Below are positions 1-64,000 of a stretch of 64,000 nt of DNA, piece after piece. The first letter of the stretch is position 1, and every line of letters begins with the position of its first letter. A model generated the notes under the pieces. That model was not told the origin of the DNA. It saw only the letters and a list, made by a program, of their open reading frames with translations, and ran no database searches. Source of the stretch: Verrucomicrobiota bacterium (GTDB lineage Bacteria; Verrucomicrobiota; Verrucomicrobiia; Opitutales; Puniceicoccaceae); assembly GCA_038744685.1 (NCBI GenBank), contig JBCDMB010000014.1, forward strand, positions 1 through 64,000, in the 5' to 3' direction. Made by a program: the position numbers and the translations under genes.

Positions 1-2316
1 AGCGGCGGGTTCTGGGACAGGAACGACTTCGCCGTCGGCCAGCTGGATTGTCTCATCGCCTGGGAAGTCGGCAAAAACAATCTGGGAACGTTGCTGGGCG
101 GAGAGGCCACTATCATTGGATCCGAAGAACAATTGATCAATTCCGTTACCGGTGCCGACGATGCCTTCCCAGTTGACGATGGTGAGGGTGGCCCCTGGAT
201 CCCAGAGCACCCCGGAGCTATCGGCAAACTGGAGAATAGAGCCGTCGCCGGGTGTATCGCCAAAATCAATGACAGAGTTAGCTGTAAGGGTGAGGGTTCC
301 GAGAACGTCGTTGAAGTTGTTCGTATTGAGGGTTCCACCTGCTAGAACCATATCGGTGGAGTTGCCAATTTGATCGTTGGAGCCCAGAAGTAGAGTGCCG
401 TTTTCGATGCGGATGGTATCGGCGGAGATGTCGTTTATCGAAGAGTCGATAGTCGTGGTGCCAGACCCTGCTTGGGTGATCGTGCCCCATCCCTCCGTTT
501 CGGTTCCGGCGGAGGTGCCGCTGATGGAGACGTTGTCCCCAGTGTTAAAAGTGAGGTTAGGAGAGTTGGTAATGTTGGCAGCAGTGTCGATGACCAGATC
601 TGCCTGCAATTCCAGCGTTCCAGCGGTGCCGGGACTACCCCCATCAACGGTTGCAGTGGAACTGATTTCCGTTGTTCCTTGTTCGACAGTGATTGTACCG
701 TTGTTGAAAAGGTTGATGCTTCCATCAAGCTCAATGGTCGAGTCAGTCTGTCCGATGAGGTTGATCGATGCGGTGGCTCCATCGACGGTCATTTCGTCGT
801 TCTCGCCTATATTTATCCGGTTGACGTTATTCCTCGGACCGGTGATGTCGATGGTCAGCGATCCGGTGTTGGTGACGTCAATGTTAACCCCATCTCCACT
901 AGTGCCCTGAGTAGCAAATTCATCTCCTGCATTGAGTTGGACTACTCCTCCCGAGATGATGATTTCGGAGTTTGGGCGGATCTGGATATCGTCACCTACA
1001 GTAACGGTCGTGGTCCCACCGGTAGAAACCAGCTGGCCTGGATTTGCTGCGTTCGTGCCAATGAAAAAATCGCGGTTCTGTTCGTTGGGCGCCGAGTCAA
1101 TGTTGATGGTTCCACCATTGTTGGTGAGCGGTTCGCCGCGAAGGGTAATCGGATCAGCAACTGTTTGGCTCAGGTTGAGGGTCCCACCGTTATTGACGGT
1201 AATGGCCCCGGCCCCGGCAATGTTGTTGGCCCCGTCGGCCGCGCCCAAAGTAATATCACCGCCTCGAGTGGCGTCCACTGTGCCGTCATTAACAATCAGA
1301 CCACCGGAAAAGGTCTTACTGCCAACGGTGAAAGTGAGAGTGCCATCTCCTTCCTTGGTGATTCCGCCCGCGCCGGACAGGGTTCCGGATAGGGTGTGGT
1401 CGACCGCGCCGGCAACGGTGATCTCCTGTGGACCACCAGTGACTACGCCTGTTCCCGTAAACGTGAGATCGTTGGTTCCTTCAACCGAATAGTCGTCGTT
1501 GATTGAGTAATCGTTGGATATCGATCTGGAAGCTCCAAAGGCTTCGACTGACCCCCCATCTATCGTGAAGTCTCCCGTCCCAAGGGCGGCGTTGGAGCCG
1601 ATCTCAATCGTTCCGTCATCGAGAACCACACCTCCGGAAAAGCTGTTAGCGGTATCGGTGAGGCGAAGAATACCACTGCCATTCTGGGTAATGCCTCCTG
1701 AATCCAAGATCTGACTGTGTATGATCGTTCGGCTGGTCCCCGTCACAAAAAGATCATCTCCGAATATTAGTCTAAAGAAATGGTCTCCACCGAGTGTTCC
1801 GAAAGTGAGACCGGATTCCGCTGTGGAATTGTTTTGGATGAGGAGATCGTCGAAAATTGCTACGTTGGTCCGTCGGTTGTCGGTGTTCGTAAATCCAATG
1901 ACGTGCTGTTGGTTGCCGGAAACCTCAAGATCGGCAACGCCGTCACCGGTTTGGTCGAAAATGACAAAACGATTGGCGCCGCTTGAGCGCAGCCGGTAAT
2001 TGTGTTCGGTCCCTGCGAAAATCATCTCCCCGACGGATTGGTTTTCCGAATTCACAACCACGGTTTGTTGCCCAGTGCCCGGCGGAAGATCACCGAAAGT
2101 GGCGCTGTCCCCAGCACCATCTGGCACCAAGCTATTCCAGTTTGCAACATTCGTCCAACTGTTGTTCATGCCACCGTCATCCCAAACAGTAATTACTTGT
2201 GCCCCGAGTGGAAACATCGTTCCAAGAAATGAAAAAGCACAGAGAAGCCGTAGGAACTTCTGGATGGAGTCGAACGGCAGGTGCCCAAGTTTCAATAACT
2301 TTTCTGTTAATCCCAC
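1..2316 (-). CDS. PEP-CTERM autotransporter-repeat surface protein, C-terminal end cut by window edge
   Basis: Large secreted surface protein read on the minus strand; the frame is consistent where I checked it near 2316, 1632, 192 and 18. The N-terminus has a hydrophobic stretch and then the WDDGG...NSWTNVANW opening typical of proteins with autotransporter-associated beta-strand repeats. The middle is Gly/Asn/Thr-rich repeats (GGVVLDDGTIEIGSNA near 1560-1640). The last visible codons read VPEPAA, the start of a PEP-CTERM sorting signal, so only the membrane helix and basic tail lie beyond the left edge. No ATG fits well: candidate starts are GTG at 2316 and TTG at 2295, without a clear ribosome site. 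It is a close paralogue of the next gene (2445-4001) with extra repeats in the middle. It is the presumed substrate of the exosortase at 4154-5710. The exact start is uncertain. Confidence 0.85.
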   Translation of the reverse strand, partial: MGLTEKLLKLGHLPFDSIQKFLRLLCAFSFLGTMFPLGAQVITVWDDGGMNNSWTNVANWNSLVPDGAGDSATFGDLPPGTGQQTVVVNSENQSVGEMIFAGTEHNYRLRSSGANRFVIFDQTGDGVADLEVSGNQQHVIGFTNTDNRRTNVAIFDDLLIQNNSTAESGLTFGTLGGDHFFRLIFGDDLFVTGTSRTIIHSQILDSGGITQNGSGILRLTDTANSFSGGVVLDDGTIEIGSNAALGTGDFTIDGGSVEAFGASRSISNDYSINDDYSVEGTNDLTFTGTGVVTGGPQEITVAGAVDHTLSGTLSGAGGITKEGDGTLTFTVGSKTFSGGLIVNDGTVDATRGGDITLGAADGANNIAGAGAITVNNGGTLNLSQTVADPITLRGEPLTNNGGTINIDSAPNEQNRDFFIGTNAANPGQLVSTGGTTTVTVGDDIQIRPNSEIIISGGVVQLNAGDEFATQGTSGDGVNIDVTNTGSLTIDITGPRNNVNRINIGENDEMTVDGATASINLIGQTDSTIELDGSINLFNNGTITVEQGTTEISSTATVDGGSPGTAGTLELQADLVIDTAANITNSPNLTFNTGDNVSISGTSAGTETEGWGTITQAGSGTTTIDSSINDISADTIRIENGTLLLGSNDQIGNSTDMVLAGGTLNTNNFNDVLGTLTLTANSVIDFGDTPGDGSILQFADSSGVLWDPGATLTIVNWEGIVGTGNGIDQLFFGSNDSGLSAQQRSQIVFADFPGDETIQLADGEVVPVPEPAA

Positions 2317-2444
2317 TCGGAATGAGGCTCGCTTGCGGGCTCTCTCGGGTCAAGGAAGAATTGGTTTCGTTTCGGGAGGCGATTTGGGAAAGGTCAATGA
2401 ATACGCTGGTGGGTCACACTTTGCACCGTCTTTCGTGATGAAGA

Positions 2445-4001
2445 TTAAAGCTGATCCTTCTTGAAGTCGCGGATTCTTAGGGAAATCTGAGCGATCCGTT
2501 TGCGTTCTCTCCAACCGATGAGTGCGGCCAAGCCAAGTGTGGCGGCAATAGCGGCGGGTTCTGGGACAGGAACGACCTCGCCGTCGGCCAGCTGGATTGT
2601 CTCATCGCCTGGGAAATCGGCAAAAACAATCTGGGAGCGCTGAGTGGGGCTGAGGCCGTTGCCATCGGATCCAAAGAACAATTGATCAATGCCGTTCCCG
2701 GTGCCGACGATACCCTCCCAGTTAATAATGGTAAGGGTAGCTCCGGGATCCCAAGGCACCGCGGAGCTATCGGCGAACTGCAAAATGGAGCCGTCGCCGG
2801 GCGTATCGCCAAAATCAATGGTGGAGTCAGCATTGAGGGTGAGAGTGCCGAGAACCTCATCGAAGTTGTTGGTATTGAAGGTCCCACCGGCCAAAACCAT
2901 GTTTGTGGAGTTGCCAATTTGATCGTTGGAGCCCAGTAGGAGTGTCCCTTCATTGACCACAATGTCGCCGGTGAAAGTCTTGGAGCCTCCAGAGAAGGCG
3001 AGGGTGCCGTCGCCTTCCTTGACCAGTCCTCCAGCACCCGAAAGGGTTCCGGAAAGCGTGTGAGTGACTGAGGGATCGGCAACGGTGATCTGCTGTGCTC
3101 CTGCGGCGAGCGTTCCCTCTCCGGAAAAGGTGAGATCGTTGGTTCCTTCAACCGAATAGTCGTCGTTGATCGTGTAATCGTTGGAGATCGTTCGTGCTGC
3201 TCCGAAGGCTTCGACTGAGCCTCCATTAATCGTGAAGTCTCCACTGCCCAGGGCGGCATTGGAGCCGATCTCAATCGTTCCGTCATTGAGAACCACACCT
3301 CCGGAGAAGACGTTTCCCGGATCGGTTAGGCGAAGGATACCGCTTCCGTTTTTGGTGACGGAGTTGCTACCGGCCTGGCCATTTCTGATTAAGCTGTGGA
3401 TGGTGGTTCGGCTGCTTCCGTCGACTGTGAGGTCAAAACCCCGGAGCCGGATTTCCTGGTCGTCACTGAGGGTACCGATTGTGAGGCCATTCGTTGCCGT
3501 TGAATTGTTTTCGATAAGAAGGTCGTCAAAAAGGCGAATAAAAATACCCTGTTCGGCATCAGGAACGAACCCAATGACGTGCTCTTGGTTTCCAGTTACT
3601 GACACGTTTGCGTTCCCACCGCCTGTTTCCTCAAAGTTGAGCCGTCGCGGATCAGTATTCAGAAAGGTGGAACGTATCCCATAGCTGTGTTCGTCACCCT
3701 CGAAAGTCAGTGCTCCCACTCTCTTGTTTGATCCAAGAATAACTTCTTCGAATCCCGCTCCACCTGGATCATTACCGAAGATAGCACTGTCGCCGATCCC
3801 GTTTGGAATTCCGTTGTCCCAGTTTGCACCTGCCTCCCAGAAGTTATTTAGAAATGCTCCGTCATCCCATCTGGAGACAATCTGGGATCTCAATGGGGTC
3901 AATAGCCCTAACCCAGCTAGCAGCAACAATAAGGAGAGAAACCGAGAAAAAAAGTCGGATAGCTTCCTAACGCTTTTCTGATGCTGTTTAAGCGCGGCCA
4001 C
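2445..4001 (-). CDS. PEP-CTERM autotransporter-repeat surface protein
   Basis: 518-residue exported protein. Residues 1-40 form a long basic-hydrophobic signal peptide ending near LRSQ. The body opens with SRWDDGAFLNNFWEAGANWD and continues as beta-strand repeats (SGGVVLNDGTIEIGSNAALG; LSGAGGLVKEGDGTLAFSGG) of the autotransporter-associated repeat type. The C-terminus has VPVPEPAA, a short hydrophobic helix and an Arg/Lys patch, which is the PEP-CTERM tripartite signal cut by exosortases. The last 27 residues extend beyond the usual short basic tail. The start is GTG. Its last roughly 130 codons are nearly identical to those of the gene to the left, and another near-identical stretch covers 3120-3300 versus 1430-1640, so the two arose by duplication. 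Likely located in or outside the outer membrane; ligand unknown. Confidence 0.9.
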   Translation of the reverse strand: MAALKQHQKSVRKLSDFFSRFLSLLLLLAGLGLLTPLRSQIVSRWDDGAFLNNFWEAGANWDNGIPNGIGDSAIFGNDPGGAGFEEVILGSNKRVGALTFEGDEHSYGIRSTFLNTDPRRLNFEETGGGNANVSVTGNQEHVIGFVPDAEQGIFIRLFDDLLIENNSTATNGLTIGTLSDDQEIRLRGFDLTVDGSSRTTIHSLIRNGQAGSNSVTKNGSGILRLTDPGNVFSGGVVLNDGTIEIGSNAALGSGDFTINGGSVEAFGAARTISNDYTINDDYSVEGTNDLTFSGEGTLAAGAQQITVADPSVTHTLSGTLSGAGGLVKEGDGTLAFSGGSKTFTGDIVVNEGTLLLGSNDQIGNSTNMVLAGGTFNTNNFDEVLGTLTLNADSTIDFGDTPGDGSILQFADSSAVPWDPGATLTIINWEGIVGTGNGIDQLFFGSDGNGLSPTQRSQIVFADFPGDETIQLADGEVVPVPEPAAIAATLGLAALIGWRERKRIAQISLRIRDFKKDQL

Positions 4002-4137
4002 TTAAGGGAGAAATGACAAGGAAGCTTTTTTCGGTCAAGGAACAATGACATAACAGCATCATCCGTGACCGGTTCGGTTCAGGAAAAGGCTTTTACTTGA
4101 ACCAGACGCTTCTCGTCGATTTTCTGAGTCTGGTGTG

Positions 4138-4144
4138 AAAAAGG
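4138..4144 (+). promoter_or_regulatory. Probable ribosome binding site choosing GTG 4154
   Basis: AAAAAGG lies nine bases before GTG at 4154. The alternative TTG at 4145 directly abuts it and would leave no spacing, so GTG 4154 is the better start for the exosortase gene. Confidence 0.5.
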
Positions 4145-4153
4145 TTGGCTTTC

Positions 4154-5710
4154 GTGAAACTGTCTCAATTACACCCTTTTAGTGGACCTGTTTTGGTTCT
4201 TTTTCTTCTCTGGGCGGATCTTGTTTGGGTGGTCCATCGTGAATGGATTTACAATGAACAGTATAGCTATGGGTGGCTGACCCTTTTTCTGCTGATCTAT
4301 TTGCTCTATGTCCGGATTTCGGATCGGCCCGCAGGAACGCCAAGCAGGTTTACTATCAGCTGGTTCTTGGTGTTGGGTATTCTTCTTCTAACCGCAAACC
4401 GGATCATTTTGGAATCGAATCCGGAGTGGCGTCTAGCGATCTGGACGCAGGCATTGCTGGTTTACGGCATGACTTTACTTCTGCTTTGGAAGTTGGGTGG
4501 ACGGACTTGGCTGCGCCACTTCGCTCCGGTTTTTGCCTTGATGCTGTTTGCTGTTCCTTGGCCTACATTTGTGGAAAACCCGGTAACGGGCGGTTTGATG
4601 CGGGCGGTTGCCGGTATTGTTGTGGAGGGCATGAATTTTCTTGGCTTCTACGCGGAGCGGTCTGGAAACTTGATTCGCCTTCGGGAGGGTTGGGTTGGAA
4701 TAGACGTCGCCTGTAGTGGCGTTCGCAATCTTCAGTCAACCCTCATGTCGGCTTGGTTTGTCGGCGAACTTTTTCGCTTTGTTGCTACTGGACGGCTTCT
4801 TCTTTTGGTCCTTAGCGGGTGTGCGTCACTCGTAATCAATGTTGGGCGAACTACGATCCTTACTTGGACCACACACCGGAGTGGGTCCGATTTAACCGAG
4901 TCAATCCACGATCCTGTTGGTCATCTGGTTTCGCTGATCGCTTTCGTGTTCTTACTCATCGTTGCCTTTTTTCTCAGAAGGTATTTTTCGCGTCCCCCTG
5001 TTAAACCTGAGGATCTCAACAGCGGGACCTCAACATTCTCCGGAGCTGTTGAATCAAATTTGAGACAGACTGGTTGGTTTTTTGCCATTGTCTTTCTAGT
5101 CGCTGGTTACGGTCTCACTGAGTTATGGTTTCTCAGGTCCGAACGCTCGCTTCCGGCTCCGCAGGTAGTAGAAATCGACTGGAGCAACTTTCCTGTCGAT
5201 GTCGAGTTTGTCGAGATTGCCTCCGCGATCCGTGGACAACTCAAGTACGATGTGGGAGTCCAGGCTGAGTGGGTGGATCCAAATGAAGAAATTGAGTGGC
5301 AGGTTTTTTCTTTTTCATGGACGGAGGGAAGTGTTTCGCCATTCGTTGGAGTCCATAGGCCGGAGGCGTGCATGCCAGCTTCCGGTTTTCGGATGACTGC
5401 AGATCATCCGCCATTGACTATTGGTCTTGGTGACCGGGAATTTGAGTTTGAAGTCAATACGTTTCATTTCCTGGATCAGCCGTATCAGGTCTACTATGCT
5501 ACGTGGACTGATTTTTTAGGATCCGAGCTTCCCGTTGTTCGAACTGCAAGAGATCGACTTCGATTCGCTTGGGAAGGTCGGAGAGTAACTAACCGACGCT
5601 CACTTCAGATAGTAATTGAAGGGCTGGAATCGGAGAGTTTTGCTCGTCGTAAGGTGGTCGAGTTCCTTGGGAAGACGCTTAAATGGGGAAGTTCATCTGA
5701 AACCAGCTAG
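4154..5710 (+). CDS. Exosortase fused to EpsI-like C-terminal domain
   Basis: Integral membrane transpeptidase expected to cut PEP-CTERM tails and pass the proteins on toward the surface. From GTG 4154 it is 518 residues. The first about 290 residues hold roughly eight membrane segments and the exosortase triad: Cys in GIDVACSGVRN (about residue 187), Arg in NVGRTT (about 232) and His in SIHDPVGH (about 252). One more membrane helix near residue 310 leads into a soluble domain of about 200 residues containing VHRPEACMPASGF, the signature of EpsI (exosortase-associated) proteins. In many bacteria EpsI is a separate gene; here it is fused. It is the main plus-strand gene of the region, divergent from its two likely substrates and convergent with the ligase gene at 5760. 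The exact exosortase subfamily was not assigned. Confidence 0.93.
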   Translation: MKLSQLHPFSGPVLVLFLLWADLVWVVHREWIYNEQYSYGWLTLFLLIYLLYVRISDRPAGTPSRFTISWFLVLGILLLTANRIILESNPEWRLAIWTQALLVYGMTLLLLWKLGGRTWLRHFAPVFALMLFAVPWPTFVENPVTGGLMRAVAGIVVEGMNFLGFYAERSGNLIRLREGWVGIDVACSGVRNLQSTLMSAWFVGELFRFVATGRLLLLVLSGCASLVINVGRTTILTWTTHRSGSDLTESIHDPVGHLVSLIAFVFLLIVAFFLRRYFSRPPVKPEDLNSGTSTFSGAVESNLRQTGWFFAIVFLVAGYGLTELWFLRSERSLPAPQVVEIDWSNFPVDVEFVEIASAIRGQLKYDVGVQAEWVDPNEEIEWQVFSFSWTEGSVSPFVGVHRPEACMPASGFRMTADHPPLTIGLGDREFEFEVNTFHFLDQPYQVYYATWTDFLGSELPVVRTARDRLRFAWEGRRVTNRRSLQIVIEGLESESFARRKVVEFLGKTLKWGSSSETS

Positions 5711-5759
5711 GGCCTCTTCGGATATTTCTTGTTTCTGGACCCATCAACAGCGAGGCGAG

Positions 5760-8150
5760 CTAGTTGCTTCGCTCGGAAAGCCACTTTGCATAGCCTTGTG
5801 CGGCATCCGCTTTTTGGTTCGTTTTTGCCGAGGCGAAACCGAGCCAATAAAGAGTCTCAGGTGGGCGGCCTGGAAGCTCCTGCAAACGCTTGGCAGTTCG
5901 GTAGGCGTCGTGCCATCTTTCGCTGCTTAGATAGGCTTGGAGTAACCGGAGGGCAAGCACAGGATCTTCCGATTGGGTCAGCGTTAAAGCGCGTAGGCGC
6001 TTTAATTCATAGTCAGTCAAGACTTGATCGGGCAGTGGTATGGGCTCGACCCGCGTCTCAAACAGTGAGAGTGCCTCCTCGTAACGGCCTTTTCCGACTA
6101 AGGCCTGCATAGCGGTTGACCAAGTCTGTTCTTGGTTTTCGGTTAGGCTAAGGTCAAATAATGAGAGGACCCGATCATACGATCTTCTTTGTTTAAGTTT
6201 TTCTAGGATAGAGCGCTGTGTCGCAGCCGGGAGAACCTCCCAGTCTGTCCGAAGCTTTGGCATCTCCTCTTCTGTATCGACCGAACCGGACGGTAACGCC
6301 ATCCAATACGCAGCAATCAGCTCCTCATCTGTTCCTGCTAATTCACGAAGCCGCGAATAATGGATCGGGTTGGATGCTGTCTTCTGGAGAATCAGGCGAT
6401 AAGTTTCTATAGGGGTCCTTGTCCTCTCCAAAGCGCTCTCGAATGCTCTAAATGCTCTTGGGAAATCATCCATTGCAACGAGGAAGAGACCTTCTCTAAG
6501 AGGAATTTCCGGGCTGGTAGGCACTAGGAATTGAGCTTTCTCAAAAGAATGCATAGCAGCCTGTGGGTCTTCATTGTAAGTTTGCACCGCAGACCGGAAA
6601 TAGGGTTGCCATTGGAGTGGACGGGTTGCCAACGGTTCTTTCGCTTCTGAAGCGTAGGTTCCTAGCAGAGGGGACTGGAATGCAGTAAGAGTTAGAATTC
6701 CAAGACCTGCACAAAAAAGAACGGCACCTCCTCCTCTCCAAAATTGACGAACCAGCTTTCGTTCAGAAGACGGATTATTCTGATAAGGAAGCGCAAGAGC
6801 GAATAAGACAATGGCGAGAAGAACCGTCCCAAGTCTATGGGCACCAACGTCGACGAAGCTGTGGGCGAAGAATGGAACAAGAGCCGCGAGGGCTATCAGC
6901 CGGTACAGTTCATCGATCGAGTTGTCATAATGCTCAAAATCCTGAACGACGACGTTTTTGGGTCGGCGAAGCTGAAGCAACAGCGCACCAAAGCAGATGA
7001 CGACAAGGCTCAGGCCAAAAAGACCGATTTCCGCTACCCACCAAAGCCAATCGCTTTCTGGGTGCAAAATCGTTCGAGGCGCCACTGAATCGCTCCTGTA
7101 TTGCGGAAACACATAGGAGAACTGCCCCAGACCTACACCCGTTACAGGTTGGTCGGCGATCATCGACAGTGTATCTTTATAAATAAGCCAGCGGAAATCG
7201 GGAGGAGTATTGGTTTCTTCGGTCAAATCGTCTGAAAGTAGTGCGAGAAAATCCATCATTCGGTCACGAGCTTCTCCGCCGAAAAAGACAAAGAAAGCAA
7301 AGAGAATGAAAGCCAATGCCGGAGCAAACCTGAGCAGGCGGGTAGAGAAACGTTTTCCACTTTTTGCCTGAAGTAGAAGCAAGGTTACCATCCCAGAGGA
7401 CCAAGCTACAAGAGCTCCCTTTGATGTGGTTTGAAAGGTGGCGTAGAGAAGCAGACAGCCGAACAGAAACTGCAGGGACGAGGCACCATAAACCCTTATC
7501 AACGGAGATGACTGTGTCTTGCGAAGGGCTTGTTGCAGCCGGTTGCGATAGGGGGCAACGAGTGCAAGGCCGAAGAAAAGAACACTACCACTTGCAAATA
7601 CCAAACCAGTCTGGTTCCGGTTCGGGAACCATGAAAAAACTTGAACAAAATCAGCCCAAGGAAGACGCAGACCTAGAATAGATGCAAATATTCCACCGAG
7701 ACCGAGAATCAAGAGAGCTCCAGCTAGCACGTGCACACAAAACTTTCGCTCATACCCCACGGGCCTCGTCGCGAGAGCCATCGCAAAAAAAGCAGAACCG
7801 GTTAGGAAAGGAAAGAGACCTTCAAGCGTGACCCACGGCTGTGGACTGGTGCTAGAGCTGATGGGAATGCTCAAGTCTTCAGCGGTCAGCCGCCAGTCGG
7901 CCAGATTGGAAGGGATCCAGATGGAGAGAAAGATCCAGATGAAAAGAGCCAACCAGCAGAATCCTACATTGCTCTGAATGCGACTATTCGGAGGATAGGC
8001 CATAAAAGCTACGCCAAGTGCGACAGCCATTGCACCAAGCGTGATAGGATGTGTTCCTCCGCCCAAAGCGATCAGAAGAGCGGTTCCTACACAAAGACCA
8101 AGAAAAATCCGGGGGGATTCAATATTTGTCGCTGGCAAACAAATAGACAT
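5760..8150 (-). CDS. O-antigen-ligase-like membrane protein fused to C-terminal TPR region
   Basis: 796 residues. The first about 480 residues carry around 11 membrane helices and the Wzy/WaaL-type periplasmic loop (DRMMDFLALL, PVTGVGLGQFSYVFPQY, ILHPESDWLWWVAEIGLFG), as in O-antigen ligase/polymerase proteins that join lipid-linked oligosaccharides. From about residue 510 the protein is soluble and helical with TPR-like units (QAAMHSFEKAQFLVPTSPEI; GRYEEALSLFETRV; PPETLYWLGFASAKTN), probably periplasmic. The gene lies downstream of the Wzc/Wza/barrel operon in the same direction, after a 249-bp gap. The pair at 13802-17262 has the same two parts as separate genes. Whether it polymerises or ligates cannot be told from sequence. 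Confidence 0.85.
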   Translation of the reverse strand: MSICLPATNIESPRIFLGLCVGTALLIALGGGTHPITLGAMAVALGVAFMAYPPNSRIQSNVGFCWLALFIWIFLSIWIPSNLADWRLTAEDLSIPISSSTSPQPWVTLEGLFPFLTGSAFFAMALATRPVGYERKFCVHVLAGALLILGLGGIFASILGLRLPWADFVQVFSWFPNRNQTGLVFASGSVLFFGLALVAPYRNRLQQALRKTQSSPLIRVYGASSLQFLFGCLLLYATFQTTSKGALVAWSSGMVTLLLLQAKSGKRFSTRLLRFAPALAFILFAFFVFFGGEARDRMMDFLALLSDDLTEETNTPPDFRWLIYKDTLSMIADQPVTGVGLGQFSYVFPQYRSDSVAPRTILHPESDWLWWVAEIGLFGLSLVVICFGALLLQLRRPKNVVVQDFEHYDNSIDELYRLIALAALVPFFAHSFVDVGAHRLGTVLLAIVLFALALPYQNNPSSERKLVRQFWRGGGAVLFCAGLGILTLTAFQSPLLGTYASEAKEPLATRPLQWQPYFRSAVQTYNEDPQAAMHSFEKAQFLVPTSPEIPLREGLFLVAMDDFPRAFRAFESALERTRTPIETYRLILQKTASNPIHYSRLRELAGTDEELIAAYWMALPSGSVDTEEEMPKLRTDWEVLPAATQRSILEKLKQRRSYDRVLSLFDLSLTENQEQTWSTAMQALVGKGRYEEALSLFETRVEPIPLPDQVLTDYELKRLRALTLTQSEDPVLALRLLQAYLSSERWHDAYRTAKRLQELPGRPPETLYWLGFASAKTNQKADAAQGYAKWLSERSN

Positions 8151-8399
8151 GAGTAGAGCAACTTCGTAAGGTTTAACAGGCTCAAACCAAAAACGAGGAA
8201 GCTCAAAAAAAGCCGATCAAATGGACAAGTTTCGTGGCCGCTCCCAAAAGTGAGGTTTCACGCCTTGGTGAGAAGACCATTTCCAGAAAAGATGCCTAGA
8301 AGTAATTTCGACATGTAGCAGCTTCTAGAGTTTTCGTCCTGTTGATGTCTCAGAGGCTTTTTGGAAATCATGACAGCACCCTTTCGAATGCGGTCATGG

Positions 8400-10502
8400 T
8401 CAAGAAAGAGCGGTCTGATGCTCTTCGTTCGTTTGGCGTTGGTATCCGTCGTAGTCACGATAGTAATAGTAGTAATCGACGCCTCCAATCGGAGCGCAAT
8501 TGAAGACAAAGCCCATGATTTTAGACTCCTGAGAGGATAGACGCTCCAACGACGCCTTCACTTGCCGAACCGAGGTTTGGTTTGCCCGCGCTACAAACAG
8601 CATTGAATCCGCCTTGCTAACCAGGCCCAGAGTATCATTTACTGCGAGGATGGGCGGGGCATCAACGATGACGTACGAGTACCGTTCCCGGGCCCATTCA
8701 AGTAACCGATCCATTCTTTCGCTCAGAAGCAATTCACCTGGGCTTGAGAAGCTGCTTCCATTCTTTATCATGTCTAGCCGTTCGTAACTGGTCGTTTGGA
8801 TCGCGTTCTGAAATTCACCTTGGCTCCTCAAGAGGTCGCTAAGGCCTATTTTTGATTCCAGCGAGAACAATTCGTGAATACCGCCCTGACGCATGTCAGC
8901 GTCGATGAGCAAAACGCGTTTTTCAATGAATGAGAGAGAGATCGCCAAGTTCGACGAAATGGTCGACTTTCCTTCGCTGGGAGTCGCGCTGCTCAAAACG
9001 ATACAGTGCGAAGCAGGGGTTTCATTTCCAGAATCTTGAAGAAGGATAGTGGAGCGTAGGTTGCGACAAGCTTCCGCAAATCGGTGTCGGCGATCCTTGA
9101 TTTGAAAGAGGTCTACCTGGCCTTTCTCGTTTCGTTTTTCTTCAGGAATTACTCCCACTAAGGGATAATCGAAATGTTTAGTGAGCTCCTCTGATACCCG
9201 AATTCTTACGTCGAAGAAGGCAATTCCTGCAATGATGACGATTCCGACGAAGAGGCCTGTGACTGCTCCTTCGGTCAGTCTCTTTGCAACTTCTGGTGGC
9301 CGGATCGTTGCTTCGGAAGCGGCCGAGAGGATCCCCACGGTCTCTTGCTCAATGTTTTGATTGCTCTGGATGGCTTGCGTAGAATCGAGAAGTCTTTGGT
9401 AGGTTTCACGCGATCGTTCCAGTCGATACTGCAAACGTTCAAACTCTGCGCTTTTTCGGCTGATTGAAAGTGCCTCAACTTCCCATTGGGCAATGACAGT
9501 ATCGAGATTCCGAATCTGACGGCGCAGCTGGTCCTTTCGTTCATCGAGCGATTGGACGGTTTGGCGATTGAGAATATCCAGGAGATTAGAGGCCCTCTCA
9601 ATATCCAGTTCGAGGTTAATGATTTTCGGATGCTTTGGTTTTAAATAGACCGAAAAATCTTCCAATTCAGCTTTTGCCCTTGTCCATTCCTGACGGGTTC
9701 TGTCGATTAGATTGACGCTTTCCGTTTCAAGAATAGGCGCTTGATCGGTAACAAACGTGCCGATATCGCTAGGCTCCAGATTGTCGAGGATCAGCAACTG
9801 GGTTTGTAGCTCTGCCTGTTGGGTGGTGAGACGGGCAAGATAGGCACCGGTTGAAGCGTCTTGCTCTTGGAGGAAGACCAGATTGTTTTCCTTTTGAAAA
9901 TCAACTACGGTGTTTTCTTGGGTTTCGATTTCCTCTTCCAGGCGATACAGCTGCTCGGTTACGGCCAGCAAAGTGCTCTCGGTTGTCTCTGATCGCATTT
10001 CGCTTCGGAATGTTTGGTATTCCTCCATCACTGCATCGAGGAACTCTTTGGTAAAATCAGGCTCTCCACCTTCGGCACGAAGCTGGAAGATCGATGCATT
10101 GGGTAGCTGATTGACCGACAATCTCACCCAAGACTGCTGAACCTCTGGGTTCAGCATGAGGACTCTTTCTCTCGCTTGTTTCTGTACCCTTGGACTTAGC
10201 ATGAGAGAGATCTGCGTCCCAAAGAAATTGGATAGCTCCTCCCGGTAGACGTTGTCAGGAAGGGCAAATCGGCCACTCACCATCATTTTGGCTTGAGAGA
10301 CGTAAACGGGCTTCCGATTAAGCTCTTGGTAAGCCTGCCAGCCGATCCCGGCCGAGGCGGTTAGTAGAAGAACCCACCACCAACCTGACAAAAGACGTTT
10401 GCTCTCATAATAGAGCCGCCGAAGGCGCTCTCCCCACTCGTGGGATGAAGATGCCTCGCCTCTGACAGGTGCAAACGGCGAAGTAGGGTGGTTAGAAGGC
10501 AA
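8400..10502 (-). CDS. Wzc/GumC-type polysaccharide co-polymerase and BY-kinase
   Basis: Inner-membrane chain-length regulator joined to a cytoplasmic tyrosine autokinase, the usual partner of Wza and a Wzy polymerase. The first helix is GWWWVLLLTASAGIGW, followed by a Wzz domain, a long coiled coil (about residues 150-400) and a second helix before the kinase. Kinase motifs: Walker A SSATPSEGKSTISS (about residue 505), Walker A' LLIDADMRQG, Walker B YVIVDAPP. The tail has a tyrosine cluster (GGVDYYYYYRDYDGYQ) as autophosphorylation sites. An ATG at 10574 exists but would overlap the upstream gene by 83 bases; TTG at 10502 follows GGAGG and overlaps by 11 bases, so I chose TTG. Confidence 0.9.
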   Translation of the reverse strand: MPSNHPTSPFAPVRGEASSSHEWGERLRRLYYESKRLLSGWWWVLLLTASAGIGWQAYQELNRKPVYVSQAKMMVSGRFALPDNVYREELSNFFGTQISLMLSPRVQKQARERVLMLNPEVQQSWVRLSVNQLPNASIFQLRAEGGEPDFTKEFLDAVMEEYQTFRSEMRSETTESTLLAVTEQLYRLEEEIETQENTVVDFQKENNLVFLQEQDASTGAYLARLTTQQAELQTQLLILDNLEPSDIGTFVTDQAPILETESVNLIDRTRQEWTRAKAELEDFSVYLKPKHPKIINLELDIERASNLLDILNRQTVQSLDERKDQLRRQIRNLDTVIAQWEVEALSISRKSAEFERLQYRLERSRETYQRLLDSTQAIQSNQNIEQETVGILSAASEATIRPPEVAKRLTEGAVTGLFVGIVIIAGIAFFDVRIRVSEELTKHFDYPLVGVIPEEKRNEKGQVDLFQIKDRRHRFAEACRNLRSTILLQDSGNETPASHCIVLSSATPSEGKSTISSNLAISLSFIEKRVLLIDADMRQGGIHELFSLESKIGLSDLLRSQGEFQNAIQTTSYERLDMIKNGSSFSSPGELLLSERMDRLLEWARERYSYVIVDAPPILAVNDTLGLVSKADSMLFVARANQTSVRQVKASLERLSSQESKIMGFVFNCAPIGGVDYYYYYRDYDGYQRQTNEEHQTALS

Positions 10503-11415
10503 TGATTCGTTCCTCCACTCGAATAATGTCGTCCGGCCTGACAACTGGATCGTTTTCCCGTAGACCGCGTTCAAGAATCTCTTCTACATCGACGATTTGA
10601 GTTCGTTCGTCCTCAGGAAGCGAGCTATCACCGCTGATAAGCTTGACTGACCCCTTGCGAGCAAAGCGACTAAAGCCGCCACTCTGTAAAATGGCTTTAC
10701 TCACCGTCAGGTCATCCCCAGGCCCCACTTCGAGAATTCCGGGCGAATTCACTCCGCCCACGACAAATACGGTGCCGCTCTGTGCTCTCGCCAAGCGCGG
10801 AACTATAATTAGATCGCCATCCCGAACGGCTGGATCGCGGTCGAAATCCCCAGACTCCATTATCTCACGGAGATTGATGGATTCGCTGGTTTCAGAACTA
10901 GAATCCGCGTCATCTTTCCGAACTAAGGTCACGGAAGCCCCGTCGCTGTCAGCCGTCAGCCCTCCGGCCAATGCAATAGCCGAAGATACGGTGAGAACCT
11001 GGTCGCTAGGCAGTGGATAACTGCGGGGGTTCGCCACGGCTCCAGCGATGTCGACTGAGCCCCTTGAGGCACCCGTCTGTGGGAACTGCAAAATCACTGT
11101 AGCCCGGTGGAAGTAGTCTACTTCCAGCATCGATTTGATTTCGAAGGCCAATTCCTGGAGGGTCTTTCCCGTAGCAGGTACAGGATCCACCAAGGGAACA
11201 TCCAGCTCTCCACGGGAATCAACAAAGACAATGATTGGCGGTTCCCGTTCCTCTATGACTTGGTAGATCATACGGTCACCGACGGCCAAGGTCCGTTGAT
11301 CATCGAGACTATTCATATGCTGGTTTTCAGCACTGTAAACCTGTAGACCAAGAGTGGAGAATGCGGGTGTAAGACGGACGACCGCCGATAAAATTATTCG
11401 GCTCAATGGATTCAC
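10492..11415 (-). CDS. Wza-type polysaccharide export protein (SLBB repeats)
   Basis: 307 residues with a hydrophobic N-terminus; the start is GTG. The polysaccharide export domain is at about 40-115 (LAVGDRMIYQVIEE; DSRGELDVPLVDPVPATGKT), followed by two SLBB-type beta-grasp units (VDIAGAVANPRSYPLPSDQ..SAIALAGGL at about 120-160 and VVGGVNSPGILEVGPGDDL..AILQSGGF at about 220-260). Such proteins form the outer-membrane or periplasmic conduit of Wzy-dependent export. No lipobox cysteine is obvious near the N-terminus, unlike classical Wza. It overlaps the kinase gene downstream by 11 bases and follows the barrel gene after 7 bases, forming one operon. Confidence 0.9.
   Translation of the reverse strand: MNPLSRIILSAVVRLTPAFSTLGLQVYSAENQHMNSLDDQRTLAVGDRMIYQVIEEREPPIIVFVDSRGELDVPLVDPVPATGKTLQELAFEIKSMLEVDYFHRATVILQFPQTGASRGSVDIAGAVANPRSYPLPSDQVLTVSSAIALAGGLTADSDGASVTLVRKDDADSSSETSESINLREIMESGDFDRDPAVRDGDLIIVPRLARAQSGTVFVVGGVNSPGILEVGPGDDLTVSKAILQSGGFSRFARKGSVKLISGDSSLPEDERTQIVDVEEILERGLRENDPVVRPDDIIRVEERIIAF
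10512..10516 (-). promoter_or_regulatory. Ribosome binding site GGAGG for the Wzc-type gene
   Basis: GGAGG on the minus strand lies nine bases before TTG 10502, inside the 3' end of the Wza-type gene. It supports TTG over the more distant in-frame ATG and implies translational coupling. Confidence 0.55.
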
Positions 11416-11422
11416 AGAAGTG

Positions 11423-12649
11423 CTAAAAGTCGTAGTCGAAGGTTACGGTAAAAAGGTTTCGGTCGAAGTTGCGGGACTCAATGTTGGAGTCTCGTATAGT
11501 GTACTCGTAGGATGCGGAGAATTCAAGGCGTGTAGAAAGCGGGTAGCCAACACTTGTCTCAAAGGCCCAGCGGTCAAACGTTTCCGGATCGATACCTCCT
11601 GAATCCTCACCTTCAGTCCAAAGGACTCGGAAGTAGAGATTGCTTCTCTCGAAACCTGAGTAATCGATTCGATACTGTGCATTTTGAACAGTGATTTCAT
11701 TGGAAACGCTGCCCAGATCAAGGTTTCTTCCGTAGCCGATGGAATGTCTCAGAACAGGATTAATCAAGTGTGTGACGGAAACATTTCCAGTCACACCTTG
11801 GGACTCTGTGGTGGTGTCTTGGTTTTGTCCGTCCGAGTCAAAGTTTCGCTGGGTCCACGCCACAAAAACTTCCGTTTCGAGGAAATCTGTAGGCTGCCAA
11901 CTAGCCCCTACACCGGCCGACCATGATGAGCTATCCGGTTGAAAACTAGTGCGGTATCGATCAACTGACCCACTTAGCTGGCCTGTCACATCCAGATTGG
12001 CCGCTACGTTGCGGGTCAATCCGACTGAACCAAGGTAGCTGTGGCGCTCTAAATCCCTGAATTCGCTGTCTAGGGGGATTATATCAAGCCTCGAGAGATT
12101 AAGATTGGCGTTCCAAAAAGGATTGATCGTCCAAATGCCATCTAGTCCGAAACGGTTGTTGATACGGCTGTAGACAACGACATCTGTTAATGGTGCGTTT
12201 GAGCTAGGATCGATAAACCGGGTATTTCCTGGATCAGTGAGCAAACTGAACCGATCAAAGAGCCTGAAATCAAAATTCCCAATCCGGAAGAGCAGTTCGA
12301 GCTCTGTTTCTGGTGTAACAATAATGGAGTTTCTATCGGAGTCGAATTCCGGGTTATTCCAGTATTTGCGGTATTCGATCCCGACAGAAAGGTTGAGGGA
12401 GTTGATCTCGGTTAGGTCGATCTGACCTCCCAATTGCAACCCGAACTGAGTAATCCAGTCCGATTCCGGATCTTCGAAGGATAGACCGATGTTGGAGTCG
12501 TAAGCTTGGGCGATACTCCCTCTCAGATCTAACTCGAGCCCACCAATCCGCAGATTGCTATCACTCGGTATGGTTTGACCAGTTGCCGGAAGCCAGACGA
12601 GGAAGCTTAGAAAAAGCGTTGCTAAAAAGTGGAATTGTAATTGTGTCAT
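11423..12649 (-). CDS. Outer-membrane beta-barrel protein of the export operon
   Basis: 408 residues. Signal peptide 1-25 (FLSFLVWLPATGQ). The rest alternates aromatic and polar residues in short strands (IEYRKYWNNPEFDSDRN; NFDFRLFDRFSLL; VFVAWTQRNFDSDGQ) and ends in FDYDF with a terminal Phe, the outer-membrane barrel signature. It resembles the putative beta-barrel porins often found beside Wza/Wzc genes in exosortase-type loci; I infer a role as an outer-membrane channel or anchor for the polysaccharide. First gene of the operon running 12649 to 8400. The 280 bases upstream separate it from a divergent gene and must hold both promoters, but I could not pick out -35/-10 boxes. Confidence 0.8.
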   Translation of the reverse strand: MTQLQFHFLATLFLSFLVWLPATGQTIPSDSNLRIGGLELDLRGSIAQAYDSNIGLSFEDPESDWITQFGLQLGGQIDLTEINSLNLSVGIEYRKYWNNPEFDSDRNSIIVTPETELELLFRIGNFDFRLFDRFSLLTDPGNTRFIDPSSNAPLTDVVVYSRINNRFGLDGIWTINPFWNANLNLSRLDIIPLDSEFRDLERHSYLGSVGLTRNVAANLDVTGQLSGSVDRYRTSFQPDSSSWSAGVGASWQPTDFLETEVFVAWTQRNFDSDGQNQDTTTESQGVTGNVSVTHLINPVLRHSIGYGRNLDLGSVSNEITVQNAQYRIDYSGFERSNLYFRVLWTEGEDSGGIDPETFDRWAFETSVGYPLSTRLEFSASYEYTIRDSNIESRNFDRNLFTVTFDYDF

Positions 12650-12929
12650 TTAAAAAATGTTCGAGCAGCCAGACTAGCTGGCTTAGAGACCAATCAGCCC
12701 TGGCAAATTTCGCCTACATTCCCGTTTCAACGTGAGTGGTGCCTTCGCCAGGTATGTCGGTCTTTTTGTGCGTCATAAATTTCAGCATTGGAAAAGGGTT
12801 TACACGCGTTCGTTTTTCATGCAATCAAATCCTGAGCGGCTGGAAGAGTAAAGATTTCCGGCCATTAAAACGTAGTAAACGGGAGCTCCATCAATAAAGG
12901 TCCGGAAAAGAGGCATAGGCCCGCAAACA

Positions 12930-13724
12930 ATGCTGAAACAGAGACATTCGATTCTTTCAAAGTTGGTTACGCTGATTTTTTGCGGTTTATCGCCGTATTT
13001 TGTTGGAACTGCACAGGATCTGATTCCTGTTTTGCCTCCGGAAGGCGATTCGGCTGATCAGCTGGCAAACGTAATCCCTTCGCCCGATCTTTGGACTGAT
13101 ACGACAGACGCAGTCGATTTTGACTTTGCCCGTTTCTCTTCTGGCGGGCGTGTAACCTACGTGGGATCCGGGGATGGAGATCGGGCCTCAGGTATGATTG
13201 ACGGGGATCCCGCTACATCTTTTAGTTTTGTGCCGGGAGCTCAGGGGGGCGTTTTCATTTTGGAGCTGTCCTCGATCTACCCTGTCTACCAAGCCTCCAT
13301 TGTAGCCTCTGAACCCATAGAAAAGGTTGAGATTTGGTTTCTGAGTGAGGCACCCGAAGAACTTTTCGGAGTTAACCCCGAAAATGGATTGTTGTCGATC
13401 CCGGATGATTTTCTCAACGTCGAGGAACCCTCCGCTACGGTGGTGGTCCCGAATGACAAAGATGAGACCTTCCTGACGATTTCGTTACCAGAGGCCTCGG
13501 TTCGCTACTTACTCGTGAGAGTTTTTGGAAAAGATGCGAATAAGCCCTTGGAGGTCAGCCGTTTCTCAGTAATCGGCCAAGTGCCTAGGGACCTAGCGCC
13601 TTTTGGGCTCCTGACCGATGACCAAGCGTTTCCTGAGCCTCGGCAGTCGATTGAGTTCGAAGATCCTCCAAGGTTGCCGCCAGGGAGTTTCGAACCACCT
13701 TTCATCCCGCCGGCGAGCCCGTGA
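12930..13724 (+). CDS. Exported protein with discoidin-like domain, function unknown
   Basis: 264 residues. Signal peptide about 1-29 (LVTLIFCGLSPYFVGTAQ). Residues about 65-190 (GGRVTYVGSGDGDRASGMID, DPATSFSF, ASEPIEKVEIWFL, VRYLLVRVFG) read like a galactose-binding/F5-8 type C (discoidin) fold: Ser-rich ligand loops, DGDPATSF where such domains have the DGN..T.W strand, and a final 'yllvrv' strand. The tail is Pro-rich (DPPRLPPGSFEPPFIPPASP). It is one of two genes on the plus strand and diverges from the barrel-Wza-Wzc operon, which suggests an envelope role near that machinery. No family was recognised with confidence. Confidence 0.7.
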   Translation: MLKQRHSILSKLVTLIFCGLSPYFVGTAQDLIPVLPPEGDSADQLANVIPSPDLWTDTTDAVDFDFARFSSGGRVTYVGSGDGDRASGMIDGDPATSFSFVPGAQGGVFILELSSIYPVYQASIVASEPIEKVEIWFLSEAPEELFGVNPENGLLSIPDDFLNVEEPSATVVVPNDKDETFLTISLPEASVRYLLVRVFGKDANKPLEVSRFSVIGQVPRDLAPFGLLTDDQAFPEPRQSIEFEDPPRLPPGSFEPPFIPPASP

Positions 13725-13801
13725 CGCGGAGCTGTTTTCTTGGTCCTAGTAGGAGTCGCTATTACCCACCAAAAGTCAACAGCACGTCAGGTCTCGTTGC
13801 G

Positions 13802-15475
13802 TTACTTTTCGGAGAAGATCTCCTGAAGGAACAGCTGTTCTTCCGGTAACAGGTTTGATGGGTTCGTTTGGGAGGCGAGCTTCTGGGCGTCCGGTTCGAA
13901 ACCTGTGCGATGCAACGCAAGTGCGGCAAGAAGACGCCATCGATCCCGAACCTCGAACCAGTTTACTGGTAGCCCATCCAGAAGACTTACCGCCTCCATT
14001 GGACGACCTTGATGGAGCAGGCCGAGCAAAACCGTCATTCGATAGGCAAGAATATTCGGCTGCGATTCGAACAATTTTTGGGCTTCGGCGAGACTGCTGG
14101 GTTGTGGTGTTTCGGTAAGAAAACCGAGATAAAGAGCATCGTTTTTAGCACTCTGATCTCTTGGAAAGAATTGAGTGTATTCAACTAATGCTGCCTGCAG
14201 CTTGGTGGTTTCCCCTTGCCGTTGTAAGAGCGCAAGGAGATCGGTAAATGCGCGTTTCCTCAGGTCAGGGGATTCAATCGTGCGCCGTAGGGCTGCTTCC
14301 TCATACTCTGGAAGTTCTAATTGGCTCGCCGTTTGCGCGAGGTAATAGAGCTTCGGACTTTCCCGTGCTGCTGAAGAGAGAGCCTGTTCCCACGCCAGTC
14401 GAGCTCGACGGTCATCTCCGGTTTCAATAAAAGTGCGCATCCGAAAGGAAGAGCTCAAATAGTCTTCTACAGGAACCCGTGGACCTTCAAGGATCCCGCG
14501 TATCGCCTCCCATTCCTGATTGAGGGCCATCGCATCCAGAAGAATTAAAAAGAGATCCTGTCGTTTCATTGCCGTCTCAAGTGGGATTACTCTCGGGGTA
14601 TAAGCATAAAGCCCATTGCGGTTGAGCCAGCGTCCTAATGTAGCTGAGTCAGAAAGTTCATTCGATGGGAAGAGCGACTGTATTTGATTGAATACTGCGT
14701 CACGGTCGGTCTCCGGAAGTCGAAGGAGTAGCTCCTTGGCTAGCAATTGCATGTCGCGACTGTTGTTTTCGCGTTGTTCGATGGTTTCGATCAATGCTTC
14801 GAGATCAATCTGCTGTAGGTCCGGTAGTTGGCTGAGCGTTTTGAGGGCTTCGTCACTACGAGGTCCCTCGTCTGAAGCAATCCTCCACAGGTGATCGATT
14901 CCCGATCTGCGGATCGCTGGATCGGAAGAAAGACGGGTCAGCTGAAAGAAAAGGGTGTCGGCTTCTCCTGCTGCATTTCTTTTCTCAACGAGATCGTTTG
15001 CTCTGGACAATGCTAGCTCGTAGTCGCCCTGCAGCGTTGCCGCGAGTGTCTCTAGATAGTCGAGCTGGTTCGGGTTTAGGTTGAGTTCACGTTGATTCTC
15101 CAGCTCCCTTTTAAATTCCGGCCAGAGGTTCGCGTGCAGATAGGCTTTTGCCAACTCGAGACGATCATCAGGGTGGTTGTCAGATAGATCAACGACTTCT
15201 TCCCAAAACGGATAGGCGGCCACCGGATCTGTCGCTGAGTAAACTCGTGCCAGAACACGGGCGATGGCAGGGTCACTTGGACTCAATGAGCGGGCTGCAT
15301 GGGCCAGTTCCCATGCCCGATTCAGGGTTTCAGGACTTGCGAGCATACTTTCCGCCTCTTCGGCCATTCCGCTCGCCCGCCAATCACGAATTTCTCGGTA
15401 AGCGGGGTAGCTAATTACGGCGACGAGTAGAAGGGTGATCACCAAAACCCAGGCTGCTGTTTTCTTGAACGTCAT
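13802..15475 (-). CDS. Membrane-anchored TPR protein paired with O-antigen-ligase-like protein
   Basis: 557 residues with one N-terminal helix (AAWVLVITLLLVAVISYPAY) and then helical repeats throughout (AWELAHAARSLSPSDPAIAR; YPFWEEVVDLSDNHPDDRLE; LAEAQKLFESQPNILAYRMT), TPR or TPR-like, so probably periplasmic and inner-membrane tethered. Its ATG overlaps the stop of the upstream ligase-like gene by four bases, implying coupled translation and a common complex. The combination matches the C-terminal half of the fused protein at 5760-8150. Likely role: protein-protein scaffold for polymerase/ligase assembly, by inference only. Confidence 0.75.
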   Translation of the reverse strand: MTFKKTAAWVLVITLLLVAVISYPAYREIRDWRASGMAEEAESMLASPETLNRAWELAHAARSLSPSDPAIARVLARVYSATDPVAAYPFWEEVVDLSDNHPDDRLELAKAYLHANLWPEFKRELENQRELNLNPNQLDYLETLAATLQGDYELALSRANDLVEKRNAAGEADTLFFQLTRLSSDPAIRRSGIDHLWRIASDEGPRSDEALKTLSQLPDLQQIDLEALIETIEQRENNSRDMQLLAKELLLRLPETDRDAVFNQIQSLFPSNELSDSATLGRWLNRNGLYAYTPRVIPLETAMKRQDLFLILLDAMALNQEWEAIRGILEGPRVPVEDYLSSSFRMRTFIETGDDRRARLAWEQALSSAARESPKLYYLAQTASQLELPEYEEAALRRTIESPDLRKRAFTDLLALLQRQGETTKLQAALVEYTQFFPRDQSAKNDALYLGFLTETPQPSSLAEAQKLFESQPNILAYRMTVLLGLLHQGRPMEAVSLLDGLPVNWFEVRDRWRLLAALALHRTGFEPDAQKLASQTNPSNLLPEEQLFLQEIFSEK

Positions 15476-17262
15476 TTGCGATGGGCCCTTCCGGAGGAGT
15501 CCTTGGAATTTGAATTGCGGAATCGCCTGCTTGATTCTGCGCGATTTGCCATCGAGTCACCGTAGGCTACTGCGGCCAACCAGCAAGAGGTTAACGCAAG
15601 AGCGGGATTTCCAAAGGGAAAATCAATAGCCGCAGTGAAGAGAAAGGCGACCAAGCCTACAGCGATCCAGCTAGCCAAGGTGCCGACTTCGCCAAACCGA
15701 GCGATCTTAACCACCGCCGCTATGGGCGGGAGAATCAGTAGGATTGTCCCGATGAGCCCGAATTCGACGAGCCACTGAATGTAGTCATTGTGGGCGAACT
15801 CAACGAGTGGAGGAGTCTGGCCATCTCCAAGGGATCGGAGCTTCTCTCCTGCGTAGACGAATTGGATATAGACGTAGGAGCCGATTCCCCACCCGGTCAA
15901 AGGTCTTGTAGAAAAAGCTCGTAAAGCGTCTTCCCAGAGATATCCCCGCAGCTCAGGATACTTTGCGTCACCACTGTCCTTGAAGAAACCCCATTGAGTC
16001 TCAGTTTTTTCGAGCCCCTTCTCGAGAGAGGGTTCGGAGAGGTAGAAAAAAGCTCCAAGAGCGGATAAAAGGGCGACTAGGCTGAGGAGAGGGAGAGCCA
16101 GTGAGGCGGTGAGACGGTGAGTCGGTGAGTCGGCGAGGCGTCGAAGGGTGGGGCGGGTTGCTCTACCATGCTCGGAGAGCGTCGAAGGGTAGGTCTTGTC
16201 AGAGGATTTCATTCTTCGAGGTTCACTTTTCTCTCCTTTCTCCCTTCTTCCTTCTCCCTTCTCCCTTCTATCTTCGAACTTCGAACTTCGAATTCTCCCT
16301 TTCCTGAGTAGAGTTACCGTAAACGCCATAATAATTCCGCCGAGCGCAAGAGTTGCCCCACGAGCACTTGCCAGAGGGATGGTTAAAGCAACAAGAAAAA
16401 CGAGGCAGGAAAACGAAACGGTTCGATCAGGGAAGTGTCCTTCATGTTTCTCTTCCTTCCAAAAGTTTCGGGAGAGGCCAATTCCTACTGCACTCATTAG
16501 GGCCGCAAGCTCCCCCCAGTGGTTTTTATAAAAGAGCGTTCCAAAAAAGTAGGGAGTATGGCTTTCGAAAAGCCAGAGGATCTTCTCTGTGCCCGATAAG
16601 CGAGCCAGAGCTCCAAAGGCCGCTAGAATTCCGAAACCGAAAAAAACAACGAAGACCGCACGAGTGTTGAATTTTCTGTTTCGGGCGAAAGCTGCTGTGA
16701 GTGCAGTCCAAATTAACGTTCCCGAAAAGATCCAAAGAAAACGGGTGCCTCTAGTTGTGCTCGCTGTAGTTGGCAGAAAAGGATTGGATTCAAGCGCGTA
16801 CATTCCATCGGTAAGCTCAGGTCCGGCCGGGTAAAATGATGGATTTTCAAAACCGATATATTGGATGACTATCAGAACTCCCCAGCAGAGAGTGGTCAGG
16901 GTCGTCAAATTTGAAGGCCTCCAGCCTAGAAACGTTTGGAGGGACTTTCGTAATCGAAAGTGGACACTGGGTAAGTTCGAAGATAGCGGTTTTGAAATCT
17001 CCGAACGAACCCGTTTTTCACCCGAACGTGATCTCGAAACACCGTTTTGACCCTTTTCCCTAAGGAGTTGATACAAATAATAGGCCCGGAGAGAAACGAC
17101 GATCCCAATTGCCAACCAGATCAAAGCTGTTAGCAACCTTAGTGTTCCATCAGTTCGTCCGCCGAAGGCATAGATTCCGGAAAGCACCAAAAAGGACCCT
17201 GCCACGAGAACGAATCTTGGGAGGGATTCCCGGGCGAATGTGGAGATGCTCATAGTGCTCAC
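15472..17262 (-). CDS. O-antigen ligase/polymerase-like membrane protein carrying an in-frame repeat insertion
   Basis: 596 residues, about 11 membrane helices. The Wzy/WaaL-type loop is near the C-terminal half: LRAFSTRPLTGWGIGSYVYI and VEFAHNDYIQWLVEFGLIG. Residues about 323-387 are a low-complexity Arg/Lys/Glu/Ser segment (DRREKGEGRREKGEKSEPRR then ADSPTHRLTASLA) that is the direct translation of heptamer and octamer repeat DNA found elsewhere in intergenic regions; it sits in a loop between helices. Start GTG 17262 or ATG 17253. It overlaps the TPR gene by four bases. The role is joining or polymerising oligosaccharide units at the periplasmic face; the insertion may or may not be tolerated. 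Confidence 0.85.
   Translation of the reverse strand: MSTMSISTFARESLPRFVLVAGSFLVLSGIYAFGGRTDGTLRLLTALIWLAIGIVVSLRAYYLYQLLREKGQNGVSRSRSGEKRVRSEISKPLSSNLPSVHFRLRKSLQTFLGWRPSNLTTLTTLCWGVLIVIQYIGFENPSFYPAGPELTDGMYALESNPFLPTTASTTRGTRFLWIFSGTLIWTALTAAFARNRKFNTRAVFVVFFGFGILAAFGALARLSGTEKILWLFESHTPYFFGTLFYKNHWGELAALMSAVGIGLSRNFWKEEKHEGHFPDRTVSFSCLVFLVALTIPLASARGATLALGGIIMAFTVTLLRKGRIRSSKFEDRREKGEGRREKGEKSEPRRMKSSDKTYPSTLSEHGRATRPTLRRLADSPTHRLTASLALPLLSLVALLSALGAFFYLSEPSLEKGLEKTETQWGFFKDSGDAKYPELRGYLWEDALRAFSTRPLTGWGIGSYVYIQFVYAGEKLRSLGDGQTPPLVEFAHNDYIQWLVEFGLIGTILLILPPIAAVVKIARFGEVGTLASWIAVGLVAFLFTAAIDFPFGNPALALTSCWLAAVAYGDSMANRAESSRRFRNSNSKDSSGRAHRK
16099..16140 (+). repeat. Octamer array inside a coding sequence
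   Basis: About five units of the octamer family (GTGAGACG, GTGAGTCG, GTGAGGCG) in the plus orientation. On the coding strand they translate to SPTHRLTA-type peptide within the ligase-like gene. Adjacent bases to about 16190 include a degenerate palindromic core. Confidence 0.8.
16228..16298 (-). repeat. Heptamer array inside the same coding sequence
   Basis: On the minus strand, around nine 7-base units such as AAGTTCG, AAGGGAG, AAGGAAG and AAAGGAG, giving the RREKGE-type peptide. The period of seven matches the heptamer arrays next to octamer arrays elsewhere in the window. Confidence 0.75.
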
Positions 17263-17297
17263 TAGTGAAAAGAAGGCTTTCCATGTCGTCGAATACG

Positions 17298-17326
17298 AAA
17301 AAGCCCGCTCTGAGGAGCGGGCTTTT
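17298..17326 (-). terminator. Rho-independent terminator
   Basis: AAAAGCCCGCTC, loop TGAG, then GAGCGGGCTTTT: a 12-bp perfect stem with A/T tracts on both sides. It lies 31 bases after the stop of the 17357-17917 gene and would stop its transcription before the ligase gene start at 17262. The symmetric tracts would allow it to act in both directions. Confidence 0.88.
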
Positions 17327-17356
17327 GCTAGGAAGATTTTGAGCGCTAGCGCCGGT

Positions 17357-17917
17357 TTAGCTCGGGCTTACCGGTGGAGCAGGGGGTGTTGGGGGGACAA
17401 AGATGGGAGTCCGTTCATTGACACTGGGAATCTCCGGTGGTGCCGGAGTCACGGGCACAGGAGGTGGTGGAGGAGTTCCACCATCAAATGCATCCGGCAC
17501 GCTGTCACCCAGAGCAGTAATCGCGCTCGCAAGAGAAGCAGGAGTGAGGTCATCGAGGGAAGTTCCTCCTTGAACGAGCTGATCGGCAACGTCCCGACCT
17601 GCCTCAAGGGAAGCCAAGACAGCGCCCGAATTAGAGGCAGTTGCAACGAAAGAGTTCGCGATCCCCTCAAGGTCATCGGCCGGTGGCTCACCTTGCAGCA
17701 GGCCCTGAGCGAGGCCGAGGGCACTTGCGATCTGCGTTTCCGTGAAACCTGCTGCTTCAGCAGATGCAATGAGATCTGTGATTTCGTCAGCACTATCTGC
17801 CCCTGCAAATGCGATTGCCAGTCCAGAAACAGTTTCCGGAGTGCCTGAACCTTGAGCGGATAAAGAAAGGCCTGACAGCAGAAGTAGACTCGAGAGGACC
17901 AGTGAGAATAGTTTCAT
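17357..17917 (-). CDS. Small exported Ala-rich protein with Pro-rich tail
   Basis: 186 residues. Signal peptide about 1-22 (SLVLSSLLLLSGLSLSAQ). The middle (about 30-135) is Ala/Ser/Asp/Leu-rich and probably helical (IASALGLAQGLLQGEPPADD; SLEAGRDVADQLVQGGTSLD). The tail from about 145 is Pro-rich (GGTPPPPPVPVTPAPPEIP). No enzyme motif. A single-gene unit with its own terminator at 17298-17326. Its acidic, low-complexity mature region and proline tail suggest a cell-envelope or secreted structural protein, but I do not recognise the family. Confidence 0.7.
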   Translation of the reverse strand: MKLFSLVLSSLLLLSGLSLSAQGSGTPETVSGLAIAFAGADSADEITDLIASAEAAGFTETQIASALGLAQGLLQGEPPADDLEGIANSFVATASNSGAVLASLEAGRDVADQLVQGGTSLDDLTPASLASAITALGDSVPDAFDGGTPPPPPVPVTPAPPEIPSVNERTPIFVPPTPPAPPVSPS

Positions 17918-18023
17918 GATGTTTGTATCAATGGAAGTTAGTGACTGACTGACTGTACACTCAGGAAGATAGGATTAGCTATTTTTGAACGCAAGAATGG
18001 AATGTATCCGTATTGATGCCTAT

Positions 18024-18232
18024 TCGGTGAGCCCTTCGACAAGCTCAGGACTGGGCGGTGAGACCGTGAGTCTGTGAGACAGCGAGGCGGTTAGTCGGTG
18101 AGACGGTGAGTCTGTGGACGCGGAGAGTAGTGAGCGGAGAGCTGAAAGTGGAGAACGGAAAGTGGAGAGCGGAAAGCGGAAAGTTGAATGCGGGAACCGG
18201 TTAGACAGTTAGACGGTGAGTCCGTTAGTCGG
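18024..18232 (+). repeat. Composite array: palindromic core, octamers, heptamers, octamers
   Basis: This is the clearest array. GCCCTTCGACAAGCTCAGGA (18031-18050) is followed by octamers (GTGAGACC, GTGAGTCT, GTTAGTCG), then from 18122 to 18200 about eleven heptamers (AGAGCTG, AAAGTGG, AGAACGG, AAAGCGG, AAAGTTG), and then octamers again (TTAGACAG, TTAGACGG, TTAGTCGG). It fills most of the 366-base gap between the genes at 17917 and 18284; nothing else was seen there. Confidence 0.85.
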
Positions 18233-18283
18233 CTTGTCGCGCCGTAGTCCCGGAGGGCGCAGGTGGATGAGACAGATTGTCGT

Positions 18284-18664
18284 CTATTTTACTATAGCCA
18301 TGGGAAAGTTTGGGCTCTCGGGGTTTACTGTAACGATCTGGCGTGTGGGATTGATCACCAAATCCATGTCTTCCATTGGAATTGCTCCAAGGATTACCTC
18401 GTCTCCCATCACGAGGGCACCGCCAAAGCTGTTTCTTTTTTGAAAAGAAATTTGAATCGGACCGACGTAGGGAACCAAACCAGTGCTTCCATTGGCAAGA
18501 GTCACCTCACGGGATTCTATCTCGTTCACCTGTAACTGGAGTGCGATATGCTGTGGAAGGCACATGGTCACAGCTCCTGTGTCGACTAAGGCAAGAACCT
18601 CAATGGCACTCATCTCAGGTCGAGCAGGTTTCTGGAGAGAAATCTGTGTGCGGATCAAGCCCAT
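18284..18664 (-). CDS. Retropepsin-like (clan AA) aspartic protease
   Basis: 126 residues. The active-site motif is LALVDTGAVTMCLP (about 28-41, Asp-Thr-Gly-Ala), followed by the 'hydrophobic-hydrophobic-Gly' strand VILGAIPMEDMDLVINP (about 90-106) and the C-terminus VNPESPNFPM common in short bacterial clan AA aspartic proteases. Length fits the small single-domain family, which would act as a dimer. No signal peptide, so probably cytoplasmic. It stands alone, flanked on both sides by repeat arrays. The substrate is unknown, and a link to the polysaccharide locus is not shown. Confidence 0.85.
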   Translation of the reverse strand: MGLIRTQISLQKPARPEMSAIEVLALVDTGAVTMCLPQHIALQLQVNEIESREVTLANGSTGLVPYVGPIQISFQKRNSFGGALVMGDEVILGAIPMEDMDLVINPTRQIVTVNPESPNFPMAIVK

Positions 18665-18707
18665 TGGCCGAAAGGGTTAAACAGGACAGAGAATTTGTGC
18701 AATACTA

Positions 18708-18802
18708 AGGCGGTGAGAAGGTGAGCCCTTCGACAAGCTCAGAGCAGGTCGGTGAGGCGGTGAGGCGGTGAGGCGGCTAAGCAGTTGGTCAGTAAGACGG
18801 TC
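18708..18802 (+). repeat. Octamer array with palindromic core
   Basis: Octamers GTGAGAAG, GTGAGGCG (three in a row) and CAGTAAGA around the core GCCCTTCGACAAGCTCAGAG at 18725-18744. The 381-base space between 18664 and 19046 holds this array, an unassigned stretch (18803-19000), and the opposite-orientation array at 19001-19060. Confidence 0.8.
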
Positions 18803-19000
18803 GCGTCGTAGGCTTTTGCCCCTGACTTTCTTGGATTCGGGAGGAATTGAGAGGCGGGTTATTGAATTTGAGGGCAATTCGACTTCGTCTCGTTTCGACT
18901 TTCTGTCTTTCGCTCAACTCGTTTAACCGCCTTACTTCTCGACATTTCTCGAGTTTCCTCCTTCGCCCCGCAGGCTACGAAGTCTACGTCGCAGGGCAGG

Positions 19001-19060
19001 CCGACTAACCGACTCACTGTCTAAACGACTCACCGATCTACTGACTCACCGTTTAACCGG
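19001..19060 (-). repeat. Octamer array in inverse orientation
   Basis: Reads CCGACTAACCGACTCACTG and onward, the reverse complement of the octamer family. It overlaps the last codons and stop of the gene at 19046-19816 and pairs as an inverted partner with the arrays at 18708-18802 and 20829-21099. Confidence 0.8.
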
Positions 19061-19816
19061 CGGCAGCTGTTCCCCATACCGAGCGATTAGGTACGCAAGC
19101 GGGAGCGCGCTCCAGTAGCGGGGTATGAAGGTCTTTGGATCAGAAAGGCAGCGAAAAAGCCATCCAAGGTAGAGGCGGTCGGCCCACACCGGAATCTTGA
19201 CCTGATTTCCGCTCAGGAAGCCAATGGCCGCGCCAGTGCAAATAATGGCAGGGCAAGGTTGATTTTCAGAACGATAGCGCTCACGAAGCCAATACCCCAA
19301 TCGTTCTTGGACTCCGCCTCCGATGCAGAGAACGACAACCTTTGGCCTTCCGTCGCGAAGTCTCTGGCAAAGCTCTTCATCGCAAAGGTTTTCTGTTGGA
19401 TATCTTGGCGCGACATAGCCGTCCTTGCCTGAGCAGGGAAAACCTGTTTCTGCGAGCCACTTCTCGTTTTTTTGTCTCTGCTCTTCGGTCGGATGAACCC
19501 AGAAGACTGCCCCTGAGTCTTTTGCCACAGGATCCTGTAAAATTCCTTGAAGTAGTCGAAGGCCCGATATTCTAGCTGTTTTTCTTCTCCAGAAGATTCG
19601 CCAGAAGAGAACCATGGCTCCACTGTCGGCAATGGCCACATCCGCGGATTGAACCGCCAATCGGTAAACGTCGTTTCGGCGGAGATCTATAGCCAGCCCG
19701 GGACCCGATGGAACCACTACAAGCCCGGGACTGCTCATGACCTGAGTGATTAATTCTATGAGCGAACCGTTAAAGAAGGAGATACCCAGAATTTTTGTGG
19801 TCAGGCTTTTCGGCAC
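19046..19816 (-). CDS. WecG/TagA/CpsF-family glycosyltransferase
   Basis: 256 residues. Family features: VVPSGPGLAIDLRRNDVYRL (about 34-53), AVQSADVAIADSGAMVLF with the conserved Asp-Ser/Gly site, RISGLRLL, and the C-terminal part RPKVVVLCIGGGVQERLGYW and CPAIICTGAAIGFLSGNQVKI. These enzymes add ManNAcA, ManNAc or glucose to lipid-linked precursors at the membrane. The last residues PPVKR and the TGA stop are encoded by the repeat array at 19001-19060. The ATG lies one base past the stop of the VanZ-like gene, so the two are in one unit. Confidence 0.88.
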   Translation of the reverse strand: MPKSLTTKILGISFFNGSLIELITQVMSSPGLVVVPSGPGLAIDLRRNDVYRLAVQSADVAIADSGAMVLFWRIFWRRKTARISGLRLLQGILQDPVAKDSGAVFWVHPTEEQRQKNEKWLAETGFPCSGKDGYVAPRYPTENLCDEELCQRLRDGRPKVVVLCIGGGVQERLGYWLRERYRSENQPCPAIICTGAAIGFLSGNQVKIPVWADRLYLGWLFRCLSDPKTFIPRYWSALPLAYLIARYGEQLPPVKR

Positions 19817-19817
19817 T

Positions 19818-20237
19818 TTAAATAGACTCTCTCGGCCTAGAAATAATGAGGTGAATCAAAATGGCAGCAACTCCTCCGGCGACGATACCGAGCCCTCCCC
19901 AAAACAAATCCATTACTGAGAAAACTCGTTTTGGCATCGCCCATTGAATGAGTTCGGAGATCGAGAGAAACGCGACCAGAAGTGCTGCTCCCCAGGCAAC
20001 GGTCTTCTTTGGGAAATCGTTTCGATTATTCGCTGACAAAAAAGGCAGTAGGAATGAACAAAGAAAATAAGGAACGAACGTTCGAAAATCAGGATATTGA
20101 TCTCCGAATTCGGCCAGCCAAATCGGAAGAATCTTTTCTTTGATGAATTGTGGTTCCGGTTTGAAGGAAAAGTAGAGGAGAGCGGCAATCAGGAGAATTC
20201 CGATCAGACGAGCGAGAACAGAAACAAAGGTTGCCAT
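19818..20237 (-). CDS. VanZ-like small membrane protein
   Basis: 139 residues, four predicted helices (LARLIGILLIAALLYFSF; FVPYFLCSFLLPFLS; TVAWGAALLVAFLSISELI; LFWGGLGIVAGGVAAILIHL). The pattern ISELIQW..PKRVFSVMDLFWGGLG matches the VanZ-like family, where E..Q and D..N/G motifs near helix 3-4 are conserved. Biochemical role unknown. Members are frequent in polysaccharide loci. It sits between an acetyltransferase and the WecG-type gene, the latter almost overlapping. Confidence 0.7.
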   Translation of the reverse strand: MATFVSVLARLIGILLIAALLYFSFKPEPQFIKEKILPIWLAEFGDQYPDFRTFVPYFLCSFLLPFLSANNRNDFPKKTVAWGAALLVAFLSISELIQWAMPKRVFSVMDLFWGGLGIVAGGVAAILIHLIISRPRESI

Positions 20238-20281
20238 GGAAGCGGTTGCGGAAATCGACTGCCGGTCGACTATTCGTCAAT

Positions 20282-20821
20282 CTACGACCGCTTTTTGATC
20301 GGTAGACAGGGATTTCCCGAGCAGATCATCATGGAAGGGAGGTCTCCAGTGACCACGCTGCCCGCAGTGGCGACAGCTTCCTCATTAATGACGACGTTGG
20401 GGGCGACAAATACTTGGGCTCCAACCCATGCGCCACCTTTCAGAGTGATCGGGCCGTTGCGATAACGGAATCTTGGATCGGTGTAATCGTGGTTTCCTCC
20501 GCAGAGAAAGGCTCTTTGAGAAATGCAGCAATGTGAGCCGATCGTGCAGGATTCGAAATTCAAAATGAAGACCTCTTCTCCGATCCACGAATGGTCACCG
20601 ATAGTGAGCTTCCATGGAAAATGGATGTTCACTCTTGGCTTGATGACGACGCCAGCTCCGACCTCTGCGCCAAAGCGTCGGAGCAAAGTTCGCTTTAGGC
20701 TGGAGGCCCAGGGAAGGGGCGAGAGGAAGAAAAGGCATTTTGTGAGATACCAAGCTGCTTCAACAACTCTGGAACGACCACGGTCGAGCCCGTCAGTAGG
20801 GTTGAAGGTGTCTAATCGCAT
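20282..20821 (-). CDS. WcaF-like hexapeptide-repeat acetyltransferase
   Basis: 179 residues. Left-handed beta-helix repeats from about 55 (VIKPRVNIHFPWKLTIGDHS; WIGEEVFILNFESCTIGSHC; CISQRAFLCGGNHDY; WVGAQVFVAPNVVINEEAVA) with the acetyl-CoA-site His in GGNHDY. The N-terminal helix region (about 15-50) is typical of WcaF-type enzymes, which O-acetylate sugars of exopolysaccharides. The start is ATG, only seven bases from an octamer array (20829), which leaves no room for a Shine-Dalgarno site. It lies in a three-gene block with the VanZ-like and WecG-type genes, bracketed by inverted arrays. Confidence 0.88.
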   Translation of the reverse strand: MRLDTFNPTDGLDRGRSRVVEAAWYLTKCLFFLSPLPWASSLKRTLLRRFGAEVGAGVVIKPRVNIHFPWKLTIGDHSWIGEEVFILNFESCTIGSHCCISQRAFLCGGNHDYTDPRFRYRNGPITLKGGAWVGAQVFVAPNVVINEEAVATAGSVVTGDLPSMMICSGNPCLPIKKRS

Positions 20822-20828
20822 TGTTTTC

Positions 20829-21099
20829 GGTGAGGCGGTGGAAGCGGAGAGCTGAAAGTGGAGAACGGAAAGCTGAAAGGAGAAAGCGGAAAGTTGAGAG
20901 CGGAAAGCTGTAAGTCAGTTAGACTGTGAGTCTGTGAGCTTTTTGACCGTTCGACTAGCTCACGGTAGACAAGCTGCATCGACTGAGGCTCAGCATAGGT
21001 CAGGGCAGGTCGGGGAGATGGTTAGACAGTGAGCCCTTCGACTAGCTCAGGGCAGGGCGGTGAGTCGTTGAGTCGTTGAGGCGGTGAAAGCTGAGAACG
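20829..21099 (+). repeat. Long composite octamer/heptamer array with two core variants
   Basis: GTGAGGCG, then about nine heptamers (AGAGCTG, AAAGTGG, AGAACGG, AAAGCTG, AAAGGAG, AAAGCGG, AAAGTTG), then octamers (TTAGACTG, TGAGTCTG). Core-like palindromes follow near 20948-21005 and at 21033-21056 (GCCCTTCGACTAGCTCAGGG), and the array ends with GTGAGTCG-type units. It occupies the gap to the first REP at 21100. Confidence 0.85.
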
Positions 21100-21192
21100 G
21101 TAGCGGCCTGTGTCCTCACAGGCCAGATTCGATCCGTAATACGAATGATAGATGGATAAAAAATTCTGGCCGCTGGGACAACGTCCTCTATC
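21100..21192 (+). repeat. REP/inverse-REP pair (BIME-like) upstream side of RAYT block
   Basis: REP: GTAG, C, then hairpin GGCCTGT-GTCCTC-ACAGGCC (21100-21124). After 43 bases comes an inverse element, GGCCGCTGGGACAACGTCCT followed by CTAT (21168-21192), a GGAC/GTCC hairpin with the tetranucleotide in reverse (CTAC in better copies). A leading GTAG or GGAG before an imperfect hairpin is the known hallmark of REPs mobilised by RAYT proteins. Confidence 0.82.
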
Positions 21193-21214
21193 GGGTTGTA
21201 TTCGGTGTTGGTTG

Positions 21215-21239
21215 GTAGCGGCTTGTGTCTCTACAAGCT
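21215..21239 (+). repeat. REP hairpin, 3' of RAYT gene
   Basis: GTAG, C, then GGCTTGT-GTCTCT-ACAAGCT. One mismatch in the last stem base compared with the copy at 21748. It lies 51 bases from the RAYT stop codon. Confidence 0.82.
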
Positions 21240-21290
21240 AGATTCCATTGTCTTTGGAGCATCTGCCCGCTGATTGATTAAGACCGGGGA

Positions 21291-21731
21291 TTATCCCCGC
21301 ACATAGGGCCAATCATCGGCTTTTTCGACGAGGCCTGCCCGAACGGGATTGCTTAGGACGTAGCTCGTTTTCTCGTCAAGTTCACTGGCATTTCGAATGC
21401 GATGATCGAAAAAATAGCGTTGCCAGCAAACTGAATGGTTTCTCGCGATGAACCTTTTGAAATCCTGGACCGTCTTCCGTAAAGGGAAAAGACGCGTATT
21501 GAACGAAACGAGCGCGTGTAGGTGATCTGGCATAAGGAGCAGGAGCCGGACCTTCCATTTGTGTGCTTCCTCGTAAAAACTGACCGACTGAAAGATGGCT
21601 TCCGCAATTGCGGCATTGGCGAGTTGATTCGCACCACGTGGGAGACAGTTGATTGTGATGAAGAAAATCTCGCCATCATGAACCCAATTCGGAATGTCGT
21701 GCTGCAACTGCTTTCTTCGGAAGGAAGGCAT
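21291..21731 (-). CDS. REP-associated tyrosine transposase (RAYT, IS200/Y1-type)
   Basis: 146 residues. Y1 transposase/HUH fold: an N-terminal strand FFITINCLPRG, the metal-binding HxH motif in LLMPDHLHALVSF (about 65-77), and the catalytic-tyrosine helix region EKTSYVLSNPVRAGLVEKAD (about 120-139), ending WPYVRG. These enzymes cut and rejoin single-stranded DNA at REP hairpins and are thought to spread REPs. The gene is framed by at least five GTAG hairpins and three inverse elements within 1 kb. It is on the short side for RAYTs but all core motifs are present, so it may be active. Confidence 0.92.
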   Translation of the reverse strand: MPSFRRKQLQHDIPNWVHDGEIFFITINCLPRGANQLANAAIAEAIFQSVSFYEEAHKWKVRLLLLMPDHLHALVSFNTRLFPLRKTVQDFKRFIARNHSVCWQRYFFDHRIRNASELDEKTSYVLSNPVRAGLVEKADDWPYVRG

Positions 21732-21747
21732 CTATGATTGATGGCAG

Positions 21748-21820
21748 TAGCGGCTTGTGTCTCTACAAGCCAAGTTTGATCCTGGACGATTTTGGTAGCG
21801 GCCTGTGTCTCCACAGGCCA
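21748..21820 (+). repeat. Two tandem REP hairpins, 5' side of RAYT gene
   Basis: GTAG C GGCTTGT-GTCTCT-ACAAGCC at 21748-21772, and GTAG C GGCCTGT-GTCTCC-ACAGGCC at 21796-21820. The stems differ at paired positions (TT/AA versus CC/GG), so the hairpin is maintained by compensating changes. The first begins 17 bases before the RAYT start. Confidence 0.85.
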
Positions 21821-21860
21821 GATCTGGTCCTAAGTTTTAGATGGTTTAGAGCAAAACATG

Positions 21861-21921
21861 GCCGGCTGGGACTAGTTTTCGCTCTGGGAGCTACGCCTAG
21901 GCAGGACAGCGTCCTCTACCA
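21861..21921 (+). repeat. Inverse REP split by insertion of a core palindrome
   Basis: GGCCGGCTGGGAC (21861-21873) and GACAGCGTCCTCTACC (21906-21921) are the two halves of the inverse REP seen intact at 22016-22040. The 32 bases between contain CGCTCTGGGAGCTACGCC, similar to the palindromic core of the arrays. GAC is repeated at both junctions. Confidence 0.7.
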
Positions 21922-21943
21922 GGTTGTACTCGACATTGGTTGG

Positions 21944-22040
21944 TAGCGGCTTGTGTCCTTACAAGCCAAATTCGGTCCGTAATTTGAATGATAGACGGAT
22001 TGGATCAAAGCCATGGCCGCTGGGACAGCGTCCTCTACCG
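21944..22040 (+). repeat. REP/inverse-REP pair (BIME-like) next to a glycosyltransferase stop
   Basis: REP: GTAG C GGCTTGT-GTCCTT-ACAAGCC (21944-21968). The spacer TCCGTAATTTGAATGATAGA resembles that of the pair at 21100-21192. Inverse REP: GGCCGCTGGGACAGCGTCCT then CTACC (22016-22040). It ends at the base before the stop codon of the gene at 22041. Confidence 0.85.
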
Positions 22041-23168
22041 CTAACAATACTTCTTACACGCCGCTTCGACTTGGACGGCAATGGCTGACCATTGGTAGTT
22101 GCGGGAAACGAGCGCCTTTCCGGCTTCGCCTCTTTGTTGGCGTTCCTTGTCGTCGGCTCGCAAGGCGGATTCGAGGACTTGTTTGATCGAATCGATTTCG
22201 GGTTCTCCTTCCCATGCACCTCCTGCCTCGGTCAGCTCGGGAAAGTTGCATTCCGTGGTCTGAATGACCGGCAGCGCATAGCTGGCGGCTTCCAGAACCG
22301 CCAAGGGGAAACCTTCGGATCTGGAGGGAAGTACAAAAAGGTTTCCCGACCGAAAGGCGGCTTCTTTGTCAATTCCGGAAACCGATCCAAAAAACGACAC
22401 GGAGTCTTCGATGTTAAGCTGACGAGCGAGTGCCTTTATCTCAGCAAGATATCCCCTTTCGTCTGGACCAAATACCGCGATTTCCCAATTCCGAACCAGT
22501 GCCTGATCCAGATCGCTCCATACTTTGAGCAAAAGGTCTAATCCTTTCTTCGGATGAATGCGGGAGAGGAAGATCAACCTTTTTTCTCGGACCTTGGGAA
22601 AGCACTTAAAGAGACTCTTCATTTCTTCGACCGTTCGTGTCGGCGGAAGATGGACTCCATTCGGCAAGACTTCAATTGGTGTGGCAATTCCATAGGCTCT
22701 AGCCTGTTGACGTTCTTTAGGTGAAACGGCTCTCCACCAAGAAACATATCGAAAGTTCGCTTTTTCAAAAAGTGCGTGGACGATCCTTTTCTTCAAACGG
22801 GATCTCGCCAGAATCCATGGGTCGAAAAAGCCTTGGATGTGATAAACCAACGGTTTCGAAAGTTTTCTTCCATGATGCCCAAATAGAAAATTGGGGTAAA
22901 CGTAAAAGCCATGGCCGTGAAGGCATCTCGCGTCGCGAATTGCTTTGCGCGCTTCGGTTCCCATCCGTGGGGCAAAAAAAGTCTTTGATGGTCCCCGTCG
23001 CACGAATTGTCGAACCTCGTCCCATTGATTGGAGAATGTGTTGGATCGGGTCGTGAAAAGACTCGAGTCGACGCCGATTTGGAGTAGACCTTGATGCAAT
23101 CCCAAAGCAGACCGCCCCAACCCAGCACCCTGTAAAGGTTCGAGAGATTGAGTGAAGTGAAGGTGCAT
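22041..23168 (-). CDS. Glycosyltransferase family 4-type
   Basis: 375 residues, GT-B fold. The N-terminal acceptor domain starts MHLHFTQSLEPLQGAGLGRS with the Gly-rich loop. The C-terminal donor domain has LIFLSRIHPKKGLDLLLKVW (about 203-222) and the nucleotide-sugar site FVLPSRSEGFPLAVLEAASY (about 296-315) with the E..G.P...LE motif. It transfers a sugar from a nucleotide donor to a growing lipid-linked oligosaccharide in the cytoplasm; sugar unknown. A BIME-like pair ends right at its stop codon. Confidence 0.88.
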   Translation of the reverse strand: MHLHFTQSLEPLQGAGLGRSALGLHQGLLQIGVDSSLFTTRSNTFSNQWDEVRQFVRRGPSKTFFAPRMGTEARKAIRDARCLHGHGFYVYPNFLFGHHGRKLSKPLVYHIQGFFDPWILARSRLKKRIVHALFEKANFRYVSWWRAVSPKERQQARAYGIATPIEVLPNGVHLPPTRTVEEMKSLFKCFPKVREKRLIFLSRIHPKKGLDLLLKVWSDLDQALVRNWEIAVFGPDERGYLAEIKALARQLNIEDSVSFFGSVSGIDKEAAFRSGNLFVLPSRSEGFPLAVLEAASYALPVIQTTECNFPELTEAGGAWEGEPEIDSIKQVLESALRADDKERQQRGEAGKALVSRNYQWSAIAVQVEAACKKYC

Positions 23169-23253
23169 CTAATAACAATAGCTGACTTTAATTGGTATAA
23201 CGGTTGCTCCCTTACTAGCAGGAGAGCAGCCGTAACGCCAGATATCTTAAACA

Positions 23254-23324
23254 GGGGAGGGTCGGGCTCCGTCCCGACCGAGATGGCCAGCAGGGCGCGC
23301 GGCGGGGACAGAGCCCCGCCCTCC
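23254..23324 (+). repeat. GGAG-type REP and inverse REP pair
   Basis: GGAG followed by the hairpin GGTCGGG-CTCCGT-CCCGACC (23256-23279); 21 bases later comes GGCGGGG-ACAGAG-CCCCGCC followed by CTCC (23301-23324), the mirrored arrangement. This is a second REP class, with the GGAG tetranucleotide instead of GTAG, in the 215-base gap between two glycosyltransferase genes. Confidence 0.8.
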
Positions 23325-23383
23325 CATGAGATTCAGAAACTGTAATTTGATTTGACGCCGATCAGGGTGGCGTGTGCGCTCCA

Positions 23384-24583
23384 TTACGCTTCTGCCCGTG
23401 CCGCGTTGACTGCCTTAATGGCATTGCGTGCGAAATTATCGACATCCCAATCAGCAATAATCCTTTCAGAGGCTTTGCCCATTGCGGCACGTTTTTCGGT
23501 ATTCGTCGCTATATCAACTAGAAAGCCGGATAGAGTCTCTGCGTCCATCGGATTGAAAAGGTAGCCATTAACCTCATGGTCGACCAGATCCATTGCACAC
23601 CCGACTCCGTTTGCGACTAAAACCGGCAATCCAGAAGCCATCGCTTCGTTCACGACAAGCCCCCATTCTTCCTTTGTGCTCGGGAGGATGAAAGCCTCTG
23701 CTAAACCATAAAAGAAGGGATTTTCAGAAATCTGTCGAAAACCGTAAAAGCACACATCGCCAGAGCCGAGTTCCAAGCGGGTCTGCTCGTCGAGCGATTC
23801 TCCCTCATGGACTCGCAGGCCGAGTGACTGAGCCTGTGACTGGAGTGCTGATTCGGTCTCACCGCTTCCGACAAAGCACAGAGCTACGGGTGCTTCGGTT
23901 GATTGACAGAAAAGAGCGTACGCGGAAACGAGCGTTTGGAGGTTTTTTTTCCGCACCATCCGTCCTAGGCTAAGAAAATACCTGGGTGGAAGCTTTAGTT
24001 CCGCTCTTCGGTTCTTCGCGTTTTCTTTTGCTTCCGTAGCCCCGCTCGAAAAAGTTCTGTTACTGATAGCGTCGTAACCGGTGAAAATCTTGTCAGGCGG
24101 GATGCCGAATGCTGAAAAGTGCTCTTTATGTGGTTTTCCGCCCACCAATGCAGCGTCAAACCGCCGGACCAACATGCGCTTAATTTGCTTTTTCCAGCCT
24201 TTTGCTTTTTCGGTGCCTGCGTGACTTTCGTTCATCATCACGCAGGAAACCTTTGAAAACTTAGCGGCGAGAAAGAGGGCTGTTTCCGCCTTCGGGGAAT
24301 AGCTTGGAAGAAGTGCACATTTGATTCCATTTTTCCTAAAGAAACGTCGTGCTCGAATAAATACGAGTAATGGACGAAGAGTTTCGTATTCACCAGGACA
24401 AAGGGTCCGTAAGCCGGAGCAAATATCTCCGTTTCTTTCCCACGCATAGGTGCTCGTAGACTCGGCCAGTTGGATGGGCGTGACCTCCTCTTTCGCAGTC
24501 TTCTGCAGTGCGCGCACGCGGGCATGATGATAGGGGCCGAACTGGGCAAAGCAGATGGCGACTCTTTCAAAGGATTTGCTCAG
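23384..24583 (-). CDS. Glycosyltransferase family 4-type, start codon unusual
   Basis: GT-B glycosyltransferase. Donor-domain motifs: RYFLSLGRMVRKKNLQTLVS, VALCFVGSGETE, and FILPSTKEEWGLVVNEAMAS with the catalytic Glu pattern. The first standard start in frame is GTG 24517, but the residues before it (VAICFAQFGPYHHARVRALQ) look like a genuine first beta strand and loop of the family. The frame is open back to a CTG at 24583 whose bases overlap the upstream TGA; no ATG/GTG/TTG is available there. I therefore extend the gene to CTG 24583 and suspect coupled, non-canonical initiation or a mutated start. Acceptor and donor unknown. Confidence 0.75.
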   Translation of the reverse strand: MSKSFERVAICFAQFGPYHHARVRALQKTAKEEVTPIQLAESTSTYAWERNGDICSGLRTLCPGEYETLRPLLVFIRARRFFRKNGIKCALLPSYSPKAETALFLAAKFSKVSCVMMNESHAGTEKAKGWKKQIKRMLVRRFDAALVGGKPHKEHFSAFGIPPDKIFTGYDAISNRTFSSGATEAKENAKNRRAELKLPPRYFLSLGRMVRKKNLQTLVSAYALFCQSTEAPVALCFVGSGETESALQSQAQSLGLRVHEGESLDEQTRLELGSGDVCFYGFRQISENPFFYGLAEAFILPSTKEEWGLVVNEAMASGLPVLVANGVGCAMDLVDHEVNGYLFNPMDAETLSGFLVDIATNTEKRAAMGKASERIIADWDVDNFARNAIKAVNAARAEA

Positions 24584-26004
24584 TGGAACCGTGGAAATAC
24601 ATCTTGCCGACTGGTCTCGGCGTTTTTTTCTCCCTCCAAGTCGGAGGCGTCAGATTCAATGGTCTTCGGCCGAAGCAGGTAGTTGAGAACCAGACAAGGG
24701 ATGACCGCGTACAGTCCTTGCCAAAGTGCCTGCCAAAGAAAAAACCGGGTCAAAAACATGCAGTTGACCGCAAGAATGGCAAGAAACGCGTATTTGAGAT
24801 AGCCGTCTTTCATTGAAAGAACTCGCCCGTCAAGATAGCCCACTAATAGTCCGAGGATGAGCATACAAAGGACCATCCAGTAATCACTGCCCCCATCGAG
24901 CCAGAAAAAACCGGCAATCCCCGGAGAGTAAGGTGCCCCATTCGTAAACGAAAGGTCCTGAAGAATCCCGCGTTCCGGTTTTGAGGACCAAAGAAATCGC
25001 GGGATAAAGTGAACGGGTGCATAGAGCCAAGACAAAGCAAAAGGGGTTACAGAAGGCTCGGATGCACGGGCCGCGACAAAAGTGTCGAGAATGTTCATGT
25101 CACCGCGACCATCATAAAAACCCCAGTAAGTGGCAGTTATCCCGAGATCGCCAAACGTATTGTCGATGAGTTTGAATTCCCTTAGTGTATCGTTGTCAAA
25201 GTGCCGAACCTCTCCGAGAGTTCGGAAAATTGGCTGGAGAAGCACGATGGGAAGGATGAGCCAAAGGTAGGAAACCCTTCCTTTGAGCCGCATAACCACC
25301 GCGAGGCCAGCGATCATTACACCAGCAATGTAGAACCCTCGGAACACGCTGACCTCCCTCATATACCACGTGAAAATTAGAAAGAGTATTCCCGAGAGGG
25401 CCAAGGTGAACAGTTGGTTGGGATGACGCTGATAGCGGTAGCGTTCAAGGACAGCCAAGATCGCGAGGATGTGGATCGACTGGAGTGGGACTGGCAGGTC
25501 GTATGCGTAGGCTCCAAAGGCAGAGCCATAGAGATTACGACCCGCTCCAGCAAGGTACATTATTACAGGAATACTTAGAACCTGAAACGCGATCAGCGCT
25601 CGTGCCATTCCTGACGTGACGATGAAGTCGAGCCTATCTGCTTGTTGTGCCCTTTTTTGGAACTCGAATTGTTTTGAGTGGCGGATGAACGCGGATCCGA
25701 GCCAGAAGGCTATCATGGCGATAGTAGCCCAAAGCACACCTTCGTTGACTTCAGCCAAGTCTACTTGAATGCGGAATAACCTTTCGAAAAGGAAGTAGTC
25801 GTTTTCTGAAACGATGTAAATGGCCCGAACCCCAAAAAACAGAAACGACATGAACAGAAAGGCCCCGGTTCCTGTGACCTGTCCCGATCGCACATGGTTG
25901 AGAAGCAGCACAAGTTGACACCCGGTTAGCAAATAGACTGATAGTGCAGAGCTGAAGGTTACGACGGACGCGGTTAGTAAGACTAGAATTAGGAGGAAAG
26001 TCAT
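24580..26004 (-). CDS. Wzy-like oligosaccharide repeat-unit polymerase
   Basis: 474 residues with about 11-12 membrane helices and large external loops (RNLYGSAFGAYAYDLPVPLQ; FTNGAPYSPGIAGFFWLDGG). The Arg-rich and GG-containing loop before the last helices resembles the O-antigen polysaccharide polymerase Wzy family (conserved P...G..G pattern), and the context among glycosyltransferases supports it. It would link lipid-borne repeat units in the periplasm. The tail (residues about 445-474) is cytoplasmic and charged, ending FPRFH with a TGA that overlaps the next gene's apparent start. Polymerases diverge strongly, so the call rests on topology and context. Confidence 0.72.
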   Translation of the reverse strand: MTFLLILVLLTASVVTFSSALSVYLLTGCQLVLLLNHVRSGQVTGTGAFLFMSFLFFGVRAIYIVSENDYFLFERLFRIQVDLAEVNEGVLWATIAMIAFWLGSAFIRHSKQFEFQKRAQQADRLDFIVTSGMARALIAFQVLSIPVIMYLAGAGRNLYGSAFGAYAYDLPVPLQSIHILAILAVLERYRYQRHPNQLFTLALSGILFLIFTWYMREVSVFRGFYIAGVMIAGLAVVMRLKGRVSYLWLILPIVLLQPIFRTLGEVRHFDNDTLREFKLIDNTFGDLGITATYWGFYDGRGDMNILDTFVAARASEPSVTPFALSWLYAPVHFIPRFLWSSKPERGILQDLSFTNGAPYSPGIAGFFWLDGGSDYWMVLCMLILGLLVGYLDGRVLSMKDGYLKYAFLAILAVNCMFLTRFFLWQALWQGLYAVIPCLVLNYLLRPKTIESDASDLEGEKNAETSRQDVFPRFH

Positions 26005-26025
26005 TTTTATCGTGAAAAAGTCAGG

Positions 26026-27264
26026 TCATCGCTCGGTTAGCTTTGGTGTAGTTGCCGCCACCGCGGCCAACCTATCTCCAAGTCGCTCAATCGAATACTC
26101 GTTCCAGTTCAACTCGTGTGCGGACCATTTTGCGAGATTCTTTGGATTTGTGATGCAGTGCATAATCGCTGCCTTGATGTTATCAGCGTTCACTTCGTCA
26201 AGAATAAGCCCGTCATCAGCACTTTGCACGACTTGTCCACAAAAGCGAGAAGTGATTAGCGGTAGCCTGTAGGCGGCTGCTTCAAGTTGCGTCAGGGCAA
26301 AGCCATCCGAGAGGGTGGGTAGGATAAAGACATCCGCTTCACGGTAGAGTTGCCTTGTGCGCTGGCGGTCAACGGGGCCGTGGACGGTGAGACGGTGAGG
26401 CTGTGAGGCAGTGAGTCGGTGAGTCGGTGAGACGGGAAAGCTCTGGTCGATAGGACCGGCAAGGTCGAGAGTGACGGGTTGATCGGCGAGGCCTTCCATG
26501 GCTTCGAGGAGGAGATGGACGCCTTTGCGGTGGATGACCTGGCCGAGAAATAGCAGTTTAAGTGGGCGGTGTTGGGTAAATTGTGTTGGGTACTGCTTGG
26601 GGGATTCAACCCTATCCCGAGTGTAGGCCAAGGGGACGACCTTGATTTTCTCTTCAGGGACCTCTGAATATTTGATCAGCAGCTCTTTCGACCAAGACGA
26701 GTTGACTAGGATGTGGTCGGCAAGTTCGATCTCCTTGCGCCATGAGTCCCAGTAGCTTTCCGGCCGGTCTTCGATTCTTTGAGAGATTTCAGGTGGCAAG
26801 ACTGTTTTGAGATGTTCGATCTCCCCCGGGCCAGGATCAACCTGTCCGAGAATACAGACCGCACCCTCGCGCTTCGCGACTTCAAATAGAGTTCGTGCTG
26901 TGTAGGAATATGAAAAGACTATCGGATTTTTGACGGATCTAAGGGTGCGTTTTAAACGTGGAATGCACTTTCGTTGAAACCATTGGTCACGCAGCTCAAT
27001 CGTATCCCATGGTTTCCGTCTTGATACTCTGGCTAAAAGGTCAAAGAGAACACGGCTTGAATTGAATGCTCTTACTGGTGTCTTTTCGAGATCATTATGG
27101 AAACGGGTCGCCAAAGCAGCTTGTCGAAGCGCCTTTGGGAACCACTGCCACTTTGGGGTGATCCATGCATCGGTTTGTAGGAGAGCGAGGGAATTGTTCG
27201 CGTGGAGTGCTCGCGGAATGCTGTAGTGTTCGCGGGATCCGAGTTGATAGCAGAGCCAGGACAT
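26026..27264 (-). CDS. Glycosyltransferase family 4-type with repeat-derived insertion
   Basis: 412 residues. The acceptor half includes FSYSYTARTLFEVAKREGAV and QVDPGPGEIEHL. The donor half has PLKLLFLGQVIHRKGVHLLL (about 235-254), VTLDLAGPID and the nucleotide-sugar site VFILPTLSDGFALTQLEAAA. Residues about 278-293 (VSPTHRLTASQPHRLTV) are the translation of an octamer array at 26382-26437 and lie between the 'DLAGP' strand and the 'VHGPVDR' strand, a surface loop in GT-B folds, so activity may survive. Another octamer array begins two bases 5' of its ATG. A degenerate copy of its first codons is at 27640-27687. Confidence 0.85.
   Translation of the reverse strand: MSWLCYQLGSREHYSIPRALHANNSLALLQTDAWITPKWQWFPKALRQAALATRFHNDLEKTPVRAFNSSRVLFDLLARVSRRKPWDTIELRDQWFQRKCIPRLKRTLRSVKNPIVFSYSYTARTLFEVAKREGAVCILGQVDPGPGEIEHLKTVLPPEISQRIEDRPESYWDSWRKEIELADHILVNSSWSKELLIKYSEVPEEKIKVVPLAYTRDRVESPKQYPTQFTQHRPLKLLFLGQVIHRKGVHLLLEAMEGLADQPVTLDLAGPIDQSFPVSPTHRLTASQPHRLTVHGPVDRQRTRQLYREADVFILPTLSDGFALTQLEAAAYRLPLITSRFCGQVVQSADDGLILDEVNADNIKAAIMHCITNPKNLAKWSAHELNWNEYSIERLGDRLAAVAATTPKLTER
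26382..26437 (+). repeat. Octamer array within a glycosyltransferase coding sequence
   Basis: GGTGAGAC, GGTGAGGC, TGTGAGGC, AGTGAGTC, GGTGAGTC and GGTGAGAC in continuous eight-base phase. Seven units (56 bases) plus flanks keep the reading frame and add about 18 residues. Confidence 0.88.
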
Positions 27265-27265
27265 T

Positions 27266-27320
27266 CGGTGAGACAGTGAGACGGTTAGACGGTGAGACGG
27301 TGAGTCAGTGAGACGGTGGG
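27266..27320 (+). repeat. Octamer array abutting a start codon
   Basis: Begins TCGGTGAGACAGTGAG immediately after the ATG (minus strand) at 27262-27264 and runs about seven units (GTGAGACA, GTTAGACG, GTGAGTCA). It occupies the position where a ribosome binding site would be expected. Confidence 0.88.
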
Positions 27321-27639
27321 TATTGAAGAGTGGGCACGTTGCTGTGGGGCCCTTCTACGCTCTTGCGTCGTCATTTTACTTCGCTGATAGAGGCCGGCGG
27401 TTGTGCTATCAAAAAGGGATATAACGAAAAGACAGGTTTTGCCGTATTTTGCCCGGTCACTTCGTAGGTAAAGGGCATATCCTTGTGAGGTAATTTTGAA
27501 GGGGAAGCGAGTCTCCGGGGCGGTGCTTTCTGATCAGTAAAGAATTTGGATCGGAAGGCGAGGGAGGTGAAGTAAATCGAAAAGGCCTCAACCGATGTGC
27601 TCAAAGAGGTGGCTTTCAAGGTTTTGGTCATTATCGACT

Positions 27640-27687
27640 GAGACCGTAGTGCTCACGAGAGCTAAATTGATGGCAAAGCCAAGACAT
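27640..27687 (-). pseudogene. Remnant copy of the first codons of the 26026-27264 glycosyltransferase
   Basis: Reads MSWLCHQFSSREHYGLSR and then a stop, against MSWLCYQLGSREHYS in the intact gene. The array directly upstream is also shared. The following 27371-27639 bases are unassigned: an 86-codon open frame is present, but it shows no recognised motif. The whole 578-base gap (27265-27842) otherwise holds octamer arrays only. Confidence 0.7.
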
Positions 27688-27688
27688 T

Positions 27689-27741
27689 CGGTGAGACGGT
27701 CAGACAGTTAAAGGGTCAGCCGGTTAGACGGTGAAACGGTA
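27689..27741 (+). repeat. Octamer array, plus orientation
   Basis: GGTGAGACGGTCAGACAGTT and onward, about six units, directly 5' of the remnant start codon at 27687. It meets the inverse array at 27744 head to head. Confidence 0.85.
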
Positions 27742-27743
27742 TT

Positions 27744-27864
27744 ACTGTTTCACTGACTAACTGACTAACCGTCTCACTGGCTTACTGGTTAACCAACTAA
27801 CTAACTGACCGACTCACCGGACAATTCTTACTGCCCACCGTTTCACCGTTTCACCGATTCACCG
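27744..27864 (-). repeat. Octamer array, inverse orientation
   Basis: CTGTTTCACTGACTAACTGA and onward to TTTCACCGATTCACCG, about 14 units in the reverse-complement orientation. With 27689-27741 it forms an imperfect giant hairpin. It provides the final codons and TGA stop of the gene at 27843-28973. Confidence 0.85.
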
Positions 27865-28973
27865 AACGACCGCATCGCCTCGACGACACGCCGAGCATTT
27901 TCCTCCCAAGAGTTATCGTTGAGATATTCCTCCCATCTGGCGTCCGGACAATTCGGGGTGCTCAGTATCCGTTCAAGGCCTCGTTCGATTTCTTCAGAGG
28001 AGTCCGGCTCGACCCAAGGACCTAGGTTGTATTTCTCGACCGCTGTTTTTAGCGGACTCGGTCCGCAACTCGCTAGAATCGGTTTTCGGAATTGGACATT
28101 TACATTGAGGACGCCACTGGCGGAGCGAAAGTCGCTTGAGTAGGTCAGCGCGACCGAATCACTTGCAGTGAAATACTTCCACACGTCTTCTTCTGGAATG
28201 TACTCGTTAAACCAGTGGCAACGATCTGCGACGCCCAATTTGGTAGCCAGTTGCTGGTATTCTTCGACTGGTTTCTGTCCCCCCGACTGCTCTCTGCCAG
28301 CGACGATGAGATGGACCATGCTATGCTTACCCAGAGCATGAAGAATTAGATCAAGATTCTTCGCGTCACGGATGTGACCAAACGAAAGCAGTGCAAAGGC
28401 ACCGTCGGGAATATTGAAATCGGCGCGTAGTCTAGCTCTTGGTGTGGTGCCTGTTGGAACAGGGAATGGGCCACACGGAATCTCAACAACCAGAGGTTTC
28501 TTTATCAGACCGCCCCAACTGATCTCGGACGCATCGTGCACGAATACTGCGTCAACGAAAGAATAGGCTGCTCGAATGGAGGCTTGGTGGAACCAATTTG
28601 GACCACGAACATAATCACGAACCGGGTCATGAACGATCGCGGCGATCCGAGTTCCGCTATCGCGAAGTCTTCTGAAATGGTGTGCCCAGAGCGGCGCAAG
28701 ATATTCACCCCATGAGGAGAGAAGGAGCCAGTCAGGTATTCTTTTCCGCGTCTCATGTGCGAGACTTCTCTTATCGCGGATGGTCGTTTGGAGAAACAAG
28801 CCGACTCTTCCGAGCTTACCCGGAAAATGGAGGCGAGGCTTCTTCGCTACAGACTTATGCGCGGAGCATTCGATGCCTACCTCTTTCGCAAGAGCACGCC
28901 TTTGCTCCAAAGCATAACGGGCAAGTCCGCCTTCATTGTAGGCGCAGTGATACAGCAGTTTTAAAGTAGACAC
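27843..28973 (-). CDS. Glycosyltransferase family 4-type
   Basis: 376 residues, GT-B fold. Acceptor half: LYHCAYNEGGLARYALEQRR, AAIVHDPVRDYVRGP. Donor half: FALLSFGHIRDAKNLDLILH (about 195-214), VHLIVAGREQSGGQ, and DSVALTYSSDFRSASGVLNV, where the usual E...P..LE is replaced by D..S.S.VLN, as in some plant-pathogen and Verrucomicrobiota GT4 variants. The ending GESVKR and stop are written in octamer repeat sequence, so the natural C-terminus may have been altered. Sugar specificity unknown. Confidence 0.82.
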   Translation of the reverse strand: MSTLKLLYHCAYNEGGLARYALEQRRALAKEVGIECSAHKSVAKKPRLHFPGKLGRVGLFLQTTIRDKRSLAHETRKRIPDWLLLSSWGEYLAPLWAHHFRRLRDSGTRIAAIVHDPVRDYVRGPNWFHQASIRAAYSFVDAVFVHDASEISWGGLIKKPLVVEIPCGPFPVPTGTTPRARLRADFNIPDGAFALLSFGHIRDAKNLDLILHALGKHSMVHLIVAGREQSGGQKPVEEYQQLATKLGVADRCHWFNEYIPEEDVWKYFTASDSVALTYSSDFRSASGVLNVNVQFRKPILASCGPSPLKTAVEKYNLGPWVEPDSSEEIERGLERILSTPNCPDARWEEYLNDNSWEENARRVVEAMRSFGESVKR

Positions 28974-29050
28974 AACGAGATGTATCTTAAAGAGTATTGG
29001 GTTCCTGGTTAGGCTCTTGAACCTTTCTATCTGCAGGCCCGAATTGGATG

Positions 29051-29074
29051 GTAGCGGCTGGTGTCATGCGCCAG
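29051..29074 (+). repeat. Solitary REP-like hairpin
   Basis: GTAG C GG then CTGGTG-TCATG-CGCCAG, a GTAG-led imperfect hairpin 13 bases before the stop of the 29087-29875 gene, about 7 kb from the RAYT. The following GGGGCTCCGACCTACC may be a degenerate inverse partner. Confidence 0.6.
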
Positions 29075-29086
29075 AGGGGCTCCGAC

Positions 29087-29875
29087 CTACCGCACGCCGA
29101 ACTTATCGGTAAACTCCCGATCAAGTTTTCGAGTCGTGAGCCGTTTTTTTACCCAAAGTTTGAATTGTTTGAGAGGGGTATCGCGGAACTCATCGCTGCA
29201 GTTGTCGCCATGTGAAAGCGTATATGCGACTGCACTCAGCGGAAAAAACGGACTCGCCCCCGAAAGGTGCGGCCTAAGAAACGCCTCCATGTCACTATGG
29301 CTTAAACGGCACCATGGTATTTTGCGGAGCTCGTTATCGTCATCCGATCTCGGCAGATCAAAGAGGGAAGCGCTTATGATTGCTGTCGACCCACACAGGT
29401 TAAGTAGCCTGTCTGTATGCGACCATCTTTTTATGTCGGCATACCAAATATAACCTCGGTTAACTAGCCAACCAGCTTGTTGAGGCAACTCTCGGTAGGT
29501 CTTTACAAAGTTCCGATGAAAGTAATCATCCGCATCGAGCACGAACCAATCGGTTACTTCTTGCTGTTGGAGATGTCGCATCCCAAGCGATATTTTTCGC
29601 TGCTTATCTAATATTCGATCAAAATCCGCGTAGTTGGAGTAAGAGCCACCTCGCTTTAAGGGAGGCAGATCGAAAGAACTTTCGATCCAAACGATTTTTC
29701 TCGTCCATTCACTCCAAGGCAGATCGGGTTGCTCATGCCCAACGACCACGGAGCACCAACCGTCCTCTGATTGACGGAGTAGACTCTTCAAGGTGCCTTT
29801 GAGGCACCTAGTGACTCCCGGCCAGTCCTTTGAGACACGTTTTGACTTAAGTGGGATGACGATTCCGAGCTTCAC
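29087..29875 (-). CDS. Glycosyltransferase, GT-A fold (family 2-like)
   Basis: 262 residues. It opens MKLGIVIPLKSKRVSKDW, followed by the first nucleotide-binding strand; the metal site is in VTDWFVLDADDYFHRNF (about 105-121, D-A-D-D). The loop PQQAGWLVNRGYIWYADIKR and the later DMEAFLRPHL fit enzymes that read a hexose donor. No membrane segment, so cytoplasmic. It overlaps the FkbM fragment upstream by four bases (ATGA), indicating a shared transcript. Specific family not assigned. Confidence 0.78.
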   Translation of the reverse strand: MKLGIVIPLKSKRVSKDWPGVTRCLKGTLKSLLRQSEDGWCSVVVGHEQPDLPWSEWTRKIVWIESSFDLPPLKRGGSYSNYADFDRILDKQRKISLGMRHLQQQEVTDWFVLDADDYFHRNFVKTYRELPQQAGWLVNRGYIWYADIKRWSHTDRLLNLCGSTAIISASLFDLPRSDDDNELRKIPWCRLSHSDMEAFLRPHLSGASPFFPLSAVAYTLSHGDNCSDEFRDTPLKQFKLWVKKRLTTRKLDREFTDKFGVR

Positions 29876-30186
29876 CTTGATTCACTCGGATGAAAGAGGC
29901 TACTTTGATAGGCCAAGGTGTCTGTTTCCGACTCGATGATGCAGTAATGCCTACTCGACAGAATTTTCCGGCTTTCTAAGCGGTCAGACCTATTTAAATG
30001 AATCGTCTCGAAGTGAATAATACTTGGCGGACTCCTCATGGCGAGAGCATACTTAACAATCTCGAAGTCAAAGCCTTCGGTATCGATTACTAGGATACCG
30101 ATTTCGCTGAGATTACATTCCTCGCAGATGTGAAATCCTGCGTGTCTGTAAATAGAGATTAGGAGATTTTTTAGTTTGTTGGCCAT
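29872..30186 (-). pseudogene. C-terminal fragment of an FkbM-type methyltransferase
   Basis: 104 residues. IGILVIDTEGFDFEIVKYAL (about 28-47), then SIIHFETIHL, matches the C-terminal part of FkbM methyltransferases (the '..kIDtEGfd.eil' motif). The N-terminal SAM-binding motif present in the intact homologue at 32048-32812 (YIDIGAFHP) is absent, and the ATG at 30186 lies only 48 bases from the previous gene. It is most likely a truncated remnant that is still an open frame; a role as a free-standing small protein cannot be excluded. Confidence 0.65.
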
Positions 30187-30234
30187 TTTTGACTTCCTTT
30201 ACTTGAAAGAGTTGAAGTACTTCGTCTCGGTGGT

Positions 30235-30774
30235 TCATACGATGAACGGAGAGTGGTTTAGGCTATAGTTAAGTGTGTCCTGACGCTCGCCGACTTTTTT
30301 TGCTGGTATGCCCGCAACTATTGAATTCAGCTCGACACTTTTGGTAACGACAGCCCCAGCACCAACCACGGCACCATCGCCAACCTTCACTCCGGGCAGA
30401 ATAATCGCCCGATAGCCAATCCAGACGTGGTTCCCAATAATGACATCGTCACCGCGGTCAGCGAAGTTAGGTGATCGGGGGTCGTGGCCAAGGGTCAAAA
30501 CCGCGGCTTCTGGGCCAATTGAGACATCTGCGCCCGTTCGGATCGCGTATCTCCTTCCATCGAGTAAACAACCGAAGTTAATCACATTGCGTTCGCCCAA
30601 ATGGATTCTGCGACCGTTCAAGAATCGGCATCCCATTTGAATGCCAGTTCCTAGCCCTAGGTCGCCCAGCCACTGCTTCAGAAAAATCCGGCGAACCCTT
30701 CTCGATGGGCAGTTCGAAAGCCAGTGATTGTAACTGTAGGCTGCCAGTGTTCCGGCTAGGAGTCGTTTGTTCAT
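30235..30774 (-). CDS. Hexapeptide-repeat acyltransferase (maltose-acetyltransferase-like)
   Basis: 179 residues. Left-handed beta-helix rungs at about 50-150: GIQMGCRFLNGRRIHLGERN, VINFGCLLDGRRYAIR, then the catalytic region LTLGHDPRSPNF (His), VWIGYRAIILPGVKVGDGAV and VGAGAVVTKSVELNSIVAGI, ending IPAKKVGER. Such enzymes O- or N-acetylate sugars with acetyl-CoA. It is 11 bases downstream of the glycosyltransferase at 30786, so in the same operon. The sibling at 45955-46560 is similar in the C-terminal half. Confidence 0.88.
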   Translation of the reverse strand: MNKRLLAGTLAAYSYNHWLSNCPSRRVRRIFLKQWLGDLGLGTGIQMGCRFLNGRRIHLGERNVINFGCLLDGRRYAIRTGADVSIGPEAAVLTLGHDPRSPNFADRGDDVIIGNHVWIGYRAIILPGVKVGDGAVVGAGAVVTKSVELNSIVAGIPAKKVGERQDTLNYSLNHSPFIV

Positions 30775-30785
30775 CGAAAGTAGTT

Positions 30786-32030
30786 TTAAGCCGAAAGTTG
30801 AAGGTTACCCTCCTGAATCAGAATCTCTCGAAAATTGTAGGCTGAGAAATGCTCAGAGGCGGAGTGTATCATTTCCTGAGCGCGTTCTGCTAGTTTAGGA
30901 TACTGTTTGATCGCCTGCTCAATGGCTGCTGCCAAGTGCTTACCTTCCCGATCAAGCTTGCAAGGAAGCGCCGCACCGTAACGCTCTGTTTGTTCCCAGA
31001 GTGTGGTACTCTCGGTTGTGATCACCGGGATCCCATAGAGCATGGCCTCAATCACGACTCTCGAAACGCGGAGCTGGTAGGCATCGCGGTAGGGCAGCAG
31101 CATAATATCGGTCTTAGCGAGTTGCTCATGATACCCGTTCCCTCTGAAGAGCTCGGTGATGTAATTGAACTTAGCGTGCTTTTCCAGATAGGGGCTCTTG
31201 CTTTGCAATTGGCCCTGCTCGTTCTTAAAGTCATCCAACCACTGCAGATGAAACTCCACCGGAAGATCTGGTTGCGACTTGAGAATCTTCTTCGCGGCCA
31301 TTTGAATCAGCTCGCTGCCTTTTTCGAATCTCGCTGCGCCAAAGGCACCTAGAACTAGCGTTTCTTGTTCTTTGTTCTTTGTATTTTGTATTTCCTTTAC
31401 AGGGGGTGTTTGTTTGAGCCGAACCGGGTGTGGGAAATAGGTAAATGGAACTCCGGTGGCCTTGGTCAGGGCATCGACCATTGCATAGGTCTCGGCTCCG
31501 AGAACAAGTTGGCCCGATTGGACATATTTACGAAGACGCCGGATCAACCAGTAGAAGATTCTAGCTGTTGGATCTCTATTTAATCTTGAGGCACCATCTA
31601 AATCGATGAAGATCGGGGTATTCGGAAAGAAGAGCAGAACCTTTGCTGAATTGTTCGTAAGTGGACCAGCTAAGAGTTTCCACCATCCCCAGAGATGGTG
31701 AACCAAGACGGTGGGGACAAACAGAACGTCGGGGGTCGAATCGGCTTCGTCCAAAAGCCGATAAACGGATTTGTAAGTCGCATTACCATGAGTGAAAACA
31801 CGTAGCAGACGTTTCCACTTGGGGGAGGCGTCTCCCATCTGCGCCCAGATCGACGGAGGCAGCTTTGGTTTAGTTGAAAAACGTGCTTGTATTTCGGGCG
31901 TCGCATCACCCGCACAGAAAATTTCGAAGCAGTCATCACATTTGCTTAGCCCATCTCGAAAGGTCTCGATGTATTCACACCAGTGACCTTTCGAATCACG
32001 GAGTGCGTCTTCTAGAATCCACCAATGCAC
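30786..32030 (-). CDS. Glycosyltransferase family 4-type
   Basis: 414 residues, GT-B. The N-terminal half begins MHWWILEDALRDSKGHWCEY, as in Verrucomicrobiota/Planctomycete exopolysaccharide GTs. Donor half: LVLGAFGAARFEKGSELIQM (about 228-247), LAKTDIMLLPYRDAYQLRVS, VVIEAMLYGIPVITTE. Residues about 213-226 (IQNTKNKEQETL) are encoded by a perfect-looking 7-base tandem repeat (31357-31392), apparently filling the interdomain linker. Sugar and acceptor unknown. Confidence 0.85.
   Translation of the reverse strand: MHWWILEDALRDSKGHWCEYIETFRDGLSKCDDCFEIFCAGDATPEIQARFSTKPKLPPSIWAQMGDASPKWKRLLRVFTHGNATYKSVYRLLDEADSTPDVLFVPTVLVHHLWGWWKLLAGPLTNNSAKVLLFFPNTPIFIDLDGASRLNRDPTARIFYWLIRRLRKYVQSGQLVLGAETYAMVDALTKATGVPFTYFPHPVRLKQTPPVKEIQNTKNKEQETLVLGAFGAARFEKGSELIQMAAKKILKSQPDLPVEFHLQWLDDFKNEQGQLQSKSPYLEKHAKFNYITELFRGNGYHEQLAKTDIMLLPYRDAYQLRVSRVVIEAMLYGIPVITTESTTLWEQTERYGAALPCKLDREGKHLAAAIEQAIKQYPKLAERAQEMIHSASEHFSAYNFREILIQEGNLQLSA
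31357..31392 (-). repeat. Short heptamer repeat inside a glycosyltransferase gene
   Basis: On the minus strand AATACAA, AATACAA, AGAACAA, AGAACAA, then GAAAC: four to five units of period seven, in frame and in the domain linker. Related in period, but not in sequence, to the ARAGYKG arrays. Confidence 0.7.
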
Positions 32031-32047
32031 TTTGCAACAAAACGATT

Positions 32048-32812
32048 CTATCCCTCGTCCAACCGAACAAAAATCTTCGAGATTCTTGCCTGAGCGAAGA
32101 GACAGTACCTGCTATCGAGAAGGAATTTGCTGGTTTTGCTACGGGTTGAGCGGTCAAAGTCATCAACAACAATACATTTTGGCCTAATCTGGTCGAAGGG
32201 AAAAGCGCTTAAGATCTCAAAGTCTAAACCTTCGCAATCGATATTGAGTAAATCAAGATGGTTCCACATTTGTTGAAAGCGCTTTGTAAGCTGACCAATT
32301 GGCAAAAGAGCTACTTTTCTATTCACGGCTGTGCGATCAGTGCTCTTTTCGGAAGAGATATAATTCCGCTCCGGAGCCATCGGATGGTTAATGTAGTTCA
32401 GTAGTTTTGATTCTTCAAGACTTGCTGTAACACCAGCAGAGACGAACTGATCGCTTGGACGATATCGTTTCCACAGTTTCTCGAGATCGGGATTGGGTTC
32501 GATAGCCAGACCACGCCATCCTTTCCTGTAGAATAGGTAGGTATTTGACTTAGCAATGGGGTGGAATGCTCCGATATCGATATAATTCCCCGAACGCTTA
32601 TAGAGCCCAAAGAAGTCCTGAACTAATAGGTCTTCACCGAACTGACTATAGGAATAGCAACAATGCTTAAGTCCTTCAAAACATCGAGGCGCACCCCTTG
32701 TTGCAAAATATTTGAGAATCTTTCGAACCGTTATAAACATCAGTGGATGACCGAATAGACGATAATCTTGGGTAGGAAAAAGGCTTATCTTCGATGAGCT
32801 ACCATCTATCAT
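32048..32812 (-). CDS. FkbM-family SAM-dependent methyltransferase
   Basis: 254 residues. SAM-binding motif SGNYIDIGAFHPIAKSNTYL (about 73-92), GWRGLAIEPNPDLEKLWKRY with the acidic ribose-binding Glu, and the downstream LLNIDCEGLDFEILSAFPFD (about 188-207). FkbM members O-methylate sugars or small hydroxyl groups. The first 25 residues may be non-native: a second start (MFITVRKILKYF) at residue 25 fits better. It lies between glycosyltransferases and probably methylates the polysaccharide's sugar precursors or the chain end. Confidence 0.87.
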   Translation of the reverse strand: MIDGSSSKISLFPTQDYRLFGHPLMFITVRKILKYFATRGAPRCFEGLKHCCYSYSQFGEDLLVQDFFGLYKRSGNYIDIGAFHPIAKSNTYLFYRKGWRGLAIEPNPDLEKLWKRYRPSDQFVSAGVTASLEESKLLNYINHPMAPERNYISSEKSTDRTAVNRKVALLPIGQLTKRFQQMWNHLDLLNIDCEGLDFEILSAFPFDQIRPKCIVVDDFDRSTRSKTSKFLLDSRYCLFAQARISKIFVRLDEG

Positions 32813-32832
32813 CAGAAGATTAGGAACTCGTG

Positions 32833-34008
32833 CTAAATGGCTTCTTTTACAGCAGTCAAGAAGGCCTCTGCACTTCTCTCCGAAGAATAATACTCAATTG
32901 CCTTTTTCCTTCCGTTCTTTCCAAGTCTCTGACGTTCTTCAAGGCTCTCTAACAGTGAGATCATTTTTTCTGTGAATTCTTCAGCATTGTCGTAAAGTAA
33001 ACCAGTGAGATTATTCTCAACGATCTCAGGAGTGGCTCCTGAGTTACGACCGATCACTGGTATTCCCCATGACATATACTCAGCCGTCACTCTGCCGAAT
33101 CCTTCATTTTCGGAACACATCAAACCAATATCCAGCGATTTGTAGAAATTATCCATATACTCAAGGTGCCCGAGAAAATCGACCTGATCTTTTACTCCGA
33201 GATTCTTTGCTAGAGCTTCAAGTTCTGAGGTGTCTCCTTTTCCAGCCACGAGTAACTTCATCCTTAGGTTTGGTAAGCTCTGCTTGGATGCTGCGAATGC
33301 CTTTACCGCTACTGCTTGTCCTTTTGACGGCTTGATGAGTCCTGCAATACCGATATTCAAAGAGTCGCCCCTCGTTGGCTTCGGATTGAACCGCTCCAGT
33401 ACCTCACTCTTGCACCCGATTCCGTTGTAAATTGTTATGAACTTTGAAATAGGAACAGACGGGTTCTGTTTGATGTGGTGCTTGGCAACAGCCTTGGAAA
33501 TGCAAATCGCTCGCCTGGATTGATTGAGTTCTTTGCTCCTTCGTTTCATTCCAAAATCGGGCGAAAAGTCCCAGTCTAGGTCTCCATATTCTCTGATGTG
33601 CCAAACGTGGGGAATGTGATGGCGAGCGGCGATCAATGAGCCATAGGAGACGGCGGCAGTGTTCGATACAATGCAGTCTGGTTTGAATTCTCTTAGAACT
33701 GACTGCGTTTCTCGCAGTGCAAGCTTGTTGATACGTTTCTTCTTAACTGTTCGGAGAGCATTGGCTGAGGAGGAGAACCACCTTCGTGGGTGGTAGAGCG
33801 GTTTTTCGCTAGGCCAGCAGACCCCAGACGAAAAGAATATTTGCTTTCCTCTGATCTTTTCAACCTTTAGGCGCCCTTCAATTGGACCCGCATCTGGATA
33901 GAGAACAAGTGACTCTACGCCCAGATCTGAGAGACCATTGATCAGGTCGATCATCGATAGGTTTCCTCCATAAAGGCTGGAACCAAAGGTAATAAAAAGA
34001 ATTCGCAC
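32833..34008 (-). CDS. Glycosyltransferase family 4-type
   Basis: About 391 residues from GTG 34008. An ATG at 34173 would overlap the upstream gene by 164 bases and add a non-homologous 55-residue leader; GTG 34008 starts right at the first strand (RILFITFGSSLYGGNLSMID) one base after the upstream stop. Donor-domain motifs: SLNIGIAGLIKPSKGQAVAV, MKLLVAGKGDTSELEALAKN, and DIGLMCSENEGFGRVTAEYM with the E..GFGRV..E signature. Cytoplasmic GT-B enzyme of the lipid-linked oligosaccharide pathway. Confidence 0.87.
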   Translation of the reverse strand: MRILFITFGSSLYGGNLSMIDLINGLSDLGVESLVLYPDAGPIEGRLKVEKIRGKQIFFSSGVCWPSEKPLYHPRRWFSSSANALRTVKKKRINKLALRETQSVLREFKPDCIVSNTAAVSYGSLIAARHHIPHVWHIREYGDLDWDFSPDFGMKRRSKELNQSRRAICISKAVAKHHIKQNPSVPISKFITIYNGIGCKSEVLERFNPKPTRGDSLNIGIAGLIKPSKGQAVAVKAFAASKQSLPNLRMKLLVAGKGDTSELEALAKNLGVKDQVDFLGHLEYMDNFYKSLDIGLMCSENEGFGRVTAEYMSWGIPVIGRNSGATPEIVENNLTGLLYDNAEEFTEKMISLLESLEERQRLGKNGRKKAIEYYSSERSAEAFLTAVKEAI

Positions 34009-34009
34009 C

Positions 34010-35146
34010 CTATTCTTCAAGACCGAGGAGGTGGCGCAACTTGGCGCGTTCGATTCTCCATGTAAAATTCTTCTCCAACCTCTCTCGAGCTGCGCGCCCC
34101 ATTCTCTCACGTTGTTTCTGATTATTGGCAAGACTTGCGATGTGTTGAGCCATCGACTGGACGTCACCTTCATCTACAAGTTCGCCCGAAATGCCTTCTT
34201 CCACTTGTTCAATAATCCCAGCGTGGCGGGTGGAAATTACAGGCAGTGCATGTGACATCGCTTCCAGTATCGATACTGGGAACCCTTCTTTGTCTCCTGT
34301 TACAGGGTCAGTAGCGCTGTGTTGAATAAAGATGTCTGATGCCGAGAGCGTTTTACTCACGACTTCCGGGGGTTGAGGCCCGAGCAGTTCGACCTGATTC
34401 GAGAGATCAAAGACATTAACGAATTGCTTGGCTGCAGCAAAGAGCTCGCCTCCTCCAATATAATTCAGTCTCAAATTCGGCTGAATTAGAAGTGCTCGTC
34501 TAAATGATTCCAGAAGCAAAATCGGAGCCTTAATATTAGTGAACCTTCCTACAGCGGTACATTGGACTTCATTTTTAGTTCTTAGAGCGCCAGGTGATCT
34601 TTCTGGAATTTCGGTGCCGCAACTAATCACGTGAATACGTTCCTCTCTCAGGCCTAGTTCCTTTAAAGCACGTTTGCTTTCCTGATTGATGGTAATGATT
34701 CCAGCCAAATCTCTATAACGAAGATATTGCTCTTGCATAAGCGGATCTTTTAGGCATCCGGAAACATCACGTCCGTGAGCATGGATGAATAGAGAAATTC
34801 CCAGAGTATTACAGACATCAATCATATGGAGAGATTGGTCCATATACTGAGCCATCATAACGGTGACTTTATGCCTTTTCAGGAAACAACACAATGGGTC
34901 GAATCGTCTTAAGTATTTTGATTCTTTGCGCGATGCCCTAAATCGTTCCCAGAGCCAGTGCATCTTCGTGCTTGCGTTGTATTTTGGTATTGAGACGTCC
35001 CAATTTCCTGCTTGCGGCTTTCGGTTCGTCGAGAATATCGCGACAGTTTTCGGGTGTAGTTGAGTGAGGTGCCTGAAGATGAACGTCTCCGACAATACCC
35101 CCAGGCCGGGCGTATAGACAGCAAGGGTTTTTTGTGTTGTTTTCAC
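34010..35146 (-). CDS. Glycosyltransferase family 4-type
   Basis: 378 residues. N-terminal MKTTQKTLAVYTPGLGVLSE followed by TFIFRHL, the 'seTFi.rei' motif of colanic-acid-type GT4 enzymes (WcaL/AmsK-like). Donor part: VQCTAVGRFTNIKAPILLLE, LNYIGGGELFAAAKQ, DIFIQHSATDPVTGDKEGFP and VSILEAMSHALPVISTRHAG. Such enzymes add hexoses to undecaprenyl-linked units. It sits one base from the start of 32833-34008 and two bases after the gene at 35148, so it is clearly one operon. Confidence 0.88.
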   Translation of the reverse strand: MKTTQKTLAVYTPGLGVLSETFIFRHLTQLHPKTVAIFSTNRKPQAGNWDVSIPKYNASTKMHWLWERFRASRKESKYLRRFDPLCCFLKRHKVTVMMAQYMDQSLHMIDVCNTLGISLFIHAHGRDVSGCLKDPLMQEQYLRYRDLAGIITINQESKRALKELGLREERIHVISCGTEIPERSPGALRTKNEVQCTAVGRFTNIKAPILLLESFRRALLIQPNLRLNYIGGGELFAAAKQFVNVFDLSNQVELLGPQPPEVVSKTLSASDIFIQHSATDPVTGDKEGFPVSILEAMSHALPVISTRHAGIIEQVEEGISGELVDEGDVQSMAQHIASLANNQKQRERMGRAARERLEKNFTWRIERAKLRHLLGLEE

Positions 35147-35147
35147 G

Positions 35148-36341
35148 CTATTTAAGAAGGCGAGTTACGTGGCGTTTGATTTCTCCCTTTAATGTCGGGT
35201 CGAAGTACTGCGCGCGGACTGCAGGTCCCCGAATCCTTTTCCATCGCTTTTGTGTCTCTAGGTTTCTAAAAAGGTCGAGATAGTTGGATATTTGCTCTCT
35301 CTGACTGAACCTTCCTGCCTTCAGCGCTTCGTAGCTTGATGCCGAGAGGGTTTTCTTTTTCTCTTTATCATTCGACAAAGTCGCTAAAAGTTCGGCACAT
35401 CTCTTATAGTCACCAATCTCAAAAATCAGACCATTGGTATTGTGTTTGACAAGATCAGTGACCCCGCTCTTCACCCTTGAGACAACTGGTATGCAACCTC
35501 TTGCCATTGCTTCAACTAGTGCGACGGGTAAGCCCTCGAAATCCGAAGTGAGTAAGAAAACATCGTGCGTGGCAAATTCCTTGAGGACACGTTCGTTTGC
35601 TAGGGTGCCAACAAACCGCACTCTCTTACCCTTGTCGATTACTGCAATGCGCTTTTGAAGCTCTTCCTCGTCTTTGCCCTGGCCGGCAATCGTCATTTCG
35701 AAATTGGTGTCGTTTCGATACAAAGCCTGGACTATGGACGGGATGTCAAGAATCCGTTTTTGATACTGTGAGAGCCTGCCTGCATAGATTATCCGGAGCG
35801 TCTCGCTAACTTTGCGACTTGGTGGTTTGGACGGACAAGGAACGGAGTTTGGGATCGAAACAATTTTGTCCGCCAGTTTTGGGAAATAACTCCTCGCATT
35901 CTTGGCGATCAGGGGGCTTACGCAGACGATGGCATTCCAGTAATCTCCCATCCGTTCGATATGCTCATAATGATAATCCTCGTCGGCATGAGCGACACCC
36001 ACTATCTTAATCGAGTCCGACAGCATCGGAGATGCACATGAAAATGCCCGATCCTGATTCGGGAGGTAAATGCAGGATCCCTTCTCGCTCAGATAGTTGT
36101 CCAAGCGCTTCCAACGGCGTTTCCATGTTGAGAGGTTTGATTTGGGCAGTTCGTTAAAGGGGATGCTATTTGGCCGATCAAGCGGAGCTTGTTCAACAGC
36201 CAATGGATCATTGGTTAAGAGGAGCTCAGCACTGCGCCCTGCTTGAATGAACCCATCGACAAGGTTTTGAGCGTAGGTGTTCACGCCGCCCAGATACCAT
36301 TTGTTGGTTCCGACTACAATATGAGGGGAAGCGGTCCTCAT
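35148..36341 (-). CDS. Glycosyltransferase family 4-type
   Basis: 397 residues. N-terminal VVGTNKWYLGGVNTYAQNLV (Gly-rich acceptor loop). Donor half: LRIIYAGRLSQYQKRILDIP (about 195-214), FEMTIAGQGKDEEELQKRIA, and DVFLLTSDFEGLPVALVEAM (E..G.P.AL.E). The C-terminal about 40 residues are basic (RWKRIRGPAVRAQYFD), possibly membrane-associating. It overlaps the sulfotransferase gene upstream by four bases, so sugar transfer and sulfation are probably co-expressed. Confidence 0.88.
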   Translation of the reverse strand: MRTASPHIVVGTNKWYLGGVNTYAQNLVDGFIQAGRSAELLLTNDPLAVEQAPLDRPNSIPFNELPKSNLSTWKRRWKRLDNYLSEKGSCIYLPNQDRAFSCASPMLSDSIKIVGVAHADEDYHYEHIERMGDYWNAIVCVSPLIAKNARSYFPKLADKIVSIPNSVPCPSKPPSRKVSETLRIIYAGRLSQYQKRILDIPSIVQALYRNDTNFEMTIAGQGKDEEELQKRIAVIDKGKRVRFVGTLANERVLKEFATHDVFLLTSDFEGLPVALVEAMARGCIPVVSRVKSGVTDLVKHNTNGLIFEIGDYKRCAELLATLSNDKEKKKTLSASSYEALKAGRFSQREQISNYLDLFRNLETQKRWKRIRGPAVRAQYFDPTLKGEIKRHVTRLLK

Positions 36342-37192
36342 TGCGAATCGTCCGTATCATTCCAATCGAAACGCTCTCCGATTAGATTGAAGAGCAATTC
36401 GTTTTTTTCGAAATAGAATCTCTTCAGCCAGTGAATTGATTCACTGTCTAGTCTTCTCCTATTTGAAGGGAAATATCGATTGAGACGGTAGGCGATACGT
36501 TGTCGGTTTGGGAACAGGCACGTGGCAATCATTCCAGGCAAACTGTGAACGACTCCGTTTTCAGGCTTGTCGAGATCTACAAACCCATCGTAACTCGAAA
36601 TCTTGAGAAAGCTGCATAAGCGATCCAAAGCCTTTTCCGGAGCCTCGACGATGTCTCGCTGAAACTCGAATACAATGAATTGCTCTCTAGGAAAGACCCT
36701 AAAGTAAGCGGATAACTGACTGAAATAGTCTCCCTTCTCCAATAGTCCAAATTCGCGGGAACGATTACTGTGACTCCCATGTATGATCGATTTGTTTGAA
36801 ACCCATGGCCAGAAGTAACCATAACTTAGAAAGTGATTAATGGCGGATTCCACGCGTTCCACCGGATCTCGAAGGACCACGACAAATTTTGCATCGCTTC
36901 TAAAGGTTCGGATTAATTCGTGGACTCTGGGTTCGTGGGCGTGGACGTCGTCGCCACCTAGTCCACCGCCGGCCCATAGATACTCTGGGGTTTTCTCAGC
37001 GATGATTTTCGCGTCTCCTGTTTGGTTGAAGTGGGTTTCATACCATTCAAAACCTTTCGTATAATTATAAGGTTTATCGAAAAAGTGAATCTCGTGAGGA
37101 GCCACAAAAACCTCAGGGTGCTGGTTCAATCGAGAAGCTAACCAAGTGGAACCGCATTTTTGACCACCTAATATGAAACAGTTTGCAGTCAT
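36338..37192 (-). CDS. PAPS-dependent sulfotransferase
   Basis: 284 residues. 5'-phosphosulfate loop ILGGQKCGSTWLASRLNQHP (about 7-26) and 3'-phosphate site KFVVVLRDPVERVESAINHF (about 103-122), in the spacing of heparan/NodH-type sulfotransferases; catalytic Lys in GGQKCGST. It adds sulfate from PAPS to a sugar hydroxyl in the cytoplasm. First of three sulfotransferase genes in the locus. Coupled by ATGA overlaps to genes on both sides (35148-36341 and 37189-38211). I infer a sulfated polysaccharide or glycolipid product. Confidence 0.9.
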   Translation of the reverse strand: MTANCFILGGQKCGSTWLASRLNQHPEVFVAPHEIHFFDKPYNYTKGFEWYETHFNQTGDAKIIAEKTPEYLWAGGGLGGDDVHAHEPRVHELIRTFRSDAKFVVVLRDPVERVESAINHFLSYGYFWPWVSNKSIIHGSHSNRSREFGLLEKGDYFSQLSAYFRVFPREQFIVFEFQRDIVEAPEKALDRLCSFLKISSYDGFVDLDKPENGVVHSLPGMIATCLFPNRQRIAYRLNRYFPSNRRRLDSESIHWLKRFYFEKNELLFNLIGERFDWNDTDDSQ

Positions 37193-38211
37193 CCTGCTTG
37201 AGATTTGACCAACTCAAAGCCTTTCTCGTCCCAAGTCTTTGGTAAAGTCTCGAAGAGATACTTGGTTTTACTATCGTTTATGACATAATCGTAAGAAGCT
37301 CGAATCCGTTGGTCATAGCTGTGATCGATCATCTCTTCCCAACCCAGTGATTTAAAAAAATCGAGGGCATTTAAATTGAGCCGTAAGCGCTGTATCCAGA
37401 ATTCGGGGGGGTGCAAGTTGCCGGAATCTCTACGGAAATATTCTGGACGCATGTGGCCTGCTCCTCCGATGTGGCAAGCCATATCCTCCGCAAATATATT
37501 TTTTAGCTTAAATCCTAATGCTTGAGCTTTCAGCGCGTGGAGCACTCCGCTGTCCAGGTAGAAATGATCGTTGAAGCGCATTCTGGGGAATTCGCTCTTT
37601 AGGCGTATGATCGCTTTCGGGTCGTCAAGTGTTTGGTTTTGAAATTGTATTGAGCAATGTATGCGCGGGTTGACTGCATATAGTTCGGTCAGGTTTGAGC
37701 GAAGTGTTTGCCCATTGAGAGTCGCGGAGCTATCTATCGTTCTAAGCCCTCTGGTGAGGCAATAGATTTCAGCACCCGACTCACTTTCAATATAGTGGAA
37801 CCAATTTGAGTCTGTGAGGAAGCAGTCCGCGTCGACGAAGCACACGAACTCATCGGACGAGAATTCTCGAAGAACGTTGTTCACCGCCAACTGGTGAATT
37901 GGCCCGTAGTAAGCAACACCTTGTCGTGCGAAGACCCATTTTCTCCTGAGGCCAGGTTCGAATCGATTGAGTAGGCCCGTCGTGACAATTATGCGATTAT
38001 CTTGTGATAACCAATCGTTCCATTTGATTAGTGAACGATCATCACCGCTGTTATTGCCATAATCGCCAACCGCATCCAGATGGATGTAAACTCGAGGATG
38101 GGTATTATCGATCTTTGCACTGTGGTATTTAATTTGCCTTGCTGCTAGACGTGCATAGGGGACGATAGTTGTCCCATAGCAAAGGATATGATATGATACA
38201 CTAACAGGCAT
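37189..38211 (-). CDS. Putative glycosyltransferase, GT-A-like, family not assigned
   Basis: 340 residues. Only the metal-binding motif is clear: SSDEFVCFVDADCFLTDSNW (about 119-138, D-A-D), preceded by a long N-terminal strand region (PRVYIHLDAVGD) and followed by the SGVLHALKAQALGFKLKN and AEDMACHIGGAGHM segments, which could carry the catalytic acid and a His metal ligand. The arrangement resembles GT2/GT-A enzymes that handle long-range donor sites. No membrane segment. Both neighbours are coupled by short overlaps or gaps. It could alternatively belong to another GT-A family. Confidence 0.65.
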   Translation of the reverse strand: MPVSVSYHILCYGTTIVPYARLAARQIKYHSAKIDNTHPRVYIHLDAVGDYGNNSGDDRSLIKWNDWLSQDNRIIVTTGLLNRFEPGLRRKWVFARQGVAYYGPIHQLAVNNVLREFSSDEFVCFVDADCFLTDSNWFHYIESESGAEIYCLTRGLRTIDSSATLNGQTLRSNLTELYAVNPRIHCSIQFQNQTLDDPKAIIRLKSEFPRMRFNDHFYLDSGVLHALKAQALGFKLKNIFAEDMACHIGGAGHMRPEYFRRDSGNLHPPEFWIQRLRLNLNALDFFKSLGWEEMIDHSYDQRIRASYDYVINDSKTKYLFETLPKTWDEKGFELVKSQAG

Positions 38212-38243
38212 GACTGGGAGCGTGAACTAAACGAACCGTTAGC

Positions 38244-39233
38244 TTAAAAGTTCTTTAGAAGAGTCTTGATCTTTAGTTTGTAACGTAAGAAAACCTTGGT
38301 CATCTTGTTTCCTCCGATGTGGATAAAAAACTTAAAGATCGGCATTGAAGATTGGCCGCTGAGTGCTGACAGCGCAGCCCAGAGTTCTTTTTTTTCGCCT
38401 TTAGAAAAGAGTGGCCAAGGTGTGTATGCGGCTTGGTTTCTTGCCATCTTTGAACGCGCGGATCTGAGTTTAGCCTCTGGTAGATTGTGCCTCTTGAATC
38501 CAGATGGAAGTGAGTGCGTGAAAACATGGGTAAGCCCTTCTATTTCACTTAACTTGCGGCGTGCTCGATTATTGCCACTGTTGGGCCATTGGCGATAGAG
38601 GGCGAGCCTCTTCGGTATGTACGCATTTCCCCATCCTTGGTTCGCAATGCGAACCGTCAAATCGTAGTCTTCTGCGAAAGACAACGAAATGTCTGAATAG
38701 TTGACCTGTTCAAGGGCAGTCCTCCGAAACATAAGTATGTTTGCCGAGACACGATAACCTGATAATGCCCTCATCAGCGCTTCCTCGGGAGAATAGTATA
38801 CTTTACGTCGATTCAGGATTCTCTTTGAACCAAGGGTATCATCTAGATTTATCGTTTGGGTTAGCACGTGAACATACCCCGCCTGAGGGTGTGCTTCCAT
38901 TACTTTGAGTGCCTCTACGGCAAATGTTGGTTCAAGAATGTCGTCCGAATCGAGTCTTAGAATGAACTCCTCCTTGGGCAGGCGTAGACAAAAGTCTACG
39001 TTTTTTCCCAGTCCCAGATTTGTTTCATGGTGGATTACTTGAAGATTCTTATATTGTTCTCTGAGTCGCTGACAAATGACCGGAGTGTCGTCGGTGCTGC
39101 AGTCATCCACAATGTAGACCTCACATCTGCATCCTTCTTGTTTGAGCGCACTCGTAGCTGCCCGCTTCAGGTACTTTCCTTGGTTGTATGCAGGGATGAC
39201 GATTGCGACTTTAGGACACCTAAAACCGTTCAT
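38244..39233 (-). CDS. Glycosyltransferase family 2
   Basis: 329 residues. Classical GT-A family 2 layout: VAIVIPAYNQGKYLKRAATS (about 9-28), EVYIVDDCSTDDTPVICQRL with the first Asp pair, LGLGKNVDFCLRLPKEEF and ILRLDSDDILEPTFAVEALK (DxD), and then FAEDYDLTVRIANQGWGNAY with the ED..l..R catalytic-base region. Predicted to transfer a hexose or rhamnose to the lipid-linked chain. The C-terminal about 60 residues contain a short basic, possibly membrane-associated helix. Confidence 0.9.
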   Translation of the reverse strand: MNGFRCPKVAIVIPAYNQGKYLKRAATSALKQEGCRCEVYIVDDCSTDDTPVICQRLREQYKNLQVIHHETNLGLGKNVDFCLRLPKEEFILRLDSDDILEPTFAVEALKVMEAHPQAGYVHVLTQTINLDDTLGSKRILNRRKVYYSPEEALMRALSGYRVSANILMFRRTALEQVNYSDISLSFAEDYDLTVRIANQGWGNAYIPKRLALYRQWPNSGNNRARRKLSEIEGLTHVFTHSLPSGFKRHNLPEAKLRSARSKMARNQAAYTPWPLFSKGEKKELWAALSALSGQSSMPIFKFFIHIGGNKMTKVFLRYKLKIKTLLKNF

Positions 39234-39236
39234 CTT

Positions 39237-40478
39237 TCACTCTGCCATTGATAGCCACGCTAAAATCGAATTGATCGATACCACGAAATCACTATTAGGG
39301 CTAATTGGATTCTGTGAATCACATACTGCGTAGGAGTATTTGAGGCCTAGACAATTTGAGATTGACCAATAACAGGTGCACCCTAGGTGCAGTTTTTCTG
39401 GGAAAAGCTCGAGCACAGAAGTTCCAGAGCTAGCGAAGAGAAGATTGACCAGACCTGCCCCGTGAGGCGCGATTATCTGCCTTGCGTTATGAAAAATAGA
39501 TATTTGTTCTTTTACTGAAAGTCCTGCAAGGCAGTAGGTTTTTACACCATGATCTTCTAATCTTTTGATCAATTGATGTTCGTTTGTTATTCTACGTGAT
39601 TTAGCATCATTCCTAGAGATATAAATCGCTGAAGAAGAGGTGTATTTTCGGTCATCCGCGAAATGCCTTTTTAGTTTATTAATTTGCTTTACAGTTTGAG
39701 GGCATTGGAAGCGTGATAGGGTTCTCGCTGGTGACCAGTAAAGGGTTTTGATCAATAGATTTTCGAACTTTCTAGGGAATATCAGATTCTTCCGATTAAT
39801 TCCCAGTTGTCTTATAAATTCTAGAAATGCATTATTTGCATTCGATGGGCAGATGAATTTGACTTCATTAGGGAGGTGCTCTATGACCGACACGAGACGC
39901 TGTAGGATGTCAGAGAATAAATGATAATGGGCACCTGGGCATAGGCCAATCAGGCTGTATGAGGGCTCAGTAATTTTACGAGTGCTAAACGAATACTTGG
40001 TATAATCACTGCTTCCTTCAATATGCCAAGGCATCCTATTAATATGTTCAAAACTGTATCCTATCTTCGGCAGGTGGAGAAGCCCCCTTTCAGATTTAAT
40101 GATTACGTCTGATAATTTAAGTAAGTAATTATCTTCGACCGAGTAATCTAGAGCCTCTTCAAAATATTTATGATTCTTCCCGTTAATCTCAACTGGTAGG
40201 GTATGCCTTGCATTAAATCCCGAGCTGATCAGAGTGAAATTTGATTGGTTGAGTTTTACGCATTCGTCGAGACGCTTGATTACAGGAGCTCGAAGGTTGA
40301 GCGAGCGCTGGATTCGCCATGACAGTCGGTTGATAAGCTTGAGTCCAATTTCTGGAATTTCCACGGAACAAATTTGAGAAAAGTAGTGTTTCGATAGGGA
40401 ACCCGAGAGTCTTAAAGGGCACTTCGGGCTACTACGGTATTCGCCGTCATTCCATAATTTCAGGGTGAAAGAAGTCAA
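39237..40478 (-). CDS. Glycosyltransferase family 61-like
   Basis: 413 residues. The C-terminal 180 residues show the GT61 (DUF563) pattern: SAIYISRNDAKSRRITNEHQ, LIKRLEDHGVKTYCLAGLSV, EQISIFHNARQIIAPHGAGL and VNLLFASSGTSVLELFPEKL. The HGAGL and ELF.P elements are the family hallmark. The first about 200 residues are poorly conserved. It is noticeably A+T-richer than the neighbouring GT4 genes, suggesting separate acquisition. The gene ends at the junction with an IS5-type remnant (40575-41100), in keeping with an accessory insertion. Confidence 0.85.
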   Translation of the reverse strand: MTSFTLKLWNDGEYRSSPKCPLRLSGSLSKHYFSQICSVEIPEIGLKLINRLSWRIQRSLNLRAPVIKRLDECVKLNQSNFTLISSGFNARHTLPVEINGKNHKYFEEALDYSVEDNYLLKLSDVIIKSERGLLHLPKIGYSFEHINRMPWHIEGSSDYTKYSFSTRKITEPSYSLIGLCPGAHYHLFSDILQRLVSVIEHLPNEVKFICPSNANNAFLEFIRQLGINRKNLIFPRKFENLLIKTLYWSPARTLSRFQCPQTVKQINKLKRHFADDRKYTSSSAIYISRNDAKSRRITNEHQLIKRLEDHGVKTYCLAGLSVKEQISIFHNARQIIAPHGAGLVNLLFASSGTSVLELFPEKLHLGCTCYWSISNCLGLKYSYAVCDSQNPISPNSDFVVSINSILAWLSMAE

Positions 40479-40574
40479 ATCTGCTCTGATTTACAAAGAT
40501 CGGCCAAGATATTGTGGTTTCTTGAGACGATTTTTTGGCGCAATTGGCCCATTTGGGCAGGGTGGAGCCGTGAT

Positions 40575-41100
40575 CTAGGTCCTGAAGAATGCATAGCGGT
40601 CGAGATTGTAGGTGAGATTAGTGAGGCAGATCTCAAATCATGCCCTCTTGATTTCTATGCTGTTGAATCAATCTCCTCTAAAGTTTGCGATGCGGCCGAA
40701 GACATGTTCGACCGGAGAACGGACGGAACTCTTGATCCCGTTCCATTTTTTCTTTTGGCGGGTGAGTCCGCGCTAGGCAGTTCCCTTTTCGCAGGCGAAG
40801 TCGTGAACGCCACAGCTCTTGAGGTGCTCTTTAATTGGGCTGTCCGTTGAGGCACTGTCGGCCCACAAGCCCACTCCTCGGTCTTCCTAAGAGAAGAGAT
40901 CGTCGAGGGCCTGCGAGTCTTGAACAGCGGCGTGGGTGACTGTGAAGTCTTCCACGAACTTACTCACCGCATCGACCTTCGTGTGGTTCTTGTAGTTGTA
41001 GTAGTTTTGCCTGTTTTTCTGTGTCCAGCGCGCTTGTATCAGAACCTACCCTACGAACAGCCTTCGGACGATGTTAGTCGAAGCGCCCTTGTAGGATCCT
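40575..41100 (-). pseudogene. IS5-family transposase remnant
   Basis: The minus strand reads ARWTQKNRQNYYNYKNHTKV, SKFVEDFTVTHAAVQDSQAL, LWADSAS, IKEHLKSCGVHDFACEKGTA, LTRQKKKWNGIKSSVRSPVE, HVFGRIANF and LTNLTYNLDRYAFF: a DDE transposase C-terminal half broken by several in-frame stops. The N-terminal part and both inverted repeats were not found. It accounts for most of the 636-base gap between 40478 and 41115; the remaining bases show nothing else. Confidence 0.88.
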
Positions 41101-41114
41101 AGGTTCGAAATCAG

Positions 41115-42005
41115 TTAGAAACGGCGCTTCAGTAGATAAAATGCAGCTGAAAGCCTAAAGAGTGCTGTTGTTCTATAATCAACAAGGATCTTCCATAACA
41201 GGGAATCGGGAAGCTTTTTGCTGTAAGAAAATTTGACATATTCAGCCTCGGAAAATTCTTGGAACTGTCGGTAGTTCTTGTGCCACACTCGACCTACATC
41301 TTTCAACAACCGACCTTGGTCTGATGACATTCCACCCATACAAAATGTAACAAATGCTCTGTTTAAAAAACACCCCCGCATTCCCTGTGCCACCGCTCGA
41401 AGCAACAGGTCGTAGTCGGCTGAAATTGAAAATCTTAAATCGAATCCTTTGAGCTTTAGTAATGCTGACCGGCTAAAAATGAGTGATTGGTGAACGACCG
41501 GCATACACATGAGTATTTGATGCAAGGAGCGTTTTCCGTTTATCTCCGAACCAGAATTAGACACGCGAACCGTTGGGGCATAAGCAAAATCAAATTTACC
41601 TTTACTTAGAGAATCAATACACCATTCAAGCCCACGACTGTCGTTAAAAAAGTCATCACTATTCAAGAATACTATATATTCTCCGCTGGCTAGTTTGATC
41701 GCTTTATTCATTGCGTCGTAGGGTCCTGAGTCTGGCTCAGAGACTACGAGCCTCAGGGATGACCTTTTCTGGTATTCTTCAAGCAGTTTTTGGGTGCCAT
41801 CGCTCGAATTGCCGTCAATTACTATATGTTCCTTCGCTTTAAGCGTCTGCTTGGATACTGAATCCATCATCTCTCGAAAATGAGTCTTTCTCCCGTTCTT
41901 GATCAAATTGAAAGTGACTGTCGCCACGGTTACGATTGGTTTTTGAGGGGTCACGCGCGGGAGGTCTAGGCTAGCCGTAGAGGTATGGAGAGATTCGTTT
42001 GCCAT
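41115..42005 (-). CDS. Glycosyltransferase family 2
   Basis: 296 residues. PIVTVATVTFNLIKNGRKTH (first strand), EHIVIDGNSSDGTQKLLEEY (Asp-Gly motif), DSGPYDAMNKAIKLASGEYI and VFLNSDDFFNDSRGLEW (the SDD metal site). The 'NLIKNGR...D..V..Q' opening with a DGxSxDGT core matches GT2 enzymes near sulfotransferases in capsule loci. It overlaps the sulfotransferase gene upstream by 35 bases, so the first 12 residues may be an artefact. The C-terminus has a basic patch (YLLKRRF). It adjoins the IS5 remnant. Confidence 0.88.
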   Translation of the reverse strand: MANESLHTSTASLDLPRVTPQKPIVTVATVTFNLIKNGRKTHFREMMDSVSKQTLKAKEHIVIDGNSSDGTQKLLEEYQKRSSLRLVVSEPDSGPYDAMNKAIKLASGEYIVFLNSDDFFNDSRGLEWCIDSLSKGKFDFAYAPTVRVSNSGSEINGKRSLHQILMCMPVVHQSLIFSRSALLKLKGFDLRFSISADYDLLLRAVAQGMRGCFLNRAFVTFCMGGMSSDQGRLLKDVGRVWHKNYRQFQEFSEAEYVKFSYSKKLPDSLLWKILVDYRTTALFRLSAAFYLLKRRF

Positions 42006-42930
42006 CCATCACAAATCTCTGGAAGAAAAACTTTTTTAAACGGTGTTTTGAAAGATAGGCCATGTCAGTTAGGAGGCGCTCTTGTCTCGGATTACTTATG
42101 TTTCTAGTGTATTCATCAAAGTCGAATCCAGCGCTTACGTATGCTTCCTTTCCCAGGTTGCTTACCATCTCGCAGAACTGCTTGCGACGGACACTGTTAC
42201 AAAGGTGTTTCCAGTTTGTTTGTCCTCTCGAGGGCTCTACACTTGAGAAAGCTTGTAAGCCAGTCTTGTCTCCAGTGGAGCCTTTAACGTTAGTTTCCCT
42301 GAAACTCTCGATCATTTTATCCTCGTAAGGGATTCCGAGGAACACACAGATTCTTTTTAACTCTGTGATCGGGTCTGCCATTAGGTTTTCAAAACGAATA
42401 TGCAGACTGTCGATCAGTTTGTTATTTAGTAAAGAAATAAGGTTTGGGAGGCCGATTTCGAAATCAATCCTGTAGCGTTCGTAAGCCCACCTCCCTCGGC
42501 ACCAAGTCTTGGACATTGAGCTTAAAATGGATATAGGCTCTCGCGTGAGTAGTATATATTTAGCATGAGGAAAGGCCTCTAGGAGTTCATCTTTCACCAA
42601 TAGATTTCGCGGTGTCTTCTCGAGGAAATATCTTAAGGGCTGTTTGCGGCTACTACCAATCTCGGTCAACTCCTCGAACATTTCTGAAATCCTCGATAGG
42701 TAAATTTCCTTTCTTGATTTCTTCCTAGCAAGAAACTCAGAGATTGCTTGTTGACCGTTGGTATACCAAAAGTCAGACAGCGTGCTATCGTTTTGAAAAA
42801 TATAGAGAAGAGGCAGCAGCATCCATGTCTCTGCCTCTGTGTGTACTTTGCTCGAACATCCAAGCATTTGCTGAACCAGAGTCGACCCGGACCTAGGCAA
42901 TGAGAGAAGAAACAGTAAGCTATTTTCCAT
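41971..42930 (-). CDS. Sulfotransferase
   Basis: 319 residues. The 5'-phosphosulfate loop is at the very N-terminus, LLFLLSLPRSGSTLVQQMLG (about 5-24), and the 3'-phosphate site is KYILLTREPISILSSMSKTW (about 125-144), as in the second main class of bacterial sulfotransferases (LPRSGST type). The C-terminal half has a conserved YEDK segment and ends with a Lys-rich stretch. It sits upstream of the family 2 glycosyltransferase with a 35-base overlap and 135 bases after the gene at 43066. Likely adds sulfate to the saccharide built by neighbouring enzymes. Confidence 0.88.
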   Translation of the reverse strand: MENSLLFLLSLPRSGSTLVQQMLGCSSKVHTEAETWMLLPLLYIFQNDSTLSDFWYTNGQQAISEFLARKKSRKEIYLSRISEMFEELTEIGSSRKQPLRYFLEKTPRNLLVKDELLEAFPHAKYILLTREPISILSSMSKTWCRGRWAYERYRIDFEIGLPNLISLLNNKLIDSLHIRFENLMADPITELKRICVFLGIPYEDKMIESFRETNVKGSTGDKTGLQAFSSVEPSRGQTNWKHLCNSVRRKQFCEMVSNLGKEAYVSAGFDFDEYTRNISNPRQERLLTDMAYLSKHRLKKFFFQRFVMDGKRISPYLYG

Positions 42931-43065
42931 CTGGGGTTGCTTTGCTTACGCAGAGAGGTTCGGCGGTTTAATTTTCTCCGAGTATTTTTCAGGAGAGCCT
43001 ATAAACTTGAGCGGAAACAGATTCATTTGGCTGGCTTTGCTGGAGATGTGTTTTCACCGCGATGG

Positions 43066-44172
43066 CTAATCAATAGTCCGGTAAAGTTCGAGATGTTCTC
43101 TTGCGATTGATGCCCAGTCGAAATTGCTGATCGCGAAACGGCGGGCGCTGTTGCGCTTGGGCTCCCAGTTCTCTGGTGCGGCTTTCAAACGAAGAACGGC
43201 TTCTGCCATTGCCGCTGCATCGCCGGAGGGGGGTAGCTCTGCGAAACTTGGATCTGTGTAGGCGCGCGTGCCAGGGAAGTCGTTGGTTATTATGGGGAGC
43301 CCGCAGGAAATGCCTTCGAGAAGCGAATTGTTGGCAGTGCAGGTAAAAAGAGGTAAAAGTAGGCAGTGGCTGCTTTGATAGGTCTCTACCAACTCGGTGT
43401 CGCTCAGACCAGAGAGGAAGCTCACTTGCTTAATTGCAGACAAGCCCTCGAACTCATCACCTTTGCGATGACGGGGTTGGATGACGATTTTGAAGCAGAT
43501 CTGTGGATCTTTGGCCAGAATAATTCGAACCGTCTTCAGTAGTGTCGCATAGTCACGGAGATGACTTCCTGCAGTAATACATGTAAAGGGTTCTGCTGTT
43601 TGATAGTTTGCAGGAACGAAGAATTCATGGGCGACGCCATGCGGGAGAAAATGCACGGGGCAGCTAACCTGCTGCTCGAATTCTGCCTTTTCTTCGGGCC
43701 CAACCGTAATGATCGCGGATGCCTTTTTTAAAAATAAATAATCAACATTGACTAGTTTTCGAAAGGAAAGCGGCTTGTGAACTGTCGCTACGAAGGGAAT
43801 TCCTAGTCTCTGACAAAGGCTTGTGGTGTAGCCATGTCTTGTATCGGCGAAAAGATGGTGAACGAGATCCGGTTTTATTTTCCTAACTGCCGACTCTATT
43901 CGCCGCTCGACACGATAGTCCCCATAGTTGTAGCCATCAAAGCAGGCATAAGGTGCAATCCTTCTTGAGCAGCTGTTAGGAAAACGATACCAAATACGCT
44001 TGAGTAGCTTCCCCTGTAGCCCGGAAAACGTACCCTCAAGTGTCCCCGAAACTTCATGGATTTCCAATTGGTGGATCTTTCTAAGCTCTCGCAACAAAGG
44101 AATGAGGCCACTGTGTTGACCCATCCAAGGATATGCTTCAACGATGAGAAGCGTTTTTATATTCCTATTCAT
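43066..44172 (-). CDS. Glycosyltransferase family 4-type
   Basis: About 368 residues from ATG 44172 (MNRNIKTLLIVEAYPWMGQH). The longer frame to 44193 would overlap the acetyltransferase gene upstream by 29 bases; this start overlaps by eight. Acceptor region: KPDLVHHLFADTRHGYTTSL. Donor motifs: PFTCITAGSHLRDYATLLKT, CFKIVIQPRHRKGDEFEGLS, CLLLPLFTCTANNSLLEGIS (the usual E..G/P..LE is replaced by a Cys-Thr-Asn-Asn loop) and GLPIITNDFPGTRAY. GT-B enzyme; donor unknown. Confidence 0.82.
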   Translation of the reverse strand: MNRNIKTLLIVEAYPWMGQHSGLIPLLRELRKIHQLEIHEVSGTLEGTFSGLQGKLLKRIWYRFPNSCSRRIAPYACFDGYNYGDYRVERRIESAVRKIKPDLVHHLFADTRHGYTTSLCQRLGIPFVATVHKPLSFRKLVNVDYLFLKKASAIITVGPEEKAEFEQQVSCPVHFLPHGVAHEFFVPANYQTAEPFTCITAGSHLRDYATLLKTVRIILAKDPQICFKIVIQPRHRKGDEFEGLSAIKQVSFLSGLSDTELVETYQSSHCLLLPLFTCTANNSLLEGISCGLPIITNDFPGTRAYTDPSFAELPPSGDAAAMAEAVLRLKAAPENWEPKRNSARRFAISNFDWASIAREHLELYRTID

Positions 44173-44773
44173 AGTGCCCCAGAGGCAGATCAACTTTTCT
44201 GCCGTTCAGCCGAACTATTCTTCCAGGGTTTCCCACAACGACAGAATTTTCTGGAACGTTTCGATTAACAACGCTTCCAGCGCCGATCCATGCCCCATCG
44301 CCGATAACAATATTTCCAAAGATGATTGCACCGGTGTGGATCCTCACGTTGTTGCCGATAGTTGGGTTTGAATCTGGTTCAATGCTCCCGTAACCTATCG
44401 TTACATTCTGATTGATTTGGCATCTCTCGCCAATTGATTTAGCCACGATTTGGGTGGAATGCCCATGTTGTATAAATAGCCCTCCACCGATCTTTGAGGT
44501 GTGAATATAAAGATGAACCAGACTTGGATACATGATACGAAGAACCCTCACGATTAATTGAACACGGGCTCCTCCTTTTCGAGTTCGATAATAGTAGATC
44601 GAACGAAATTCTGGAATCCTACGAAAATACCACCATATCGCATCCGCGCTTTTTATCTCGTCGGGCGGAGCATACCTTTCTTTCCAGTAATCGATATCCT
44701 TTATTACATCGCGACTTACTCTTGCTGCTTTTGCTACGCGGATAAGAAATTTTGAATGTAGAGTATCCAACAT
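44165..44773 (-). CDS. Serine-acetyltransferase-like hexapeptide acyltransferase
   Basis: 202 residues. The N-terminal helical half (about 1-90: AARVSRDVIKDIDYWKERYA) is followed by left-handed beta-helix rungs (GGLFIQHGHSTQIVAKSIGE; RCQINQNVTIGYGSIEPDSN; PTIGNNVRIHTGAIIFGNIV; IGDGAWIGAGSVVNRNVPEN) and ends SVVVGNPGRIVRLNG. The His in IQHGHST and IPPN-type loop place it in the SAT/LbH group that acetylates sugars in polysaccharide clusters. It overlaps the start of the glycosyltransferase downstream by eight bases; translation is probably coupled. Confidence 0.88.
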   Translation of the reverse strand: MLDTLHSKFLIRVAKAARVSRDVIKDIDYWKERYAPPDEIKSADAIWWYFRRIPEFRSIYYYRTRKGGARVQLIVRVLRIMYPSLVHLYIHTSKIGGGLFIQHGHSTQIVAKSIGERCQINQNVTIGYGSIEPDSNPTIGNNVRIHTGAIIFGNIVIGDGAWIGAGSVVNRNVPENSVVVGNPGRIVRLNGRKVDLPLGHYE

Positions 44774-44922
44774 CTTTTGGCGTTTACTCTTCCCAAGTGC
44801 CTTTTCCTCAGGCCTTTCTTGCCTGCAACCCTACGCAAATCGAACGTAGATCGAGTTTCCCTATGACTAAAAATCGTGATCTAACTACGGTATCAATCGG
44901 GATGTTGGTCCGTGTGGGTTTT

Positions 44923-45927
44923 CTAGCGAGAAGCTTGAAGGACTCTATCATGTAATTCTGAACGGGATAGCGGAAGTTCGCTTTGGGTTCTTACGCCTAT
45001 TTTCCTCAAGAACCGACGGCATAAAAAACGAATTGTGTTATGAGGATATCGAAACACGGCACCAATATAATTACGTTTACCCAACTGCTCTCCCACCCAC
45101 AGGTTTTTGAAAAAATTATCTATTCCAAATAGTCTCTGAGGTTGGTTGGCTATGAGTTGGGGAAGCGTAGAAAGTTGATCTCTCATGATTTTTAGCAACT
45201 GTTCCAACCGCTCGCCGTCACTTGCTGAGGCCGTTAGTTGTTCATCGTGAACTCTCCAAGTGGCTAACTTTTTTGATAGGTATACGGTACTTCCTACCGC
45301 CGAAATGCAAATTCCCCATGCAAAGTCTCCGTGCGTACCATAATTAAGAGGAAAGGGGCCTGATTTCGCGTAGGCACTTCTCAGGAAGAGAATTTGGGTG
45401 AGCGAAGAGTAAATCATTCCAAAAACATAATGTGCAATAAGGTCGTACGGGACGTTTCTAACGTGTAGGTGATCTAAGTTGGTTCTTAGATGTGTCGGAA
45501 AAGCTGTTTTTCTCCACTGCTTAGACACCGGTAGTGGTGAACCGTCTTTGTCAATTAGTTCGAGTTCGCATTGAGCGATTGCAGCTTCCGGATGGGACCG
45601 TAGTGCGCCTTCCAGTTCTTCAAGACAAGTAGGTTCCATTGTATCATCGCTTGTAGCGATGTAAACACACGCTCCCTTTGATTTTTCGATACCTGAGTTA
45701 ATTGCATCGTAGACACCTCGCGGGGATTCTCGGTACAGATGATACCGATGATCCTTTTCAGCCTCCGCACGAATTGCTTCCCACGAGCCGTCACCAGAAA
45801 AACCATCGACGACTATCACTTCATAAGTCTTAAGAGTCTGTTCGCGAATACTACGGAGCCGCTCCCCAATGTAAGGATGCGAGTTCAGGTTCGGAAGGAT
45901 GATGCTAACTGTAATTGACTCAGGCAA
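44923..45927 (-). CDS. Glycosyltransferase family 2
   Basis: 334 residues. TVSIILPNLNSHPYIGERLR, EVIVVDGFSGDGSWEAIRAE, SPRGVYDAINSGIEKSKGAC and VYIATSDDTMEPTCLEELEG (S-DD metal motif) define GT2. The downstream part (NVPYDLIAHYVFGMIYSSLT; LNYGTHGDFAWGICISAV) is similar to WcaA-like enzymes. The final 40 residues are basic. It follows the acyltransferase at 45955 by 27 bases. The 149 bases after it (44774-44922) hold nothing identifiable. Confidence 0.9.
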   Translation of the reverse strand: MPESITVSIILPNLNSHPYIGERLRSIREQTLKTYEVIVVDGFSGDGSWEAIRAEAEKDHRYHLYRESPRGVYDAINSGIEKSKGACVYIATSDDTMEPTCLEELEGALRSHPEAAIAQCELELIDKDGSPLPVSKQWRKTAFPTHLRTNLDHLHVRNVPYDLIAHYVFGMIYSSLTQILFLRSAYAKSGPFPLNYGTHGDFAWGICISAVGSTVYLSKKLATWRVHDEQLTASASDGERLEQLLKIMRDQLSTLPQLIANQPQRLFGIDNFFKNLWVGEQLGKRNYIGAVFRYPHNTIRFLCRRFLRKIGVRTQSELPLSRSELHDRVLQASR

Positions 45928-45954
45928 GGTGCGGAAGGAGTAAGAACTTGAAAA

Positions 45955-46560
45955 CTAGCAAAAGCGCGAGTAGCGTCCTCCTGGCCTGTAGTTATAGGCG
46001 ACGGAGGCATCCCGCTCCCTGAGCTTTTTGGCTGGAATTCCACCGACTAGAGCGTAGGCGGAGACGTCTTTGGTGACCACGCTACCAGCGGCCACCACTG
46101 CGTACTTGCCAACACTTACACTGGGTAAAATGATCGCTCTTGGTCCTATCCAAACATAGTCACCGATTATCACTTTGTCGCCCTTGAGAGCAAAGTTTGC
46201 TGTGTTGTAATCATGAGATAGGGACCAGATCATGACGTCGCTGCTTATGTTAACATTCTCACCTATTTCAAGGCCACTGCGAGCGTCTAGGACGCAGCCG
46301 TGTCCGATTGATGTGCCATCCGCAATGCTCAATTTAGAGGGGGCCCTAACTTCTAGGCCGGCGTACATAGCAACAGATTTACCAACGAACGCACCCTTTC
46401 TTCTCAGGACGAATTTTCGGAATCGATGTGAGGGGAACTGGAGCAACGCTTTGAGGGAAAAGAAAGACAATCCCTGATAAGTGCGAGAAGATCTTATCTG
46501 TTGGGGCTTGTCATATTTGACCCAGTTTATTAGCCTGATGAGGTTTCGTTTCATCAGCAA
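45955..46560 (-). CDS. Hexapeptide-repeat acyltransferase
   Basis: 201 residues. Rungs: VGKSVAMYAGLEVRAPSKLS, IADGTSIGHGCVLDARSGLE, IGENVNISSDVMIWSLSHDY (catalytic His), VWIGPRAIILPSVSVGKYAV, VAAGSVVTKDVSAYALVGGI and PAKKLRERD. Highly similar in layout to the gene at 30235-30774. Acetylates or otherwise acylates a sugar. A dead relative of the same fold lies directly upstream (46564-47112), so one of the two probably replaced the other. Confidence 0.9.
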   Translation of the reverse strand: MLMKRNLIRLINWVKYDKPQQIRSSRTYQGLSFFSLKALLQFPSHRFRKFVLRRKGAFVGKSVAMYAGLEVRAPSKLSIADGTSIGHGCVLDARSGLEIGENVNISSDVMIWSLSHDYNTANFALKGDKVIIGDYVWIGPRAIILPSVSVGKYAVVAAGSVVTKDVSAYALVGGIPAKKLRERDASVAYNYRPGGRYSRFC

Positions 46561-46563
46561 CCG

Positions 46564-47112
46564 TTAAGGTAAGGCCTTCCACTCGACAATCTGTCGTGTG
46601 ACGCGGGCAAGATTTCCACTGATTAGGCAACTAGAATTATCAAAACTTCTAGTCATGACCGAGCCCGCAGCAACGCCGCTATTTTGTGGAAAGTGCGCAC
46701 CTTTTAGATTGATGCAGTTTGCACTAAATCAAGAATAATCACCAACGTGCAAAAGAGAAGTGTTTGTTGCACGGGAATCTGGATCGATGGTGTGCAAATC
46801 TGTATTTCCTAAGGTGCAGTCGAAACTGATCGCCGCGCTTTAACTGATCGAGATATGCGTTTTGCATACAATTTTGTTCTCGAATGTGTGAAGGCAACTC
46901 GAAGATGAAGTTCACCATCGTCCATGATGTTCGAGTCCATAACCAGAAACGATCTCGTTATGTCCTTCAATGATGACTCTTCCTCTGATCCAAAACATCG
47001 TTCGAGTGTCAGCATGAGGAAAGTTGACGAACGACTTGCTGACTTTTAGACGGCCGGAACCTGTGACTAGCTTTATGCCGACCAGCTTTACGTGTTTTTC
47101 CTTCTCAATCAT
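46564..47112 (-). pseudogene. Degenerate hexapeptide-repeat acyltransferase
   Basis: Three readable blocks occur in different frames: GSGRLKVSKSFVNFPHADTR, then WIRGRVIIEGHNEIVSGYGL near the start; NTDLHTIDPDSRATN in the middle; INLKGAHFPQNSGVAAGSVM and ISGNLARVTRQIVEWKAL at the end. They are separated by frameshifts and stop codons. The order and motifs (HTIDPD, GDYS, GVAAGSVMT) are those of colanic-acid/WcaB-like acetyltransferases. It fills the 582-base gap between the genes at 45955-46560 and 47143-47961. Confidence 0.82.
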
Positions 47113-47142
47113 ACGTGACGTGGATCGTATAGTGGTTCGTGC

Positions 47143-47961
47143 TTACTTTCGCTTGGCCTGATCTAAGGCCTGATCGAAGGAGATTCGCGGGAAGATCCTG
47201 CATTTTCCTTTTTCAGTCGCATCGTAGATGGCTCTTCCGGACCTTCTGAAATAAAAATCTGCCATGCGATAACCCAATTCAGAGCCTTCCAGATCCGGCA
47301 ACTGCCAATTCATGCCTTTGAAATAATTTGGATCGAAATGGTTCGGGTCGTCGTTTTCCATTTTCTGGAGTTCGTTAGTATTTCCTTGGGCCTTAAAGTT
47401 ATGATCCATGCCTAGGATGAAGACATTCTGAAATCCGAAATAAAAAGCCATCTGAAGCGCGACGTAAGTAACGGTATAGGATTCATTGAATCGGTCATTC
47501 AAGCCTGTCGCAAATGCGGGGATGGTTCTTTCGGCAAAGAGAAGGTGGATATTTTTCGGGAGGGAGAACCTGCCAGACTTGAAATCATCTCTAAAGACAC
47601 GTGATGTGCTGTGATGCGAAAGAAAAGTCGGCCAAGGCGTTTCCCGAAAACGGTCGAATCCCTGCTCAATGACATGTCGATTCACCGCTACTTGGAAGGT
47701 TAGATCTAGGTTTCTCTTGTCCGTTAGCAGGTAAATCTTGTTGAGGCCAATGATGTGGTAATTTCTAAGGTGCTCAGTATCTATGTCATTGAGCGAGGGG
47801 CCGTTGCAGAGAAGGAATGCGTCTTCGCCCTCATATTTTCCGGTAAAAGTGTCCGTCCAATAGGCGAAGTGCTTTTTCCAGTAAGCGTAAGTCTCTACGT
47901 TAGGTTTTCGGCGTTCGATCTCCCAGTCTATTCGCTTCTTTACTTTCTCGGCGAATTTCAT
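47143..47961 (-). CDS. DUF115/MptE-like putative glycosyltransferase
   Basis: About 272 residues from ATG 47961. An ATG 87 bases upstream is in frame, but the chosen start overlaps the CMP-synthetase stop in an ATGA and begins at MKFAEKVKKRIDWEIERR. Motifs: AFLLCNGPSLNDIDTEHLRN, YHIIGLNKIYLL, NVFILGMDHNFKAQGNT: the GPSLN site and a strand with GMDH as in the DUF115 (6-hydroxymethylpterin-kinase MptE-like / Maf-type) fold. Relatives transfer CMP-activated nonulosonic acids. As the last gene of the four-gene operon it may be the transferase for the CMP sugar made upstream. Confidence 0.8.
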   Translation of the reverse strand: MKFAEKVKKRIDWEIERRKPNVETYAYWKKHFAYWTDTFTGKYEGEDAFLLCNGPSLNDIDTEHLRNYHIIGLNKIYLLTDKRNLDLTFQVAVNRHVIEQGFDRFRETPWPTFLSHHSTSRVFRDDFKSGRFSLPKNIHLLFAERTIPAFATGLNDRFNESYTVTYVALQMAFYFGFQNVFILGMDHNFKAQGNTNELQKMENDDPNHFDPNYFKGMNWQLPDLEGSELGYRMADFYFRRSGRAIYDATEKGKCRIFPRISFDQALDQAKRK

Positions 47962-48692
47962 CGTGCGACTCTCTTTTGACGCACTGAATGATCCTGGTAG
48001 GATAACGCAACGTAATGGGAGAGGGCGATGATTTCGGCAAGATGCCACCCTGTAGCATCATCAATATCAGCAGATTCGAGATGCGGGGTCTCAAACATTT
48101 GAGGTCTAGCCCCGATTCGAGCACCCGTCTCCGCAAAGCTACCACGATTAAAAATATAGAGATTGGAGTTTTCCTCATACCAAGGCTCTAAGTCCTGAGT
48201 GCGAACTAGATTATCGGGATCATGATTCACTGGACTACCATCTTCGCGGTAGAACCGGGTCTGATATCGGTTCACTGAAAACAAACTGTCGAATCCATCT
48301 TTCCGACTCTGCAGATAAGATTCGTAAGCGGCCTGTATCGTGGCCGCTCTAAGCAAAGGATTTGTCGTATGCGTCATCAGATAGGTTGCCGAGCGAATAG
48401 CATCCAAATCGTCAGCCAATACTCTATTCATACTAACCATGTCCCCGCAAATCTCTGGCTTACGATCTCGTATAAGAACACGTTTAGAATCAGTGAGTCC
48501 GTTCTCTGCGAGTATCTCACGGGCATCTGTATTGATAACGACGAGATCGATTTCTTCGATCTCCAGCAAAGTGTCGAGTATCCAACGAAACAGAGGGCGA
48601 CCCGCGAAATTACGAAAATTCTTCCCTTTGACACGGTCGCTGTTTGCTTTCATCGGAAGCAAAGCGATTAGGCTGTGCGACTCTTGGGTCAT
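47958..48692 (-). CDS. CMP-keto-acid-sugar synthetase (acylneuraminate cytidylyltransferase family)
   Basis: 244 residues. ALLPMKANSDRVKGKNFRNF carries the 'pa(R/K).gS.r...KN' CTP-binding loop, and later segments are YLMTHTTNPLLRAATIQAAY, SLFSVNRYQTRFY and ESADIDDATGWHLAEII, the Mg-binding end. Family members make CMP-Neu5Ac, CMP-Kdo or related activated acids from CTP. It begins with an ATG overlapping the aldolase stop by four bases and overlaps the DUF115 gene likewise, so all three are translated together. The exact sugar acid cannot be read from the sequence. Confidence 0.88.
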   Translation of the reverse strand: MTQESHSLIALLPMKANSDRVKGKNFRNFAGRPLFRWILDTLLEIEEIDLVVINTDAREILAENGLTDSKRVLIRDRKPEICGDMVSMNRVLADDLDAIRSATYLMTHTTNPLLRAATIQAAYESYLQSRKDGFDSLFSVNRYQTRFYREDGSPVNHDPDNLVRTQDLEPWYEENSNLYIFNRGSFAETGARIGARPQMFETPHLESADIDDATGWHLAEIIALSHYVALSYQDHSVRQKRVAR

Positions 48693-49465
48693 CGGTTTAG
48701 TTCATTTCTTATGGTTGCCAAGCCGTCTTGACAGGCTGTTGTGAGCATCGTGATGTCCAGACTGTATGCTATAAAGCGATAACCGTCATGGTAGCAAGCA
48801 ACCGCTTGTTCCGGTGCTGGCGCAACAACATGAAGACCCGGCACTATTTTGTGTCGCTCGCATGCATTAAGAATTTCATCGCGCGACCTGATGTATTCAG
48901 GGTGTTCGAACTGCCCTGTGAGGCCCATAGACGCAGTTAGATCATATGGGCCAATGAACGCAGCATCAACGCCATCTACAGACAAGATAGCATCAATATT
49001 CCGAACCGCTTCGATGTGCTCAACTTGCACCGCCAATAGAATATCATCATTGGCGCGTTCACATTCATCGGCCAAACGCATCCCGTAGTCATTAGCACGA
49101 CAAAAACCAACCCCTCTCAGGCCGACAGGTGGATACTTCGTAGCCTGCACGAGCAATTCAGCCTCTTCTTTGGTCCGAACCAGAGGCGCAACGACACCTT
49201 GCGCACCAGCATCAAGGTAACGTTTGACCAAAGCATAGTCGACTCCATGTAATCGTACAATAGCGGCACAATTTCGGTTCCCCGAACGGATTGCTTGAAA
49301 GAGTTGCTGCGTCTGAGGCAGGTCGACTGCAGAATGCTCTGCATCTACGCAGATAAAGTCAAAACCGGCGGCAGCCATAAGCTCGGCCACAATCGGGCTA
49401 CCGGAATTCAGCCAACTACCGATAGAAGGTTTACCTTGGAGAAGGCTCTCTCTTAAATTAACCAT
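48689..49465 (-). CDS. HpcH/HpaI-family aldolase (pyruvate/2-keto-3-deoxy acid type)
   Basis: 258 residues. TIM-barrel class II aldolase: GSWLNSGSPIVAELMAAAGF, DFICVDAEHSAVDLPQTQQL (metal-binding E), YLDAGAQGVVAPLVRTKEEA, AVQVEHIEAVRNIDAILSVD, AAFIGPYDLTASMGLTGQFE (D ligand). The family catalyses reversible aldol cleavage or condensation of 2-keto-3-deoxy acids with pyruvate. Its position between a YhcH-like protein and a CMP-sugar synthetase suggests use in the synthetic direction, building a 3-deoxy-2-ulosonic acid. Starts on a TAATG overlap with the YhcH-like gene. Confidence 0.88.
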   Translation of the reverse strand: MVNLRESLLQGKPSIGSWLNSGSPIVAELMAAAGFDFICVDAEHSAVDLPQTQQLFQAIRSGNRNCAAIVRLHGVDYALVKRYLDAGAQGVVAPLVRTKEEAELLVQATKYPPVGLRGVGFCRANDYGMRLADECERANDDILLAVQVEHIEAVRNIDAILSVDGVDAAFIGPYDLTASMGLTGQFEHPEYIRSRDEILNACERHKIVPGLHVVAPAPEQAVACYHDGYRFIAYSLDITMLTTACQDGLATIRNELNR

Positions 49466-49932
49466 TACATGAGAAGATCGATATCGATTTTCACAACTAA
49501 TTTTCGGACTAGTGCGGGTTCTTGAAGCGCGACCTTAGGACGTTGTGCGTCTCCCGGAAAGAAGACGCAAAAACCACTTCCGCTTATTCGCAAAGTGCAG
49601 GCTTCAGCTGCTGGCTTATGAAAGAGTAAATCCTTATCCGGATCATATTCGCCATCACTTTCCAGATTAGCTCGATTCAGATAGTCGATACCTTCCAGAC
49701 CCTCTATTGTGTATTGTAAATCAACGTTGCGTCGATGGCTCTCAAAACGGCAGTTTTCACGAGGCTCAGTGGCATACGACTGGACGTTCACAAACATTGA
49801 TTCCCCTCTCAATTGATGGATGCCGAGTTCGGAATTCGCAGCGTGCTTCTTGATCCAACCGAAGGCCTCCGCCCATATCGGCCCAAGCAAAAAAGACTCA
49901 AGTTGGGGATCGTTTAGATTTGCTGGAATCAT
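49465..49932 (-). CDS. YhcH/YjgK/YiaL-family protein (sugar-acid anomerase-like)
   Basis: 155 residues. Beta-jelly-roll family with GIHQLRGESMFVNVQSYATE, ENCRFESHRRNVDLQYTIEG (E-x-H-x8-DLQY metal-binding motif), EGIDYLNRA and GSGFCVFFPGDAQRPKVALQ, PALVRKLVVKIDI. The E..H..D and later HP/PGD-H ligands form a metal site (the last 'PGDAQRP' has Gln where many have His). The E. coli YhcH homologue, NanQ, acts on sialic acid anomers. First gene of the four-gene operon; probably prepares the keto-acid sugar. Its promoter must lie in the 86 bases before 50019. Confidence 0.85.
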   Translation of the reverse strand: MIPANLNDPQLESFLLGPIWAEAFGWIKKHAANSELGIHQLRGESMFVNVQSYATEPRENCRFESHRRNVDLQYTIEGLEGIDYLNRANLESDGEYDPDKDLLFHKPAAEACTLRISGSGFCVFFPGDAQRPKVALQEPALVRKLVVKIDIDLLM

Positions 49933-50018
49933 GGCGTAGAGAAGGAAGTGTGTGGTTCCAGTCCCTACTGGGCGTCAGTGAACCTCTAGAATTCTTGAGC
50001 CTGTAGGCGAATCTTGAT

Positions 50019-50777
50019 TTAAAAGAAGTATTTATAATATGCATCGAGCATTCGTATTTTAAACTTAAGGTAAGGATTTACTTTAAGTATATTTTTTAAC
50101 TGCTCTGTTGAGGTTCTGAATTTTCCTCTTGTGCTGTGGTCGCGGAGTAGTCTTTTTTCAAGATCGGATAGATGGCTATTTTCCCACCTTACTCTTAAGA
50201 ACTGTGCAATTTTGAGATTCTCTTCAAAGAAGTTATTGAGGTAATTTTCGTAGTTAGTTTTATAAATTTTTAAGCCATCGATTTTTTCCAGGTGCTTCAA
50301 GAACGAAAGTTCTCTTAAGAAGTGTTTGACAATCTCAGAAAAACTCATACCCCAATACCAGTGAGCTCTCTCCTGGTAGTTTATGAATGATTGTATTGAA
50401 GACGAGGGCTTTCTGGTCATCACGACTACAGTTAAGTTAACTTCTGTTGTTAGAAGATTTAGAATAGATGCTTTTGAGAAGTTTATAAAATGGGGATGAA
50501 TCTTTTCTAACTCGTATATTGGATTGCATTTTTCTTTTAGTAGAATGTTTTCCATGTATCCATACTGATTAGGATTGACTTCTAAATGATCAGATTCAAA
50601 ACCATTCTCTTTGGTGAGATCTTTTGGGTATCTTCTCCTAGCGTTATCTGCACCCAGTAATCTAAAGTTTTTCCAACTATGCGAGACTGTGATAGACTGA
50701 TTTGAGCGAAGGACATCGAAGAGAAGGGTGCTTCCACTTCTTTGTGTAGTGACTAGTAAAAGTAATTTAGTTTTCAC
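50019..50777 (-). CDS. Sulfotransferase, A+T-rich
   Basis: 252 residues. LLLLVTTQRSGSTLLFDVLR (about 5-24) is the PAPS loop, and LTVVVMTRKPSSSIQSFINY (about 114-133) the 3'-phosphate site with R-x7-S. The remainder is helical and Lys/Asn-rich; the gene is markedly A+T-richer than the neighbours, pointing to recent horizontal entry. Third sulfotransferase in the locus. It lies between the sugar-acid operon and the ABC exporter gene (45 bases from 50822). Target sugar unknown. Confidence 0.82.
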   Translation of the reverse strand: MKTKLLLLVTTQRSGSTLLFDVLRSNQSITVSHSWKNFRLLGADNARRRYPKDLTKENGFESDHLEVNPNQYGYMENILLKEKCNPIYELEKIHPHFINFSKASILNLLTTEVNLTVVVMTRKPSSSIQSFINYQERAHWYWGMSFSEIVKHFLRELSFLKHLEKIDGLKIYKTNYENYLNNFFEENLKIAQFLRVRWENSHLSDLEKRLLRDHSTRGKFRTSTEQLKNILKVNPYLKFKIRMLDAYYKYFF

Positions 50778-50821
50778 AAGAGCGGGAGATCAAAATTATT
50801 GTTCTTTCCAAAGACTAGAGT

Positions 50822-52114
50822 TCAATCATTTCGGAACTCTTCGATCTTTGCTTTCATTATTGGTGTGTAGGGTGCTCCGTGCCAGCCTTCCCCTTCAATT
50901 TGTAACGTCATAGCTTTGTGTATCATTGAAATGTGATATTTGTATAGTTCATCTTCGAAAAGATTCAAATTAATCCAATAACACCCTGGACATAAGTTGA
51001 TGTGTTCAAAAGAAAGTGATAGATTAATGTCCGAGTCAGGAATTTTTTCGTTGATTCTCGTTCGTGATTGCGCCAAAACTTCACCTCTTTGATTTTCAAA
51101 TCCAACTTGAATGGCTTTTATTTGAAATGAACTCCGGGAAGTAATCGAGAACTCAAGATTGAGAGGATTATCGAACTGTGTAGTTACTGAATTCGCGCAT
51201 GATATACTTAGCAATCCTGAGGCCTTTTTGGTTTCTTTTTTCGGTTCCATATCGAGTATGGAATTCGTATAAAGATCTAGTATTTGTTTTGTTTCGCCTG
51301 TTTCTTTTATTCTCCCAGCCTCTAACCATATTGCCCTTTCGCATATCCGGGAAACTTGGTTCATTTGATGAGAAACGAAAATAACGGCGGAGTCTTTTAG
51401 TAGCCGGGAGACTCTCTCGAGGGATTTGGCCCTGAAGGCTGCATCTCCGACGGCAAGCACTTCATCAAGAATGAGAACATCAGGTTTAGCCATTATTGCG
51501 ATGGAGAAGCCAAGCCTTATTTGCATGCCTGAGCTGTAACTCTGCACTGGGGTATCTATAAATTCTTCGATCTCAGCAAAGGAAACAATTTCATCGAAAT
51601 TTGATTTGAGCTCATTTTTAGAAATCCCAAGGACTGAACCGTTAACGTAAATGTTCTCTCTACCCGTCAGCACCGGATTGAAACCCGCTCCGAGAGCAAT
51701 CAGTGCCCCGACTCGTCCTCTCATGGTGATTTTTCCAAAATCCGGCTTGATCAGCCCATTGAGCATTTTTAGCAGGGTGGTTTTCCCTGCTCCGTTGTGA
51801 CCGATCAGGCCGAGGCACTCTCCTCTGCGGAGCTCGAAGGAAATCCCCTGATTAGCCCAGAATTCGCTTTGCCGAAGGGGACGGGGCTCGGGTGACCTGG
51901 TGGGGCTTGTTTGGACTCCTCCCCGTTCCTCCGCAGAAGTCCCCGGCTTCCTTCCCCAAGCGAAGAGGTCTCTTGTCGTGTCTTTGAGGCCATACCAGAG
52001 GGACTTTCTTAGATCCCGGCAGAAAATCTTGCCGATATTTTCGACTTTGACGAGGACTTCGTCGGTCGACTTCGCCGATGAGTTTAAGTGGTCAGTTGAA
52101 GTTGAGGATTTCAA
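50822..52114 (-). CDS. wzt: ABC transporter ATP-binding protein for polysaccharide export
   Basis: 430 residues. Walker A GHNGAGKT (about 105-112), signature SYSSGMQ (about 193-199), Walker B DVLILDEVLAVGD (about 211-223), H-loop VSHQMNQ. After residue 280 a C-terminal about 140-residue jelly-roll-like domain (FSITSRSSFQIKAIQVGFEN; ELYKYHISMIHKAMTL) corresponds to the carbohydrate-recognition domain of long Wzt proteins. Residues about 54-85 are a low-complexity insert (AEERGGVQTSPTRSPEPRPL) between the first strand and Walker A. Works with the permease at 52558-53409 to move lipid-linked polysaccharide across the inner membrane. Confidence 0.92.
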   Translation of the reverse strand: MKSSTSTDHLNSSAKSTDEVLVKVENIGKIFCRDLRKSLWYGLKDTTRDLFAWGRKPGTSAEERGGVQTSPTRSPEPRPLRQSEFWANQGISFELRRGECLGLIGHNGAGKTTLLKMLNGLIKPDFGKITMRGRVGALIALGAGFNPVLTGRENIYVNGSVLGISKNELKSNFDEIVSFAEIEEFIDTPVQSYSSGMQIRLGFSIAIMAKPDVLILDEVLAVGDAAFRAKSLERVSRLLKDSAVIFVSHQMNQVSRICERAIWLEAGRIKETGETKQILDLYTNSILDMEPKKETKKASGLLSISCANSVTTQFDNPLNLEFSITSRSSFQIKAIQVGFENQRGEVLAQSRTRINEKIPDSDINLSLSFEHINLCPGCYWINLNLFEDELYKYHISMIHKAMTLQIEGEGWHGAPYTPIMKAKIEEFRND

Positions 52115-52557
52115 AGCGCTTTAGTGATCTCGAGGAATGACTGTCAGACTTCAGATGAAACCGGAGTTTTAACCTCTAGCGACTTGCGGAGACAAGGAGT
52201 ATGCGTGCAGTTTCGCGAAAGTTATTAATCTACTACTTTGCGATTCGGATATTAAAATAGGAGAATTACTGTCCTATCATTTTTCGCGTGCTATTTTCGC
52301 CTACCGACCCTTGAGCATAGCAAAGAAAATATTTAAACTCCAGTGCTCTATACCTTTGGCAACGTTTGACAGAACTTAAAGAATTGAACGCGTGGGATGG
52401 TTTCGGAATCCAAGGATTTCTAGAACTTCCTCGACTCAAAACTTCGACCGACAGATCTGTAGATCTCTGCGAAAGCTTTAAATTTTCGAAACTGGAATCT
52501 TGTGCTGCTACTTCAACATCAACTTTTCTCTTAGACAAAATGCCTCCCCGGCAGCCT
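52115..52557. other. 443-base gap between exporter genes; possible four-helix-bundle remnant
   Basis: On the minus strand 52440-52510 reads SSFENLKLSQRSTDLSVEVL, similar to the start of four-helix-bundle (S23/23S IVP) proteins (FEDLEVWRRS...), but the frame breaks soon after. I see no other gene. Low-confidence remnant; the rest shows no structure I recognise. Confidence 0.35.
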
Positions 52558-53409
52558 CTACATCCCCATCCTTTCGATAAGGCGGGGCATTGAAATGTGC
52601 AGGACAGTCCAAGCGATGAGAAGCAGAACGAAAGCGGTGAGGGTGATGAGGACACTTTCGGAAAGATAAAGAAGCGGTGATCCCGTAAGCAGCTCCCGAC
52701 CCGTCTCCAACAGGTAAGTGGTCGGATTTAATTTGTGGACAATGGCTAAGATTCCTGCGGTGGCGATCGGATAAACGACCGGAGCCGCATACATGAGGAA
52801 TTGTCCCAGAACCTGCAGGCCACGCCCAATGTCGGTGTAAAGTAACCCTATGGGAGCCAAGAGGGTGCCAAAGGATGTGCCAAGAAGGACGATAGCCAGA
52901 TACGCTACGGGAAAGAAAACAGCTGTCCATCCCGGTATCAGACCTACAAAAGCAAAGACTGGAATCAAAAGGGTTAAACGAACAGCAGAAATGACAGAAG
53001 TTTCCATGATCCCGGCAATCACTGGTGCACTGCGGTGAAAGTTGATCTTCGTAAGCATGGACTTTGAGGTCTCCAATGCTTGTATTGGTTTGAGCATACC
53101 ATCCAAGAAGGCTTGCCAGAGGAGAGTGCCAATCATGACAAAGGCAGGGTACGGGATTCCAGTTTCGGCCACACGAACCACGCCGGAACGATTCAGGAAG
53201 AACCAAACCAGAGTGGTAGCAATCGGTGGGAATAACAACCATGTGTAACCGAGAGCGCTTTGTCTGAACTGTGCTTTGATGTTTCGCTTGAAGAGCGCGA
53301 AGGCCAGCTCGCGGGACCCTAACAATTCATCTTTTAATTCTGTAAAAAGGCGACGTTTGTCCCTAAACAGCGAATCGGGACTATAGGTGGTTACTGGGAG
53401 GTTGGGCAT
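52558..53409 (-). CDS. wzm: ABC transporter permease for polysaccharide export
   Basis: 283 residues. Cytoplasmic N-terminus with the amphipathic segment FALFKRNIKAQFRQSALGYT (about 38-57), then six membrane helices (TWLLFPPIATTLVWFFL; FVMIGTLLWQAFLDGML; VRLTLLIPVFAFVGLI; VFFPVAYLAIVLLGTSFGTL; VLGQFLMYAAPVVYPIA; VLITLTAFVLLLIAWTVL), the ABC-2 export topology of Wzm. An octamer array starts six bases before its ATG. It is on the same strand as Wzt but separated by 443 bases, so co-transcription is likely though not tight. Confidence 0.92.
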   Translation of the reverse strand: MPNLPVTTYSPDSLFRDKRRLFTELKDELLGSRELAFALFKRNIKAQFRQSALGYTWLLFPPIATTLVWFFLNRSGVVRVAETGIPYPAFVMIGTLLWQAFLDGMLKPIQALETSKSMLTKINFHRSAPVIAGIMETSVISAVRLTLLIPVFAFVGLIPGWTAVFFPVAYLAIVLLGTSFGTLLAPIGLLYTDIGRGLQVLGQFLMYAAPVVYPIATAGILAIVHKLNPTTYLLETGRELLTGSPLLYLSESVLITLTAFVLLLIAWTVLHISMPRLIERMGM

Positions 53410-53414
53410 TTTTT

Positions 53415-53651
53415 GGTGAGACGGTCAGACGGTTAGTCAGTTAGACGGTGAAAGCTGAAAGAAGAGAGCGGTTAGACCCTTCTACGCTCTGCGAGCTACG
53501 CAGGGCAAGCGGTGAGTCGGTTAGTCAGTGAGCCAGTCAGTCAGTGGGGAGAGTTGAGAGCAGTGGGACGGTTAGTCAGTTAGTCAGTGAGTCGGTTAGT
53601 CAGTGTGGAGAGATGAAAGCTGAAAGTTGAGAGTCGAGAACAGTGAAACCG
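53415..53651 (+). repeat. Octamer/heptamer array with palindromic core, upstream of exporter gene
   Basis: Octamers GTTAGTCA, GTTAGACG and TGAGTCGG; heptamers AAAGCTG, AGAGCGG, AGAGTTG, AGAGCAG, AGAGATG and AAAGTTG. The core CTTCTACGCTCTGCGAGCTA at 53478-53497 continues as CGCAGGGCAAGC. It fills the gap between the exporter start and the gene at 53671. Confidence 0.88.
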
Positions 53652-53670
53652 TTGGATGTAGTATCTGAAA

Positions 53671-54411
53671 TCAGGTTTTGGTGCGTAGTTGGTGAAGTTC
53701 TTTGATCAGGGGTGCCCAGTAGGCTTCGTCTGCAAGCTCTATGGATCGCCGTTCTTCCTGTAGTTGAGTTCTCGCTCTCTCGGTTTGCTTTTGGAGAAGT
53801 GTTGCGAGAACGGGTCTGGATTCGCTTAGTTCCCCGCTTTGGACCGGAAACCTCTCTACCAGAGAACTGAGAAAAGAGAGATCGAACGATTCGGTGAGCC
53901 AAAACCGTATTGATGGCTCATCCGGTTTCTCCGCGTTAGCGAGGTAGTGCGCCTCGACCAAGCGGTTCGTCATTGGCCAATCTTTGTCTCGCTGCGTTCG
54001 CTTTGCGGCTATCAAATCGCCGATTGAGAGAAGATCTAACTCCAGATTTTCAATTGTGAAGGAGGTTCGTCTTTCCCATAAAATCTCGAAAGAATCTACT
54101 CCCCTCATCCGGGTCATAATGTCGATCCGAAGCCGATGCATTTCCGGGAGATGGGATCGGAAATGGACGGCATGACCCCGCTCAAGATACTTACGTTCGA
54201 AAGGAGGTACTGCGATTACAGTGGCATTCAGCTCGGCGAGGGCTTTCCCCAGGGAAAAAAGGTTCTCTTCGTCGACTTGAATCGCCAGGTCAAGGTCACG
54301 ACTGAATTCGGCTGCTCCGTAGAGCACGCAGGCTTGGCCGCCCATCATCAGCGAGCGCACGCCATTCCGCTTCATCGAAGAAAGGGCTCTGGTAATCGGG
54401 GTCGGGATCAC
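53671..54411 (-). CDS. Nucleotidyltransferase-fold protein of a probable toxin-antitoxin-like pair
   Basis: 246 residues. RSLMMGGQACVLYGAAEFSR followed by DLDLAI (about 19-43) is the nucleotidyltransferase superfamily site (GG, then D-x-D). The rest is helical with R-rich segments (TQRDKDWPMTNRLVEAHYLA). It resembles AbiEii/MNT-like nucleotidyltransferases in accessory regions. The small gene at 54296-54517 overlaps its start by 116 bases in another frame, so the start may be nearer the MMGG motif. Function as toxin or as RNA/protein nucleotidylating enzyme is inferred. Confidence 0.72.
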   Translation of the reverse strand: MIPTPITRALSSMKRNGVRSLMMGGQACVLYGAAEFSRDLDLAIQVDEENLFSLGKALAELNATVIAVPPFERKYLERGHAVHFRSHLPEMHRLRIDIMTRMRGVDSFEILWERRTSFTIENLELDLLSIGDLIAAKRTQRDKDWPMTNRLVEAHYLANAEKPDEPSIRFWLTESFDLSFLSSLVERFPVQSGELSESRPVLATLLQKQTERARTQLQEERRSIELADEAYWAPLIKELHQLRTKT

Positions 54412-54517
54412 AGCTGCCTCCCATTGCGATGAATTGGGGCCAGAGGTCCATGCTGGCTTTGAACCGTTCGGTGGGTGTCATGCGGAACCATTCAAGCCAC
54501 TCGTCTGAGGTTTCCAT
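54296..54517 (-). CDS. Small partner protein of the nucleotidyltransferase
   Basis: 73 residues: METSDEWLEWFRMTPTERFK, then SMDLWPQFIAMGGSCDPDPD and SPFFDEAEW. The GGSCDPDPDxxSPFF motif recurs, as I recall, in small proteins encoded next to nucleotidyltransferase-fold genes of the same arrangement, so this is probably the antitoxin-like or substrate-binding partner. Its 3' end overlaps the nucleotidyltransferase start by up to 116 bases. Cytoplasmic, no DNA-binding motif seen. Confidence 0.6.
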   Translation of the reverse strand: METSDEWLEWFRMTPTERFKASMDLWPQFIAMGGSCDPDPDYQSPFFDEAEWRALADDGRPSLRALRSSRIQS

Positions 54518-54568
54518 ATCTACAGTGAAAATAAAACAATTGCATGTCCGAAAATGCCAGTTGGATAT

Positions 54569-54736
54569 CGGTGAAACGGTTCTGAATGTGAGAGCTGAAA
54601 GCGGTGAGTCGGTCAGTCAGTGAGACGGTGAGTCGGAGAAAGTTGAGGGAATAGCCGGGAGCGGGAAACGGTGAGGCAGTTGGTCCGCGAGACGGTCCTT
54701 CAGTGAAGAACTGAGAGTCGAGAGCGGTTATTCGGT
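54569..54736 (+). repeat. Octamer/heptamer array
   Basis: Octamers GTGAGTCG, GTCAGTCA, GTGAGACG, GTGAGGCA with heptamers AGAGCTG, AAAGCGG, AAAGTTG, ending AGAGTCGAGAGCGG and TATTACTG directly before the stop of the PIN gene (54738). It occupies the 220-base space between two modules. Confidence 0.85.
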
Positions 54737-54737
54737 A

Positions 54738-55181
54738 TTACTGTTCCAAGAAAGGGTTCCAGAGCTTATCAAAAGGAAAGGAGACAAAGTCCTTGGTGTT
54801 TGCGGTGGCGAAGTGAGTGACGCCGTTATGAAGGAGGGTAACCGCTAGTCTGGTATCAAAGATGCGCCTTCGGGGTGGGTTTTCATCGGAGAAAGGGTTC
54901 TTCCAGATTCTATCCATCAAACCGCCAGGGTAGTCGACGAGCCGCCAAGAGGAATTTGTGCGAAGATGGTTGATGATCTCCAGGGCCCGCTGGTGGTCGA
55001 GAGGATTTCGACAAATGGCGGGGTTTCTCAAAAGAACATAGGTCTCGACCAAGGTCAGCTCGCACAAAGCCACCGACTGAGATCCGGTTTGAAGATCTCC
55101 AAGGAATCTTCTGGCGGCGGCGTGATCGGGATGGGTTTCTTCGAGCGAGGGAAATAGAACATTCGTATCAAATGCTATCAT
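54738..55181 (-). CDS. vapC: PIN-domain toxin, VapC-like
   Basis: About 147 residues from ATG 55181. The longer frame to 55223 reads into the antitoxin gene; this start shares ATGA with the antitoxin stop. PIN acidic residues: MIAFDTNVLFPSLEETHPDH (D4), LTLVETYVLLRN (E), RRRIFDTRLAVTLLHNGVTH (D), FATANTKDFVSF (D/N). VapC toxins cleave tRNA or rRNA. It matches the ribbon-helix-helix protein encoded just upstream (55178-55432). Confidence 0.88.
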   Translation of the reverse strand: MIAFDTNVLFPSLEETHPDHAAARRFLGDLQTGSQSVALCELTLVETYVLLRNPAICRNPLDHQRALEIINHLRTNSSWRLVDYPGGLMDRIWKNPFSDENPPRRRIFDTRLAVTLLHNGVTHFATANTKDFVSFPFDKLWNPFLEQ

Positions 55182-55432
55182 TTCATCCGACCTACGGCAT
55201 CGATGGCGTGTTCTTCCCGCCAATTTTTATCCGCAAACGGATCTTTCACCAGACCGACGGAGACGGTCGGCAAGGTCCAAGGCTCTTTTTGCGCGGAACG
55301 ATTGGGGTAGGAAGGGATTATTCCTTCGAGTCCGCGGCGGACCACCTCAGCAAGGCTCATTTCATACTGCTGAGAAATCCGCTTCGCCTCATGGTATAGA
55401 GTGTCGGGTAATTGAACTTGTGTTTTGATCAT
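55178..55432 (-). CDS. vapB: RHH antitoxin, VapB-like
   Basis: 84 residues. MIKTQVQLPDTLYHEAKRIS then QQYEMSLAEVVRRGLEGI (about 20-38) is a ribbon-helix-helix DNA-binding domain with beta strand TQVQLP. The C-terminal 40 residues are variable and contain the likely toxin-wrapping segment (DPFADKNWREEHAIDAV). Coupled to the PIN gene by a four-base overlap. RHH antitoxins repress their own operon; an operator is probably in the 40 bases before 55473. Confidence 0.85.
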   Translation of the reverse strand: MIKTQVQLPDTLYHEAKRISQQYEMSLAEVVRRGLEGIIPSYPNRSAQKEPWTLPTVSVGLVKDPFADKNWREEHAIDAVGRMK

Positions 55433-55472
55433 GATGGCAATTTACAACCATTGATTAATTGTGTCAAATAGT

Positions 55473-55610
55473 TGAAAACTGAGAGTTGAAAGCTGAAAAC
55501 GGTTAGACGGTTAGACGGTTAGTCGGTCAAACGGTTAGTCGGTGAGTCAGTAAGTCAGTGGAGAGCTCACAGTGGAGAGCTGGTAGTGGGAAGGGTGAAG
55601 TCTGAAGGGT
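55473..55610 (+). repeat. Octamer/heptamer array
   Basis: Heptamers AAAACTG, AGAGTTG, AAAGCTG and AAAACGG, then octamers TTAGACGG twice, TTAGTCGG, TTAGTCGG and TGAGTCAG, then heptamer-like AGAGCTC, ACAGTGG, AGAGCTG. The remaining gap to 55708 is unassigned. Confidence 0.85.
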
Positions 55611-55707
55611 TAAATTGTTTCGAATATCTCTCAATAGATTCAGCGAAATGGTTGGGAATGAACCGCTTGTTGCTGGCTGTATCTTCGGTGCTGGCTCACC
55701 GGTTACC

Positions 55708-56139
55708 TCACGGTCGTAGTGGATTCACCCACTTGATAGAGGTGAATTTTGCGAAGTCATGGTCACTTGAGTAGAGTGTGCAGCCGTGGCTTTTACAAAG
55801 GGCTGCTAGATGTGCGTCCGGGACAAGGTTTGCAGTTGCTTGCGCCTCCATGAGCAGTTGGCAAAATTGTTTCCAGTGATCATTTAAAGGGTGGATTACC
55901 CGGACACAGGGTTGATCTAGCCAACTATTGATTCTTCCACTGGCCTCTTCGAGGCTAAGGGGTGCTTCATGAATACGTGGGTTTGTACCGATGCGAAGAT
56001 AGGCATTGATGACTTCCCAACAGAGGCAGACTGCTGCGGAGCCACTAAGTGCCGTATCCCACCAATGTCGGGCTGCTTCGTGATACTGTGACTCGGCATC
56101 TTCCGCATACAGGAGCAAATTTGCGTCTGGGAAGATCAA
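55708..56139 (-). CDS. vapC: PIN-domain toxin, VapC-like
   Basis: 143 residues from a TTG start (MIFPDANLLLYAEDAESQYH). The acidic PIN residues are visible: D in FPDANLLLYA, E in LCWEVINAYLRIGTNP, D in LVPDAHLAALCKSHGCTLYS and the final DHDFAKF. The overall form matches the 140-residue VapC group with 'tnPr...pls..ea..R'. Its antitoxin gene (56194-56439) lies 54 bases upstream. Acts as a Mg-dependent RNase. Confidence 0.85.
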   Translation of the reverse strand: MIFPDANLLLYAEDAESQYHEAARHWWDTALSGSAAVCLCWEVINAYLRIGTNPRIHEAPLSLEEASGRINSWLDQPCVRVIHPLNDHWKQFCQLLMEAQATANLVPDAHLAALCKSHGCTLYSSDHDFAKFTSIKWVNPLRP

Positions 56140-56193
56140 AACCGTACGCGTAGGGAGTCGAGGATATTGGGACTGTAAGGACTGAGGAAAAAA

Positions 56194-56439
56194 CTAGCGA
56201 TAGTCCTCCCGCTCGGTTTGAGCTAGCAGGTCGGCAACATTGTCGTAGTTGAGTCCGCGCTTCAGGCCAAGCGAACGCGCTTTTGTCCTGTAGCGGCGGG
56301 AGGGTCTAGGAGCTGTGACTTGGTCGATTCCACAACGGAGTGCTTCGTTTATTAGTTCTTTGAAAGTCATTCCAGTGGTTTGTGTGGCAAGCTTTGCTTT
56401 TTCTGCAACGTCCGGTTCGATGGTAAGCGTCGTTCTCAT
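56194..56439 (-). CDS. vapB: Antitoxin of the VapBC-type module
   Basis: About 81 residues from ATG 56439; earlier starts up to 56526 lie in unrelated repeat-flanking DNA. MRTTLTIEPDVAEKAKLATQ followed by TGMTFKELINEALRCGIDQV is an RHH-like antitoxin opening ('mRTTltidddl..k...A'). The C-terminal half is basic (RRYRTKARSLGLKRGLNYDN) and ends with LLAQTEREDY, typical of the VapB type with a G-L-x-x-D toxin-binding tail. Precedes the toxin gene at 55708 by 54 bases. Confidence 0.8.
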   Translation of the reverse strand: MRTTLTIEPDVAEKAKLATQTTGMTFKELINEALRCGIDQVTAPRPSRRYRTKARSLGLKRGLNYDNVADLLAQTEREDYR

Positions 56440-56548
56440 ATTTAACATCATGATGTTCTTGGATCTTGCGTCAAGATGATTTAAGAAGTTTGACGGGGGA
56501 AGTTTGAAGAGTGAAGCAACAGGCAAGTTGGGGTAGGTGTGAAGGGCG

Positions 56549-56720
56549 AAACAGTAGGAAAGCTGAAAACGGTGAGACGGTGAGACGGCTTGCCCTGCGT
56601 AGCTCGGAGAGCGTAGGGGTGAGACAGTGAGTCGGAAAGGGGAAAACTGAAATCTGAAAACTGTTGGACGGTGAGACGGTGAGAGGGTGGGGAGAGTAGA
56701 GAATCGAGAGCTGAAATTTG
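56549..56720 (+). repeat. Octamer/heptamer array with inverted palindromic core
   Basis: Heptamers AAAGCTG and AAAACGG, octamers GTGAGACG twice, then core GCTTGCCCTGCGTAGCTCGG continuing AGAGCGTAGGGGT (56588-56620) in the orientation opposite to that at 53478, then octamers and heptamers (AAAACTG, AGAGCTG). It fills the space before the epimerase gene end (56740). Confidence 0.85.
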
Positions 56721-56739
56721 AACGCAGAAGTGGAATGCT

Positions 56740-57840
56740 TCAGAGGTCGGCCAGAGCGGATTCGTTTTTGCGGACCCAGGCGTGGGTGTCGGTGACAATG
56801 TCGCGGACGGTGCGCCGGGGAAAATTGGGAAGTTCTTTGTTACTGGATACTTGCTCTTTGTTGATCGAGGCGAGTTTCGCGCGTAGCTTGCTGCAGTCGG
56901 CGAGGAAGATGCGGAGGTCGTTGGGGCGGTTCTCGGGTGCGGAGTTGATGTCGATGCGATTACCGGTGACTTCTTCGCAAAGGCGGGTGAGTTCTCGAAG
57001 GGATGCGGAGCATTCAAGGCCGCCTGCTACGTTACCGAGCCAGCCGTCCCAAGCTTCGAAGTTGCGGACTTGTTCGACGATCAGATCGGCAAGGTCTTGG
57101 ACGTGAAGCATGTCGCGCACCTGCTTGCCGCCGCCCCCGTAGCCAATGTAGGAAAGGTTGCGTCGGAAGTGGTGGGCCATGACCCAGAGGGCGACGACGC
57201 CTTGATCGACCTTGCCGAATTGCCAGGGGCCGGCGATGACGCCACAGCGGTTGACGACGGCGCGGAAACCGAAGCTGTTGCGGTACTCCTCGATCATCTG
57301 CTCGGCGGCGAACTTGGTGAAGCCATAGAGCGAACGGGCACCGGAGAGGTCGATGGTCTCGGCCACGCCTCGCGAACTCAGGCCGGGTGTTCCCTCGTCA
57401 TCCCATGCGAATCGGGTTTCCTCTTCGCGCCAGGGATGGCTTTCCAGTCGGGCCACCGGATAGACGCGGCTGGTCGAGAGGAAGATCATCCCTGCGTCGT
57501 GGCGGCGGCAGGCTTCAAGGCAATGATAGGCCCCGACAAGGTTGGTTTGGAAAAGGTAATCCGGGGATCCGTCACGTCCTGCCAGCACCGAGGGCTCCGC
57601 CGAACATTCGATCATCAGGTCGAAAGGATCTTCCGGGAATGACTCCGGATCGCGGATATCTCCCTTGTGGAAGCGGATTTCTGCCGCTTCGAAGCGTGGA
57701 AGGTTCAGTTCGGACCCTTTGCGATAGAGGTTGTCCATCGCGGTGATTCCAACCTCCGGAAACGCATCGCGGAGGGCGAGGCAAAGGTTCGAGCCGACGA
57801 AGCCAGCACCACCGGTGATTAAGATGCGGTGTATCTTGAT
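56740..57840 (-). CDS. NAD-dependent sugar-nucleotide epimerase/dehydratase, no standard start codon
   Basis: Extended short-chain dehydrogenase. The Rossmann motif TGGAGFVGSNLC lies upstream of the first ATG (57738), so the gene must start earlier; the frame is open only to about 57843, where the only possible starts are ATC 57840 or ATA 57834 (reading IKIHRILITGGAGFVGS). Downstream are the 'R.YPVARLESH', SLYGFTKFAAEQMIEEYR (Y-x3-K catalytic pair retained) and CGVIAGPWQFGKVDQGVV motifs of a nucleotide-sugar epimerase. A mutated or non-canonical start is likely. Possible substrate: a CDP- or UDP-hexose. Confidence 0.8.
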   Translation of the reverse strand: MKIHRILITGGAGFVGSNLCLALRDAFPEVGITAMDNLYRKGSELNLPRFEAAEIRFHKGDIRDPESFPEDPFDLMIECSAEPSVLAGRDGSPDYLFQTNLVGAYHCLEACRRHDAGMIFLSTSRVYPVARLESHPWREEETRFAWDDEGTPGLSSRGVAETIDLSGARSLYGFTKFAAEQMIEEYRNSFGFRAVVNRCGVIAGPWQFGKVDQGVVALWVMAHHFRRNLSYIGYGGGGKQVRDMLHVQDLADLIVEQVRNFEAWDGWLGNVAGGLECSASLRELTRLCEEVTGNRIDINSAPENRPNDLRIFLADCSKLRAKLASINKEQVSSNKELPNFPRRTVRDIVTDTHAWVRKNESALADL

Positions 57841-57890
57841 AGTTTAAGTTAAAGTGAACGATTTGGAAAAAGTCGTTTTGGGTTTAGGGG

Positions 57891-58240
57891 CTATCGTCCC
57901 AGGGACTTAGTAAGGCCCCAGAGCATTTTTGAAATCTCCCGTGATTCGGAAATCCAAGCTCTCGCCTTGTCAGATGGAAGATAACCTAATCTTTCTGCAA
58001 TGATTAGCTGAGTTCTAAGCTCTCCGCATGAACCACGGGCATATCCTAGAAACTGTTTGAATTCGATTTCCCAGTTCGTTCTGCCCCTTCAGCGATGTTT
58101 GATGGAACAGAAACAGCAGATCGAGTGATTTGATCGCGCAATCCCAAATTCTTCCACTTCTCAGCTGCTTCGCAAACGCTGAAGGCGAGATGAAGGCTTC
58201 GTCTCCAAACTTCAAGATCTTCGAAACTTTGGGTTCCCAC
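57891..58240 (-). pseudogene. Four-helix-bundle (S23-type) protein, frameshifted
   Basis: GTG 58240 reads GTQSFEDLEVWRRSLHLAFS, then LRDQITRSAVSVPSNIAEGA, ERTGKS and a stop. In the next frame EFKQFLGYARGSCGELRTQL, IIAERLGYLPSDKARAWISE, SREISKMLWGLTKSLGR follows without a gap. A one-base deletion near 58070 joins the two halves, which together make a complete roughly 115-residue protein of the four-helix-bundle family encoded near 23S rRNA intervening sequences and polysaccharide genes. Either a real frameshift or a sequencing error. Confidence 0.88.
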
Positions 58241-58260
58241 TTAAACTTAAACTCTCACCT

Positions 58261-59325
58261 TCAACTAACACTAGAACCACTCCACGCCTCGACAATCTGA
58301 CTGATCGTCTCTTCGAGACTAATGGTGATATTCCAACTGGGGTAGTGCTCGTGCATCTTGGCTAGATTGCTGATGTAGCAAATGTGATCGCCGGAGCGGT
58401 TTTGGTCGCTGTATTCGTAGGCTTGGGGCTTTCCGGTGAATCTTTCGGTGATTTGGAAGGCTTCGAGGATGGAGCAACTGTTGTCCCGGCCACCCCCGAT
58501 GTTGTATACCCCACCGGCGCGAGGGGCTTGAATGAAGGCGTCGATGAAGCGAGCCACGTCTTCGCTGTGAATGTTGTCACGGACTTGTTTGCCTTTGTAA
58601 CCGAAGACGGTGTATTCGCGCTCCTCCAAGTTACACTTGACGAGGTAGCTGAGGAAGCCGTGTAACTCAACACCGCTGTGGTTGGGACCCGTCAGACAGC
58701 CACCTCGCAGGGCGCAGGTCGGCATCTCAAAGTAGCGACCGTATTCTTGGACCATAATGTCGGCCGCGACTTTCGAGGCCCCGAAGATCGAGTGCTTCGC
58801 CTGGTCGATGGGGAAGTCTTCGGGAATGCCTTCGGTGTAAATCGGATCGGCATAGTCCCAGCGAGTTTCCATTTCCTTGAGTTTGATCGTATTGGGGCGG
58901 TCGCCATAGACCTTATTGGTTGACATATGGACGAAGGGGGCCTCCGGGCAACTCCGGCGTGCGGCTTCGAGCAAATTGAGGGTGCCGACGGCGTTGGTAT
59001 CAAAATCGGCAAAGGGGATGGCGGCTGCACGGTCGTGGCTGGGCTGGGCTGCAGTGTGGACAACGGCGTCTGGTCGAACTTCGTTGACCAAATTGAGCAC
59101 GTCGAGTCGGCTACGAATGTCAACTTCGTGGTGGATGAACTGTTTCCCGAGCAGTTTCGCGAGACGGCTCTGATTCCATCGGGTATCCCCCTGAGAACCA
59201 AAGAATACTGCTCTTTGGTTGTTATCGACGCCATGGATTTCCCATCCTTTTTTCGCGAAAAAGAGGCAAACCTCGGAGCCGATTAAGCCGGAGGAACCAG
59301 TGACGAGGAGAGTTTTGACTGACAT
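58261..59325 (-). CDS. NAD-dependent epimerase, CDP-paratose-2-epimerase-like
   Basis: 354 residues. Rossmann motif [20 protein letters not shown] (about 6-25), [18 protein letters not shown] as in CDP-tyvelose/CDP-paratose 2-epimerases, [38 protein letters not shown], and [14 protein letters not shown]. The usual Tyr of Y-x3-K is Phe (HSIFGASK, about 178-185), although Lys185 remains; close relatives might share this. A block of octamers and a palindromic core lie two bases before the start. It and the gene at 56740 would supply modified sugars for the locus. Confidence 0.8.
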
Positions 59326-59326
59326 C

Positions 59327-59504
59327 TGTGAGACCGCTTGCCCTGCGTAGCTCGGAGAGCGTAGAGGGGTGAGACAGTGAGGGGGATAGTCGAGAACTGA
59401 AAGTTGAAGCTGGTGGCAGTTAGACCCTTCTACGCTGTGCGAGCTACGCAGGGCAAGCGGTTAGACAGTGGGGAACTGGGAGTTGAAAGTGGAAAGCTGA
59501 GGGC
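59327..59504 (+). repeat. Octamer/heptamer array with two inversely oriented cores
   Basis: Core GCTTGCCCTGCGTAGCTCGG at 59336-59355 and its reverse partner CCCTTCTACGCTGTGCGAGC at 59425-59444, with octamers GTGAGACA, TTAGACAG and heptamers AAAGTTG, AAAGTGG, AAAGCTG between and after. The two cores could pair as a large inverted repeat. Confidence 0.85.
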
Positions 59505-59513
59505 TCAATGGCC

Positions 59514-59843
59514 CTAGGGGGATCCGTACATTTCTACGATTAGAGATCGGAGGGCTGAGGTTGTTTCAGCATTTGCTTGGTCGATTTTTCTTCTAAGGCG
59601 CCTGCGGCTAATGGTGCGGATCTGATCCACAGCAATTTCAGAGCTTTGGCCGGCACAGTTCATCTGAATACGTGATCTCCATGCTGGGTGGATCTGAGAC
59701 GTGAGTGGACAGACCACTATCGTATCCAAGTTTTGATTCATTAAGTCGTCACTGACAACGATTGCAGGACGAGTCTTTGCCATCTCCGATCCAATAACTG
59801 GATTTAAATCCACCCAATAGATTCCATATCGCTCAATCTTCAT
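59514..59843 (-). CDS. mazF: MazF/PemK-type mRNA interferase
   Basis: 109 residues. MKIERYGIYWVDLNPVIGSE, MAKTRPAIVVSDDLMNQNLD, TIVVCPLTSQIHPAWRSRIQ: the SH3-like barrel with the K/R-x-RP segment and the conserved Arg and Thr catalytic residues; EIAVDQIRTISRRRLRRKI follows and the C-terminal helix ends SLIVEMYGSP. Ribosome-independent mRNA cleavage. Overlaps the antitoxin upstream by 11 bases. Confidence 0.93.
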   Translation of the reverse strand: MKIERYGIYWVDLNPVIGSEMAKTRPAIVVSDDLMNQNLDTIVVCPLTSQIHPAWRSRIQMNCAGQSSEIAVDQIRTISRRRLRRKIDQANAETTSALRSLIVEMYGSP

Positions 59844-60081
59844 TCGGTATACCGTCCTCGGACAAGGTATCCCAAGAAGACCAGTCTTCCTCAGACCGAG
59901 CCATCTCCCGGTAGGTAGATTCCCAAGTTGTCTTAGTGTTCGTGAGAGGACGCAGAATGATGGAATCAGGGGTCGTTTCCATCTCTAGAGCATCTGAGAT
60001 TGCATATCGCCCGAGCAATTCTTTGCTTAGTCGGATCCCTTGAGAATTACCGATCTTGGTGAGCTTTGTAGTCGTTTTCAT
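59833..60081 (-). CDS. mazE: MazE/AbrB-type antitoxin
   Basis: 82 residues. MKTTTKLTKIGNSQGIRLSK and ELLGRYAISDALEMETTPDS form an AbrB/MazE swapped-hairpin domain (the IGNSQGIRLSK strand-turn is diagnostic). The acidic tail (EEDWSSWDTLSEDGIPNED) binds and blocks the MazF active site. The 11-base overlap with mazF enforces coordinated production. It starts 61 bases before the octamer array at 60142. Confidence 0.9.
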   Translation of the reverse strand: MKTTTKLTKIGNSQGIRLSKELLGRYAISDALEMETTPDSIILRPLTNTKTTWESTYREMARSEEDWSSWDTLSEDGIPNED

Positions 60082-60141
60082 GGGTAATTACGGTAGGTAC
60101 TAAAAGATGGGCGTCAAGGAAGATACTTGCTGGTGACGCTG

Positions 60142-60185
60142 TTGGTCGGTGAGTCGGTGAGACCGTGAGTCCGCGGTAAGACGGA
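60142..60185 (+). repeat. Octamer array, plus orientation
   Basis: GGTCGGTGAGTCGGTGAGAC and onward, about five units. It faces the inverse array at 60271-60338 across 85 bases with no identified gene. Confidence 0.8.
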
Positions 60186-60270
60186 GTAATAGTTGGATAT
60201 GTGGTGTGGTTGCGAGAGTCACGGATTGATTCCGAATTCCAACGTGGTGCTTTCTAATTGTTCTCGATTT

Positions 60271-60338
60271 CCTAACCGCTTCACCGACTTACAGTTTAAC
60301 CGACTCACCGGTTCACCGACTAACGGTCTCACCGTCAC
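60271..60338 (-). repeat. Octamer array, inverse orientation, covering a gene's 3' end
   Basis: CTAACCGCTTCACCGACTTA and onward to GTCTCACCGTCACC, about eight units in the reverse-complement orientation. It supplies the last codons (GETVSR) and TGA stop of the kinase gene starting at 62550. Confidence 0.85.
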
Positions 60339-62550
60339 CTCTCGTTTCCGATGCGTAATGCTTCTGATACTTCTTTTGATAGGTGTATTTGTAGTTGTAG
60401 CCGTATCCGTAGCCACCGTATTGGCCGTAACCGTAGTTGCCGTAGCCGCTTTGTCCGGCGGTTGGGTTGGTGGTTATCCCGTTCAGGACGACGCCTACTA
60501 CAGGGGCGCGGCCGCGGTCGAGGAGGGAGATGCCGTGGCGGGCGGCTGCGCGGGCCACCTTTTTCTGGCGCGCGACGTAAATGGAGGTGTCGGCGAAATC
60601 AGCCAGAAGGGTGGCATCAGGGAAAATCCCTGCCGGAGGGGTGTCGAAAATGATGATGTCATAGGCTTCCTTGAGGTGAGAGATAAGAACGTCAAGGGCG
60701 TCGCTGGTGAGAGCCTCGGTCGGTGACTTTGTCGATCCTCCTGCCGGAAGGAGGTCCAGATTTTCCGCAATGCGCACCACGTTCAAGTCGTCCGATGAAA
60801 GGGGATTTGGCTGTTGATCCTGGTTTCCTTTTTCCTTGCGTGATCGCAGCCAGGAAAGGAGACCTTTCTCATTGGACTGGTCCAAGTAACCGGCGAGGCT
60901 GGGGCGACGAAGGTCAGTGTCGATGAGAATCACTTTCTTGCCGTGCCGGGAAAAGATCTCGCCCAAGTTAGCTGCGACAAATGTCTTTCCTTCAGAGGGG
61001 ATCGTGCTGGTGACCACCATTGCAAAAGAGGAGGGCAGATCATCTTTCAAATGAAGGTTGCTGTAAATATTGCGAAACGATTCCAAGATTTCGTCTTTTT
61101 CATCGAGGACACCCCGTGTGATCGTCTTGGAACCTGCGTTTTCGATTTCTCGAATCTCACCAAGCAACGGCTTCTTCAAAACCCTATCAATATCCATGAA
61201 GGTGCGAATCCGATTGTCGAGAAACTCCAGACCAATGGGAATCCCAATCAAACAAATCAGGAAAATGATGGTCGCCGTTGTAATCGTGTTGCGAAGTGAG
61301 GGGGAAATAGGCGAACCGGGAGGGGTGGCCTCGTCCATGATCCGCAGAACCGTCGTGTCGAGCTGGGTGGTGACCTGAGTTTCGTTTAGACGATCGATGA
61401 GCCTTTCGTAGGTACGTCGCTTTGATTGCACTTCCCTTTCCCGGACTGTATATTGGATGGCCAGCTGGTCGAGTTCACGGGCGCGGTTCTCCACGTCGGC
61501 GATTTTGTCCAAAAGGATGGCGATCTCCGCATCAGTTCCCTTCTGAGTTTCCTGCAGTGTTGTTTGCCGCCTTTTGGCCGCCGCTTCCAGCTGCCGAAGG
61601 GTGGCACTTACCTCGTTTGCGTTGGCCACCATCTTCGGGTGGCGTTCAAGGTAGCGTTGAGAGAGGATGTCGCGTTCCTGCGAGAGACGATCCAGGTTGG
61701 CGACGACCTCAGCGATGGCTTCGTTGTCCACTAGCGCGGGAATCTTGGACAGTGCAGTTGGGTCTGTTCCCGCCGATTCGATTTGGGCCAGTTGCGATTG
61801 GAGGGTGACGAGCCGGATACGGTTGCTGTTCAGAGCTTCGTTCAACCCTTGGAGTTCAAGGGAAACGACTTGTTGGTTCTCCTCGATAGAGATCAAATTG
61901 TTCTCGCGGCGGTAATCCTGCAAAACCTGCTCACCGGCTTCGACATCCTTGCGGGCGGCTTCGACCTGTTCCTCGAGAAAGGTAATCGCGATTTCGCTCG
62001 AACTTGCCCGGAGAGCCGTTAGGTAGCGAATGTATGTCTCTGCAAATAGATTGGGAACCCAAGCGGCTACTTGCGGGTTGGGGTGTGTTCCGGAAAAAAC
62101 GAGAACTTGCGAGCCGCTTCGACTCGAAACCGAGAACGAACGCCGCAGCACTCCGATTGGATTGGGAACCTGTTCCGGGTTGTCCGGGTTAAGGTAAGGC
62201 GCGACCAGTTGCTGGATTTGTGTTTCGCTCAGTTCCTCGGCAACCTGTTCGGCAAATTGCTGACTCCGCAGACGTTCAAAGTGGGTGTTTATGGCTATGT
62301 CGAGCCTCATGGCGCGCGGGTCAACGACATCCTCCATGTTGGTCAGAACCCGATCCCGATTCATCTCGGCCATTACCGTTGCGCTCGCCTTATAGATCGG
62401 GGTCTCCTGCATCTTCCAAAAAGCAAATGCCGCCGCGAGGACCAACCCCACCGCAAGTCCAGGGAGCCAGCGGTAGCGGAGGATGGCGATGATGTCACCG
62501 ATGGAGAAAAGCGGTTTTTCGTTTTCTAGTGTAGATGTTGGCGATTTCAT
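60313..62550 (-). CDS. Second Wzc/GumC-type co-polymerase and BY-kinase
   Basis: 745 residues. First helix WLPGLAVGLVLAAAFAFW, Wzz domain, coiled coil about 185-400 (EEQVEAARKDVEAGEQVLQD), second helix (ATIIFLICLIGIPIGLEFL), then the kinase: Walker A STIPSEGKTFVAANL (about 515-529), VILIDTDLRRPS, YDIIIFDTPPAG. The tail is a Gly/Tyr block (YGNYGYGQYGGYGYGYNYKY) with about 14 tyrosines. The extreme C-terminus ETVSR is encoded by octamer repeat DNA. The ATG follows a short array within 12 bases. Partner of the Wza-type protein at 63481. Confidence 0.9.
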   Translation of the reverse strand: MKSPTSTLENEKPLFSIGDIIAILRYRWLPGLAVGLVLAAAFAFWKMQETPIYKASATVMAEMNRDRVLTNMEDVVDPRAMRLDIAINTHFERLRSQQFAEQVAEELSETQIQQLVAPYLNPDNPEQVPNPIGVLRRSFSVSSRSGSQVLVFSGTHPNPQVAAWVPNLFAETYIRYLTALRASSSEIAITFLEEQVEAARKDVEAGEQVLQDYRRENNLISIEENQQVVSLELQGLNEALNSNRIRLVTLQSQLAQIESAGTDPTALSKIPALVDNEAIAEVVANLDRLSQERDILSQRYLERHPKMVANANEVSATLRQLEAAAKRRQTTLQETQKGTDAEIAILLDKIADVENRARELDQLAIQYTVREREVQSKRRTYERLIDRLNETQVTTQLDTTVLRIMDEATPPGSPISPSLRNTITTATIIFLICLIGIPIGLEFLDNRIRTFMDIDRVLKKPLLGEIREIENAGSKTITRGVLDEKDEILESFRNIYSNLHLKDDLPSSFAMVVTSTIPSEGKTFVAANLGEIFSRHGKKVILIDTDLRRPSLAGYLDQSNEKGLLSWLRSRKEKGNQDQQPNPLSSDDLNVVRIAENLDLLPAGGSTKSPTEALTSDALDVLISHLKEAYDIIIFDTPPAGIFPDATLLADFADTSIYVARQKKVARAAARHGISLLDRGRAPVVGVVLNGITTNPTAGQSGYGNYGYGQYGGYGYGYNYKYTYQKKYQKHYASETRGDGETVSR

Positions 62551-62561
62551 TTGGCGGTTGT

Positions 62562-62588
62562 TCGGTGAGACGGTGAGACGGTTGGACC
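62562..62588 (+). repeat. Short octamer array beside a start codon
   Basis: TCGGTGAGACGGTGAGACGG (62561-62580), about three units, twelve bases before the kinase start codon at 62550 and shortly after the end of the four-helix-bundle gene at 62594. Confidence 0.8.
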
Positions 62589-62593
62589 GAGTT

Positions 62594-62977
62594 CTATTTT
62601 TTTCGTGGGCTACAGAAATTGTTGGAGGTCTGGATCATTTTTCCGATTCTGCGGCCTAGGGTGTCACGCTGCTCTTTTAGCTTTTGAAAATCCTCGTCAG
62701 ATAGGTAGCCGCAGGATCTGGCCGTCCTTAGCCAATGGCCGGTTTCTAACAATTCGCTGTCAGAATCGGTTAGTTTGCTGTGGAAATGTGCTGGATACTC
62801 TCGCTTTGCCCAAGCTTCGGACAAGGAGGCTCCAACAGAGCGCGAGGAGCGTCTGATCTGATCAATGAGGGAGTAACTTTCTTCTCGAGGCCAAGATTTA
62901 GACTTCTCAAAAATACTCTGCTGAAAATCAAAAGCCTCCCGATAGGTGTCGAGGTCTTCGATTAGGTGGATTTTCAT
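62594..62977 (-). CDS. Four-helix-bundle protein (S23/IVP-type)
   Basis: About 127 residues from ATG 62977. A longer frame to 63079 reads octamer-repeat DNA as PTDSQTHRLTASPPNRLTV and is rejected. MKIHLIEDLDTYREAFDFQQ, SLIDQIRRSSRSVGASLSEA, HWLRTARSCGYLSDEDFQKL and LGRRIGKMIQTSNNF match the four-helix-bundle family first noted in 23S rRNA intervening sequences and common in polysaccharide loci. Function unknown. The octamer array begins 13 bases before the ATG. Intact, unlike its relative at 57891-58240. Confidence 0.85.
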   Translation of the reverse strand: MKIHLIEDLDTYREAFDFQQSIFEKSKSWPREESYSLIDQIRRSSRSVGASLSEAWAKREYPAHFHSKLTDSDSELLETGHWLRTARSCGYLSDEDFQKLKEQRDTLGRRIGKMIQTSNNFCSPRKK

Positions 62978-62989
62978 GAACGGGTTGTC

Positions 62990-63413
62990 GGTGAGACGGT
63001 GAGGCCGTAAGACGGTGAGACGGTTGGGCGGTGAGGCAGTTAGACGGTGAGTCTGTGAGTCAGTGGGGGGGTAAAGCACTGAGTCGGTTAGTCTGAGAGT
63101 CGGTTAGTCAGTAAGAAAGTTGGGCGTTGAGCAATTGGCCTAATACAGATGATTTTGCCGACAAAAAAGCTGCTGACTCACTGATTCACAGACTAACCGT
63201 CTCACTGATAAGCCGAACAAGCTACCGCCCTTGGTCGGCCTTGGGAGTCGATTGGAAGGTGGCGCGGAGCGCGGGATTGGACTGTTGGTTCCCCATTCGG
63301 GCGGAGGGGTTTTCGGTTAGTCTGTTAGACAGTGAAACGGTAAGACGGTGAGGCGGTTAGACGGTTGTTAGGCGGTTGGTCTCTGAGTCTGTGAGACGGT
63401 TAGTCTGTAGTGA
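62990..63413. repeat. Compound octamer array: forward, inverse, forward
   Basis: Forward octamers at 62990-63128 (GTGAGGCC, GTTAGACG, GTTAGTCA), an inverse block at 63174-63216 (CTGACTCACTGATTCACAGA and onward), 97 bases without features, then forward octamers at 63314-63413 (GTTAGTCT, GTTAGACA, GTGAGGCG). It fills nearly all of the 503-base gap between 62977 and 63481. Inverse and forward blocks can pair as stems. Confidence 0.85.
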
Positions 63414-63480
63414 GTAATTTTGCCTATTTATTGGGAACACTCCTTTCTTCGTCTTTGGTGGATTTTTTCCTTGTTCCCCC

Positions 63481-64000
63481 TTAGAAGAAGCGACGAGGGA
63501 CGTAAAGGATGTCGCCGGGGTAGATCCGGTAACGGGTGGTGGCGAACCCTTCTTCATCGTCGAAAAGGACATCGTCCATATCGACTTCTTCCACTTTCTC
63601 ACGTCCGTCCGGTTCGCTCTTGCGGGTAACCCGGACGGAAGACTTCCGCGCGAGATCGGTAAAGCCTCCCGCCATCGCTATGGCCGCTTCGATTTCGACG
63701 TAATTTGCTCCAATCGGAAGCTCGAAGGAGCTCGGGGAACCGATTTCGCCCAGGATGGTGATCCGTTTGGGTGAGAACTCTTCGATCGCGACGAAAACCG
63801 CTGGTTGGCGAAGAAATTTCTGCTCGACGTAAAGTCTTTCGAGGTTGTCTTTCGTCTGCTCAATGGAAAGTCCGGCAACCTTGACGGTCCCCAGAAGGGG
63901 CAATGTTATCTCCCCGCGAGAAGTAATCCGCTGAGCGGAATCGAGTTCCGGCTCGTCAAAGACTCGAATCGCGACTTTGTCGAAAGGAGCCAACAGGTAA
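63481..64000 (-). CDS. Wza-type polysaccharide export protein, N-terminus beyond window
   Basis: The frame stays open to the right edge (LAPFDKVAIRVFDEPELDSA precedes, so the N-terminus is outside). Visible: polysaccharide-export domain with RITSRGEITLPLLGTVKVAG and LSIEQTKDNLERLYVEQKF, then an SLBB-like unit (ITILGEIGSPSSFELPIGAN; AAIAMAGGFTDLARKSSVRV) and the terminal RIYPGDILYVPRRFF. Second Wza-like gene in the window and in the same order as the first set (Wza then Wzc). The signal peptide or lipobox cannot be checked. Confidence 0.88.
   Translation of the reverse strand, partial: YLLAPFDKVAIRVFDEPELDSAQRITSRGEITLPLLGTVKVAGLSIEQTKDNLERLYVEQKFLRQPAVFVAIEEFSPKRITILGEIGSPSSFELPIGANYVEIEAAIAMAGGFTDLARKSSVRVTRKSEPDGREKVEEVDMDDVLFDDEEGFATTRYRIYPGDILYVPRRFF

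Follow-up and report, generated by a model that had tools for sequence, protein, structure and literature searches.

How might a bacterium make a CMP-activated sugar acid for its surface when the genes for activation and transfer stand beside a pyruvate aldolase? To our knowledge, every known pathway to a CMP-activated ulosonic acid has its carbon skeleton built by a PEP-dependent enzyme, a NeuB- or KdsA-type synthase. The question is raised by four minus-strand frames (49932-47143) in the 64,000-nucleotide stretch of Verrucomicrobiota DNA analysed here (the window), which encode a YhcH-like protein, an HpcH/HpaI aldolase, a CMP-sugar synthetase and a DUF115 protein (Table 1). An earlier note made from the letters had described them as a run chained by overlaps of 1, 4 and 4 bases, and the frames, strands and overlaps are as it claimed: base 49465 is common to the YhcH stop and the aldolase start, the aldolase and synthetase genes share 48689-48692, and the synthetase gene overlaps the ATG start of the DUF115 gene at 47958-47961. 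The DUF115 frame has an alternative, longer GTG start at 48048, but it is the ATG at 47961 that fits the overlap. The family assignments hold as well, all four proteins matching Pfam above the cut-off, the DUF115 protein barely so (34.8 against 34.6 bits).

As a whole, the window is an extensive region of polysaccharide genes, among them those for glycosyltransferases, sulfotransferases and an ABC exporter, the permease of which (52558-53409) is a weak match to the galactan export protein Wzm. It also encodes an exosortase-like protein and a tyrosine autokinase (TIGR04178 and TIGR01007, both above cut-off). The sulfotransferase gene upstream of the four genes belongs to this polysaccharide context and may be connected to their sugar. 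On the minus strand, between the DUF115 gene and an acetyltransferase gene (45955-46560), a frame with three stops (46561-47142) appears by eye to be a decayed hexapeptide acetyltransferase gene.

Table 1. Features of the putative operon and its upstream neighbours, with the basis for each assignment.
Feature	Coordinates	Strand	Basis
YhcH/YjgK/YiaL (DUF386) protein, 155 aa; predicted anomerase ('openase') for 3-deoxy-2-ulosonic acid	49465..49932	-	Pfam PF04074
HpcH/HpaI class II pyruvate aldolase, 258 aa; predicted 3-deoxy-2-ulosonic acid synthesis	48689..49465	-	Pfam, conserved residues, conserved run
CMP-sugar (ulosonic acid) synthetase, 244 aa	47958..48692	-	Pfam CTP_transf_3, nearest structures
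MptE-like (DUF115, PF01973) protein, 272 aa; predicted CMP-ulosonic-acid glycosyltransferase, Maf/GT42 fold	47143..47961	-	AlphaFold2 fold match
Sulfotransferase, upstream of the four genes, same strand; polysaccharide context	50019..50777	-	Pfam Sulfotransfer_3, 30.6 bits
Polysaccharide ABC exporter (ATPase 50822-52114 and permease 52558-53409); context	50822..53409	-	ABC_tran, 84.9 bits

The best reading of these genes, to which we give a probability of roughly 0.7, is a pathway in which an aldolase makes the 3-deoxy-2-ulosonic acid that is then activated with CMP. The aldolase would condense pyruvate with a small, unphosphorylated aldehyde to give this acid, thereby doing the work of NeuB or KdsA with no phosphatase required; the YhcH-like protein would speed the interchange between open chain and ring, making the ring form available to the synthetase, which would convert the ulosonic acid to its CMP-sugar; and the DUF115 protein would move the sugar from the CMP-donor to a glycan. 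The end product would be an unusual, sialic-acid-like sugar within a probably sulfated surface polysaccharide. We infer the direction of the aldolase reaction, the aldehyde, the role of YhcH, the transfer step and the polysaccharide. That an aldolase route feeds the synthetase has good support from three sides: the two genes are kept adjacent, six genomes with the pair lack NeuB, and the DUF115 protein has a sialyltransferase-like fold.

The aldolase itself is a clear member of its family (Pfam HpcH_HpaI, 128.8 bits, cut-off 25). When aligned with HpaI (4b5s), the positions of the catalytic His and Arg and of the metal-binding Glu and Asp are invariant, and the Glu-His, Arg, QxE and GPxDL positions of HpaI are kept. 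It falls below the curated equivalog cut-offs for HpaI (186.5 versus 368.8 bits), GarL (165.2 versus 406.75 bits) and RhmA (147.8 versus 441 bits), and it is the only HpcH/HpaI protein in its own genome. The loci of its nearest named relatives lie mostly in Opitutales and other Verrucomicrobiota, and the window was accordingly assigned to this phylum. Aldolases of 58-79% identity fall into a single clade (support 99/98) in which members from operons and from catabolic loci are mixed; the tree neither separates the two uses cleanly nor shows which of them came first. The catabolic loci carry YhcH together with sugar-acid-type permease or tripartite-transporter-like genes, and in two of them (L003 and L013) a galactonate dehydratase lies beside the aldolase (696 and 699 bits, cut-off 311). 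That the aldolase might act only on aromatic-pathway substrates, a case raised by the earlier note, does not look to be so and was rejected, its nearest kin sitting in sugar-acid loci. A homologue of galactonate dehydratase also occurs in the genome under study, on contig 1 (373.5 bits). Judged by eye, the genes around it are oxidoreductase-type sugar-acid genes and include no aldolase, so the dehydratase does not clearly need the window aldolase.

The synthetase matches Pfam CTP_transf_3 (68.7 bits, cut-off 22.6) and is placed in the NeuA/PseF/KdsB superfamily, with CMP-Neu5Ac synthetases as its nearest solved structures. It falls below the equivalog cut-offs for PseF (73.6 versus 205.7 bits) and for KdsB-type enzymes (23.9 versus 193 bits), and a search of viral and phage collections found no relatives of it.

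A search for a conserved neighbourhood, which the earlier note had proposed, found that the aldolase and synthetase genes travel together. Among 373 genomes of the same order, 14 (the window genome included) carry the synthetase at a threshold of at least 60% identity, the relatives being 60-74% identical, and in ten of the 14 the regions that were read have aldolase and synthetase together in a single contiguous run. These ten genomes (G000, G001, G272, G308, G406, G410, G421, G432, G441 and G455) span six genera and five families, five of them belonging to one genus; in the other four the aldolase is not beside the synthetase. The window order of YhcH, aldolase and synthetase is found in G272, where a DUF115 gene lies nearby, separated by a few genes, and a second cytidylyltransferase-like gene lies between aldolase and synthetase in G406. 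YhcH directly follows the synthetase in G450, where there is no aldolase, and what appears by eye to be a damaged YhcH gene, with no Pfam match, follows it in G425. In a set of 388 genomes of the phylum, again at 60% identity or more, the aldolase was found in seven (one a partial match), the synthetase in six and both in four, and in all four the two genes are adjacent. Such co-occurrence is above expectation (Fisher p about 6e-7, relatedness ignored), and with this value and the adjacency in four of four genomes, chance was rejected as an explanation. At a further locus (L007), an aldolase of the same subfamily (68% identity) is followed by a KdsB-like synthetase that passes the subfamily cut-offs, showing that the aldolase pairs with two unlike CMP-synthetases.

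Two further observations were made at loci of this kind. At one (L099:9632-11756), the aldolase, a second cytidylyltransferase-like gene (27% identical to the window synthetase) and the synthetase follow one another with 4-base overlaps at each junction. At three others (L100, L103 and L104), CysD-, CysN- and CysC-like genes for sulfate activation were recognized by eye upstream of the pair, which suggests a sulfated polymer.

The aldolase-synthetase pairing recurs in two phyla, Verrucomicrobiota and, in the comparison made here, Alphaproteobacteria. A sample of 385 alphaproteobacterial genomes, the class of a Devosia locus, contained the synthetase in six. A divergent aldolase (36-37%) directly adjoins the synthetase in two genomes (G793 and G1074), and G850 has an aldolase next to a second synthetase-like gene. 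On an Acuticoccus plasmid (L096), the aldolase, the synthetase and a phosphoglycerate-dehydrogenase-like gene stand in a row, and the same three kinds of gene are found together in two genomes of the window's own phylum (G271 and G321). Elsewhere the synthetase is accompanied by a 2-hydroxyacid dehydrogenase or a related oxidoreductase, often together with an SDR, with no aldolase (G258, G361, G163, G927, G1031 and G973, and the Rhodobacterales plasmids L094 and L095); the loci noted for this partner set are L040, L042, L044, L094, L095, L189, L190 and L193. A 2-hydroxyacid dehydrogenase takes the place of the aldolase in two of the four aldolase-less genomes of the order and in several alphaproteobacterial clusters. 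The synthetase is thus the constant part and the aldolase belongs to one of at least two partner sets, so that an aldolase product may not be the substrate of every member of the synthetase family.

The transfer step depends on the DUF115 protein, which matches Pfam MptE-like (PF01973, formerly DUF115), as do all 11 members of its cluster. A sequence search against the PDB returned nothing meaningful, and the fold comparison alone was informative. The AlphaFold2 model (34 sequences; pLDDT 88.7) has its best fold match in Maf (5mu5; Z 14.2, 3.8 Å over 202 residues), and it also matches CstII (1ro8; Z 11.5, 3.9 Å over 187 residues), Cst-I (Z 11.1) and human sialyltransferases. Maf, a protein similar to Cst-II with CMP-Neu5Ac and CMP-Kdo as donors, has PF01973 as its central domain (PMC11339370). 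The protein could instead be an MptE-type pyrophosphokinase or another nucleotide-binding protein, with a different gene of the cluster performing the transfer, as its Pfam name, a fold match to the MptE-type HPPK of M. jannaschii (8sd5; Z 11.9) and the fact that a DUF115 gene is not the direct neighbour of the synthetase in every relative would allow; the higher score of Maf, the further matches to sialyltransferases and the recurrence of DUF115 genes near the synthetase in several clusters make this unlikely. Transfer from a CMP-ulosonic acid is the likeliest job for the protein judging from the model, a fold alone being no proof. Relatives of the DUF115 protein are encoded on 76 contigs of the viral collection (L105-L180), which may be of viral or host origin.

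It is also conceivable that the synthetase is fed from elsewhere in the cell, by KdsA (with Kdo) or by NeuB, and that the aldolase is unrelated to it. No PEP-dependent synthase is linked to the synthetase within the operon, and the earlier note had raised supply from a distant NeuB or KdsA as a case against its reading. As to presence the case is a real one, the genome having one KdsA on contig 11, KdsB as a separate gene on contig 7 and one short NeuB on contig 21, and the synthetase itself falling within the NeuA/PseF/KdsB superfamily; as to feeding it has evidence against it. The NeuB gene overlaps an SpsF-type synthetase gene and has a GT2-cytidylyltransferase fusion in the same cluster, and so has candidate partners of its own, and KdsA and KdsB are the usual Kdo genes. 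Furthermore, six of the ten genomes with the pair (G001, G308, G410, G421, G432 and G441, each with a completeness of 90% or more) have no NeuB, which therefore cannot feed the synthetase there. Outside supply would, in addition, leave the adjacency of aldolase and synthetase in two phyla unexplained, and we consider it improbable; in the relatives, Kdo made through KdsA may be a source. The NeuB region of contig 21 (L196:5394-11024) is a second surface-sugar cluster, with the SpsF-type synthetase, the short NeuB, a 2-hydroxyacid dehydrogenase and the GT2-cytidylyltransferase fusion.

The role of the YhcH-like protein is less straightforward. It matches Pfam DUF386/YhcH (PF04074) at 111.8 bits (cut-off 26.5) and falls below the NCBIfam equivalog cut-off for N-acetylneuraminate anomerase (88.5 versus 160 bits). 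Of four probable metal ligands, deduced from conservation in the family and not from a ligand-bound structure, it keeps E64, H66 and D71, whereas Gln130 replaces the last His of the DAHRP motif; with one probable ligand lost, the activity of the window protein is in doubt. Relatives have His at this position, the G272 protein among them, and the YhcH copy at L003 has Pro. 3-Deoxy-2-ulosonic acids of this kind form ring hemiketals in solution (PMC11199699), which would give an anomerase work to do. In E. coli, the anomerase YhcH assists an aldolase by supplying the open form (PMC8141875); in a biosynthetic operon the protein would act in the opposite direction. The partnership of YhcH with a pyruvate aldolase in sialic acid breakdown (PMC8141875), and the closest aldolase kin in catabolic loci with sugar-acid transporters, could also be read as salvage or turnover. 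The synthetase would then activate an ulosonic acid obtained by scavenging, and the aldolase and YhcH would break down any surplus, like NanA and YhcH in the case of sialic acid. This is very improbable, as no uptake transporter or downstream catabolic gene was identified among the surrounding genes read, the neighbours being glycosyltransferase, sulfotransferase and exporter genes, and as galactonate dehydratase falls below cut-off in three pair-bearing genomes (G001, G272 and G308), which argues against a catabolic role there.

If the aldolase route is accepted, the identity of the sugar follows less firmly. AbHpaI of A. baumannii forms only KDGal from pyruvate and D-glyceraldehyde, with a turnover higher in synthesis than in cleavage (PMC8560999). 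Because the characterized enzyme makes this product only, and two catabolic relatives of the window aldolase lie beside a galactonate dehydratase, our leading guess by analogy, held at somewhat less than even odds, would be the six-carbon KDGal (2-keto-3-deoxy-D-galactonate; 3-deoxy-D-threo-hex-2-ulosonic acid); a longer aldehyde in place of D-glyceraldehyde is possible. The earlier note had predicted a non-standard 3-deoxy-2-ulosonic acid made by the aldolase, and the adjacency, the absence of NeuB and the DUF115 fold carry that prediction as far as the route and not as far as the exact sugar. Still more tentatively, the operon may make one of an undescribed class of short, six-carbon CMP-activated 3-deoxy-2-ulosonic acids, occurring in both Verrucomicrobiota and Alphaproteobacteria and produced by a pyruvate aldolase that sugar-acid catabolism also uses; in a related branch, a 2-hydroxyacid dehydrogenase would stand in for the aldolase or join it. 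The open-access literature yielded no description of an HpcH/HpaI aldolase paired with a cytidylyltransferase, nor did it confirm a six-carbon 3-deoxy-ulosonic acid in any natural polysaccharide, each being weak evidence of absence. A 4-deoxy-2-hexulosonic acid is named for E. coli K3 in the title of a reference cited in PMC10433991.

Should the route be correct, a pyruvate aldolase would provide a second, reversible entry into CMP-activated ulosonic surface sugars, sugars of unfamiliar size would be predicted in environmental polysaccharides, and a function would be given to a recurrent, unnamed branch of the 'acylneuraminate cytidylyltransferase family' and to YhcH and DUF115 proteins.

Among known systems, the NeuB/NeuA and PseI/PseF pathways share with the window operon CMP activation by a CTP_transf_3 enzyme, and Maf/GT42-fold transfer is known for their donors; they differ in building the skeleton with a PEP-dependent NeuB-type synthase, whereas the operon has a pyruvate aldolase and six of its relatives have no NeuB. 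The KdsA/KdsC/KdsB pathway to Kdo likewise ends in a CMP-3-deoxy-2-ulosonic acid, the product predicted here, but the operon contains neither a PEP synthase nor a phosphatase and its synthetase lies far below the KdsB cut-offs. In the E. coli nan operon (NanA, YhcH/NanQ), a YhcH-family protein likewise works alongside a pyruvate aldolase whose substrate is a 2-ulosonic acid; that system is catabolic and its aldolase is of class I, in contrast to the class II HpcH/HpaI enzyme linked here to a CMP-synthetase. The HpaI, GarL and RhmA aldolases have the same fold and active-site residues, and HpaI makes KDGal in vitro, yet the known members are catabolic, whilst the window aldolase sits in a polysaccharide cluster and scores below their curated cut-offs. 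Finally, the flagellin glycosyltransferase Maf shares the PF01973 domain, the fold (as modelled) and, as predicted for the DUF115 protein, CMP-ulosonic acid donors; the DUF115 protein differs in being a stand-alone domain, and its acceptor is presumably a glycan.
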